Shown here: piece by piece, positions 1 to 46,209 of the stretch
How positions within the stretch are numbered: the first letter of the stretch is position 1
Layout: every line of letters starts with the position of its first letter
DNA from: Ignavibacteriota bacterium
GTDB lineage: Bacteria; Bacteroidota; Ignavibacteria; Kapaibacteriales; UBA2268
Assembly: GCA_024636855.1 (NCBI GenBank)
Contig: JAGXGG010000044.1
Coordinates: 1-46,209, forward strand
Length of the DNA: 46,209 nucleotides
Reading direction: 5' to 3'
Notes under the pieces: generated by a model
Told to the model about the DNA's origin: nothing
The model's database searches: none
Seen by the model: the letters and a program-made list of their open reading frames with translations, nothing else
Translations under genes and position numbers: made by a program

Positions 1-3000
1 AGCGTTACCCAAAGAAGTAATACCATCAGCTGAACCAATACCTAGTGTAGATAATTCGCCCATAGTGAAATGATCACCAGTAATAATATTAGTGCCAGTT
101 AGTAGAGTACCAGTATTAGCTGAGCTAGTACCTAGAGCGACACCGCCTATTGCTACTGAGCCAGCTACATCAAGAGTAATAACGTGGTCATTCACACCAG
201 CATTACCACCACCGATAACTACTGAATCTTGAATTATATTCGGGTAAACCCCTGCTGCGAATATCGGTCCTATATGAGTAGAGTTGGCAGTCCAAGAATT
301 TGGATTAGTCCAATTACCTGTCATACGGCTATAGAATATTCTTCTGAAAGCTATAAGCTCTGCCAAAGTCCAGTCACCAATCATATCAGCTGGATTAAAT
401 GAAGCTGGAGTAGAGAGTGTATTATTAGCTAAATTAATACCTGTATTATATGTAGTCCAAGTACCCGGAGTACCTTCACCTGGTTCCGACCAATTTCCAA
501 TTCTATTATAATCTGCTTCAGTACCACGTATATCTAAATCATTGTAATTGAATACAAATTGACCAGTAATAGTAGTAGTAGCACTATTGATTTCCCAATA
601 TCTAGCAATGTAATCACTAGCATCAGAAGAAACTTCATTATGAGCACCAGCTGGGTTCGTATTAGAACCAACATTAGTTTTTAAGCAAATATCACCATCA
701 GCTCCACTAGCATCAGTAGTCATAGTAGCAGGAGCATAAAGATCATTCCCACCTTCTAGTGAACCAACAGGCCATGTGTAAGTACCGTTAATAGTTACTG
801 TACGGCAAAGAGAGCCACCAGTTTTTGAAGTTCTTATATATCTAAGTGGTCCATCTGAGCCACCAGTTATTGCATTTGGATCAGAGTTAGTAACGCTAAG
901 ATTACCACCATTCCCCAATTCGAAGATTTGTGGGTTAGCATTTGCACCAACTAATAGATTCACCGTACCCGTTATAGTAGCAGGAGTATTCAATACAGCA
1001 ATACCTGAACCAACACCTCTATCCATATTCAGATCACAGAAAGTAAGAGCACCAGGTCCATTTATTGTTTGATTAGTAGCACCGCTACCTTGCAGAGTCA
1101 AATCTGAACAAATAGGATTACCATTTATATCTTCGTTTAGAACTAAAGGTTCAGTAGTAGATAGATTGCCTTGTAAAGTCAGATTATTACCATCAGCTGA
1201 GTGACGCAAATCACCATCTGTGATAACCAAATCACCAGTTATAGTATAATCATTATCTCCAATAGCAACCGTATTATCACCAGGAGGTCCTGAATTATTA
1301 ATAGTCAATGAAGCTATAGTTGTAGGGAATTCATTACCAAATATTTGGTCAGTAGTCCCTGAGAATGTAAAGTTTACATCTGTATCTATAGTTTTGTTGT
1401 CGAATCTAGTCCAACTTATATTATCGTCTGAATCAATACCAAATTCCGATTTATTATCGATAGTCCCACCAGTCAAATCAAAAGTACTAGTAGGTGTACT
1501 GCCGCTAACATAATTTCCAAGTCCAATCTCAAAAGTAGAATTATCTTTAATAGTCAATGCAGCTACTTGAGGTATAGTATCTAGTACGATAATATCACTA
1601 TCATCTACTATTACAATATCTTCCATTTCAGTAGGGTCATTATTAGGGTATATACCACCCGGAGGTAATATAGTACCACCTATGTCCATAGCCCAAGAAG
1701 CATTGTCAGTCCATGGTCCATTAGAATTACTATAGAAAGTTCTTTGTGGTTTTTCACCAATATAGAAGTTTCCGAAATCTTCCCATAGAAGAGAAGTAGC
1801 TGAAAGCTCTACGTCGGCAATTCCAACATTCCATTGTAAATCAGTATTTTGTCTTTGATACCAGATAGGGAAAGTTGCAGGTAGCAATGTTTCTCTTCTG
1901 ATAACAGCTTTAGTTACATCTATTGCAGCTAGTTCTGTTGAAGGAAATTCGAACTTAGTATCGAATTTTCTAGCACCTAAATCTACAGTATTATCACCAG
2001 CTGATATTTTCCAGAATCTTTCTATTCTCTTAGCTAGGTCCAATCTATTACCCCATAGAGGTTCATTAGGAACTGGCTCAAGAGCAATGACATCGAATCC
2101 ACCGGCAACTCCACCAGCACCATTATCAGTAGTAACAGTGACAGGAGTATAAATATCGTTAAGTCCGACAGCGAATTGTTTAGAATCTATACCAGCAGCA
2201 AAGTATCTTTGCATAGTACCATCTACGAATCCGGTACCAGGTCTAATTACATTAGCACCATTTTCAACTATTACTTTTCTATCGTCAGTTCTAACTTTAA
2301 TAAGTGTAGTGTCTAATAAACTCAATGTATTTTCAACATACAAGTGTGTATTAGTTCCACCAGAAGGTAAAAGATTGAAAGATATATCTCCACCAGTAAC
2401 ATCTAAGTTATAGAATGACAGACCATCAGCATTACCAACATTGAATGATTTTGTATTACTACCTGCAACTAAGAAGTTACCCAGAAGAGGTTTCCATAGT
2501 CCATTAGTATATTGAGAGAAATTACCATATAATCTAAAATCTCTATTACCAGACTCATAATTACCATTATCAACAATAATTGAGTCTCTTACTTTTATAG
2601 GTAATGAACCAATACTATTAGTGGTGAAAACAGATTCGGTAGCATCGGTCAAATCTACTTTTACAGAAGCTAGAGTATCAGGGAATCCTTTCCCTGAAAC
2701 CATACTAGCATTAATAGCTTTGAATATATAATTCGCAACACCAAATGACTTTGTATTAGTTTGGATAGCACCTTGAGTAGAGTTATCAGTGATACCACCA
2801 ACATTACTAAATGCTAAAACGCAATCATCATCAATTTGGAAAGAACTAGCTTTCAAACTACCAGTATTCCCTAGTATATAAAGTTCGCCCGGGTTACCCA
2901 GATATTTCTCAACAATTACTGCTCTCACAGGGTCATGCAAGATACCATCGGGCATTGTTATTCGTTTGTTGTCACCAATTCTAACTATATCAGAAGTCAA

Positions 3001-6000
3001 GTTAGGGAAACGAGATGCAGTAGCACCACCATAACCAGCTGTTGACCAGCTACTAGCTAAACGCCAGTTGCCATTAGCGATACTATAGAAGGTAGTACCA
3101 GAAGGCTCACCGACTACCACATCACCATAGAAATTAATTTGCCTTGTTCGGATTGAAGTTGTTGTTTTGTTAATAGCATTTAACGCAGTCCAAGTTCCAG
3201 TACCTGGAGGACATAGTCCCGGAGGAGCTGGACAAGCAGGATCATACATAAACTGTTCGAAGAAATTAGTGTTTGCACTATTTCTAATATCTGCAGGATT
3301 TAAGAAATCTAATTTTAATTCATAAGTATTACCAGCACCTAAAGCAAAACCATTAGTGTTTATATTCCAATATTTTTGGATATTAAGAACAGTATTCATA
3401 ACTGTAGGGTCTAAATCTGGGTGATCTATACCATAGTGAGCTACACCAATTAGTCCAGCTGTATTCCCATTGTTTACAGTTTTGACAAGAGCAGGTCTAT
3501 ATGAATCAATAGTGTCTGATCCAACTGCGTAAACTCTCTCAGTAGCGTTTGCTGTGAAATGTCTGTATAATCTACCATATATGTGTCCTTTACCATTTCG
3601 GATGATAGCAGGGTTAGTACCTCCAAGAGGGCTAAGTTCTACGAATTGTCCAAATTGGTTAGCACTTCCGTCAATAAATGCATTATTCCCAACAGTAAAC
3701 TCTAGATTTCTATGTACTAGTAAATTAGAATTACCAGAACCTGATAAGATTACTTTTCCAGCAGTCTTATCAATTGTTAAATTATGTAAGCTCATTCCAG
3801 GGGCATCATCATTGAAAATAGTCTGATCACCAGTACCATTTAGAGTCAGTAATCTGAAATCGGCGATGTTTCCATTAGAAGCATCGAATAGTCCATAATT
3901 AGTAATATTACCGGCTACAGATAGACTATTTGTAGAAACATCATATTCAGCATTATTATCAATTTCTAAATTGTTCTTAACGGCAATTGAAGCACCAGTT
4001 TGCTTAGCCGTGATAGTATTTCCTACTACATGTAGATCATAAATTGGTGTACTACCAATTACTTTAATTTCTGAACCACCAACTGAAGAAGTGGAATCTC
4101 CTATCTGAACTATACCGCCAGTGAACCCCGTACCAACTGCAGAATTTACTTTGTAATCTGCGTTAGCTCCAGGAATTGCATTAGCTATTATAATTCTACC
4201 AGAAGCCATATCTAGTTGAGAGCCTGCATTCACATTCAGACCAATAAGTCCAATGTCAGTTGCACCTTTGTCAAGTACTTTTAGTTGAGAATTATTCTCT
4301 ATGTTTAATCTTAAAGTTGCACCAAGGAAATCTCCATCGAAAGCTCCTGCAACTGTCATCTTCCCACCATCAAGGTGAACTAAAGTATTATCTTGATATA
4401 TGAAGTTTTCATCTATAGCATTACCAACTACAAACTCTCCGCCGAATATTTCTATTGTATTATCAACGTCAGTATTAACTGTTTCATTTGATATTAATCG
4501 ACCATTTGTTACAACTATACCTGTAAACTGATCCATATTGATACCAATACCATCAGTACCTGCTACGAAATCATAATTATTATAATGCTTCAAAACACCT
4601 GATTTAAGATTAAATCCATAATCAAGGAATGATGATGAAGCTGCACCCAAAGTAGCGGAGTTGATGAATAGAGTATCACTTAATCCACCATCTTTAGTAA
4701 GATTTACTTCAGATAATCCACCCCAATCCCCAGTACCTTCTATATAACTATCAGTAGAACCATTGAAGTTGAGTACAACAAAATCGTTTGTACCATTATA
4801 TAAATCTATTCCGGCTGTATTGGCAGTAGTACCATTATTGATTAGTCTTTTGTATATAGAAAGGGTATCTACTTTTCCTAATTGAGTGGCAGTTTGAATT
4901 CTTCCATCAGTATTTAAGAAAAGAGATCTTTGAATAGTCATATGTTTATCCAAAGGAGCAGCAGCAAAATTCAATATTCCTCTACCAGCTGTAGAGGCCC
5001 CACTGAAAGCACCACCAATAGTAATAGTATCAACTGTAACTGTGTCTATGTTAAATGCAATAGTGTGACCATCTATAAAGACAGTATCCGACTGAGAAAG
5101 TTCACCAGGGGAATAAGAAGAAGGTGGACCTGCGTGTCCAACATTCGACCAATTTAAAGGAGTATCCCAGTTTCCAGTTACTCTAGAATAATAGTTTCGC
5201 CCTTTGAAAAAAGTACTTGATTCACCAGCAGTCCAATCTCCTACATAGTAAGAAGTATTAGTAGCTTTTATAGTATCTGGGTAAGCACTCGGAGTTGGTC
5301 CTAAGTTTACTTCCCATTCATTAGACGGTCTATAAAGCCCAGCATAATATCTTGGTGCATTACCATTAGTATCAGCAGGGATATTGTAGAAAAACTTGAA
5401 TTCAGAAGTATTTAAACTTGTAATATTCTGACTAGCAACTGTCCAGTATTTATTCAATATTAAATCATTTCTTCTAGCTGGATGTTTCGCATTATTTAGT
5501 TGAACTGAGATTGCAGGTATACCAGTATAAGTACCATTGATTGTAATAAATCCAGGGTTATAAAGAGTACCTGTTCCAATCGGATATGTAAATGACTGGT
5601 TTCCAGCAACATTATTAAATTGCTTTCTTACAACTCCAGATAAAGTTGGTGTTCCAGAAACTTTTATCATTCTGTTTATACCAAATCCACCAGCTCCAGA
5701 TGTTAAAACTGAAGCATTACCAAACGTAAGTGTATCGCTATTTTCAATATTTAGTTTTGTTTGTGATGTAACAGCCGTGTTACCAGCAAATGTAGTGTTA
5801 GTATTAATAAATACATCATTTGAATCTTTATTAATAGTAACAGCACCTAGTATAACTGCATTATTTCCACGAATTTTCTGATTTTTACCTTTGTAGAATG
5901 TAAGAGTAGAAGCACCTTGATTATATGGAGTCAAAGTATCGACAACTATATCACCAGCTAAACTTATATTATTACCATTAGCATTTAATACACCACTAGT

Positions 6001-9000
6001 GAACTTTAATGAGTCTACGATGTTCAATGTTTGAGATACATTAACTTGACTAGTAGGTCTTGGACTGTGAATTGTTAATGAGTTTATAGTATTTGGAACT
6101 AGATTACCCATATTCTGGGAAATATTTGTATTCGGATTACGAACTACAATTGTATAATCTTCAGCTTCACCATTACTATTTGTACATGGGTCAGTATTAG
6201 TACTATTAGACCTATAAATAACCCTCATTTGAGTAGACCCTTCAGGGGTAGTAGCTGGTACAGTAAAGTTTACATTAGTTGTAGTAGAGTTATTAGGGAA
6301 ATCTTGATTAGCAATTGTCTCACCTGCGTCAGTCCAAACACCGTTTCTATTCCAATCTATATATGCTCTTAAATATCTCGTATTAGTAGTACCTTCTTTT
6401 TCAACTTCCAATGTATAAGTTTGACCAGCAGTTAACTCAGCCACATAATCATGAAATGATAATATATTAATTAAACTATCACCAGTATTATTATTCATTA
6501 ATGTAGTTGCACCCTGACGTACAGTCACACGACGAATATATCTCGCATTATCACCCATATTGATAGTACAATAGTTATGATAATAAGGGAAACTTCTGTT
6601 TGGATTATCTGGATTAATACCTTCGGCAGTGTAAACAAGATTAACGCTGTCTTCAATAGCTCTAGCATAACTTTTTAGATTACCAAGTCCTCTAACAGCT
6701 ACAGGAGAAGTTTGATTAATTCCTTCAGATGAACCGATAATAAGAGTAGCACCTTTTTCAGCTTTGAAAGAGTTTCCTCTCAAATCAAAGATATCTAAGT
6801 CTAATATACCTTTGGGCTTTACTACCACGTTAGGACCAACTTTTGCTAAATATCTAGCAGGCGTGCCATTTGCAGTATACTCACCCATACCAATAGACGC
6901 GTTAAGAGTTACTTTATGACTTGAATCTATAATTACATTATCATATTGACGTAAAGGAAATTTTCTGAAATTTATAGTTGGTGAAGTAATATTTGCTGTA
7001 TTTACGTTACTTAAATGACTAACGGTTGACCAAGTATTGGCATCTGTCCAATTGCCTGATTGTCTTGAATAGAATGTAATAAACTGTGCTTTACCATTTT
7101 GATTACCTAAAACGAAATCACCTAGTAACAACGCATTATTTGATAATGTTTTAGTTGTTCCCCAAGGTTTTGTTATATCATTAACATCTGTAAACACATT
7201 TCCAGTAGTTCCATTTCCAAATGTATTTGCAAAACTTGGAGTTCTGCTCATATCTCTTGTATCAGTACAAATACCACCATTAGAAGGCCAGATTGACTCC
7301 CAATCAGTTGTGTCTCTTGTTGCATCATTGAAATACTTGTTAAAAGCAAAATCTGCACATTCGTAACTATCTATTCCTTCCCAATCTTCAGAGTTTCTAT
7401 ATTCACTTCTTATATCAAAGTTTCTAGCACCTCGAACAAATGTTGACCAAGCTGGTTTTGATAATCTCCAATATCTATGAACTATACGTCCTGGATAAAC
7501 TGGTGGATTCGTTGTCGTTATTATTTCATCACCCATATATGGATAATCACCTGCAACAGCATTCATAGCTAAGAATCCAGCCGTAGAACTACCACCACTT
7601 CTCATATCTAAATAGAATGGTGAATAATATAAAGTATCACCAACTTCAAAAGTTACTTCAGCTGCATCACCAGATGGAATATTTTTGATTAATTCACCAT
7701 TTATGTGTCCTTCACCTGTTCTATTAACTGTACCACGTACAATTACGAAGTTACCAGTTTTACGAGCATAAACAATTCCTTTGTTTGCTGCAGGGAAACT
7801 TAGTTGATTTACAATATCTATAGGAGAATTATCTTCAAGAATTACATTTCTACTATTCTTGTTTACTGTTATATTATACACTCTCAATGAATCAACAGAT
7901 TCATCATTTACATACTGAGTTGAATCCCCAGTAAAAGTGATAGTAGGAGTAGTAGTATATGCAAACCCTACACCAGCAGATCTTCTCAAATTACCTTGTA
8001 ATGAAAAAGAAGTACTATGTGTGAAATTTCCTGATTTCAAATAAAGTGAATCAAGTATTACTTTATTTGTTTGATCAAAAGTCAAAGTGTTTGATGGCTT
8101 ATTCAGTATCAACCTAAAAGTATTGTTTGGCAAACCTGTCCCTATTGTTTGGGGAGATGTACCACTGTATTCGAAAATACCTTTATTATCATTATTATAG
8201 TTATAATCTCTTGTACTCATCTGTATAGCACCAGTAGCACCGGTAGCCATTATACCTTGAGTGTTTTCTATTTCTAATTTACCGTATTGATTTAATCTAA
8301 ACTCGCCAGTACCTTGTATATTATTATTAGCTGTAAAGGTAATAATACCAGTCGAATCAATATTTACAAACTTATTATTAGTCTTGTTATTAGCTAAGGT
8401 TATTCTCTTACTATCACCTATATAAACATTACCATCTATTGTTGGTTCAATAGTAGTAGGGGCACCACCAAATCTCTCAGTTGACCAACTAGCAGGAGTT
8501 GACCAATTTCCATTGGCTATACTGTAGAAACTAAAACTACTAGGTTCTCCAGTAATAAAAGTACCAAATTGTTTCGTTTTAAAGAATTTTATACTGCTTG
8601 CCGTTCTACTACCGAAGTAAGGAATTCCAGTACGTTGAGGGAAAACCCATGCACTACCATTCCATAATCTTGCTTCGAAGAAGTTAGGGTCTGCTCCGTT
8701 TCTTAAATCATTACTTGCCACAAAGTTTAATTGTACAGTATATGTTCTATCCACTAAAGCAAAAGTAGAAGAAGTAGGTTTGTTGATTGTCCATTGTCTT
8801 CTAACATTTCTAGGATCAGACATTAAGCTATTAGCAGGAATAAGTCCAGTTGTAATAGGTGAAGTAGTACCGGTAATTGTATCTGCCTTCACTGCAATAA
8901 ATCCAGCAGAACCTGCTATACTATCCACAGTAAAATTGACTGAAGTATAAGAAGTAGCCGTTCCAACTTCATAAAGAGTGGTAGAAGGTCCTGTCGGAAT

Positions 9001-11613
9001 TGACTTCCATTGTGTACCATTTATATGTCCTGGTGTAGCACCAGGTCTAATTACATTAGCAAGTGTAGTTACTCTTCTAACGCCAGTAATTATATTACCT
9101 GATTCTAAAGTAACATCACCATTAATATTTAAACCACTTTCAGTTGTTGTACCAATCGCAGATATATTAACACCATTTGGATTTCTAAGAATTAACTTAT
9201 CAAATGTTTCGTCTGCATTTGGTTTTGTAATTGTTTGAAGCACAGTACCATTCAAATAGAGATTTGCATTATTGGTTATATAATTACCTTTGTAATTCAA
9301 CCAATTTCCTGACAAAGTGATATTTGTTGCTTGATGAAGCAAAGTAGAACTTGAATCAATTCTTATATTATTTCTAATTTTTAATTCATCTAGTGGACGA
9401 ACAATACCTTTACCAGTAATGACTAGATTATAGAAAGGATTCTGAGTCGTATCACGACTAGTTATATTAGTTGTAGAAGCTGTAACAGGTGAATTCATCA
9501 ATACAGTGTTTATACCTGGTACAAAAATACTACCTGCGTCTTGGTTTATCCAATTTCCTTCAACAGAGAGGTTAAATCCATTCGAATTGAATGTTGCTTG
9601 ATTTCTTAATGTTACATTACCCTTTACTATATATAAAGGGGTTCCAGCATCTTTTAGATTTTTATTACCAGTACTATCAAGTATTAGATTGTGATAAATC
9701 AAATAATTAGCAGAGTCAGCTGGGCTATTTGGTTTAATAGGTATATACTGATTACCACCATTCTTGTTAAATATAACCGTAGAACCAGAAGTTAAGAACT
9801 TATATGTAGTTGAACTGAAATCAAGATTGGAGATTTTCAATGAATCGGCAATTTTAATCTGACCATTAGAAGGGAAAGTTATATTTCCACTTCTATTACC
9901 AGAAAGCTCCAATTTGTTATATTGCAATACAGCAGGTGAAGTTATATTAGTAGGTACTGATGCAGCACCAGAACCAAAGAAATTAATGAGACCAGCTGTA
10001 AAGTAAGGTGCAGAATAATTAGTAGGAAATGAATTTCTAATTCTGAGTTCCCCACCACGCATAGTCAAAGTACGGTTAGCACTTGCTCCATTTATAGAGT
10101 AAGAACCAATATCAAATATACCATCATTTATAACTAATGAGTCTTTGATAGATACGAAATCATTCATTTCTAATATTCTATTTGAAACCGCCTTATTTAG
10201 GATGATAGTTCTTACAGATGCCGGTAAACCGTTACCTGAATATTGTAAAGCATCAACTCCTTCATAAACATAGAAGACGTTTTCAGACATACTTTTTGCA
10301 GGTGATCTTAGGTTACCTTGAGTATCACCGTTGTCTATACCTTGAGCACTAGTTATTCTTAATCGTGCTTCATCTTTTACAATTATAGAATCAGCAGCTA
10401 GATAATTTTCACCAGTGAAAATAATCGTAGAATTTTCTTCGATACTTATCTTAGCAATTTCACTAGAGTTTGTAACTACTGTTACAGTATTATCTTTTAT
10501 TCTTGCTATATCAGAACCATTAGTAGGAATAGTAGTGGATGCTGCACCACCAAAGCCTAATTTAGACCATGTGTTTGGATCATTATAGTTACCATTGGCT
10601 CTACTATAATAAGTAGCAATTGCAGCTTCTTCAATACCAGCAGTCCAATCACCTCTTAAAACATCAACTTGTTCAGAATAAATCAAATCGGCGTTTATAT
10701 CTACAACTTGATTAGAAGCACCAGGATTTACGTACCATTGCGCGGCACCATCTGGATATGGTGGTGAGTATTGTAATACTTGATAGTTACCTTCATTAGT
10801 AGTTACTTCCGTATTATCATATTTGAAAAGTAAATTCACGCCTTGGCTTGAAATAGTTAAATTCCTTTGATCAATAGCCCAATATTTTTTTAGTGCGTTA
10901 TTTGATATTTGTAAAGTTGGATGCTCAGTTGTTACTGGTTTAACTCGAATAAAAGCATTCGAACCAATTGTCACTTTTCCAGCTATCAAGGTTACATCAG
11001 CAAATGTATATACTCTAGAAGGAGTACCATTAGTCGAAAGTGGAAATCTAAAATTATAGGGTAGTGAAGCTCCGCTTGAAATATTTTTTCTTAAAAAGCC
11101 ACTATTTATTCCTAAAGAAGTGTAAATACTTTTATCTTTACTATATAACTTAGCCGTTCCATTATCAGTATAAATATTTCCTGTTTCACCTATAGTAAGC
11201 GTATCATCAGAAATATCAACTAATGAATTTGAAAGTAATCGTAAATTATTTTCTATAAGGACATCATTAGTGAGAAGGATATTACCTGCCGTTTTATTTA
11301 CAGATACATTATAGAATTTTGATTCTGAAGTCCCACTAATTGTTTGGTTAGCACCAGAGTTAAATAGAGTAACACCACCATTCGGTGTCATCGTTCCATT
11401 GTTAGTCCAATTACCAGTAACTACTATAGAATCGCCAGTGTTCTGAGTAAATTGAGAGCTATTATTCAGGAGTACATCACCATTAACTCTTAACTTAGCG
11501 TTAGAGCTTATAAAAAGTGTACCATTACTACTTACGTTTAGTCCAGCTTGTGAAAAAGAGGAGTAACTAAGTAATACCAGAACTGAAATAAATATTGTAA
11601 AGTTTTTTATCAT
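1..11613 (-). CDS. Giant modular secreted surface protein, partial (C-terminus outside window)
   Basis: Reading the minus strand from ATG at 11613 gives an open frame to base 1 with no stop, at least 3,871 residues. The start has a signal peptide (MIKNFTIFISVLVLLSYSSF, then SQA) followed by Gly/Asn/Ser/Thr-rich beta-type sequence. A motif of the form FYSxxxGNWxxxxxWS recurs at about residues 332, 1027, 1512, 2139, 2840, 3291 and 3757. It is usually followed by a D-x-V-x-I strand and preceded by a segment with a K/R-YW motif. Residues about 1680-1826 look like a GEVED domain (YIDWNRNGVW ... NGEAEDYTIVV). Such proteins in Bacteroidota are usually exported by T9SS, but the C-terminal sorting domain would lie outside the window, so that is inference. 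An adhesin, matrix or sheath role is possible. No catalytic domain was seen. It lies 21 bp after the 432-aa gene and is probably cotranscribed. Confidence 0.85.
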   Translation of the reverse strand, partial: MIKNFTIFISVLVLLSYSSFSQAGLNVSSNGTLFISSNAKLRVNGDVLLNNSSQFTQNTGDSIVVTGNWTNNGTMTPNGGVTLFNSGANQTISGTSESKFYNVSVNKTAGNILLTNDVLIENNLRLLSNSLVDISDDTLTIGETGNIYTDNGTAKLYSKDKSIYTSLGINSGFLRKNISSGASLPYNFRFPLSTNGTPSRVYTFADVTLIAGKVTIGSNAFIRVKPVTTEHPTLQISNNALKKYWAIDQRNLTISSQGVNLLFKYDNTEVTTNEGNYQVLQYSPPYPDGAAQWYVNPGASNQVVDINADLIYSEQVDVLRGDWTAGIEEAAIATYYSRANGNYNDPNTWSKLGFGGAASTTIPTNGSDIARIKDNTVTVVTNSSEIAKISIEENSTIIFTGENYLAADSIIVKDEARLRITSAQGIDNGDTQGNLRSPAKSMSENVFYVYEGVDALQYSGNGLPASVRTIILNKAVSNRILEMNDFVSIKDSLVINDGIFDIGSYSINGASANRTLTMRGGELRIRNSFPTNYSAPYFTAGLINFFGSGAASVPTNITSPAVLQYNKLELSGNRSGNITFPSNGQIKIADSLKISNLDFSSTTYKFLTSGSTVIFNKNGGNQYIPIKPNSPADSANYLIYHNLILDSTGNKNLKDAGTPLYIVKGNVTLRNQATFNSNGFNLSVEGNWINQDAGSIFVPGINTVLMNSPVTASTTNITSRDTTQNPFYNLVITGKGIVRPLDELKIRNNIRIDSSSTLLHQATNITLSGNWLNYKGNYITNNANLYLNGTVLQTITKPNADETFDKLILRNPNGVNISAIGTTTESGLNINGDVTLESGNIITGVRRVTTLANVIRPGATPGHINGTQWKSIPTGPSTTLYEVGTATSYTSVNFTVDSIAGSAGFIAVKADTITGTTSPITTGLIPANSLMSDPRNVRRQWTINKPTSSTFALVDRTYTVQLNFVASNDLRNGADPNFFEARLWNGSAWVFPQRTGIPYFGSRTASSIKFFKTKQFGTFITGEPSSFSFYSIANGNWSTPASWSTERFGGAPTTIEPTIDGNVYIGDSKRITLANNKTNNKFVNIDSTGIITFTANNNIQGTGEFRLNQYGKLEIENTQGIMATGATGAIQMSTRDYNYNNDNKGIFEYSGTSPQTIGTGLPNNTFRLILNKPSNTLTFDQTNKVILDSLYLKSGNFTHSTSFSLQGNLRRSAGVGFAYTTTPTITFTGDSTQYVNDESVDSLRVYNITVNKNSRNVILEDNSPIDIVNQLSFPAANKGIVYARKTGNFVIVRGTVNRTGEGHINGELIKNIPSGDAAEVTFEVGDTLYYSPFYLDMRSGGSSTAGFLAMNAVAGDYPYMGDEIITTTNPPVYPGRIVHRYWRLSKPAWSTFVRGARNFDIRSEYRNSEDWEGIDSYECADFAFNKYFNDATRDTTDWESIWPSNGGICTDTRDMSRTPSFANTFGNGTTGNVFTDVNDITKPWGTTKTLSNNALLLGDFVLGNQNGKAQFITFYSRQSGNWTDANTWSTVSHLSNVNTANITSPTINFRKFPLRQYDNVIIDSSHKVTLNASIGMGEYTANGTPARYLAKVGPNVVVKPKGILDLDIFDLRGNSFKAEKGATLIIGSSEGINQTSPVAVRGLGNLKSYARAIEDSVNLVYTAEGINPDNPNRSFPYYHNYCTINMGDNARYIRRVTVRQGATTLMNNNTGDSLINILSFHDYVAELTAGQTYTLEVEKEGTTNTRYLRAYIDWNRNGVWTDAGETIANQDFPNNSTTTNVNFTVPATTPEGSTQMRVIYRSNSTNTDPCTNSNGEAEDYTIVVRNPNTNISQNMGNLVPNTINSLTIHSPRPTSQVNVSQTLNIVDSLKFTSGVLNANGNNISLAGDIVVDTLTPYNQGASTLTFYKGKNQKIRGNNAVILGAVTINKDSNDVFINTNTTFAGNTAVTSQTKLNIENSDTLTFGNASVLTSGAGGFGINRMIKVSGTPTLSGVVRKQFNNVAGNQSFTYPIGTGTLYNPGFITINGTYTGIPAISVQLNNAKHPARRNDLILNKYWTVASQNITSLNTSEFKFFYNIPADTNGNAPRYYAGLYRPSNEWEVNLGPTPSAYPDTIKATNTSYYVGDWTAGESSTFFKGRNYYSRVTGNWDTPLNWSNVGHAGPPSSYSPGELSQSDTVFIDGHTIAFNIDTVTVDTITIGGAFSGASTAGRGILNFAAAPLDKHMTIQRSLFLNTDGRIQTATQLGKVDTLSIYKRLINNGTTANTAGIDLYNGTNDFVVLNFNGSTDSYIEGTGDWGGLSEVNLTKDGGLSDTLFINSATLGAASSSFLDYGFNLKSGVLKHYNNYDFVAGTDGIGINMDQFTGIVVTNGRLISNETVNTDVDNTIEIFGGEFVVGNAIDENFIYQDNTLVHLDGGKMTVAGAFDGDFLGATLRLNIENNSQLKVLDKGATDIGLIGLNVNAGSQLDMASGRIIIANAIPGANADYKVNSAVGTGFTGGIVQIGDSTSSVGGSEIKVIGSTPIYDLHVVGNTITAKQTGASIAVKNNLEIDNNAEYDVSTNSLSVAGNITNYGLFDASNGNIADFRLLTLNGTGDQTIFNDDAPGMSLHNLTIDKTAGKVILSGSGNSNLLVHRNLEFTVGNNAFIDGSANQFGQFVELSPLGGTNPAIIRNGKGHIYGRLYRHFTANATERVYAVGSDTIDSYRPALVKTVNNGNTAGLIGVAHYGIDHPDLDPTVMNTVLNIQKYWNINTNGFALGAGNTYELKLDFLNPADIRNSANTNFFEQFMYDPACPAPPGLCPPGTGTWTALNAINKTTTSIRTRQINFYGDVVVGEPSGTTFYSIANGNWRLASSWSTAGYGGATASRFPNLTSDIVRIGDNKRITMPDGILHDPVRAVIVEKYLGNPGELYILGNTGSLKASSFQIDDDCVLAFSNVGGITDNSTQGAIQTNTKSFGVANYIFKAINASMVSGKGFPDTLASVKVDLTDATESVFTTNSIGSLPIKVRDSIIVDNGNYESGNRDFRLYGNFSQYTNGLWKPLLGNFLVAGSNTKSFNVGNADGLSFYNLDVTGGDISFNLLPSGGTNTHLYVENTLSLLDTTLIKVRTDDRKVIVENGANVIRPGTGFVDGTMQRYFAAGIDSKQFAVGLNDIYTPVTVTTDNGAGGVAGGFDVIALEPVPNEPLWGNRLDLAKRIERFWKISAGDNTVDLGARKFDTKFEFPSTELAAIDVTKAVIRRETLLPATFPIWYQRQNTDLQWNVGIADVELSATSLLWEDFGNFYIGEKPQRTFYSNSNGPWTDNASWAMDIGGTILPPGGIYPNNDPTEMEDIVIVDDSDIIVLDTIPQVAALTIKDNSTFEIGLGNYVSGSTPTSTFDLTGGTIDNKSEFGIDSDDNISWTRFDNKTIDTDVNFTFSGTTDQIFGNEFPTTIASLTINNSGPPGDNTVAIGDNDYTITGDLVITDGDLRHSADGNNLTLQGNLSTTEPLVLNEDINGNPICSDLTLQGSGATNQTINGPGALTFCDLNMDRGVGSGIAVLNTPATITGTVNLLVGANANPQIFELGNGGNLSVTNSDPNAITGGSDGPLRYIRTSKTGGSLCRTVTINGTYTWPVGSLEGGNDLYAPATMTTDASGADGDICLKTNVGSNTNPAGAHNEVSSDASDYIARYWEINSATTTITGQFVFNYNDLDIRGTEADYNRIGNWSEPGEGTPGTWTTYNTGINLANNTLSTPASFNPADMIGDWTLAELIAFRRIFYSRMTGNWTNPNSWTANSTHIGPIFAAGVYPNIIQDSVVIGGGNAGVNDHVITLDVAGSVAIGGVALGTSSANTGTLLTGTNIITGDHFTMGELSTLGIGSADGITSLGNA
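285..10620 (-). repeat. Seven copies of a protein-level module inside the giant surface protein
   Basis: The motif FYSxxxGNWxxxxxWS is encoded near 10559-10618, 8470-8532, 7020-7077, 5130-5196, 3035-3093, 1681-1741 and 285-340. Spacings are about 695, 485, 627, 701, 451 and 466 residues. The third interval contains the GEVED-like domain. The DNA copies are diverged, so this is an old protein repeat rather than a fresh tandem duplication. Confidence 0.75.
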
Positions 11614-11634
11614 TAAGATTTATTATCTTTTTTA

Positions 11635-12933
11635 TTATTTTATTACTGTTATATAGAAATTCATAGCTGTAAAATCAATGCTTCCTGATGAAAGATTTCT
11701 AAACCTAACTTCAACATTACCAGCACTAGAGACTCTAGCGTATCCAATAAGGACATCAGCACCTAAACTATTTGCAGGAGAAACAACAACAGATGAACCA
11801 ACTTCAGCATCTGTGACTGAATAAAAAACTGAGAGTGACGAATTTGGATCAATTGGATCTAAATCTTTATTTACAGTTGCTTTGATTATATTAACTAATC
11901 CAGTTCCGTTTTTACCAATTTTAACCTTACCATCAGTTTGTACAGTAAGTGTAGTATCACCATTTGACTCAACTAGTAGAGTATTACCAGTACCAGTATT
12001 ATTCAAATAAGCAACACCACCATTTCCAGAATTAGATATTTCGATAGTTTCGTCTGCGGCATTAGTTCCTGTAAGAGTAATTGCACTAGCATCAACAATT
12101 ATTGCTCTACCAGCACCAGAACCACCTTGGTCATAAGCAGCATCTAGAGTGTTTCCACCGCCACCACCTGCAACAGTCGCCGGTTCCCATTGAGTAAGAG
12201 CATTGTTCCAGCTTAACACCTGACCATTAGTAGGAGCAGTACTTGCTACATTTCTACCTTGAAGACCTACTACTAAAGCAGTATCAGTTCCATTAACTAA
12301 CAAATCTCTACCAAAAGAGAATGTCGAAAGTTGACCACCAGCTATAGTTCGAACAAATTTATTTGCCGCTAAGCCAGAGAATATGATATTTCCAGATGAA
12401 GTAATGCCAGTTGCTGAGTTGATAGCTCCAGTTCCATTCACTTGGAATTGTGAAGTAGTACCTACAGAGAATAATGAAGTGGGGTTATTAGAACCGACAC
12501 CAAAATTTCCGTTAGCGTTAATTCTTAATCTTTCTGTGTTATTAGTAAATAATGTGAAAGCAGTATTATCAGTTGTACCTAAGAAATCTGTACCTGGTAC
12601 AGTACCAGAATTACCTGTTCTAGCCCAAGCTGCAGTACCTACATTTGCATTAGTAAGTAATCCTCTCCATGCTGTTGCTCCAGCATCATATACTTCGAAT
12701 CTATTATTGTCAGTATTGAAGATTAGCAATCCGTTTGCAGGAGATGGGACTGTAGCACGTTGAGCAGATGTCATCCTTGGGACCAAAACACCCTTGGGAG
12801 TTGTGATATAGGTTACTTGTAATGCTGCAGAATTATCAGGTGAAGTTGTATTGATACCCACGTTTTCGGATTGACCGAATAGGATATTTGACGACAATAG
12901 AACTGTTACTAAAAGGATTAAAGATTTTTTCAT
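11635..12933 (-). CDS. Secreted beta-rich tail-fibre-like protein
   Basis: A 432-aa protein with a clear signal peptide (MKKSLILLVTVLLSSNILFG, then Q). It is followed by the segment NVGINTTSPDNSAALQV, a pattern common at the mature N-terminus of Bacteroidota surface proteins that resemble phage tail fibres. A second GVGSNNPTSLFSVGTTSQF segment repeats this pattern near residue 145. The rest is Gly/Asn/Thr-rich and low in charge. There is no C-terminal endosialidase-chaperone domain and no obvious T9SS sorting domain; it ends in a short beta-like segment (FYITVIK). It is transcribed toward the giant protein gene with a 21-bp gap, so the two may act together at the cell surface. The function is unknown. 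Confidence 0.75.
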   Translation of the reverse strand: MKKSLILLVTVLLSSNILFGQSENVGINTTSPDNSAALQVTYITTPKGVLVPRMTSAQRATVPSPANGLLIFNTDNNRFEVYDAGATAWRGLLTNANVGTAAWARTGNSGTVPGTDFLGTTDNTAFTLFTNNTERLRINANGNFGVGSNNPTSLFSVGTTSQFQVNGTGAINSATGITSSGNIIFSGLAANKFVRTIAGGQLSTFSFGRDLLVNGTDTALVVGLQGRNVASTAPTNGQVLSWNNALTQWEPATVAGGGGGNTLDAAYDQGGSGAGRAIIVDASAITLTGTNAADETIEISNSGNGGVAYLNNTGTGNTLLVESNGDTTLTVQTDGKVKIGKNGTGLVNIIKATVNKDLDPIDPNSSLSVFYSVTDAEVGSSVVVSPANSLGADVLIGYARVSSAGNVEVRFRNLSSGSIDFTAMNFYITVIK

Positions 12934-12987
12934 ATTTGTATGACCGATATTATGACAATTATCGAGTGTAGTTATTTATAATTATAA

Positions 12988-12995
12988 CAAATATA
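12988..12995 (-). promoter_or_regulatory. Candidate -7 element (TATATTTG) for the surface-protein operon
   Basis: On the minus strand TATATTTG matches the Bacteroidota TAnnTTTG -7 consensus and lies 54 nt before the ATG at 12933. No good -33 TTG partner was seen at the usual distance. Confidence 0.4.
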
Positions 12996-13057
12996 AGTTA
13001 TACATTTTGCTTTTTGATTAAGTAGTACTACTTAATTTTAAATTCATAATACATAAT

Positions 13058-13717
13058 TTATTCTGTAGTTCTCTTTAATATAGAGTATCTTATTAGTTCC
13101 GCTACATTGCTTACATCTAGTTTTTGCATTAAGTTATAGCGATGGGACTCTACAGTTCGTACACTAATAAAGAGTTTTTCTGCTATATATTGACTTGTCT
13201 TTCCTTTAGCAACTAAATCTAAAATTTCTTGTTCACGTTTTGTAATTACAACTGGAGTAGAATCTAATTCTGAAGTACTTACACCTTTCTTTTGTATCAG
13301 TCTAACTACACTTTTACTGAAAACCCTCTCCCCTTTTATTACATCTAATATAGAGTCAATCAATTCTCGTGCATTTATATCTTTTGATAGATACCCATCA
13401 GCACCTGCTTCCAGTGCATTCTCTAGGTGGAACGAATCTTCGTATGCAGTAAGCATAATCACATAACAATCTATTTTCTTTTCACGGATTTTCTTCAGAG
13501 CATCAATCCCATTAAGTTTAGGCATCATAATGTCAGATAACACTACATCAGGTTGATGATAACTTACAGTATCTACCAAATCTTGACCATTTTCTGCTTC
13601 ATCTATTATTTTTATTCTTCTATCAATAGATAATAGCCTTCTTATCCCAGCTCTTACAATCTCATGATCATCTGCTATTATGACTTTAAGTGGGTTGCTT
13701 TCTGTAGGTTCAATCAT
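13058..13717 (-). CDS. NarL/LuxR-family response regulator
   Basis: A 219-aa two-domain regulator. The receiver domain (about 10-130) has the acidic pair D16-D17, phosphoacceptor D62 (LSDIMMPKLNG), T90 and K112. The LuxR-type helix-turn-helix (about 158-202) contains TKREQEILDLVAKGKTSQYI and VRTVESHRYN. It should bind DNA when phosphorylated by a sensor kinase, but no histidine kinase is encoded in the window, so it is an orphan here. The ATG overlaps the nadE stop by 4 nt (ATGA) and is preceded by an AAGGAG Shine-Dalgarno sequence, so it is likely translated with nadE. Its target is unknown. The next genes downstream in the same direction encode the large surface proteins, which are plausible but unproven targets. 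Confidence 0.9.
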   Translation of the reverse strand: MIEPTESNPLKVIIADDHEIVRAGIRRLLSIDRRIKIIDEAENGQDLVDTVSYHQPDVVLSDIMMPKLNGIDALKKIREKKIDCYVIMLTAYEDSFHLENALEAGADGYLSKDINARELIDSILDVIKGERVFSKSVVRLIQKKGVSTSELDSTPVVITKREQEILDLVAKGKTSQYIAEKLFISVRTVESHRYNLMQKLDVSNVAELIRYSILKRTTE

Positions 13718-15663
13718 AATTCGCTCCTTAATTTTTCAATTTCAGAAAACCATATTTTTCCAACTGTATCAGATGGCATTCGCCAATCTCCTCTCGGTGA
13801 TAGAGAAACTGAGCCAATTTTGATTCCATCTGGAATACATGACCGCTTGAATTGGCTAGAGAAAAATCTTTTGAAAAATATTTCTAACCAATTAATTAGC
13901 TCATTATTTGTATATTTATCTGAAAATATTCGTTGCAATATAAAGAAAATCTTACTAGGTTTGAATGAATGTTTAATAAAATAATAAAGTATAACATCAT
14001 GAACCTCATAAGGGCCAATAATTTGTTCAGTATTCTGAATCTCATTGTTTTGTATAGGAACTAGCTCAGGACTTATCGGCGTATCTACAATGTCGGAGAG
14101 GATACTACTGATATCTTTATATTCTTCCCATTTACAAAGAGTATGAATCATAAATTGAATTACTGTCTTCGGTAAACCAGCATTTACGTTATACATAGAC
14201 ATGTGGTCTGCATTATATGTAGACCAACCCAAAGCTATCTCAGATAAGTCTCCTGTACCTACGACTATACCATTAACTTTATTAGCATAATCCATTAGTA
14301 TTTGAGTTCTTTCTCTTGCTTGTGCATTCTCATAAACTACTGAGATTTCACTTGGGTCGTGATCAATATCTTCAAAGTGATTATTCACTGCATCGCTAAT
14401 ATCAATTACCTTACTCGTTATACCCAAATTTTTATTTAATGCAATTGCATTAGTATTAGTTCTTTCAGATGAACCGAGACCTGGTAGAATCAGCCCATAT
14501 ATATTATTAACATCTAACTTCAGTTTCTGGAAAGTCTTATAGGCAACTAGCAAAGCCAAAGTAGAATCTAACCCACCTGATATTCCAAGAACCACGCTCT
14601 TACCATTTATATGGAGTAGTCGTTTTGCTAGTGCTGTTGACTGAAAATCTAATATTTCAGCTACTAACCCATCTGCTTTATCACCTTTTTCAGTAATAAA
14701 TGGATTTTTATCGAATTCTCTATATACTTTATCAGTAATTTTATCACTAATGTTGAATTTTAGGATTCTATAGTCAAATGATGGTTGCTCGAACCCGTAT
14801 GAGCTATTTTTCAATCGTGCATTATATATTTTTTCTAAATCTATGTCAGAAATTATATAGTGTGCATCGAAATCAAAATTCCGTGTTTCTTTTAATAGTT
14901 TACCATTTTCCGAATTTATTAGATGCCCAGAGTATATCACATCAGTCGTAGATTCACCTGATCCGCATGAAGAGTATATATATGTAGAAAGTGTTCTAGC
15001 CGATTGAGTAGTTACTAATTCGCGTCTATAATCTGATTTGGAGAGTAATTCGTTACTAGCACTCAAGTTTAGAAGCACGTTAGCTCCAGCCAAACACAAA
15101 TCTAAACTAGGTGGTTTTACAGCCCACAAGTCTTCGCAAATCTCTATACCAACTCTCACATCGGGTCTTTCTTCGGATTGGAGTATTATATCACTTCCGA
15201 ATGGATGTATCTCATTATTGATTTTAATAGTGTCGAAACGCCTATCTATATCAGAAGAGAACCAACGTTCCTCATAAAATTCATTTGTACTTATTATATA
15301 CTTCTTAGGTATTATACCTAAGATTTTTCCCTTATTAATAGCTACTGCACAATTGAATAATCGTCCCGAACTTCGGAGTGGTGCACCAACTACTATTAAT
15401 GCATCTATATCTTTCGATATTACTTTTATTTTTTCCAAACTTTCTTCTACTGCATCCAGTAAAGATGAATTGAAAAATAAATCATTACAAGAATAAGACG
15501 AGATAGCAAGCTCAGGGAATAAGCAGATATCCGCCTGTTCTTTGTTGGCTACTTGAAGTAGTGAGAGTATATGTTCTGTATTGAAGTCCACGTCTGCTAC
15601 ACGTACTTCAGGAGAAGCATTAAATACTCTTAGATAATTATAATTTCTTAGGTTTATTTTCAT
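13714..15663 (-). CDS. nadE: Glutamine-dependent NAD(+) synthetase
   Basis: A 649-aa bifunctional enzyme that makes NAD from nicotinate adenine dinucleotide, ATP and ammonia released from glutamine. The N-terminal nitrilase-type glutaminase domain (about 10-280) shows the E51, K120 and C176 triad (FPELAIS, IPKKY, EICEDLW). The C-terminal synthetase domain has the pyrophosphatase loop SGGLDST at 362-368, followed by LPGLGSSERT and GTGDLSEIALGWSTY. Length and order match long-form NadE. The chosen start fits the family, in which an AxPEVRVADVxFN segment lies near the N-terminus. The gene heads a short unit with the overlapping response-regulator gene. Confidence 0.95.
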   Translation of the reverse strand: MKINLRNYNYLRVFNASPEVRVADVDFNTEHILSLLQVANKEQADICLFPELAISSYSCNDLFFNSSLLDAVEESLEKIKVISKDIDALIVVGAPLRSSGRLFNCAVAINKGKILGIIPKKYIISTNEFYEERWFSSDIDRRFDTIKINNEIHPFGSDIILQSEERPDVRVGIEICEDLWAVKPPSLDLCLAGANVLLNLSASNELLSKSDYRRELVTTQSARTLSTYIYSSCGSGESTTDVIYSGHLINSENGKLLKETRNFDFDAHYIISDIDLEKIYNARLKNSSYGFEQPSFDYRILKFNISDKITDKVYREFDKNPFITEKGDKADGLVAEILDFQSTALAKRLLHINGKSVVLGISGGLDSTLALLVAYKTFQKLKLDVNNIYGLILPGLGSSERTNTNAIALNKNLGITSKVIDISDAVNNHFEDIDHDPSEISVVYENAQARERTQILMDYANKVNGIVVGTGDLSEIALGWSTYNADHMSMYNVNAGLPKTVIQFMIHTLCKWEEYKDISSILSDIVDTPISPELVPIQNNEIQNTEQIIGPYEVHDVILYYFIKHSFKPSKIFFILQRIFSDKYTNNELINWLEIFFKRFFSSQFKRSCIPDGIKIGSVSLSPRGDWRMPSDTVGKIWFSEIEKLRSEL

Positions 15664-15782
15664 AATACTAATTTAGTTATAAAAAGATTATAAATGAAAA
15701 ATCATCAATTTGTAAAATATATGACAACTACTAGCGTTAACGAAATATGTGTCTTATTTTATAACAACATACGGGTTTTATT

Positions 15783-15950
15783 ATGCTTAGGTGGGTAATT
15801 ATATTTTTAGTTGTGGCTTTGATAGCTGCAGTATTTGGATTTGGTGGTATAGCAACTGGTGCGGCTTCAATAGCTAAGATTCTATTCTTTGTTTTCTTAG
15901 TGTTATTCGTTATTTCATTGATAGCTGGTGGAATAAAAGGATTCAAATAG
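15783..15950 (+). CDS. Small DUF1328/YtjA-like membrane protein
   Basis: A 55-aa reading frame starting [20 protein letters not shown] and ending GGIKGFK. It has two hydrophobic segments (about 4-24 and 30-49) separated by a short turn with Ala, Ser and Lys. Start, length, the FGFGGIA stretch and the C-terminal IAGGIKG match the DUF1328 (YtjA) family of small inner-membrane proteins, whose function is not established. A strong terminator follows 35 bp after the stop, which supports this strand over the longer reading frame on the opposite strand. Confidence 0.8.
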
Positions 15951-15985
15951 CTAGAAACTCAATCACAATTTGTATTTAAAAAGAG

Positions 15986-16020
15986 AGAGACTGTCATTAT
16001 TAAAAGCAGTCTCTTTTTTA
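15986..16020 (+). terminator. Rho-independent terminator after the DUF1328 gene
   Basis: An 8-bp stem (AGAGACTG / CAGTCTCT) with a 13-nt loop is followed by a run of T. Confidence 0.75.
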
Positions 16021-16118
16021 TTATCACTTTACAAAACATATTATAATATTCAACATTTTGCATTAATACAGTATTTTGTTAAATTTCATATTCAAAATTC
16101 AATAATAATTTATCATAA

Positions 16119-16763
16119 ATGACAAATCACGAAGACGTAGTAATAATAGGTATAACAGGTGGTATAGGTTCAGGTAAATCAACTATAGCGAAATGGGTTC
16201 GAGAGCTAGGATACCCTGTATTATCAAGCGACGAAATTGCTAAACAAGAGATGAGCTCTAATATAGAATTGAGAAACAAGCTAATATCAGAGTTTGGAGA
16301 AAGTATTTATAAAGAGAATGGTGAGTTAAATAAATCATTACTTTCGGATTTGATATTTGATGCTAATCACTCCCAAGTGAAAAAGATTAATCAAATAGTA
16401 CATCCTTATGCAATTGAATCTATTATGAATCAACTAGAAGAATTAGCGAATAATGGAAGTAAAAAGATTTTTGTTGAAAGTGCTTTGATGTTTGAATCAG
16501 GTATGGCTGAAGGCTATGACTACATAATAACAGTCCATACTGACGAAGATAAAGTCATAGAAAGAGTACAATCAAGAAGTGGGCTAAGTGAAGAAAAGAT
16601 AAAAACAATTATGAAATCTCAGTTAAACCCAATAGAGAAAAAGAAACTTGCGGATTTTGTAATAGATAATAACGGAACAGTCGACGATCTGCGAGTCTCA
16701 TTCGATACGCTATTTCCTATATTAGAGATTTTGCCACCAAATGATAGTGACGAAGAGGAATAA
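16119..16763 (+). CDS. coaE: Dephospho-CoA kinase
   Basis: A 214-aa P-loop kinase for the last step of coenzyme A synthesis (ATP-dependent 3'-phosphorylation of dephospho-CoA). The Walker A motif GGIGSGKST lies at about 14-22, followed by the family pattern LSSDEIAK (the DAD-like site). ALMFESGM and the LID-region RSGLSEEKI are also present. The C-terminus reads ADFVIDNNGTVDDL, which is typical of CoaE. Length is normal. The following gene starts 76 bp later behind its own promoter element. Confidence 0.93.
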   Translation: MTNHEDVVIIGITGGIGSGKSTIAKWVRELGYPVLSSDEIAKQEMSSNIELRNKLISEFGESIYKENGELNKSLLSDLIFDANHSQVKKINQIVHPYAIESIMNQLEELANNGSKKIFVESALMFESGMAEGYDYIITVHTDEDKVIERVQSRSGLSEEKIKTIMKSQLNPIEKKKLADFVIDNNGTVDDLRVSFDTLFPILEILPPNDSDEEE

Positions 16764-16790
16764 TTCATTTCATATTAAATTCAAAATTAC

Positions 16791-16798
16791 TATCTTTG
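16791..16798 (+). promoter_or_regulatory. Candidate -7 element (TATCTTTG) for the aldolase gene
   Basis: Exact match to the Bacteroidota TAnnTTTG consensus, 41 nt before the ATG at 16840. The -33 region is weak. Confidence 0.5.
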
Positions 16799-16839
16799 TA
16801 ACTAATAATATATCAAACAACATACAATCGAGTTTCCAA

Positions 16840-17520
16840 ATGCAATTATACATAGACACAGCCAATATAGACCACATAAGAGAAGTCAACGAGATGGGAA
16901 TCATTTCGGGCGTAACTACTAACCCTAGCTTACTTGCGAAAGAAGACCCAAATGTAGACGTTAAGAAAAGAATATTAGAAATTCACGAACTAGTTGGTGG
17001 GCATCTATCTGTAGAAGTGAACTCTGTTAAAAAAGATGATATGCTAGCTGAAGCTGAAGGCATATTGTCATGGTTTCCAAAAGCAACAATCAAAATCCCT
17101 ATGATTGGTGAAGGACTAAAAGCAGTAAAAGAATTAAGCAGAAGAGATATACCAACTAACGTTACTCTTATATTCAGCCCAACACAAGCCATAGCAGCTA
17201 ATAATGCAGGTGCTACTTATGTATCAGTATTTATGGGAAGATTGGACGATATGGGTCACGATGGTAATCAAGTAATAGACGAAGTAGCCGAGATATGGGA
17301 CGTAAACGGATTCGAATCGCAGATAATAGCGGCATCTATACGTCACCAAGGTCACCTAATAGCTTCTGCTACTGCCGGTGCTGATATAGCTACTGTACCA
17401 TACAATGTATTAATGCAATCACTAAAACATCCATTAACTGACTCTGGATTAGAAAAGTTCCTTGCAGACTACAAATACATGCAATCAGAAAAAGCAAAAG
17501 TCCAAGCATCTGACCAATAG
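16840..17520 (+). CDS. Transaldolase-like / fructose-6-phosphate aldolase family protein
   Basis: A 226-aa small transaldolase of the TalC/FSA type, starting MQLYIDTANIDHIREVNEMG. The frame is open further upstream, but the family start is this ATG and the promoter element at 16791 lies inside the extension, so the longer start is rejected. Visible motifs are the GVTTNPSLL loop (24-32), the Schiff-base lysine K85 in TIKIP, TNVTLIFSPTQA (106-117) and a C-terminal TVPYNVLMQSLKHPLTDSGL segment. It transfers or cleaves dihydroxyacetone units in the pentose phosphate network. Sequence alone does not separate transaldolase from fructose-6-phosphate aldolase. Confidence 0.92.
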   Translation: MQLYIDTANIDHIREVNEMGIISGVTTNPSLLAKEDPNVDVKKRILEIHELVGGHLSVEVNSVKKDDMLAEAEGILSWFPKATIKIPMIGEGLKAVKELSRRDIPTNVTLIFSPTQAIAANNAGATYVSVFMGRLDDMGHDGNQVIDEVAEIWDVNGFESQIIAASIRHQGHLIASATAGADIATVPYNVLMQSLKHPLTDSGLEKFLADYKYMQSEKAKVQASDQ

Positions 17521-17528
17521 TATCCATC

Positions 17529-17560
17529 TGTCACTCTGAGCGAAGCGAAGAGTCTAGTAG
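17529..17560 (+). repeat. Intergenic CTGAGCGAAGCGAAG-type repeat
   Basis: The segment contains ACTCTGAGCGAAGCGAAGAG, a word I recall from intergenic DNA of many unrelated bacterial genomes. ACTCT and AGAGT can pair across it. It sits just after the aldolase stop and before its terminator. Only one copy was noticed in this window. Confidence 0.45.
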
Positions 17561-17578
17561 AAATAGAAAGAATAAAAA

Positions 17579-17609
17579 AGAGACGAAATTAATTCGTCTC
17601 TTTTTTTTT
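17579..17609 (+). terminator. Rho-independent terminator after the aldolase gene
   Basis: A perfect 9-bp stem (AGAGACGAA / TTCGTCTCT) with a 5-nt loop is followed by nine or more T. Confidence 0.85.
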
Positions 17610-17673
17610 GTAACACTTCACTAAAGGTAACGTTTAAAAATAAGTCTAAATCTAACTAACCAAGACTTACCTT

Positions 17674-19080
17674 ATGAAAGTAAAAATGATATTACCTGCA
17701 TTAACTGAAGCAGAAAGTCCATTCTGGAGACCAATCAAATATTCATTGTTCCCACCTTTGGGACTCGCTACTTTGGCATCTTATTTATCTGATGAGGATG
17801 AAATTGAGCTAATAGATCAACATGTAGAAATTCTAAATATTGATGACACCCCAGATTTAGTAGTAATCCAAGTCTATATAACAAATGCATACAGGTCATA
17901 TAAGATAGCAGATAGTTATAGAAAAAAAGGAGTGTATGTGATACTAGGAGGATTACATGTAACTTCGCTACCAGATGAAGCAGCTGCTCATGCTGACTCT
18001 ATTTTCATTGGACCAGGTGAAGAAACATTTCCTACTTTTTTAAAAGACTTTAAAAACCGAGAGCCCAAAAAAGTATATAATTCAAGTATAAGAACTTTAA
18101 AATCTATTCCTCCAATTAGAAGAGATTTGATTAAAAGAAATAGATACTTAGTTCCTAACTCTATAGTTGTTACCAGAGGATGCCCACATCATTGCGATTT
18201 TTGTTATAAAGATGCGTTTTACGAAGGAGGAAAATCTTTTTATACCCAAGCAGTTGATGATGCACTTGCAGAGATAGAACGATTACCAGGTAGGCATTTA
18301 TACTTCTTAGATGACCATTTATTAGGTAATGCTAAGTTTGCAACAGAACTGTTTGAAGGGATGAAAGGAATGAATAGAGTTTTTCAAGGTGCAGGTACTG
18401 TGGATTCTGTTTTAAGGGGAAATTTGATTGAAAAGGCGGTAGAAGCTGGTTTGAGAAGTTTATTTGTTGGCTTTGAGACTTTCTCAGATGCAAATTTGAA
18501 ACAAAGTAATAAAGGCCAAAATTTGAAAAGAGACTATTCACAAGCCGTGAAGAGATTACATTCATTGGGGATTATGATTAATGGTAGTTTCGTATTTGGT
18601 TTAGATGATGATGATAAAGATGTATTTAAAAGGACTGTCGACTGGGGGATAGAAAATTCGATAACTACATCAACATATCATGTACTAACACCATATCCTG
18701 GGACTAGGTTATATAAAGATATGGAGAAGCAAGATAGAATCTTATCTAGAAATTGGGATTTGTATGATACAAGAAATGTTGTCTATAAAACAACTAATCT
18801 ATCTGCTAAAGAATTAGAAGATGGTTATAATTGGTCTTATAAGGAGTTTTACAAATGGAGTAATATTTTTGAATCAAGTATAAAACACGATTCAAATAAA
18901 CATAAACTTAAACATTTCTTTTATTCTGGTGGTTGGAAAAAATTTGAACCATTATGGAATTTTTTGATTAAAACTAAAAATCTAAATAATACTCTGCCTT
19001 TTTTGGAATCAGTATTATCTAAGGTTGAAAATAAAAAATCAAAAACTAAACAAATAGATTTGAATAGACATATTCTTTAG
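17674..19080 (+). CDS. B12-binding-domain radical SAM protein
   Basis: A 468-aa protein. Residues about 1-135 form a cobalamin-binding-like Rossmann domain (SLFPPLGLATLASYL, VYVILGGLHVT, IGPGEETF). Residues about 160-370 form a radical SAM domain with the CxxxCxxC cluster motif at C170, C174 and C177 (TRGCPHHCDFC). The rest of the barrel contains YFLDDHLLGN, FVGFETFSD and INGSFVFGLDDDD. There is no DxHxxG-type signature of a classic cobalamin site, as is common in this group. Members include methyltransferases and cyclases, and the substrate cannot be inferred. The gene stands alone between a terminator and the convergent agmatinase gene. Confidence 0.85.
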   Translation: MKVKMILPALTEAESPFWRPIKYSLFPPLGLATLASYLSDEDEIELIDQHVEILNIDDTPDLVVIQVYITNAYRSYKIADSYRKKGVYVILGGLHVTSLPDEAAAHADSIFIGPGEETFPTFLKDFKNREPKKVYNSSIRTLKSIPPIRRDLIKRNRYLVPNSIVVTRGCPHHCDFCYKDAFYEGGKSFYTQAVDDALAEIERLPGRHLYFLDDHLLGNAKFATELFEGMKGMNRVFQGAGTVDSVLRGNLIEKAVEAGLRSLFVGFETFSDANLKQSNKGQNLKRDYSQAVKRLHSLGIMINGSFVFGLDDDDKDVFKRTVDWGIENSITTSTYHVLTPYPGTRLYKDMEKQDRILSRNWDLYDTRNVVYKTTNLSAKELEDGYNWSYKEFYKWSNIFESSIKHDSNKHKLKHFFYSGGWKKFEPLWNFLIKTKNLNNTLPFLESVLSKVENKKSKTKQIDLNRHIL

Positions 19081-19145
19081 TAAGTAGAAAATATATTTCT
19101 CATAAAGGTGAAATGTATTTATTTATCAAAATTGCTACAGATATT

Positions 19146-19162
19146 AAACCCCCTATGGGGCT
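19146..19162. terminator. Short GC hairpin between convergent genes
   Basis: CCCC-x-TAT-GGGG type hairpin (C run 19149-19153, G run 19157-19160) between the radical SAM gene and the agmatinase gene. On the minus strand it is followed by TTTAAT. It may end agmatinase transcription, but the T tract is short. Confidence 0.35.
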
Positions 19163-19197
19163 TATGACAAATAATTTTAATCAATTTTACTTGACTT

Positions 19198-20088
19198 TCA
19201 ATACCCTATATTCAACATCTTATATATAAGTGAAGCAGTAAGAATATCTGGATGTGATAATCCTTCCATTGGTGCTAATTCTACTACGTCGAAACCAATA
19301 ACTCGCTTGCCTGCTGCTTTAATCTTACGGAGTAAATCCAATGTCTCATGGTAAAGAAAACCATCTGGCTCGGGTGTACCAGTAGCTGGCATAATCGATG
19401 GATCGAAATAGTCCACATCGAATGTAATATACACCTCTTCGGCTAGTGTATCAACTACTGATTTTTGCCAATCTTGACCGTGCACTCCCCTTCTGATAGC
19501 ATTTGCGTAGAAAGTATTGACTTTATTTTCTTTGATGAATTTGGCTTCTTCTATGCACTGTGCTCTTATACCGACTTGTGTTATCTTATTATTTGGGAAG
19601 AACTCAGCTGTTCTTGCCATAATACTAGCGTGGGAGTACTTCGAGCCTTCGTAAGTGTCTCTAAAATCAGAATGTGCATCAAATTGTAGTACACTCATAT
19701 TAGGATATTTCTCGTGATGTGCCTTGATTGGAGCTGATGATATAGTATGTTCACCACCTAAAGTAATTACAAATTTATCCTTTGCTAGCAGCTCTTTTAC
19801 TTGGGAATAAATCATATCCAGAGCTTCTTTATTCGCTTTACCTTCGAAATTAATTGGCTCTACTGTGCATATCCCTTGCTCAAAGCATAATTCCCTGTCG
19901 AATTCCTCATCATAGAATTCTACAAATTGACTTGCTTTTATTATAGCTTCCGGGCCGTTTTTAGTACCACCACCATAACTAACTGTATGCTCATAAGGAG
20001 CGGATACAATCGCTACTTTGCTGTTGTCAAAACTAGAATTCTCTTCTTCTAAGGCAAGGAAATTATTTTCTATATCTAATATTTTCAT
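19198..20088 (-). CDS. speB: Agmatinase (ureohydrolase family)
   Basis: A 296-aa arginase/agmatinase-family enzyme. All manganese-binding signatures are visible: GGEHT with H114, FDAHSD with D137, H139 and D141, and FDVDYFDP with D224 and D226. The C-terminal GFDVVELAPMEG is typical of agmatinases. It would hydrolyse agmatine to putrescine and urea. Family members can act on other guanidino compounds, so the substrate is likely rather than certain. It is divergent from secA and separated by about 105 bp. The large basic-amino-acid decarboxylase at 32.9 kb could supply its substrate if that enzyme makes agmatine, but this is an inference across 13 kb. Confidence 0.88.
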   Translation of the reverse strand: MKILDIENNFLALEEENSSFDNSKVAIVSAPYEHTVSYGGGTKNGPEAIIKASQFVEFYDEEFDRELCFEQGICTVEPINFEGKANKEALDMIYSQVKELLAKDKFVITLGGEHTISSAPIKAHHEKYPNMSVLQFDAHSDFRDTYEGSKYSHASIMARTAEFFPNNKITQVGIRAQCIEEAKFIKENKVNTFYANAIRRGVHGQDWQKSVVDTLAEEVYITFDVDYFDPSIMPATGTPEPDGFLYHETLDLLRKIKAAGKRVIGFDVVELAPMEGLSHPDILTASLIYKMLNIGY

Positions 20089-20193
20089 TATGATTTACTC
20101 GTTTATAAGTTAAATTATTAAGTTTGTAGTCTATACAATTGTTAATAGTTGTAAAACTAAAAAAAGTTATCAAATAAACTCGAATATAATATT

Positions 20194-23100
20194 ATGTTAA
20201 ATCTAATTGCTAAGGCATTCGGTGGTAAAAAATCGGAAAAAGATATAAAGAAAATCAATCCGATAGTAGATGAAATCAATTCAATCTATGCAACACTCAA
20301 TACAAAGACCGATGACGAATTAAAAGCCAAGACAGATGAATTCAAGCAGAAGATAAATGCTGCTATCAAGGATTTGGAAGATCAAAAGAAGGAAATTCAA
20401 ACTAAATTAGTCGAAAACTCTTATACCCACACGGAAGTCCAAGATTTCTATGACAAAATCAAAGAAATAGACAAGGACATATTCGAAACTACAGAGGAAG
20501 TTTTAGATGAGTTACTTCCAGAAGCTTATGCAGTAGTCAAAGATGTTTGTCGCCGATTAACAGAAAGTCAATATACTTATGAATATGTTGGTAACACGAA
20601 CGTTTGGAATATGATTCCCTACGATGTGCAGCTAATTGGGGCTATTGTAATCCACCAAGGTAAAATTGCTGAGATGCAAACTGGTGAAGGTAAGACATTA
20701 GTATCTATTATGCCTATGTACCTTAATGCCTTATCTGGCAAAGGACTTCACTTAGTAACAGTAAACGATTACTTAGCAAAACGTGATTGCGAATGGATGA
20801 AACCTGTCTTCGATTTCCTTGGAATTACGGTTGGATCTATCGAAGCGAAAATGAATAATGCTCAAAGAAAAGAATTATATAATAGAGATATAACTTACGG
20901 TACTAATAACGAATTCGGTTTCGATTATCTTCGTGACAATATGGTTGTAGACCAAGAGCACATGGTACAAAGGAATCATTGGTTCGCTATCGTAGATGAG
21001 ATTGACTCGGTATTAGTTGATGAAGCTCGTACTCCTCTTATTATCTCTGGTCCAGTCGGTAAAGGCGACCAGATATTTGACGAATTGAAACCTAGAGTAA
21101 ATCAGCTTGTTAATGAGCAAACAAAACTAGTAAACAGCTATTTAAAAGAAGCTGCTGGCTTACTTATGTTAAAAGCATCTCGTGGATTACCTAAGCATAA
21201 GCGATTGATGAAAATGATGCAAGAGCCAGATATACAAAAACTTAAGCATCAAGTAGAAATGGATAACATGCGTGACCAAGGTCAGATGATGCGAGAAGTC
21301 GATGACAATCTATACTATACTATAGATGAGAAAAATCATGGTATAGATATACAAGAGAAAGGTAGAAATTTACTTACTCAGAATCTTGAAGATAAGGACA
21401 CTTATCTATTACCTGATATCACTGCTCAGATGAGCGAGATAGAAGGTGATAAGGAAATCTCTGAAGAGGAAAAACAAAAGAAAACAGTCGAAATCAATCG
21501 AGTTTACTCTGATAGAAGTGATAAAGTACATACTATACAACAATTACTTAGAGCTTACTCACTATATGAAGCTGATGTTGATTATGTAATACAAGATGGA
21601 AAAGTACAAATAGTAGATGAGCACACAGGTCGTGTATTGGATGGTCGACGTTACTCAGAGGGTCTCCACCAAGCTATAGAGGCTAAAGAAAATGTAAAAG
21701 TAGAGAGAGACACACAAACTTTAGCCACTATTACTCTACAAAACTACTATCGTCAGTATAATAAATTAGCTGGTATGACTGGTACTGCTGAAACTGAAGA
21801 AGCAGAGTTTGATAAGATTTACAAATTGGAAGTAGTAGTTATCCCAACAAATGTACCAATTCAAAGAAAAGATTTGAATGATTTAATCTTCAAAACTAAG
21901 CGTGAAAAGTATAATGCACTAATAGACCAAGTAATAAAGCTAAGAGATAACGGTCAAGCTGTTCTAGTAGGTACTCCAAATGTTGAAGTTTCTGAAATAC
22001 TCAGCAAGTTACTACAAAGAAGAAAAATAAATCATAATGTATTGAATGCAAAACAGCATGCTCGTGAGGCGGAAATAGTTGCCGGAGCAGGTAAAAAAGG
22101 TGCTATCACTATAGCTACTAATATGGCAGGTCGTGGTACAGATATCAAGATTGCCCCTGAAGTACGTGATGCAGGTGGTTTGGCAATTCTTGGCTCTGAA
22201 AGACATGATTCTCGTCGTATAGATAGACAGCTTCGAGGTCGTGCAGGACGTCAAGGTGACCCAGGTAGCACACAATTCTATATCTCTTTAGAAGATAATC
22301 TAATTAGATTATTTGGTGCTGGTGGTGATAGAATAGCAACTGTAATGGATAAGCTAAAAATACCTGAAGGCGAGGCAATAGAGCACAATATGATTACGAA
22401 ATCAGTTGAAAAAGCTCAACAGAAAGTGGAAGAGAATAACTTCGGTGTTCGTAAGCGTCTGATTGATTATGATGATGTTATGAACCAACAACGTGATGTT
22501 GTTTATACTCGTAGAAAACAAGCACTAAGAGGTGACCGTCTGAAAGGTGAATTCTTCGAATATATAGAAGATTTGGCTACAGATTGGTACCAAGAGTTTG
22601 TAGGTAGTGAAGACGACGTTGCTGAAGATATAATGAACACCGCTCGTGCTAAGCTATTATTGAATTTTCATATTACAGACGAGCAATTCAGAAATATGAC
22701 TGTGGACGAATTTGTAGCTGAAATCCACAAAGCCGCAGAAGAATTCTATGCTAAGAAAGAAGAAATGACTTCACCTGAATTTATGAAGCAACTAGAAAAA
22801 GTTGCAGCACTTCGTACTATTGATGATCAATGGAAAGACCATTTGCGAGTAATGGATGATTTGAAAGAAGGTATTCATTTACGTTCTTATGGTCAAAAAG
22901 ACCCTTTACTTGAATATAAGCAAGAAGCATATAATATATTCATAGAGTTCATAAAAGAAGTAAATGAAGAAACTGTGCACTTCGCGTTCAAATACTTCCC
23001 TCAAATAGTAGAAAGAGAAGTGAAGTCCGTAGATAACAAAGGTAAAGAATCTACTCGTAAAGAACAGTCATTATTACTAGCTCCAAGCGATGCTACTAAA

Positions 23101-23352
23101 AATGTAAAATATGAAAGAAGAAACGATGTTCCGACTGGACAAGGTTACGGAGCGGGAGCTGCACCAAGACAGCAAGGCCCACAAGGCGGTCAAGCTACTA
23201 CTGTCAGAGACGAAGGTCCACAGAAAATAGACATAGGAAGAAATGACAAAGTTTCAGTGAGATATGCTGATGGAAAAGTTGTAAAGGATGTTAAATTCAA
23301 AAAAGTATTAGATGATGTCGAAAACGGACGTTGTGAAGTAATAGACAAATAG
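20194..23352 (+). CDS. secA: Preprotein translocase ATPase SecA
   Basis: A 1,052-aa SecA motor that drives unfolded proteins through SecYEG. The Walker A motif is MQTGEGKT (GEGKT 164-168). The DEID box follows in AIVDEIDSVLVDEARTPLII. The preprotein cross-linking region and the helicase motif ATNMAGRGTDIKI, then RQLRGRAGRQGDPGS, are intact. It is longer than E. coli SecA (901 aa), mainly through a charged helical insertion after the first nucleotide-binding motifs (about residues 295-430), as in Bacteroidota. The C-terminal SecB/zinc tail with Cys residues is absent; a Gly/Gln-rich linker leads to a basic end instead. Confidence 0.97.
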   Translation: MLNLIAKAFGGKKSEKDIKKINPIVDEINSIYATLNTKTDDELKAKTDEFKQKINAAIKDLEDQKKEIQTKLVENSYTHTEVQDFYDKIKEIDKDIFETTEEVLDELLPEAYAVVKDVCRRLTESQYTYEYVGNTNVWNMIPYDVQLIGAIVIHQGKIAEMQTGEGKTLVSIMPMYLNALSGKGLHLVTVNDYLAKRDCEWMKPVFDFLGITVGSIEAKMNNAQRKELYNRDITYGTNNEFGFDYLRDNMVVDQEHMVQRNHWFAIVDEIDSVLVDEARTPLIISGPVGKGDQIFDELKPRVNQLVNEQTKLVNSYLKEAAGLLMLKASRGLPKHKRLMKMMQEPDIQKLKHQVEMDNMRDQGQMMREVDDNLYYTIDEKNHGIDIQEKGRNLLTQNLEDKDTYLLPDITAQMSEIEGDKEISEEEKQKKTVEINRVYSDRSDKVHTIQQLLRAYSLYEADVDYVIQDGKVQIVDEHTGRVLDGRRYSEGLHQAIEAKENVKVERDTQTLATITLQNYYRQYNKLAGMTGTAETEEAEFDKIYKLEVVVIPTNVPIQRKDLNDLIFKTKREKYNALIDQVIKLRDNGQAVLVGTPNVEVSEILSKLLQRRKINHNVLNAKQHAREAEIVAGAGKKGAITIATNMAGRGTDIKIAPEVRDAGGLAILGSERHDSRRIDRQLRGRAGRQGDPGSTQFYISLEDNLIRLFGAGGDRIATVMDKLKIPEGEAIEHNMITKSVEKAQQKVEENNFGVRKRLIDYDDVMNQQRDVVYTRRKQALRGDRLKGEFFEYIEDLATDWYQEFVGSEDDVAEDIMNTARAKLLLNFHITDEQFRNMTVDEFVAEIHKAAEEFYAKKEEMTSPEFMKQLEKVAALRTIDDQWKDHLRVMDDLKEGIHLRSYGQKDPLLEYKQEAYNIFIEFIKEVNEETVHFAFKYFPQIVEREVKSVDNKGKESTRKEQSLLLAPSDATKNVKYERRNDVPTGQGYGAGAAPRQQGPQGGQATTVRDEGPQKIDIGRNDKVSVRYADGKVVKDVKFKKVLDDVENGRCEVIDK

Positions 23353-23411
23353 AAGACAAAAGTCCACTTTTCTTTAAATACATTAAAAGTGGTAAAAGAT
23401 GCTAAAAAAAG

Positions 23412-23443
23412 AAAAAGCCAGTCGTTAGACTGGCTTTTTTTTT
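23412..23443 (+). terminator. Rho-independent terminator after secA
   Basis: A 12-bp stem (AAAAAGCCAGTC / GACTGGCTTTTT) with a 4-nt loop is followed by T residues. It can work on both strands and could also end tRNA-His transcription. Confidence 0.85.
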
Positions 23444-23454
23444 AATCTATCTTG

Positions 23455-23528
23455 GGCGAACGACGGGACTTGAACCCGCGACAACCGGAACCACAAACCG
23501 GGGCTCTACCAACTGAGCTACGATCGCC
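23455..23528 (-). tRNA. tRNA-His (GTG)
   Basis: The minus strand folds as a tRNA with anticodon GTG in the loop TTGTGGT. It has the D-arm GCTCAGTTGGTAGAGC and the T-loop TTCAAGT, and an extra G at position -1 opposite C73, the histidine identity feature. CCA is not encoded (the gene is followed by CAAG). The acceptor stem has one U-U mismatch (5-68) and the anticodon stem one at 31-39. Confidence 0.93.
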
Positions 23529-23720
23529 ATCAATTAAGAATACAAAAATAGGGAATAGAATGTTAATTAACAAAACAAAAATTATATTAAGATAGTGTTA
23601 ATATTTAGTGTTGAATTATTTAAACACTTTTTGTAACTTTACTTTCTTACAATTGTCTATACTTAGATAGAATTGAAAAAAACAATTAATTTTTTAATAA
23701 TAATTTATAGAGGTCTCAAT

Positions 23721-26234
23721 ATGAGAAATAAATTTACCCTAGTCTTAATGGCTATTACGATTGCAATTACAGGAATGTTCGCAACAAATACAGCGGAAGC
23801 TGCAAAAAGAAAAATAGTTTTAGAAGATCACACTGGCGCTTGGTGCGGTTGGTGCCCTAGAGGTATGGAAACTCTTGAAACATTAGAAAACAAATACGGC
23901 GAAGATATAATCGGTGTAGGTGTTCATAATGGTGATGCTATGGCGATTACTACTTATCAGACTCCACTTGCACAAATGATTGGTGTAACGGGATATCCTA
24001 ATGGATCTGTAAATAGAATTACTTACGGTGGTAAAATAGCACAAAGTGATGGTGTATGGGCTACAATTGCAGAAGCTAATGTAAATAAAGATGTACCTGT
24101 AGGTGTTACACTGGAAGTTGATTATAACAAAGCAACTGGTGCATATACTGCTACTATTACTGCTGTGGTTGAAACAGCTGTTAATGCTAATCTTGGTTTC
24201 AATCTATGGATATTACAAGACTATATGACTGGAACTGGTAGTCAATGGAATCAAGCTAATTACCTAAGTGGTAGAGCTGGTTTTGAAGATTCTAAATTCT
24301 ATGATCAACCTTCTTCTATACCTGGTTTTATGCACATGGATGTATTCAGAGGTGCTCACGGTGGTATAGAAGGTGATCAAGGTACTTTCCCCTCTGGGAT
24401 GGTTCCTGCTGGAACTTACAAACAAGTTTATACTGGTAATGTATCAAATATGAATGTAACTGACAAAAACAATGCTTACTTCGTTGCTGTAGTTCATAAC
24501 AAAGCTACTAAAGAAATTATAAACGCTGACCGTGTTGGAAAAGTTGTAAAACCTAAAGATAGATTAGCTACAGATGTAACTAACCCTTATGTAAATGTTG
24601 TAAATGATACAAAACATACTGCAGAAGTTGTACTAACTAACGAAAACGATTGGTCTATAACTGCTAATTTGTCAATTGATACTGATAAATCAGTTATCCC
24701 AGCTGGATGGAGCGCTTCTGTAAGTAATTCATCAGTTACTTTAGCTGGTAATGCAACTAGAAAAGTACAAATCGAAGTACTTAAAAACAAAATTGAAGGT
24801 TTTGCACAAATAGTATTAAAAGTTGAACCTCAAGAATCAGAAAATGTAGCCATAAATACAGATGCAACTGCTTACTTCATGTCTGAAAACATCGAAAATG
24901 CAATTGTTTATGGATTTGATGATGGTATAGCACCAATTATAAATGCAATCAACGCAAGTGGTGAGTTAACAAAACCAGTACTTGTATCTGGTTCTACTGA
25001 TATAATTGCTAACTTCCCACAAATGAATAACTTCAAAACAGCTGTTTTCACGGTTTCAGATGCTATCATTGGCTTCTCAGATGCTAATACTTCTTCTCAA
25101 TTAGGATTGATTAAATCTCTAATGACTGAAGGTTGTGATATAATGATTGCTTCTTGCTTTGATGTTATCAATTTAGCAGGTATAATTAATGGTTTAAAAC
25201 CTACTGCTGAAGCAACTGATTTCTTTACTAACACTTTAGGTGTTAGCATGGGAGCTCCTTTGACTATACTAAATAATCAAGGTCAATTATCTTCAGTTCC
25301 ATTTAGTGGTGTTTCTGGTGATCCAATAAGTAATGGTTTGACATTCAACTATAATCAAGCTTATAACTCTCAGACTTATCCGTTCTATGCTAGATATATG
25401 GCTACAATGCAATTAAATGGAAAAACTCAAGCGCAAGCATTTTTAAGTGCTTCTGCAGCAGTTAGTGCTAACTTGAACGAGAATAACAACAAAGTAGGAA
25501 TTAGATTAGACAATAATGGTCAAAGAACTGCATTTTACTCTGTTGCATTAGACCCAATTCCAAGTCCAGCTAGAGACCAAATAATCAAAAACACTTTGGT
25601 TTGGTTGAAAGGTTCAGGCTCAACTGCTAATGGTCCTACTATCTCTCTAAGCACAACTCAAGTTGTATTTGGTGAAATCAAACAAGACCTAACTGGAACA
25701 GAAACAATTAAGATTACAAACTCTGGTGACGAAGCATTAGTTATTTCTGCTATCAACGTTAAAACTGGTACTAACTTCAAAATAAAAGGTTCAACTCCTC
25801 TTACAATCGATGCTGGTCAAACGGTTAATGTAAGTGTAGAATTTACACCTACAGAAATTAAAAATTACTCAGATGAGTTAACTATAGTATCTAACGATGC
25901 AGCTAATCCAAACACAGTTGTAACTGTTATGGGTATTGGTATTTCTTCTGGAACTTCTTCTGTTTCAGGTATCATCCCTAATGTATTTAAAATGACTGTA
26001 GGTCCTAACCCAGTTGTAAACAATTCTGAAATTAACTTAGATATCAATGGTTCTGTTAACTTAAACTTAGAGTTAATAGACGCTACTGGTAAAGTTGTTA
26101 GAACAATTTACAATGGTGTTACTACTTCTAATACTTTAGATTTAGATGCAGCACAACTTAGCTCAGGTACTTATTACCTTAATGCTAATGTGAACGGTAA
26201 AACTACTCAATTACCAGTTGTTGTTACTAAATAA
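23721..26234 (+). CDS. Omp28-like thioredoxin-fold protein with T9SS sorting domain
   Basis: An 837-aa secreted protein. I chose the ATG at 23721 because it gives a clean signal peptide (MRNKFTLVLMAITIAITGMF, cut near TAEAA); an upstream in-frame start would precede it with an unlikely leader. Residues about 30-270 are an Omp28-like thioredoxin fold with the redox motif C42-G-W-C45 in GAWCGWCPRG. The middle is beta-rich. Residues about 630-735 form an ASH/choice-of-anchor-D-like domain (VFGEIKQDLTGTETIKITNS). The last 85 residues are a type A T9SS sorting domain (VGPNPVVNNSEINLDI ... SSGTYYLNANVNGK). It is therefore expected to be exported by T9SS and held at or released from the surface. A strong terminator follows, so it is monocistronic. 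Confidence 0.88.
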   Translation: MRNKFTLVLMAITIAITGMFATNTAEAAKRKIVLEDHTGAWCGWCPRGMETLETLENKYGEDIIGVGVHNGDAMAITTYQTPLAQMIGVTGYPNGSVNRITYGGKIAQSDGVWATIAEANVNKDVPVGVTLEVDYNKATGAYTATITAVVETAVNANLGFNLWILQDYMTGTGSQWNQANYLSGRAGFEDSKFYDQPSSIPGFMHMDVFRGAHGGIEGDQGTFPSGMVPAGTYKQVYTGNVSNMNVTDKNNAYFVAVVHNKATKEIINADRVGKVVKPKDRLATDVTNPYVNVVNDTKHTAEVVLTNENDWSITANLSIDTDKSVIPAGWSASVSNSSVTLAGNATRKVQIEVLKNKIEGFAQIVLKVEPQESENVAINTDATAYFMSENIENAIVYGFDDGIAPIINAINASGELTKPVLVSGSTDIIANFPQMNNFKTAVFTVSDAIIGFSDANTSSQLGLIKSLMTEGCDIMIASCFDVINLAGIINGLKPTAEATDFFTNTLGVSMGAPLTILNNQGQLSSVPFSGVSGDPISNGLTFNYNQAYNSQTYPFYARYMATMQLNGKTQAQAFLSASAAVSANLNENNNKVGIRLDNNGQRTAFYSVALDPIPSPARDQIIKNTLVWLKGSGSTANGPTISLSTTQVVFGEIKQDLTGTETIKITNSGDEALVISAINVKTGTNFKIKGSTPLTIDAGQTVNVSVEFTPTEIKNYSDELTIVSNDAANPNTVVTVMGIGISSGTSSVSGIIPNVFKMTVGPNPVVNNSEINLDINGSVNLNLELIDATGKVVRTIYNGVTTSNTLDLDAAQLSSGTYYLNANVNGKTTQLPVVVTK

Positions 26235-26260
26235 CAATTAGTATAGAGTTTATATATTAC

Positions 26261-26294
26261 AATCCTGCTTCCCCTCGGAAGCAGGATTTTTTTT
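26261..26294 (+). terminator. Rho-independent terminator after the Omp28-like gene
   Basis: A 12-bp perfect stem (AATCCTGCTTCC / GGAAGCAGGATT) with a CCTC loop is followed by a T run. Confidence 0.9.
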
Positions 26295-26367
26295 GATTAA
26301 AAATAAACTTTGCTACTTATTCGTTATTTTAGAATGTTTTATAAAACCAATTTCGGAAAACTATTAG

Positions 26368-26967
26368 ATGGATAATTCAATCATCCCATATATAATTGAA
26401 ACTACAAGTCGTGGCGAAAGAGCTTACGACATATATTCAAGATTATTAAAAGAGAATATCGTATTTATAGGTGGTCCTATCGATGACCACATGGCAAATT
26501 CTGTTATTGCTCAATTGTTATTCTTATCTTCACAAAACCCTAAGAAAGATGTCAATCTATACATCAATTCTCCTGGTGGTAGTGTTACAGCTGGTTTGGC
26601 TATTTATGATACTATGAAATTCATAAAGCCAGATATCACAACTATCTGTATGGGTATGGCTGCTTCTATGGCACAAGTCTTACTATGTGCTGGTACAGCT
26701 GGCAAGCGATTTGCTTTACCTAATGCTCGTATTATGATGCACCAACCTTCTGGTGGTACGCAAGGTCAATCTGCAGATATAGAAATATATACTCGCGAGA
26801 TACTTCGTATAAGAGAAGTTCTATATAAGATAATTGGTGAGCATAGTGGTAAAGACGCTGAGCAAATCAAAAAAGATGCTGATAGAGATAACTATATGAC
26901 TCCTGAAGAAGCAAAAGAATACGGACTAATCGACAAAATCCTTTTACCGGGTACTAAACTAGCATGA
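26368..26967 (+). CDS. clpP: ATP-dependent Clp protease proteolytic subunit
   Basis: A 199-aa ClpP serine peptidase. The triad S100 (GMAASMAQ), H125 ([10 protein letters not shown]) and D174 (ADRDNYM) has the same spacing as in E. coli ClpP. It forms the two-ring degradation chamber with ClpX, encoded next with a 4-nt ATGA overlap. The N-terminal propeptide is very short. First gene of a clpP-clpX-aspartoacylase-like operon. Confidence 0.97.
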
Positions 26968-28229
26968 GTGGGAAAAAAGGGAAATATCCATTCCAAGTAG
27001 TATGTTCATTTTGTGGACGTAACTCAAAGGAAGTTGAAAGTCTTATAGAAGGTGTCAATGAAGTCTATATATGTGATGTATGTATCAATACCTCTCATGA
27101 TTTGCTTAGTTCGAATAAGAAGAAAGATGAAGCCATAAATTTTGACATTAATCTTTCTACTCCTAAAAAGCTAAAAGAGAAGCTAGACGAATATGTAATC
27201 GGTCAAGAAAGAGCAAAGCAGGTCCTATCTGTAGCAGTCTATAATCACTACAAAAGAATATCTAATTTAGAATTAGATAATGAGTTCGATTCAGTAGAAT
27301 TAGAAAAAAGTAATGTCCTAATGCTGGGCCCAACTGGTACAGGTAAGACACTATTAGCAAAAACATTAGCTCGTTCGCTTAATGTCCCTTTTGCTATAGC
27401 AGATGCGACTACGGTAACTGAAGCAGGCTATGTCGGCGATGACGTTGAGACTGTACTATTAGCATTGTTGCAAAATGCAGACTATGACGAAAAAGCAGCT
27501 CAAAGAGGAATTATATACATTGACGAAATTGATAAGATTGGTCGTAAGAGCGAATCATCAAGTATAACTCGTGATGTATCTGGCGAAGGTGTGCAACAGG
27601 CACTTCTGAAAATACTAGAAGGCACTAAGGCAGGAATACCTCCTAAAGGTGGTAGAAAGCATCCAGAGCAAAAGCTAATCTATGTTGACACTACTAATAT
27701 ACTATTTATCTTAGGTGGTGCTTTTGACGGACTAGAGCAAGTGATTTCTCAAAGGTTGAAAAAGCAAACTGTTGGATTTGTAACTGATGACGAAGAAGGG
27801 CTAACTGATGAAAAAGATGAATTATTTAATAAAGTAGAAGCAGAAGACATAGTAAAATATGGTTTTATACCTGAATTAGTTGGTCGTATGCCTATAATAA
27901 CAGCGCTTAACTCATTGACTGAAGAAGCGATGCTAGACATACTAACTAAGCCGAAAAATGCTGTAATCAAGCAATACCAAAAGCTATTCGCTTATGAAGG
28001 TGTTGAACTAGAATTCACAGATGATGCACTAAAAGCTATTGCAAATAAAGCTATGAAAAGCAAAACTGGTGCCAGAGGACTAAGATCAATGGTAGAAGCA
28101 GCAATGCTAGATATAATGTACATAGTACCAGAAATGAAAGATCTAAAGAAGTGTATAATATCTGAAGACACTATTAATCTGAATTCAAGTCCTGAATTTA
28201 TTTATTCAAGCAAGAAGAATGTAATATAA
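26964..28229 (+). CDS. clpX: ATP-dependent Clp protease ATP-binding subunit ClpX
   Basis: A 421-aa AAA+ unfoldase. The N-terminal zinc-binding domain has C14, C17, C37 and C40 ([14 protein letters not shown]). Walker A is GPTGTGKT at 122-129, and Walker B is [10 protein letters not shown]. The pore-loop GYVGDDVE, the RKxP-type loop and sensor motifs are present ([19 protein letters not shown]). It feeds tagged proteins to ClpP. The start overlaps the clpP stop by 4 nt, and its own stop overlaps the next ATG by 1 nt (TAATG). Confidence 0.97.
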
Positions 28230-29182
28230 TGCCAGAAATAATTAACATAGCAGGGAAGAAAGTCCGCATCGGTGAAATAGAAGAAATTCATCTAAAAATA
28301 GCTAGGCTTCCTACTTATACAACTATCAATTTACCTGTGCATATATACAGAGGTATAAAAGATGGCCCTGTGTTGTTACTTACTGGTGGATTACATGGCG
28401 ATGAACTAAACGGAATAGAAATAATCCGAAGAATGATAAACAATGGTTCTATCATACCTGATTGTGGGACTGTTATAGCTATGCCGTTAGTGAATGCTTA
28501 TGGCTTTTTGCAAAATGTACGTGGTGTACCAGATGGAAAGGATATTAATCGTAGTTTCCCTGGCTCTAAGAATGGTTCATTAGCTAAGCTAATAGCACAT
28601 ACACTAATGCATCAGATAATACCGCTTATTGATTATGGGATTGACTTTCATACTGGAGGAGCTTCACGAGCAAATTATCCTCAGATTAGATGTGCATTTA
28701 CTGTACCAGAGAATATAGTTTTAGCAAGAGGGTTTGCACCTCCGATGATATTGAACTCTCCTTTAATTGAAAACTCTTTTAGAAAAGCAGCTTATCGTAA
28801 AGATAAGCATATACTCGTTTATGAAGCTGGTGAGTCACTTAGATTTTCGGATATTGCTATTCAAGAAGGCATCAACGGAACACTTCGACTAATGAAATAT
28901 CTTAATATGATAGAAGAAGCGCCTTTGCCAAATGAAGAAACTGTGATTTATCTAAAAAGTGATTGGTTAAGAGCAAAATACGCAGGAATGTTTTCTTCTT
29001 ATGTCGAACTAGGTCAGGAAATAAGCCATAAACAAAAAATTGGTCATATAGCTGAGCCTTTCGGACACGAAGAGTTCGAAATATTTGCAACTCGTAATGC
29101 ACGTGTAATTGGTGTGAACAATGCACCAGTAGTACACAAGGGCGATGCTCTAATACATTACGCTTATGAAATTAAAAAATAA
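28229..29182 (+). CDS. Succinylglutamate desuccinylase/aspartoacylase-family zinc hydrolase
   Basis: A 317-aa M14-like zinc enzyme. Zinc ligands fit H56 and E59 in GGLHGDELNG, with H141 in DFHTGG. INRSFPG (106-112) is the usual substrate-binding segment, and E204 in VYEAGES is a candidate catalytic acid. The family removes acyl groups from amino acids or trims poly-glutamate-like tails, and the substrate here is unknown. The 1-nt overlap with clpX makes cotranslation likely. A link to proteolysis, for example deacylating released amino acids, is speculation. A related aspartoacylase-like protein is often encoded beside RimK-type ATP-grasp ligases; here an ATP-grasp gene lies 6 kb downstream in another operon. 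Confidence 0.85.
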   Translation: MPEIINIAGKKVRIGEIEEIHLKIARLPTYTTINLPVHIYRGIKDGPVLLLTGGLHGDELNGIEIIRRMINNGSIIPDCGTVIAMPLVNAYGFLQNVRGVPDGKDINRSFPGSKNGSLAKLIAHTLMHQIIPLIDYGIDFHTGGASRANYPQIRCAFTVPENIVLARGFAPPMILNSPLIENSFRKAAYRKDKHILVYEAGESLRFSDIAIQEGINGTLRLMKYLNMIEEAPLPNEETVIYLKSDWLRAKYAGMFSSYVELGQEISHKQKIGHIAEPFGHEEFEIFATRNARVIGVNNAPVVHKGDALIHYAYEIKK

Positions 29183-29206
29183 ATATTCTAAAGTGAAGTT
29201 ATTTTC

Positions 29207-29237
29207 TTGTATATAAATAATTAAACAATTATATTTG
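29207..29237 (+). promoter_or_regulatory. Candidate promoter of rplU-rpmA
   Basis: TTG at 29207-29209 and TATATTTG at 29230-29237 are separated by 20 bp, matching the Bacteroidota -33/-7 arrangement. The ATG of rplU follows 33 nt after the -7 element. Confidence 0.65.
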
Positions 29238-29269
29238 AAGTCTATTAAAAATTACATTCGGAAAAACAA

Positions 29270-29581
29270 ATGGCAACTGTTGTAGAAATAGCTGGTTTCC
29301 AATACGAAGTTGAAAAAGATGCAAAGCTAAGTGTTCCTTTATTAGAAGGCAACCCAGGCGATAGCGTTGAATTTTCAAACGTTCTTTTGAACGAACAAGA
29401 TGGAAATTTCACTTTCGGTAGCCCATTGATTGATGGTGCTAAAGTTACTGGTATGATATTAGAACACAAAAGAGATAAAAAAGTTCTAATCTTCCACAAG
29501 AAAAGAAGAAAGGGTTACCAAAAATTAAATGGTCACCGTCAACATTACACAAGAATTCAAATCACTGATATTTCAGTTTAA
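29270..29581 (+). CDS. rplU: 50S ribosomal protein L21
   Basis: A 103-aa L21. Family signatures are the start MATVVEIAGFQYEVEKDAKL, the DGAKVTGMILEH centre and the basic C-terminus KKRRKGYQKLNGHRQHYTRI. It is followed 12 bp later by rpmA, the usual conserved pair. Confidence 0.97.
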   Translation: MATVVEIAGFQYEVEKDAKLSVPLLEGNPGDSVEFSNVLLNEQDGNFTFGSPLIDGAKVTGMILEHKRDKKVLIFHKKRRKGYQKLNGHRQHYTRIQITDISV

Positions 29582-29593
29582 GGAGAGAATAAC

Positions 29594-29848
29594 ATGGCTC
29601 ACAAGAAAGGTCAAGGATCCGTTAGAAACGGTAGAGACTCACAAGGTCAGAGAAGAGGAGTTAAGAAATTTGGTGGCGAGGAAGTAATTCCTGGTAACAT
29701 CATTATCAGACAGCTTGGTACTAAATACAAACCAGGTGTTAATGTTGGTCTTGGTAAAGATTACACTATTTTTGCTCTTACTGGAGGAACTGTGAAGTTT
29801 GAAAAGAAAGCAAATAATAGAACTTGGGTATCTGTTTTACCTAACTAA
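29594..29848 (+). CDS. rpmA: 50S ribosomal protein L27
   Basis: An 84-aa L27 starting [20 protein letters not shown], with the diagnostic [19 protein letters not shown] and VKFEKK. There is no N-terminal cleavable extension of the Firmicutes type. An AAGGAGAG sequence precedes the ATG, a clear ribosome-binding site that rplU lacks. Confidence 0.97.
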
Positions 29849-29898
29849 GAAAATTTATTTTTTATAATTAAGTTATATATATAACTCTCAGCTTGCAG

Positions 29899-29930
29899 TC
29901 CCGTCTATTTTAATAGATGGGATTTTTTTT
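29899..29930 (+). terminator. Rho-independent terminator after rpmA
   Basis: An 11-bp stem (TCCCGTCTATT / AATAGATGGGA, one G-T pair) with a 2-nt loop in the sequence is followed by eight T. Confidence 0.85.
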
Positions 29931-30211
29931 ACCCATAAACTAAGCATCTAATCTCCTTTGTTAATATAGTCACAAAGTCAAATTAAACTTGTTTAGTTAG
30001 TACTCTATATTAAAATACCCTAATTACAATGCACTTTCATTGTAATATCCGCATTAAAAATTCTATTTAAAATGCCCCCCAATAATTTAAAAAGTTAATA
30101 AACTTCATGAAAATTATTGAAATAATTAATTGGATTTAATAAAAAAATTCCGTAATCTGTATATAACTAATTAAAGTATTTTAAACATTGTGAACCTTAA
30201 TAATTAAATTT
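29931..30211 (+). promoter_or_regulatory. Leader region of the aminotransferase-decarboxylase operon
   Basis: About 280 bp without a gene before the five-gene operon. It contains a perfect inverted repeat at 30023-30046 (see separate entry) and otherwise AT-rich DNA. No exact TAnnTTTG promoter was found, so the promoter is not placed. Confidence 0.5.
30023..30046 (+). promoter_or_regulatory. Perfect 9-bp inverted repeat upstream of the operon
   Basis: ATTACAATG and CATTGTAAT flank CACTTT. No T run follows, so it is not a terminator. It may be an operator for a dimeric regulator or an RNA hairpin, 166 nt before the first ATG. Confidence 0.45.
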
Positions 30212-31522
30212 ATGATAAAAGAAGTTAGTAAATCTGTGGAATTATTTGAGCGCAGAAGTAATGTCGTAGCCAATGGTATTGGGGTATTTAATACAGCTAC
30301 TGTTAGTCACGCAAAAGGTGCAATAATTACTGAAGTTGATGGAAGAGAGCTAATAGATTTTGCTGGTGGAATAGGGGTTGTTAATGCAGGTCATTGTCCA
30401 GAACCAGTAGTAGAAGCAATTCGCGAACAAGCTGGTAAATATTTACACACTAGTTTCAACGTAGTTACATATGAACCTTATATTCAACTTTGTGAGGAAT
30501 TAGTAGAAATACTCCCTCATGGTGAAAAGACAAAAGCAATGCTGGTATCAACTGGTGCAGAGGCAGTAGAAAATGCTATTAAAATTGCTCGCCAAGCTAC
30601 TAAACGTCAAGGTATTCTAAGTTTCTCTGATGCTTATCATGGCAGAACTATGATGGCAATGTCATTAACAAGTAAAGTAAGTTATAAAATAGACTGTGGC
30701 CCTTTTGCTCCAGAAGTATATCGACTTCCATTCCCCAACTTTTATACTAAAAGTAATGGTAGAAGTATGGAAGAGTTTGTACAAGACGAACTAAATCTCT
30801 TACAAGAAAGTACACTTAATTTGGTAGATATAAATAATCTAGCTGCCATAATAATAGAGCCAATACAAGGTGAAGGTGGGTTTAATCCAGTTCCCAAAGC
30901 TTATCTAGAAGGATTGAGAAAATTTTGTGATGATCATGGTGTTATGCTAATAATGGATGAAGTCCAAAGTGGTTTCTGCAGAACTGGTCACTGGGCTAGT
31001 TGGCAACATTATGGTATAGTACCAGATATTAGTACTTATGCTAAATCTATGGGGTCTGGATTACCTATAGCCGCAGTAGTTGGTAAAGCAGATATAATGG
31101 ATGCTGCTGCCATAGGATCTATAGGAGGGACTTATATCGGTAGTCCTATTAGCTGTGTTGCTTCTTCAGCAACTATACAGTATATGAAAGATATTAATCT
31201 AAATGAAAAAGCTCTTGAAATTGGTAGTATTATATACTCTAGATTAAATAAACTAAAAGAAGAGTGTCCAGCTATTGGCGATGTTCGTGGAGTTGGAGCA
31301 ATGATCGGGATGGAATTTGTTCAGAACGGTGATCCTAAAGTACCAAATTCAACTATATGTAAGAAAGTCGTAGAAGCTTGTTATGAAAACGGACTTATTA
31401 TCCTAAGTGCTGGAACACACAAAAATATTATTAGAATACTGTCACCACTTGTAATTACTCTAGATGAGCTAGACAAGGGGTTGACAATTTTAGAAACACA
31501 AATAAGAAATTTAACAAAATGA
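30212..31522 (+). CDS. GabT-like class III aminotransferase
   Basis: A 436-aa PLP-dependent aminotransferase closest in motifs to 4-aminobutyrate transaminases. The phosphate-binding segment is STGAEAVENAIKIAR (113-127), followed by YHGRTMMAMSLTSK. The cofactor Asp is D249 in IMDEVQSGFCRTG, and the Schiff-base Lys is K278 in TYAKSMGSGLPIAAVVG. IGGTYIGSPISC corresponds to the GGTYxGNP loop of GabT. Length is normal. The natural substrate is probably an omega-amino acid or diamine, but it is not determined. It is the first gene of a five-gene operon, and its stop overlaps the amidase ATG (ATGA), so the two are translationally coupled. Confidence 0.85.
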   Translation: MIKEVSKSVELFERRSNVVANGIGVFNTATVSHAKGAIITEVDGRELIDFAGGIGVVNAGHCPEPVVEAIREQAGKYLHTSFNVVTYEPYIQLCEELVEILPHGEKTKAMLVSTGAEAVENAIKIARQATKRQGILSFSDAYHGRTMMAMSLTSKVSYKIDCGPFAPEVYRLPFPNFYTKSNGRSMEEFVQDELNLLQESTLNLVDINNLAAIIIEPIQGEGGFNPVPKAYLEGLRKFCDDHGVMLIMDEVQSGFCRTGHWASWQHYGIVPDISTYAKSMGSGLPIAAVVGKADIMDAAAIGSIGGTYIGSPISCVASSATIQYMKDINLNEKALEIGSIIYSRLNKLKEECPAIGDVRGVGAMIGMEFVQNGDPKVPNSTICKKVVEACYENGLIILSAGTHKNIIRILSPLVITLDELDKGLTILETQIRNLTK

Positions 31523-32463
31523 ATCACATGAATACGTTTTCGATAGCTGGAATACAAATGAGAGTTTCCGCTGTCACACCAAATATAGAAATGATGAAGC
31601 TTAAAATAGATATCACAATGAATCTGTATCCTTGGATAGAGATGATAATGTTTAGTGAACTTTGTGCTTATGGGCCTCTAACCTATGCAGCACAAGAGTT
31701 TCCAAATAATTTTGAAGAAGAAATGCAAGCTATGGCTAAGAAGTATAACATTTGGTTATTACCCGGTTCTGCATTCGAAAAAAGTGAAGGTAAAATATAT
31801 AATACAGCTACGGTTATAAACCCAGATGGAGAGATTGTAACTAGATATAGAAAAATGTTTCCGTTCTATCCTTATGAAGTAGGAGTTGCACCAGGACATG
31901 AGTTCTGTGTATTCGACGTTCCTGATGTAGGACGGTTCGGAGTATCTATATGTTATGATATGTGGTTCCCAGAAACTACTCGTACTCTTGTATCTATGGG
32001 AGCAGAAGTAATACTTCACCCAACATTATCAGGAACAATAGATAGAGACATAGAGTTATCTATAGTAAGGGCAATGGCATCTGTAAATCAGTGCTTTTTC
32101 TTTGATGTAAATGGATTAGATACTGGTGGATGTGGACGTTCAATTGTTTGTGGTCCAGACGGTAGAGTATTACATCAATCAGATAGTACTGAAGAAATAA
32201 TACCTTTGGAATTAAACATGGATCACGTAAAACGAAGTCGTGAGCTAGGAATATTACGTTTAGGTCAGCCTTTAAAAAGTTTCAGAGATCATTTAGGTGA
32301 GTTTGACATTTATCATCCGGGAGCTAAATCAGAATATTTAGATTCTCTTGGACCGCTTATTAAGCCAACTCGATTAGAGACTTTGGCTAAATTAAAAATG
32401 CAAGAAGACAAAATAATGAATCCTGTATCACCAGTTCGATTTAAAGGAGATGGTTTAGTTTAA
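31519..32463 (+). CDS. Nitrilase-superfamily amidase (carbon-nitrogen hydrolase)
   Basis: A 314-aa carbon-nitrogen hydrolase. The catalytic set E47 (FSELCAYGP), K112 (RYRKMFPFYP) and C145 (VSICYDMWFPE) is complete, and E120 is the second conserved Glu. The sequence around YRKMFPFYPYE and the long C-terminal tail after GEFDIY resemble aliphatic amidase/formamidase branches more than N-carbamoylputrescine amidase. It should cleave a small amide or N-carbamoyl compound. The start at 31519 is coupled to the aminotransferase; an ATG nine bases later is also possible. It is second in the operon, so it may hydrolyse an amide made by the ATP-grasp enzyme encoded at the operon's end. Confidence 0.85.
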   Translation: MNHMNTFSIAGIQMRVSAVTPNIEMMKLKIDITMNLYPWIEMIMFSELCAYGPLTYAAQEFPNNFEEEMQAMAKKYNIWLLPGSAFEKSEGKIYNTATVINPDGEIVTRYRKMFPFYPYEVGVAPGHEFCVFDVPDVGRFGVSICYDMWFPETTRTLVSMGAEVILHPTLSGTIDRDIELSIVRAMASVNQCFFFDVNGLDTGGCGRSIVCGPDGRVLHQSDSTEEIIPLELNMDHVKRSRELGILRLGQPLKSFRDHLGEFDIYHPGAKSEYLDSLGPLIKPTRLETLAKLKMQEDKIMNPVSPVRFKGDGLV

Positions 32464-32482
32464 TAAATAAGGAGAATTAACA

Positions 32483-32890
32483 ATGGGTGGAACCCTAGGT
32501 CAGAAAAGAAATAAGAATGGAACAAGAAAGGACTTCGTAAGTTGGTTTGAAATACCCGCTATTGATTTTCAGCAAGCTGTAAACTTTTACAGTTATATTT
32601 TCGGTATTGAGATGGAACAAGTAATTAATGAGGATAGTGCTACAGCGTACTTCCCTGTTACTACTGGTATAGGCGGAGCAATAACATCTGGTTATAGTAA
32701 TGAGGCTAGTAGTAGCGGACCGCTATTATACTTAAATGGTGGCGATGACCTCAATAATGTTCTTAACAAAGTAGAAGATGCAGGAGGAAGAGTTATAATG
32801 ACTAAAACCTTAATATCAAAAAATGCTGGGTATTTTGCTGTTTTTATCGATTCTCAAGGAAATAAATTAGCATTATATTCAAAGAAGTAA
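32483..32890 (+). CDS. VOC (glyoxalase/bleomycin-resistance) family protein
   Basis: A 135-aa single VOC-fold protein: FVSWFEIPAIDFQQAVNFYSYIFGIEM is the first beta-alpha-beta unit and NVLNKVEDAGGRVIM the second, ending VFIDSQGNKLALYSK. VOC proteins bind a metal or small ligand and can be isomerases, dioxygenases or binding proteins, so the activity is unknown. A clear AAGGAG ribosome-binding site precedes the ATG. It is followed 2 bp later by the decarboxylase gene, in the middle of the operon. Confidence 0.82.
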   Translation: MGGTLGQKRNKNGTRKDFVSWFEIPAIDFQQAVNFYSYIFGIEMEQVINEDSATAYFPVTTGIGGAITSGYSNEASSSGPLLYLNGGDDLNNVLNKVEDAGGRVIMTKTLISKNAGYFAVFIDSQGNKLALYSKK

Positions 32891-32892
32891 AA

Positions 32893-35622
32893 ATGAAAAG
32901 AAACAAAATAGTAAGAACCCAATTTTATAACATTAGTCAACTTCGAATTAACTATTGGAATCGTCTAAAAGTTGATACACATAGTTTAAATGAAATAAAA
33001 TTAGATAAAACTAAAACAGAAAAAGTAAAAGCAAGAGTCAATCAGTTAATAGAAGAATTAATAAATATTGAATCTTACTTCTCTATCCCTGGTACTGCAA
33101 GACTAAAGACAATCCACAGCCTATTTAAATCAGAAGAGTATAGTCCATTAGCTTACATAATAAATGAAACTTGCAAACAGTTAGTTGGTAACAAACACAG
33201 TTTAGTTAACGACTCCGTTTCAGATGACGAAATGGATTTGTCTCGTATTGAAGATTCAGAGCAAGTTGTAAAAAGCAAGAGAAATCATTTTGATGTTTTG
33301 CTAATTGATAATATATCCGAACAAGAAGAATTAGACCTAAAAAGAAACTATAAGAATTTGAGTGAGAAAGGGGATAAATTCACCTATGATATAATTGTTC
33401 AGAAATCTTTCCAAGATGCTTTAATTGCATTACTGTTCAACCATAGTATCCAATCTGTTATAATACGATTTGCTCCAAGCTTTTACTCAAAGAGAATTAG
33501 AGATGAAATTTCGCCTTATGTAAATAGTATAAAAAAATATGATTTTACACGAATGGATGAAACAGAACTTGGTCCTAGACTAGGTGATCTGATCAAGAGA
33601 ATTAGACCTGAACTCGATGTATATTATGTTACTGATACTTCTCTTAGTAAATTAAAAGATAGCACTCTTAAGTGTTTCAAACGTATATTCTACCAATCTG
33701 AAGACATACAAGAAATGCATTTGACTATACTTAGAGGTATAGCTGAACGTTACGAAGCTCCATTCTTCTCTGCATTAGTTGATTATAGTCAAAAACCAAC
33801 TGGCGTGTTTCATGCAATGCCGATTTCAAGAGGAAATTCGGTATTCAAATCAAATTGGATAAATGACTTTGGAGAGTTCTATGGTAGGAATTTATTCCTT
33901 GCTGAGACTTCCGCTACTACTGGTGGCTTGGACTCACTACTTATGCCGACTGGGCCTCTTAAAATTGCGCAAGAAAAAGCACGTGATGCCTATGGGTCAC
34001 TCAATACTTATTTTGTAACAAATGGTACTTCTACTGCAAACAAAATTGTGCTACAAGCTTTAGTTAAGCCAAAAGATGTAGTTCTAATAGATAGAGATTG
34101 CCATAAATCACATCACTATGGACTAGTACTAGCAGGTGCTTATCCTGTATATTTGGATTCATACCCAATACAAGAATATTCTATGTACGGGGCGGTTCCA
34201 ATTAACCATATAACTGATAAGTTATTACACCTAAAAGAATCCGGTCGATTAGACAAAGTTAAAATGCTTCTATTAACAAATTGTACCTTTGATGGTATAG
34301 TATACAATGTAGAAAAAGTAATGCAAGAAGTATTAGCTATTAAACCGGACATGATTTTCTTGTGGGATGAAGCTTGGTTTGCATTTGCTAGCTTTGGGGT
34401 TAACTATAAGCAACGAACAGGTATGTTCACGGCTAATAAATTATCCGAAAAATATAAAAGTAAAGAATACAAAAAAGAATATGACAAACATATAAAGAGT
34501 CTAAAAAAAGGTGAGCGCCCAAGACTTCCAGACCCAGCAAAAGTAAGGGTTAGGGTCTATGCTACCCAAAGTACTCACAAGACATTAAGTAGTTTTAGAC
34601 AAGGGTCGATGATTCATATATGGGACGAAGATTTTAGAAGAAAATCTGAAAGCACATTCCTTGAAGCATATATGACACATACTTCTACTTCACCGAACTA
34701 CCAGATGTTAGCATCCTTAGATATAGGTCGAAGACAAGTGCAGTTCGAGGGGTTTGAGTTAGTTGAGAAAAGTATTGAAATGGCGATGCTATTAAGAGAG
34801 AAGATTGTAAATAGCCCACAACTAAACAAATATTTTGAAGTGCTGACAGTACATGATTTTATACCAAACGAAAGAAGGGAGTCCGGACTACAAGAGTATT
34901 ATACCAAAGAAACTGGCTGGAATCTGATGGAAGAAGCATGGAAAAAAGACGAGTTTGTGCTAGACCCTACTAAGATAACATTATGTATAGGTAAAACCGG
35001 GGTAGATGGTGATACTTTCAAAAATAAATACCTAATGGATAAATTTGGTATCCAGATTAATAAAACATCTAGAAATACAGTGCTATTCATGACAAATATT
35101 GGTACTACTAAGGGAAGTGTATCGTACCTAGTGAAAGCTCTGTTAAATATATCAGAAGAATTAGATGATGAGTTACGTTCATTAAATGAAAAGGAATTAG
35201 AGCTTCACGACAAAAGAATTTATTCATTGATGAAAGATGTACCTCCACTTCCCGATTTTAGTTATTTTCATGATTCATTCCAAGCTGTACCCGGTGTACC
35301 GGGTGGAGACATTCGTTCTGCTTATTATTTAGCTTACGATGAAAAGAATTATGAGTACATATTATTAGAAAATTGTCTGGAAGTTATGAAAACTGGTAGA
35401 GTACTTGTTGCTTCTACTTTTTTGATACCATACCCTCCTGGTTTTCCAGTTTTAGTACCAGGGCAAGTAATAAGTGAAGAGATAATAAACTTCATGTTGG
35501 CATTAGACGTTTCAGAAGTACACGGTTATAATTCGAAATTAGGAATGAGAATATTCAAAGAAAAAGTATTACAAAGAGATCAAATATATTCATCTATTGG
35601 TGGAATCTCCACAATTAAATAA
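32893..35622 (+). CDS. Large Orn/Lys/Arg-type PLP decarboxylase
   Basis: A 909-aa fold-type I decarboxylase, longer than E. coli AdiA/CadA (about 715-755 aa). Residues 1-280 are an N-terminal region containing a receiver/flavodoxin-like wing domain (FDVLLIDN at 133-140). The PLP core shows FVTNGTSTANKIV (374-386), DRDCHKSHHYGLVLAGA (401-417), LWDEAWFAF (490-498) and the Schiff-base Lys K563 in QSTHKTLSSFRQGSMIH. A lysine-rich insertion lies at about 515-555. The C-terminal decarboxylase domain has YPPGFPVLVPGQVI (about 855-868). It should remove CO2 from a basic amino acid to give a di- or polyamine. Arginine, lysine and ornithine cannot be told apart here. It is fourth in the operon. Confidence 0.85.
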   Translation: MKRNKIVRTQFYNISQLRINYWNRLKVDTHSLNEIKLDKTKTEKVKARVNQLIEELINIESYFSIPGTARLKTIHSLFKSEEYSPLAYIINETCKQLVGNKHSLVNDSVSDDEMDLSRIEDSEQVVKSKRNHFDVLLIDNISEQEELDLKRNYKNLSEKGDKFTYDIIVQKSFQDALIALLFNHSIQSVIIRFAPSFYSKRIRDEISPYVNSIKKYDFTRMDETELGPRLGDLIKRIRPELDVYYVTDTSLSKLKDSTLKCFKRIFYQSEDIQEMHLTILRGIAERYEAPFFSALVDYSQKPTGVFHAMPISRGNSVFKSNWINDFGEFYGRNLFLAETSATTGGLDSLLMPTGPLKIAQEKARDAYGSLNTYFVTNGTSTANKIVLQALVKPKDVVLIDRDCHKSHHYGLVLAGAYPVYLDSYPIQEYSMYGAVPINHITDKLLHLKESGRLDKVKMLLLTNCTFDGIVYNVEKVMQEVLAIKPDMIFLWDEAWFAFASFGVNYKQRTGMFTANKLSEKYKSKEYKKEYDKHIKSLKKGERPRLPDPAKVRVRVYATQSTHKTLSSFRQGSMIHIWDEDFRRKSESTFLEAYMTHTSTSPNYQMLASLDIGRRQVQFEGFELVEKSIEMAMLLREKIVNSPQLNKYFEVLTVHDFIPNERRESGLQEYYTKETGWNLMEEAWKKDEFVLDPTKITLCIGKTGVDGDTFKNKYLMDKFGIQINKTSRNTVLFMTNIGTTKGSVSYLVKALLNISEELDDELRSLNEKELELHDKRIYSLMKDVPPLPDFSYFHDSFQAVPGVPGGDIRSAYYLAYDEKNYEYILLENCLEVMKTGRVLVASTFLIPYPPGFPVLVPGQVISEEIINFMLALDVSEVHGYNSKLGMRIFKEKVLQRDQIYSSIGGISTIK

Positions 35623-35632
35623 GGGAAAGATT

Positions 35633-37300
35633 ATGAGTGCAAAAAAGAAAGAAATAACCCCAAAGAAAGCAACAGCTACAAAGAAAGCTGTTACTGCTAA
35701 AAAAGCAACTACTCCAAAAAAAGCCACAGTTAAAAAGAAGGTAGCAACACCGAAAAAAGCTGCAACTCCTAGCAAAGCTGTAGCTAAGAAAAAAGCAACA
35801 ACAATAAAGAAAGTAACTAAGAAAGCAGTTAAAAAGACTGTTACGAAAGAGCTATTAAATGGTGTTCCTGATATCCGAAGATTCTTCTATAAGAATGAGA
35901 TCCCAATATATTTTATAAGTGCAACAAACTTTAATCTATTGGGAGCAGATGAATGGATAAAAGGTTTTAAATTTATATCACACATAGAGTGTTTTGATGG
36001 TCAGCATCCGAATGTTTTTTCACCTAAAAATGAAATCCCACATGATGAATTTACAAGTATAGAAGACATTAACAACTATCTACTTATGCATCCAGAAGTA
36101 CAAGACTATCTAGTAACTCGTAAGAAAGGTAGAACTACTGGTAAAGCTATGTTTCTAATGTTCAATGAAGAGACAGAGAAATTAGCCAAAAAACTAGGTC
36201 TTGAGATAATATTCCCATCTGCAAAGATGAGAAACTTCATGGACAATAAAGTAAATACGAATAGAATAGCTGAAAGAGCTGGAGTAGCTTGTGTACCTTA
36301 TGTTTTATCAAAAGTGAAGGATTTCGAACATTTACGTAGAGTCTCATCTGATTTGGGTGAAAGTTTGGTTATTCAAACTCCATATGGCGATTCAGGTCAC
36401 ACAACTTTCTTTATCTCTAATGAAGCTGAGTATAACAAGCATAAAGAAGACATAGAGAAAGAAAAAGAAGTAAAAATAATGAAACGAATCCGTTGTAAAG
36501 GTTCTGCTATAGAGGCATGTGTAACGCGACACGGTACTATAGTTGCACCTCTGATGACTGAATTAGTTGGATTCAATGAATTAACACCGTACAAAGGTGG
36601 ATGGTGTGGTAATGAGATTTATCCTGATGCATTTACACCTGATATCAGAAACAAAGCAGCGGAATTTACTAAGAAATTTGGTAATCAATTGAGAAAAGAA
36701 GGTTACAAAGGTTACTTTGAATTAGATTTCTTAATCGATCAAGATAATGGTGAGATCTATCTAGGCGAATTAAACCCTCGTGTAACTGGAGCTAGCTCTA
36801 TTACTAATCATGCTGTATTTGCTTTAGCTGATGCACCACTATTCGTATTTCATATACTAGAGTGGATGAAAGTAGATTATAAAATTGATGTAGATAAAAT
36901 CAATGAAAGATGGGCAAGACAAAGAAATATAGATGAGTGGAGTCAACTAATAATCAAACATACCGAAGACACAATTGAATATGTTGTAGAAGCTCCGAGA
37001 TCTGGTATATATAAAATGTTTGATAATGGACATATCCAATATGACAGGATGGACACTCATAGAAGAGCAGTTGAATCGGAACAAGAAGCTTTCTATTTAC
37101 ATATATCAAAATCAGGCGATTATCTTTATGAAGGTGCCGATATGGGTATATTAGTATCTAGAGGTAGAATGATGACGAAAGATTTCAGATTGAATCAACG
37201 AGCTAAGAAATGGATAGATGCTATTAGAGCTCAATACTCTACTAGACTAATCAATGATAAGAGAATAGAAAAGCATTTGAAAGGATCTTTAACTAAGTAG
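35633..37300 (+). CDS. ATP-grasp ligase with histone-H1-like lysine-rich tail
   Basis: A 555-aa protein. The ATG at 35633 is chosen because an AAGGGA ribosome-binding site precedes it and it begins 10 nt after the decarboxylase stop; a longer in-frame start would overlap that gene. Residues 1-72 hold about 27 lysines in KKA and TPKK repeats, like histone H1 or bacterial H1-like tails. Residues about 80-420 are an ATP-grasp domain: NKVNTNRIAERAGVACVPYV, the glycine loop TPYGDSGHTTFF, and the metal site FELDFLI ... LGELNPRVTGASS (362-388). The remaining C-terminal region is unassigned. ATP-grasp enzymes of this kind join a carboxylate, through an acyl phosphate, to an amine or thiol. The substrate is unknown. 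Such proteins are often labelled biotin carboxylase, but no biotin-carrier gene is present. Confidence 0.82.
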   Translation: MSAKKKEITPKKATATKKAVTAKKATTPKKATVKKKVATPKKAATPSKAVAKKKATTIKKVTKKAVKKTVTKELLNGVPDIRRFFYKNEIPIYFISATNFNLLGADEWIKGFKFISHIECFDGQHPNVFSPKNEIPHDEFTSIEDINNYLLMHPEVQDYLVTRKKGRTTGKAMFLMFNEETEKLAKKLGLEIIFPSAKMRNFMDNKVNTNRIAERAGVACVPYVLSKVKDFEHLRRVSSDLGESLVIQTPYGDSGHTTFFISNEAEYNKHKEDIEKEKEVKIMKRIRCKGSAIEACVTRHGTIVAPLMTELVGFNELTPYKGGWCGNEIYPDAFTPDIRNKAAEFTKKFGNQLRKEGYKGYFELDFLIDQDNGEIYLGELNPRVTGASSITNHAVFALADAPLFVFHILEWMKVDYKIDVDKINERWARQRNIDEWSQLIIKHTEDTIEYVVEAPRSGIYKMFDNGHIQYDRMDTHRRAVESEQEAFYLHISKSGDYLYEGADMGILVSRGRMMTKDFRLNQRAKKWIDAIRAQYSTRLINDKRIEKHLKGSLTK

Positions 37301-37325
37301 TAAGCAATCAAATGAATTATAATAG

Positions 37326-37350
37326 ACCCTACCGACTGGTAGGGTTTTTT
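37326..37350 (+). terminator. Rho-independent terminator after the five-gene operon
   Basis: An 8-bp perfect stem (ACCCTACC / GGTAGGGT) with a GACT loop is followed by a T run, closing the operon. Confidence 0.85.
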
Positions 37351-37441
37351 GTTTTATTTACTATAGTTTCAACTAACTATTTCATCACCGAGAATCCGAA
37401 AAGTCCAACTGAGTATAAGAATGTGTTAACTTATTCTTTAT

Positions 37442-39568
37442 CTACCTAACTTCTTGACCACTCGAAACAGCTTTCTCTGGTGTTACCAATGCAAGTGAAC
37501 CATCATCAGAGTTTACTGCCAATAGCATACCCTCTGATTTCTCACCCATTAACTTAGCTGGAGCAAGATTAGCTACAACAACGACAGTCTTCCCTATTAT
37601 CTCTTCAGCAGAGTAGTGTTGGCTTATACCAGCTATTATCTGACGAGTCTCTTCCCCAATCTGAACTTGTAGTTTTAGCAATTTATTCGATTTTTTAATC
37701 GGCTCGGCAGCTACTACAGTCGCCGTTTTCAGTTTCACTTTCATGAATTCATCGAAAGTTATTTCTTCCACTTTATCTTCCTCTACTTTAGCATTTTTTT
37801 CGCCGAGCTTAGCTTTCTCAGCTTCTACGAATTCATCTTCTATTCTACCAAATATTATTTCAGGTTGACGTACTTCTTTACCTTGATTCACTAGTGCTAA
37901 TGCTGCAGATGACCATATATCAGTTAGCAAAGTATCATCGCCAATAGTAATTTCTTCGCTTAATAATGATTGTATATAAGCTGCTGAATATGGGATAATA
38001 GGAGCGAAAACAATAGAAAGCGAACGTACCAACTGACAGCAAACAAACATTGTCTTTGCTGCTTGATCTTTGTCAGCTTTTATTGATTTCCAAGGCTCTT
38101 CGTCATTGAAGTACTTATTAGCAGCTCTTGCTATGTTCATAGACTCTGTGATAGCATCACGGAATCTAAATTTTTCGTAATTCTCCGATACCTTCTCTAC
38201 CCCACTTTTCAAGGCATCTATTACTGCTTTGTCATTAGGCTCTAACTCACCCTTTTTACTAGTATTCCAATAGTCGAGAAGCGGAATGTATTTATCTGAC
38301 AATTGAGGTACTTTACCTTCAAAATTCTTGTGCAAGAATGTCATTAAACGATTGACAAAGTTACCCAATATAGAAGCTAGCTCATTATTATTACGAGCTT
38401 GGTAATCTTTCCAAGTAAAATCTGCATCCCTAGTTTCAGGGAAGTTCATAGCCAAAGAGTAACGCAAAGCATCAATCTTATCTGGCTCTGGGTGCGCTTC
38501 TACGAAGTCTTTTAAATCTATCGACCAGTTTCTAGATTTTGAAAATTTCTTGCTTTCTAGATTCAAAAACTCATGTGCAGGAACATTTTTTGGTAAAATA
38601 TACCGATTGTCAGCATCTTTTCTACCATGAAGCATAGCTGGGAATATCAAAGTGTGGAACACTATATTATCTTTACCTATGAACGCGTAATACTCCGTAT
38701 CTTCGCTCTGCCACCAATCTTTCCACTCATCCGAATCACCGAAATGCTTTTTAGTAGCAGAAATATAGCCCAAAACGGCGTCGAACCAAACATATAAAAC
38801 TTTATCTTTTGTTTTTTCTTTATCCATTCCTTCTATTTCATCAAGGTGAACTCCCCATTTCAAATCGCGGGTAATAGCTCTGTTGCTAAGACCTTGTTTC
38901 AACCAACTACGAGTTTGTTGCAATACATTGTCTTTCCATGCATCAGCATTAGACTCTATATATTGCTCCAAAAATGATTGAAATTCACCGAATTTGAAAT
39001 ACCAATGAGTTGTTTTTCTCAGTGAAGGTGTTTTACCGGATATCAAGCTAATAGGGTTCTTCAGCTCGATTTGATTATAATAAGCGCCACAACTATCACA
39101 TTGGTCTCCTCGAGCGTGCTCAGCACTGCAATTAGGACATATACCTTCTACGTAGCGGTCAGGTAAGAACATATTTGCAGTTTCATCATAGAATTGCTCA
39201 GTTTCTTCCTCTTGCAAATAACCCTTATCTAAGAAATGCTTGAAAAATTCCTTTGCTACCTCGTGATGCTCTGGAATAGAGGTACGAGAATAAACGTCGA
39301 ACGACATTCCTAATTTTTCGAAAGCTTCTTTATTAGAATAATGATATTTATCGATTATCTCTTGTGGAGTTACTCCCTCTTTTTCAGCAGCTATAGTAAT
39401 AGCTACACCATGTTCATCAGAGCCACATACATACAGCACATCGTCTCCTATCAGTCGTTTGTAACGCACAAACAAGTCAGCAGGCAGGTATGCCCCTGCA
39501 CAATGTCCTAAGTGAATATATCCATTTGCATAAGGTAAAGCAGAAGTAACAAGTATTTTCTTATTCAT
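37442..39568 (-). CDS. metG: Methionyl-tRNA synthetase
   Basis: A 708-aa class I synthetase. The HIGH-type motif is HLGH at 19-22, and the KMSKS-type loop is KFSKS at about 341-345. A zinc knuckle CPNCSAEHARGDQCDSC lies at about 143-161. The last ~105 residues are an EMAP/tRBD-like tRNA-binding domain (FMKVKLKTATVV ... NLAPAKLMGEKSEGMLL), which helps dimerisation and tRNA binding. Length is typical for the long form. It is convergent with the five-gene operon. Confidence 0.97.
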   Translation of the reverse strand: MNKKILVTSALPYANGYIHLGHCAGAYLPADLFVRYKRLIGDDVLYVCGSDEHGVAITIAAEKEGVTPQEIIDKYHYSNKEAFEKLGMSFDVYSRTSIPEHHEVAKEFFKHFLDKGYLQEEETEQFYDETANMFLPDRYVEGICPNCSAEHARGDQCDSCGAYYNQIELKNPISLISGKTPSLRKTTHWYFKFGEFQSFLEQYIESNADAWKDNVLQQTRSWLKQGLSNRAITRDLKWGVHLDEIEGMDKEKTKDKVLYVWFDAVLGYISATKKHFGDSDEWKDWWQSEDTEYYAFIGKDNIVFHTLIFPAMLHGRKDADNRYILPKNVPAHEFLNLESKKFSKSRNWSIDLKDFVEAHPEPDKIDALRYSLAMNFPETRDADFTWKDYQARNNNELASILGNFVNRLMTFLHKNFEGKVPQLSDKYIPLLDYWNTSKKGELEPNDKAVIDALKSGVEKVSENYEKFRFRDAITESMNIARAANKYFNDEEPWKSIKADKDQAAKTMFVCCQLVRSLSIVFAPIIPYSAAYIQSLLSEEITIGDDTLLTDIWSSAALALVNQGKEVRQPEIIFGRIEDEFVEAEKAKLGEKNAKVEEDKVEEITFDEFMKVKLKTATVVAAEPIKKSNKLLKLQVQIGEETRQIIAGISQHYSAEEIIGKTVVVVANLAPAKLMGEKSEGMLLAVNSDDGSLALVTPEKAVSSGQEVR

Positions 39569-39601
39569 ATAAAATCAAGTATTCGTAAATAGTATAGACT
39601 A

Positions 39602-39609
39602 CAAATATA
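39602..39609 (-). promoter_or_regulatory. Candidate -7 element (TATATTTG) of metG
   Basis: Matches TAnnTTTG on the minus strand, 33 nt before the metG ATG. A -33 TTG at the expected distance was not found. Confidence 0.45.
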
Positions 39610-39665
39610 AACAAGGTAATCGGTAAAAAGTAATAAAAATGGAACAGAGTCTCCAAACAATTACG

Positions 39666-39673
39666 TATATTTG
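39666..39673 (+). promoter_or_regulatory. Candidate -7 element (TATATTTG) of the 154-aa gene
   Basis: Exact TAnnTTTG match, 32 nt before the ATG at 39706. It supports the reality of that gene. The -33 region is weak. Confidence 0.45.
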
Positions 39674-39705
39674 AGAATACGGCACAATATATCATAATAT
39701 AACCT

Positions 39706-40170
39706 ATGAAAAAGTATAATTATACTGAAATGTCTGAATTTCTTGTTAGAGCAATTGATATTGCTATTTTAGCATTCCGAGAACATCCACCAAAAAATTT
39801 AGACGAGCATTCGTATAAATTGGTTCTTGATTATTATTGTAGTGCAAAAGAAGATGTATTAATTCGTGAAAAGAAATTTAAAAACTTAACAAGTTTAAAA
39901 TATGATATTGCAGATGTTTTCACATATTTTCAGGAATCTTCAGGAGAGACTGTTCAATTTTTCTGGGATAATATCAAAAAAGAAAGCCTCCCTTTTAAGC
40001 GAGAAAATAAAATGAAGAAAATATTAAAAAGAAGGAGAATCAACAATAATCAAGAATATGATTTTGTAATTGATGTTATGATTCCTTATTTAGATGAAGG
40101 TTTAATTAACGATAATGATATAATTGTTTTAAATAAATTAATTAGTGAATTCGAGAACAAACACAAGTAA
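39706..40170 (+). CDS. Hypothetical protein, 154 aa
   Basis: Not recognised. The protein is mostly predicted helical, hydrophilic and lysine-rich, with no signal peptide or membrane segment (MKKYNYTEMSEFLVRAIDIA ... FENKHK). A basic stretch KMKKILKRRR lies near residue 103. A TAnnTTTG promoter element 32 nt upstream and the tight spacing to the next gene support it as a real gene. It may be lineage-specific. Confidence 0.6.
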   Translation: MKKYNYTEMSEFLVRAIDIAILAFREHPPKNLDEHSYKLVLDYYCSAKEDVLIREKKFKNLTSLKYDIADVFTYFQESSGETVQFFWDNIKKESLPFKRENKMKKILKRRRINNNQEYDFVIDVMIPYLDEGLINDNDIIVLNKLISEFENKHK

Positions 40171-40173
40171 CCT

Positions 40174-40368
40174 ATGAAAAAATCAAATTTCAGTTTAGTT
40201 CTTAGAGAAATAGCATTAGATGTATTTTTCTATATGATAGTCCTTAATGGATTATTCCTATTAGAAATGGACAATCTATTTCTTGAAATAATGATTGCTA
40301 TATCTCTAACATTTGTAATGAGATATGCCTTGTATTTACACGAAGGAGAATTCTTTGAGAAGCGGTAA
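40174..40368 (+). CDS. Hypothetical two-segment membrane protein, 64 aa
   Basis: Not recognised. It begins 3 nt after the previous stop, so it is probably cotranscribed. Two hydrophobic segments lie at about 16-30 (VFFYMIVLNGLFLL) and 36-54 (LEIMIAISLTFVMRYALYL), with a charged tail EGEFFEKR. No known family could be assigned. It ends 11 bp from the convergent TlpA-like gene. Confidence 0.5.
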   Translation: MKKSNFSLVLREIALDVFFYMIVLNGLFLLEMDNLFLEIMIAISLTFVMRYALYLHEGEFFEKR

Positions 40369-40379
40369 TAGTATTTGTT

Positions 40380-42128
40380 CTACTCAACTCCCATCTTTGC
40401 TTTTATTGTAGGTATTAGTAATTCGCCACGTAGCTCGTGGTCTTTTACTTTTACGAATTTTCCTGTTGGGTCTATTAACATCATAGTCGGAAAACTAGTT
40501 ACACCATATTGCTCGAGTACTCCTTTCGCATATCCATCTAGTGCAACCGTGTTAGTCCATTTCATATCATTCTTTTTTACATACTCGCTAACTACCTCTA
40601 CACTGCGGTCGTTAGCTATACTTATCATCTCGAACTTTTCCCCACCGAGTTTGGCGTAGGTATCTACCAAAAAAGGAGTTTCCATAACACAAGGGCCACA
40701 CCATGTCCCCCAAAAATCAAGTAATACCCACTTCCCCTTGTATTCGGATAGTTTTCGTTCTTTACCATCTAAAGTCTTGAACGAAAAATCAGGGGCATAG
40801 CTCATAGTGTCTAGTTCTAATTGGGCTAAGGTTTTTGGTATTCCAGTTTTTGGCCAATTGTCTAAGTCATCATACTCAGCCAATTCTTTAAGATTTTCTA
40901 TAAGATATTCCCTATACTTAGTATCTTTTAAAATCTCATTAGTAGCTAATCTAGAGTAAAGACCATATCGCAAGTAATAGTAATTTCGCTTGTTCTTTGA
41001 TTTTGCAAATAGTGCTTCTAGTATATCTAAATATATTTGTGGATTATCTTTGAATTCTTTGGTGTTTATTACATCGTTGAACTCAGTGTAAAAAACGGTG
41101 GGAAGCATTTGCAATGATTGCATTATTTCATATTTATCTTCCCAAGTCTTCAGTGAATCTGGAGCACTTAGTAAATCCATTTTGGTCAGATTCAAATAAT
41201 CTTTCAGAAATGGAGTTTCTACTAATCCCAATAAGCTATCATTTGTGCTTATGAATCTGCGGAACTTCATTATAGTTCCCATTTTTCGGCGATTTACTTC
41301 AGCTGAATCTAGAGTTTTTATTGCTTCTTTATTATACTGAAAGACATAGTAATAGAAGTTTTGTCTCAGTCGAGCTACTTCATCCAGTGGTAGTAGTTCC
41401 AGTACTTTGTTGTAGCGAGTATTCACAGGTGAATTAACCCATCTACCAGTACTTGGATTTATCTCTTCGGGATCGTCGGAGTATCTATACTTTGCTAAGT
41501 CTATAGTCAATGATAGTATTTTTTTCTTTGTAACAGCAACGGCAACATAGTCCCCATTATTATCATATTTCCATTTACCTTTGTGTTCGGCAGGTGTATT
41601 TGAACTCTCTCGAAAGAACAAATAATAAGTAACAGTATCTTCTCCTTTACTCGATATATCGGCATATTTTTTATCTTTGAAATTGACTTTTAGCTTGACG
41701 AATCTAGAATAGCCTATTTTCAATCGCTCCATAGTCCTACCCTTTTTCGTATGAATTAGTACTCCTACGGAATCGAATTTTTCAGGAATTGCTCGTGTAT
41801 TTAATATAGCTTCTACTCTAGGGTTTGTGTCCCCCTCTATATAACTAGTAATATAGGCTTGGTATCCGGGAGAGGCAAGATGAATTTTTGCATAGTTTAT
41901 ACTTTTGGGGATTGGCACTTTGAATTCACCTTTTGCGTCAGTCGGGACTATTTTCATCAAGTTGTCATCGCTGTTTTGGAAGCGATTATAATAGACATAT
42001 ACTTCTCGCTTTGAGTCTCCCCCATCAGCTAGAGTGATTTTGCCTGTGATGTATTTCATCTCTTCTTCGCTATGTAATACAAGCGATATAAAGAAAAATA
42101 AACCAAATATTAAGTAAATTCTCTTCAT
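40380..42128 (-). CDS. TlpA-like thiol-disulfide oxidoreductase
   Basis: A 582-aa exported protein. I chose the ATG at 42128, which gives a signal peptide (MKRIYLIFGLFFFISLVLHS); a TTG four codons earlier is less likely. The N-terminal ~100 residues look like a carboxypeptidase-regulatory-like beta domain (ITGKITLADGG). The middle is unassigned helical sequence. The C-terminal ~140 residues are a TlpA/ResA thioredoxin fold with the active site W476-C-G-P-C480 and the cis-proline TSFPTMMLID. It is expected in the periplasm or outer envelope, reducing disulfides or a lipid or peptide substrate. It is typical of Bacteroidota and convergent with the 64-aa gene. Confidence 0.85.
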   Translation of the reverse strand: MKRIYLIFGLFFFISLVLHSEEEMKYITGKITLADGGDSKREVYVYYNRFQNSDDNLMKIVPTDAKGEFKVPIPKSINYAKIHLASPGYQAYITSYIEGDTNPRVEAILNTRAIPEKFDSVGVLIHTKKGRTMERLKIGYSRFVKLKVNFKDKKYADISSKGEDTVTYYLFFRESSNTPAEHKGKWKYDNNGDYVAVAVTKKKILSLTIDLAKYRYSDDPEEINPSTGRWVNSPVNTRYNKVLELLPLDEVARLRQNFYYYVFQYNKEAIKTLDSAEVNRRKMGTIMKFRRFISTNDSLLGLVETPFLKDYLNLTKMDLLSAPDSLKTWEDKYEIMQSLQMLPTVFYTEFNDVINTKEFKDNPQIYLDILEALFAKSKNKRNYYYLRYGLYSRLATNEILKDTKYREYLIENLKELAEYDDLDNWPKTGIPKTLAQLELDTMSYAPDFSFKTLDGKERKLSEYKGKWVLLDFWGTWCGPCVMETPFLVDTYAKLGGEKFEMISIANDRSVEVVSEYVKKNDMKWTNTVALDGYAKGVLEQYGVTSFPTMMLIDPTGKFVKVKDHELRGELLIPTIKAKMGVE

Positions 42129-42252
42129 TAGAATATCCAATATTCCTACCTAGTAGTAAGTTAAAGTATGTTAATTTACGAAATTTATTTAAGCTAAAGA
42201 AATACGAAACTGTTTCTCATTTTCTCCGCTTTACAGAAATATGTGGTGAATG

Positions 42253-42284
42253 TTGATTTTTCTTATTATTCATTTATATATTTG
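42253..42284 (+). promoter_or_regulatory. Candidate promoter of the DUF4287/DUF5655 gene
   Basis: TTG at 42253-42255 and TATATTTG at 42277-42284 are 21 bp apart, close to the Bacteroidota -33/-7 arrangement. The ATG follows 50 nt later. Confidence 0.55.
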
Positions 42285-42333
42285 AATAGAATTATTTATT
42301 TTCAATATTACTCAATTAACTAAGAGGTAAATT

Positions 42334-42882
42334 ATGACTCCAGAAGAAAAAATGATAGATAGTATGGAAAAAAATACTGGAAAGCCGATTAGCCATTGGA
42401 TAGACGTGGTAAGGAAATCTGGAATTGAGAAACATAAAGAAATGATTAACTATCTCAAAGATAAGCATGGATTTACTTACGGATTTGCAAATTTGGTTGT
42501 GCATAAAGCAAAGAATTCGGATGCTGGTTCTATATCTGATACCCAAGATTTGGTAGAGATGCAATATAAGGGGAAAGAAAGCTTACGGCCTATATATGAT
42601 AAGTTGATGAAAGAGGTTGGGAAGTTTGGTGAAGTAGAGATAGTACCCAAGAAGGCGTATGTTAGTTTCAGGGGAAGTAAACAATTTGCACTAATTCAAC
42701 CATCAACTAAAACAAGAGTGGATGTGGGTATTAATTCAAAGACTTTAGATACCACAGATAGGTTAGAAAGTTCGGGGAGTTTTAATTCTATGTGCTCACA
42801 CAGAGTTAGATTAACTGATGAAAATCAAATAGATAAGGAATTAGTTGCTTGGCTTAAAACAGCTTATGTAGAGGCGAAATAG
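42334..42882 (+). CDS. DUF4287 + DUF5655 domain protein
   Basis: A 182-aa cytoplasmic protein. The N-terminal ~65 residues fit DUF4287 (EEKMIDSMEKNTGKPISHWI, YGFANLVVHKA). The rest fits DUF5655 (LRPIYDKLMKEV ... PKKAYVSFRGSKQFALIQPS, VDVGINSK), ending with the VRLTDENQIDKELVAWLKTAY helix. The two domains are commonly joined; the biochemical function is unknown. It is monocistronic, with a bidirectional terminator after it. Confidence 0.85.
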   Translation: MTPEEKMIDSMEKNTGKPISHWIDVVRKSGIEKHKEMINYLKDKHGFTYGFANLVVHKAKNSDAGSISDTQDLVEMQYKGKESLRPIYDKLMKEVGKFGEVEIVPKKAYVSFRGSKQFALIQPSTKTRVDVGINSKTLDTTDRLESSGSFNSMCSHRVRLTDENQIDKELVAWLKTAYVEAK

Positions 42883-42883
42883 A

Positions 42884-42917
42884 AAAAGCCTATCTTAAAC
42901 AATTAAGATAGGCTTTT
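42884..42917. terminator. Bidirectional terminator between convergent genes
   Basis: A 15-bp perfect stem (AAAAGCCTATCTTAA / TTAAGATAGGCTTTT) with a 4-nt loop separates the DUF4287 gene and the phytase-like gene. The T tract on each strand comes from the stem ends. Confidence 0.8.
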
Positions 42918-42947
42918 AATCTACGCACCCCGTTAAGTCCAGTTTTT

Positions 42948-44021
42948 CTAATTACATGATATATTTAAAATCTCAAATAGTCCACTAAGACTAAATGTAG
43001 AAACACCACCATCATCATTAACCATAATGAATTGACCGCCTTTTTGGTCTCCAACTGATTGTTGTGTCAACCAAACACCATCAGTATTTTGGGTAGCTTT
43101 AGTCTTAAATGAAGTTTTATAATCTAAAGACATTCTATCGAATACATGTACTGTATTATTGCCTTTACCTTGGTCTGTAGTGAACCAAAAGCCAGCCCCA
43201 TTTCCACAATCATAGAGTGCAATACCTTCAGCTTGATATTTGAATAAGCCTGAACCAATATTCTTGATAAAAGTACCTTTTTCTAAATCATATACTTTGA
43301 TATTTTTATTCAAATTGCTTTCATCAGCAATTAGTAGAATGTTATTAGCAGGATCAGCATAAATAGATTCAACAGTATAAAGACAACCATCTCCTGATGT
43401 TTCGCCTATATATCGAACAAATTTAGATTCAATCTCATTGCCTTTAACTTTGAATGAATATTGCTTTACTCGTTTGTCTAGAATTTTGTAATCAGGAACT
43501 GCATCCTCGTCGGATTGATAGTCATCAGTTACGAACAAAGTATATTCATCACCTGTTTTGTGAACAGATAGTCCATAAGGTTTTTTGAGTAAGTCTTGTC
43601 CAATGTAGCCTACATGCTTATAATCAGGTAAAGTAAATACTTGAACTCTATGATTGTCCCTTTCTACTATTAGCATCAGATTATCTATAACCCAAATACC
43701 GTTAGGGCGGCTAAACTCAGATTTGCCTTTGCCTGATTTACCAATTTTTTCAAGTTCCTCTAACGTAATCGCATCATAGACTTGCAAGTAATCCTTGTCC
43801 TTTGATGTAGCTATTATGTATGATTTATCTCCATCTTTATAAAAAGCTGGTGAATCTATATTGTTCGCATCATCCCAATTTGATACAACATCTTCTGTGA
43901 TTGTTAAATATTCAGATTCATTTTGTACAGTGTCGATACTAGCTGTTTCTGTTTCTCTCTCTTTATTATCTGCACATGAGAAAAGAGCAAATGCTATTAG
44001 AATTAATATTATTTTTTTCAT
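42948..44021 (-). CDS. Phytase-like beta-propeller lipoprotein
   Basis: A 357-aa lipoprotein: signal peptide MKKIILILIAFALFS with lipobox LFSC and lipid Cys C16. The mature part resembles a beta-propeller phytase: WDDANNIDSPAFYKDGD stands where the family has DAADDPAIW, and VIDNLMLIVERDNHRV, ESIYADPANNILLIADESN and YQAEGIALYDCGNGAGFWF match blade strands. The usual DAADDPAIW signature is altered, so activity on phytate is plausible but not assured. It is 13 nt downstream of a TonB-dependent receptor gene on the same strand, the usual pairing of a surface enzyme and its uptake receptor. Confidence 0.78.
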   Translation of the reverse strand: MKKIILILIAFALFSCADNKERETETASIDTVQNESEYLTITEDVVSNWDDANNIDSPAFYKDGDKSYIIATSKDKDYLQVYDAITLEELEKIGKSGKGKSEFSRPNGIWVIDNLMLIVERDNHRVQVFTLPDYKHVGYIGQDLLKKPYGLSVHKTGDEYTLFVTDDYQSDEDAVPDYKILDKRVKQYSFKVKGNEIESKFVRYIGETSGDGCLYTVESIYADPANNILLIADESNLNKNIKVYDLEKGTFIKNIGSGLFKYQAEGIALYDCGNGAGFWFTTDQGKGNNTVHVFDRMSLDYKTSFKTKATQNTDGVWLTQQSVGDQKGGQFIMVNDDGGVSTFSLSGLFEILNISCN

Positions 44022-44034
44022 TTATTTTCTCTTT

Positions 44035-46209
44035 TTATAAGTTAAACTTTATACCAGCAGTGGCTCTTGTGTTGTAATATTCTATTTGCATAACTCTGCT
44101 AGAAACTCCTTGGAAGTATCTAAGTGGTTGATTAGTTAAGTTATTCACTTCAAAGTAGAAACTAAATTGATCAGTAAACTTATATGATCCGTTTATATCT
44201 AAGAAGAATTGTTCGTCATAGTATCTATCATTTCTAGCTTTACTCTCGAGTTGATCTATATAACTAGAGGCATAATTCCCAGATACTCTTAAAGTTAAAT
44301 CTTTGTTTTCCCAAGATAGAGATACATTAAAAGTATTTTCTGCAGTACCAGGTAGTGATAAATCAGTCTCATCTCTACCATCTATACCTAAGCCACTTAC
44401 AGAAGAGTTTGTGAATGTATAGTTAGTATATATATTTAGATTTTCTAAAAATGAAGGAAGGAAATCTAATCTTCTTTGGAAAGCTATCTCTGCACCCATG
44501 ATTTGAGCTGAAGCACCATTACGAGGAGTTCTATAGTCATCATATACATCACCTGTCCCTGGCTCAACGTAATCTCTTGTATTAAATGTATATGTAAAGT
44601 CCGTTAAATCTTTATAAAAAGCACCAAGAGATAAGATACCCACTGACTCATAATAATGCTCATACATCAAATCAAAATTCATAGCTTTAGTCGGTTCTAA
44701 AGCAGGGTTACCTTCCCTTAATTCTCTATCACCACCATCTATAACTATTTGTCTGTATGGAGCAATATCATAGTAATTTGGTCTAGATATAGAGTTGGTC
44801 CAAGCAGCTCTAAGTAGGTCTGAGTCTGTAAGTGCATATTTCAAATGTAAAGAAGGTAGGATGTTTACATAACTATCAGTCCCTGTTGTCGGAGTGATTG
44901 TAGTAGTTCCTTCGTCTTCATTTACTTCGAATTTATTTGCATTATATGTCAAATCAGTTGATTCGATTCTAACACCATAAAGTATATGAAGTTTGTCTGT
45001 GAAGTCGTGTTCAGCCATTATATAACCACCAAATATGTTCTCTTTAGCATCAAAATTAGCCGGTACATACTCTTCTTTTATATCTTCTTTTTCAAACTTT
45101 GACGCGTCATTCAAATCAAGATTCCCTAGAAATTCTCTAGATACAAAGTCACCAGCTACATAATCACCTGGCAGGAAATTATCCTTTGTTTTGTTCGAAG
45201 AACCAGAATACATTTCTTGTAGAAATTGAGATTCATAACTATCAGTGGGCTTATACTCGAAAAAGTCATTGTCTCTAAGTTTCGTTTTCAATCTGAATCT
45301 ACCTCCGAATTTAACTTTTGAATTATACCATTCTAAAGGTAATTCGAAATCTATTTTACCATTGAAATCCACATCTTCAGTATATTGGTTTACCTCTTCA
45401 ATTTTATCTAATCCGTATTTAGTAAAAGTATTGTCTGCATTATCATAACTAATGTTTGGCTTTTCTAAATTACTCAGATTCTGAATAACTGAAACTCCAT
45501 CATAAGCCACATCAATATATCTTTCGTTTGGTCTATCTTCAGATGCTTTTGCATAATTACTATTCCAATTCATTTTTAAAGTGTTGAATAACAAGTGCTG
45601 ACCTGACATAGCAAAATTCATAGTTTGCTGAGCTTCTAATCTAGCAAAATCAGTCCTTCCAGTACCAATTCCACCTTTTGTTTGACGGATAATCTCAGTT
45701 GGATAAGCTCCATCTTGTTGATCATCAAATTTGAATCTTGTTCTATATCTGTTTTCCCAATCATCTCTATTGTTGAATATACCACCAAGATTTATAGTAT
45801 TATTCTCGTCAAATTTGTAATCCAAATCTAAAGATATTGAAGACCTTACCCTTTGCACTTCGTATTGTCTGATTTGGAAATCTTCCATAAATGCAGAATT
45901 ATTGTCATCAAATGCCCATTCGGCTTCTATATTATCTGAACCGAGTTTATGATTATTATATGACCCACTAAAAACGAATCCTAGTTTATCATCAAATAGT
46001 CTTTCTCCGTAAATCAACGCTCCATTCAAAATTGGTTCTTCGCTTAGAGCATTATAACCTGAACCTGCGGTTACAGAAACCCTTCTTTCACTTGGTGCAC
46101 TTCTAGTAACCAAATTAATAGACCCGCCTATAGCATCTGCGTCCATATCTGGAGTTAATGCCTTACTAACTTCTATTGATTGTACCATATCTGCAGAGAC
46201 TAAGTCTAA
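44035..46209 (-). CDS. TonB-dependent receptor, partial (N-terminus outside window)
   Basis: 724 C-terminal residues are visible. The frame is open to the right edge (LDLVSADMVQSIEVSKALTP), so the signal peptide, TonB box and start of the plug lie outside the window. The end of the plug reads DADAIGGSINLVTRSA, which is typical of the TonB receptor subfamily first described in Xanthomonas/Caulobacter. The rest is a 22-strand-type beta barrel with many aromatic-rich segments, ending GIKFNL. It imports a ligand across the outer membrane, probably an inositol phosphate or related product given the phytase-like lipoprotein gene 13 nt downstream. Confidence 0.9.
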   Translation of the reverse strand, partial: LDLVSADMVQSIEVSKALTPDMDADAIGGSINLVTRSAPSERRVSVTAGSGYNALSEEPILNGALIYGERLFDDKLGFVFSGSYNNHKLGSDNIEAEWAFDDNNSAFMEDFQIRQYEVQRVRSSISLDLDYKFDENNTINLGGIFNNRDDWENRYRTRFKFDDQQDGAYPTEIIRQTKGGIGTGRTDFARLEAQQTMNFAMSGQHLLFNTLKMNWNSNYAKASEDRPNERYIDVAYDGVSVIQNLSNLEKPNISYDNADNTFTKYGLDKIEEVNQYTEDVDFNGKIDFELPLEWYNSKVKFGGRFRLKTKLRDNDFFEYKPTDSYESQFLQEMYSGSSNKTKDNFLPGDYVAGDFVSREFLGNLDLNDASKFEKEDIKEEYVPANFDAKENIFGGYIMAEHDFTDKLHILYGVRIESTDLTYNANKFEVNEDEGTTTITPTTGTDSYVNILPSLHLKYALTDSDLLRAAWTNSISRPNYYDIAPYRQIVIDGGDRELREGNPALEPTKAMNFDLMYEHYYESVGILSLGAFYKDLTDFTYTFNTRDYVEPGTGDVYDDYRTPRNGASAQIMGAEIAFQRRLDFLPSFLENLNIYTNYTFTNSSVSGLGIDGRDETDLSLPGTAENTFNVSLSWENKDLTLRVSGNYASSYIDQLESKARNDRYYDEQFFLDINGSYKFTDQFSFYFEVNNLTNQPLRYFQGVSSRVMQIEYYNTRATAGIKFNL

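What the first reader, a model, noticed from the sequence alone, without database searches (positions are those of the whole stretch)
30212..37300. Five-gene operon: aminotransferase, amidase, VOC protein, large decarboxylase, histone-tailed ATP-grasp ligase
Gaps are -4, 19, 2 and 10 bp, and a terminator follows only the last gene, so this is one transcription unit. Known family activities are transamination of omega-amines, amide hydrolysis, decarboxylation of a basic amino acid and ATP-dependent amide formation. Together they resemble an amine-conjugating pathway built from other folds than the glutamine-synthetase-type Puu pathway, or a biosynthetic route to a modified polyamine. I know of no named pathway with this set. 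The metabolic proposal is inference.
Basis: partly seen in the sequence, partly recalled or inferred. Interest (0 to 1): 0.78.

Follow-up and report, generated by a model that had tools for sequence, protein, structure and literature searches.

The report
Conserved orphan operon leading to GABA
Five neighbouring genes in this bacterium belong to a gene set that bacteria of several phyla keep together in the same order, probably to turn an amino acid into GABA and then succinate by steps not yet described, and one of its enzymes is a relative of an enzyme of unknown function in the tuberculosis bacterium.

Summary
In detail: five same-strand ORFs with gaps of -4, 19, 2 and 10 bp between two terminator-like hairpins. 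The set is rare but tightly linked. The ATP-grasp gene is in 7 of 395 sampled genomes of the phylum, the decarboxylase in 8, the same 7 plus one cut at a contig end. Of 61 named-genome loci with at least 6.5 kb upstream of the ATP-grasp gene, 61 have the decarboxylase and 52 each the aminotransferase, the amidase and the VOC gene. Many loci hold two more genes that the window lacks: a C45 Ntn-amidase (49 of 67) and a succinate-semialdehyde-type dehydrogenase (47 of 67).

The aminotransferase keeps five GABA-transaminase active-site residues in 55 of 55 copies. The decarboxylase has Asn where E. coli lysine and ornithine decarboxylases have a postulated substrate-binding Glu, so lysine or ornithine is doubtful; arginine is not excluded. 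Its best solved relative is Rv2531c of M. tuberculosis, activity unknown.

Best reading: a catabolic route through amide intermediates to GABA, then succinate; the substrate is unresolved. No described pathway was found in the open papers searched.

The parts
29897..29924 (+). Terminator-like hairpin between the ribosomal protein genes L21-L27 and the operon
30212..31522 (+). AT3: class-III aminotransferase, GABA-transaminase-like
   Evidence: PF00202 1e-121; TIGR00700 479.9 bits against cut-off 506.65; GabT residues I50, R141, E211, K268, R398 kept in 55 of 55, but GabT Q79 is Asn in 55 of 55
31519..32463 (+). CNH: carbon-nitrogen hydrolase (nitrilase superfamily amidase)
   Evidence: PF00795 7.5e-30; E47, K112 and C145 invariant in 23 of 23 aligned
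32483..32890 (+). VOC: glyoxalase-fold protein, optional member
   Evidence: PF00903; present in 52 of 61 loci
32893..35622 (+). ODC: 909-aa PLP decarboxylase of the OKR family, Rv2531c-like
   Evidence: PF01276 1.7e-74; PDB 9n0n 1.5e-234; PLP Lys563, Asn723
35633..37300 (+). ATPG: ATP-grasp protein, NF005096 'biotin carboxylase' family (open frame from TTG 35597)
   Evidence: 786.4 bits against cut-off 684; model pLDDT 87.9, ATP-grasp fold
35633..35869 (+). Lys/Ala/Thr-rich, H1-like N-terminal tail of ATPG; variable among homologues
37324..37347 (+). Terminator-like hairpin after the operon

Best explanation
A patchily distributed catabolic operon, reduced here to five genes, that turns an amino acid into GABA by way of amide intermediates and feeds GABA into the TCA cycle. 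ODC removes the alpha-carboxyl of a substrate that is probably not lysine or ornithine (a glutamate/glutamine-type or arginine-type compound). ATPG uses ATP to make an amide bond that masks an amine or activates a carboxylate. The amidases (CNH, and C45 where present) cleave amides to release GABA. AT3 transaminates GABA to succinate semialdehyde, and the linked aldehyde dehydrogenase oxidises that to succinate; in the window's genome a general dehydrogenase elsewhere would have to do so. Shown: linkage, order, catalytic residues, folds, GABA-type transaminase site. Inferred: every substrate, the direction, the order of ODC and ATPG, and the roles of VOC and the Lys-rich tail.
For: Conserved order AT3-CNH-(VOC)-ODC-ATPG-(C45)-(ALDH) (gaps). 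Gene distances correlate, r 0.77-0.89 over 53 loci, which joint vertical descent would also give. AT3 is the only close GABA-transaminase-like protein in the window's genome (next best 33%) and keeps five GabT site residues in 55 of 55. The linked ALDH is closest to SSADH models in the rows shown, 42% mean identity to E. coli Sad, with the catalytic Cys in 57 of 57. The C45 model matches isopenicillin N acyltransferase at Z 30.4, with other Ntn amidases below; the nucleophile Cys is invariant in 27 of 27. Import genes accompany it in some loci: an amino-acid permease between ODC and ATPG in L082, L087 and L109 (family tested on the L061 member) and ABC transporters in Roseobacter and rhizobia. 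A gabT gene lies near the Roseobacter copy.
Against: No substrate was tested. AT3, ALDH, CNH and ODC score below every NCBIfam cut-off among the rows shown, so their names are loose. GabT Q79 is Asn in all AT3 copies; my check of the GabD substrate residues used recalled positions that did not line up, so it is inconclusive. ATPG's structural neighbours (PylC, biotin carboxylase, PurK) are tied within about 1-2 Z, so ligase and carboxylase are not separated. A separate PF00282 pyridoxal-dependent decarboxylase, the family that includes glutamate decarboxylase, exists in 9 of 9 genomes checked, so ODC may not be needed for plain Glu to GABA. The MocR-family regulator beside the Cupriavidus copy passes the PdxR cut-off, not GabR's. 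Eight of 67 loci hold neither C45 nor ALDH, and one subgroup keeps only VOC-ODC-ATPG within the stretch seen, so the full route is not obligatory.
Confidence: 0.45

Rival explanations
1. Puu-like polyamine catabolism: ODC makes putrescine, cadaverine or agmatine, ATPG acylates it, AT3 and ALDH oxidise the free end, an amidase releases GABA.
For: Ligase, amidases, aldehyde dehydrogenase and GABA transaminase are all linked.
Against: No amine oxidase or diamine-type transaminase recurs among the neighbours that were clustered; AT3 is GABA-type, not PatA-type, at R141; the Glu of Lys and Orn decarboxylases is Asn in 84 of 84 readable copies.
Confidence: 0.2
2. Arginine route: ODC decarboxylates arginine, to agmatine or oxidatively to 4-guanidinobutyramide; CNH hydrolyses the amide; a ureohydrolase gives GABA and urea; AT3 and ALDH finish. 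This follows the known arginine monooxygenase chemistry with another first enzyme.
For: CNH, ATPG and C45 sit with 2-ketoarginine decarboxylase, aldehyde dehydrogenase and an annotated agmatinase in Shinella and in a near-copy in Roseateles; a CNH relative lies with 2-ketoarginine decarboxylase in Ensifer; AdiA also lacks the Glu (Thr); [quoted passage not shown] a urea transporter is beside one subgroup; ureohydrolase family PF00491 in 9 of 9 genomes; arginine to 4-guanidinobutyramide to 4-guanidinobutyrate is described in PMC5082578 (passages).
Against: Shinella's locus has no ODC; no ureohydrolase gene was recognised among the recurrent neighbours that were tested in the Bacteroidota loci; the one in the window is an agmatinase by cut-off; ATPG and C45 stay unexplained; oxidative chemistry by this fold is conjecture.
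Confidence: 0.18
3. Biosynthesis of a small amide product (dipeptide, conjugated amine, signal or osmolyte) with the amidases for turnover.
For: ODC is the most constant partner of the ATP-grasp gene (61 of 61); one subgroup shows only VOC-ODC-ATPG; a rhizobial copy is divergent from nifHDK in two records.
Against: GABA transaminase, semialdehyde dehydrogenase and importers point to breakdown.
Confidence: 0.15

Closest known systems
Puu (gamma-glutamylated putrescine) pathway of E. coli
   Same: Logic of ligase, aldehyde dehydrogenase, amidase and GABA transaminase (Puu steps recalled).
   Different: ATP-grasp protein, PLP decarboxylase and nitrilase/C45 amidases here; no amine oxidase was recognised among the recurrent neighbours tested; the Puu gene families were not searched for.
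Dav and arginine-monooxygenase routes (amino acid to omega-amino amide to omega-amino acid to semialdehyde)
   Same: CN-hydrolase amidase, class-III aminotransferase and semialdehyde dehydrogenase in sequence (Dav recalled; first steps of the arginine route from PMC5082578, passages).
   Different: The first enzyme is a PLP decarboxylase-fold protein, not a flavin monooxygenase (recalled); an extra ATP-grasp protein and C45 amidase.
Rv2531c of Mycobacterium tuberculosis
   Same: Relative of ODC over residues 13-897, E 1.5e-234, same Gln-x-Asn-Lys-Thr pocket motif.
   Different: Activity unknown according to PMC12910592 (passages); Ile where ODC has Arg727; its own gene neighbourhood was not examined here.
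Decarboxylase/AspT antiporter pairs in Ensifer, Rhizobium and Rhodobacter
   Same: ODC relative with the same pocket Asn.
   Different: Paired with an annotated aspartate-alanine antiporter; no ATPG, CNH or AT3 annotated within about 9 kb.

Membership tests
Lysine/ornithine decarboxylase (OKR family) | OKR_DC_1 domain and PLP lysine | tested here: met
   PF01276 1.7e-74; Lys563 in 79 of 79 readable of 85 copies
Lysine/ornithine decarboxylase (OKR family) | Glu at CadA E526 position, a postulated substrate site (PMC5607190, passages) | tested here: not met
   Asn in 84 of 84 readable of 85 copies; E in CadA, LdcC, SpeC and SpeF, T in AdiA
Lysine/ornithine decarboxylase (OKR family) | Score over an NCBIfam cut-off | tested here: not met
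   Best 202.9 bits against 968
GABA transaminase | Active-site I50, R141, E211, K268, R398 of GabT (roles recalled) | tested here: met
   55 of 55 copies; GabT Q79 is Asn in 55 of 55
GABA transaminase | Score over TIGR00700 cut-off | tested here: not met
   479.9 against 506.65
N-carbamoylputrescine amidase (AguB) | Score over TIGR03381 cut-off | tested here: not met
   83.4 against 410.25
Nitrilase superfamily amidase | Glu-Lys-Cys triad (recalled) | tested here: met
   E47, K112, C145 invariant in 23 of 23
NF005096 (PRK06524) ATP-grasp family | Score over cut-off | tested here: met
   786.4 against 684
Biotin carboxylase (AccC) | Score over AccC cut-offs | tested here: not met
   32.6 against 686 and 32.5 against 597
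Biotin carboxylase (AccC) | Carboxylates biotin | not testable with these tools
   Needs an assay; the structural match is tied with PylC and PurK
C45 autoproteolytic amidase (linked gene, not in the window) | Score over NF040521 and fold of isopenicillin N acyltransferase | tested here: met
   152.4 against 85 for the L095 copy; Z 30.4 to 2x1c for the L082 model
Succinate-semialdehyde dehydrogenase (linked gene, not in the window) | Score over TIGR01780 cut-off | tested here: not met
   325.5 against 646.35 for the L041 copy; catalytic Cys in 57 of 57
Puu pathway | Glutamine-synthetase-type PuuA ligase | not tested
   No PuuA search was made in these genomes

The most novel reading that the evidence does not exclude
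Decarboxylation on a small-molecule amide carrier: ATPG couples glutamate through an amide to an amine, the OKR-fold enzyme decarboxylates the gamma-glutamyl amide to a GABA amide, and the C45 or nitrilase amidase releases GABA and the carrier. That would be a free-standing version of the butirosin logic (recalled), and it would give the Rv2531c family a non-basic substrate.
Probability: 0.1. Interest if true: 0.82.

Novelty: new variant of a known kind. Interest (0 to 1): 0.6.

Why it matters
An ordered module of up to seven genes recurs in Bacteroidota and Ignavibacteria, with five members in a Gemmatimonadaceae genome and ODC-ATPG-ALDH on a short Calditrichaeota contig. Its ODC-ATPG-C45 core is on plasmids of Alpha- and Betaproteobacteria, in two Rhizobium leguminosarum records beside nifHDK. 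No pathway was found for it in the papers searched. It gives a testable functional context to the Rv2531c decarboxylase family, which has a solved structure but no known reaction, and warns that 'ornithine decarboxylase' and 'biotin carboxylase' labels on these genes are probably wrong.

Tried and rejected
Defence function: only a weak hit of CNH to a nitrilase-bearing DRT model, E 6.9e-5; rejected. Viral spread: no relative of ATPG among 139 pattern matches in viral contigs. Riboswitch or RNA element: only the tRNA. N-carbamoylputrescine route: AguB cut-off not met, and agmatine deiminase family PF04371 in only 4 of 9 genomes, none in the window's; rejected as general. Polyamine biosynthesis: SpeA over the cut-off in 3 of 9 genomes, among them the window's (weaker matches in the other 6), with an agmatinase in the window; not needed. 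My own early idea, written in the notebook, that Asn723 excludes every basic substrate was weakened by AdiA, which has Thr there. A first search for the C45 gene with one protein found nothing in 5 genomes, but had no positive control; it was repeated with NF040521 and positives. PMC8407117 looked relevant by words, but the passages were not; PMC7806604 passages did not bear on the substrate pocket. Literature searches found no matching pathway; only open-licence PMC papers are covered, and most hits were seen as listings only. PMC12329521 (Rv2531c structure) is not held, so I have not read it.
Full report
Observation. The ATP-grasp gene most likely starts at ATG 35633, 10 bp after the decarboxylase stop. 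I call the genes AT3, CNH, VOC, ODC and ATPG.

Linkage. ATPG belongs to NF005096. It reaches the cut-off in 3 of 40 genomes of the nearest relatives, the window's own included; a fourth, G001, is cut by a contig end, and 26 further genomes show only weak matches. It matches at E <= 1e-80 in 7 of 395 genomes sampled across the phylum, the own one included. ODC is in 8 of 395, the same seven plus G224, where it runs to a contig end. Of these 80, 61 have at least 6.5 kb upstream of ATPG: ODC is present in 61, AT3 in 52, CNH in 52, VOC in 52. Of 77 with at least 700 bp upstream, 76 have ODC; the exception, L096, is a 5.5-kb contig. Only L075 has a member on the other strand, its C45. Median gaps of the same-strand pairs are 4.5 bp (AT3-CNH, n 46), 17.5 (CNH-VOC, n 42), 3 (VOC-ODC, n 52) and 21.5 (ODC-ATPG, n 64), with a few insertions of up to 4.2 kb. 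Pairwise distances of AT3, CNH, ODC and ATPG correlate with r 0.77-0.89 over 53 loci; genes that travel together, or simple joint descent, would both give this. Patchy presence suggests horizontal transfer, but no gene tree was built.

Two further members. Clustering neighbours gave a C45 Ntn-hydrolase and an aldehyde dehydrogenase, as a rule downstream of ATPG. Among 67 loci with at least 4 kb downstream, C45 is somewhere in the locus in 49 and ALDH (hits of at least 35% identity) in 47; 8 have neither, among them L036 of the window's genus. In G000, G001, G002, G003 and G030 no C45 protein reaches the cut-off (weak matches, about 1e-5, in three), while 5 of the 6 other genomes searched in the same call have one; G203's has a stop inside and G395 has none. 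Aldehyde dehydrogenases at 32% identity or less remain in G000. The window thus carries a reduced version.

Enzymes. AT3 has the GabT residues I50, R141, E211, K268 and R398 in 55 of 55; PatA has Phe and Lys at the first two; GabT Q79 is Asn in 55 of 55 (roles of these residues are recalled). CNH keeps Glu-Lys-Cys in 23 of 23. ODC keeps the PLP lysine, but at the CadA Glu526 position it has Asn in 84 of 84 readable copies of 85, in 7 of 7 proteobacterial and 3 of 3 AspT-linked relatives, and in Rv2531c. CadA, LdcC, SpeC and SpeF have Glu, AdiA has Thr. Glu526 is only a postulated substrate site (PMC5607190, passages). PMC8503589 (passages) notes that a considerable number of relatives of the shorter form of this fold are unlikely to be polyamine enzymes. 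The ATPG model (pLDDT 87.9) matches PylC at Z 23.3, biotin carboxylase at 22.6 and PurK near 22, which does not separate ligase from carboxylase. The C45 model (L082 copy, pLDDT 93.1) matches isopenicillin N acyltransferase at Z 30.4.

Other contexts. On plasmids, 32 records match ATPG, all from Alpha- and Betaproteobacteria by organism name, 24 of them over at least 80% of the query. Roseobacter ponti has gabT, CNH, ODC, ATPG and C45 with ABC transporters annotated in part for peptides. Two Rhizobium leguminosarum records have ODC-ATPG-C45-ABC transporter-amidase-MurR divergent from nifHDK; a third, WSM1689, has the same operon with other genes upstream. Shinella, and a near-copy in Roseateles, have ATPG-C45 with ketoarginine decarboxylase, aldehyde dehydrogenase and an annotated agmatinase, and CNH nearby, without ODC in the stretch; Roseateles has ODC elsewhere on the same record, near an arginase gene. 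Ensifer has a CNH relative (45% identity over 75% of the query) beside ketoarginine decarboxylase. These arginine contexts are the main evidence for the arginine rival.

Interpretation. The transaminase and dehydrogenase point to GABA as the last amino intermediate; the decarboxylase pocket argues against lysine and ornithine; an ATP-grasp protein and two amidases point to amide intermediates. I therefore favour an amide-based route to GABA and succinate, at 0.45, with the substrate open. Against it: a separate PF00282 protein exists in 9 of 9 genomes, NCBIfam cut-offs are not met by AT3, CNH, ODC or ALDH in the rows shown, and no reaction was tested.

Novelty. Each family is known; the assembly is not described in the papers I could search (open-licence PMC only). 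[quoted passage not shown] I rate it a new variant of a known kind.

Noticed in passing
window 19198-20088 (-): Agmatinase (TIGR01230, 228.8 bits against cut-off 174.3) in the same window, 10 kb from the operon.
   Followed up: partly
window 28229-29182 (+); L027 3366-4292 (-): AstE/AspA-type deacylase follows clpP-clpX just upstream; a relative (50%) also lies about 5 kb from the operon in another family (L027), so it may be functionally linked.
   Followed up: no
window 35633-35869: Histone-H1-like Lys/Ala/Thr-rich tail on the ATP-grasp protein. Among 69 homologues with a readable anchor, 40 have an N-terminal extension of 40 aa or more, 25 of those with at least 25% Lys; L033-L035 have 15-17 aa only. 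Start sites are not certain.
   Followed up: partly
L127, L128, L129: ODC relatives paired with annotated AspT antiporters, looking like a decarboxylation/antiport system of unknown substrate.
   Followed up: partly
L166 4829-17678, L167 5750-18680: ODC-ATPG-C45-transporter operon divergent from nifHDK on two Rhizobium leguminosarum plasmids.
   Followed up: partly
L103, L107, L108, L110, L112, L113, L114: A gene of the cluster whose L103 member is a urea-transporter/M23-peptidase fusion lies beside VOC-ODC-ATPG in this subgroup.
   Followed up: no
L088 5791-9841, L089 5775-9813: A protein of about 945 aa without Pfam or NCBIfam match (L089 copy tested) and a heptosyltransferase-like gene are inserted between ODC and ATPG.
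   Followed up: no
L092 4650-5600: AT3 matches only in pieces (Polaribacter sp. IC066), so it looks broken there.
   Followed up: no
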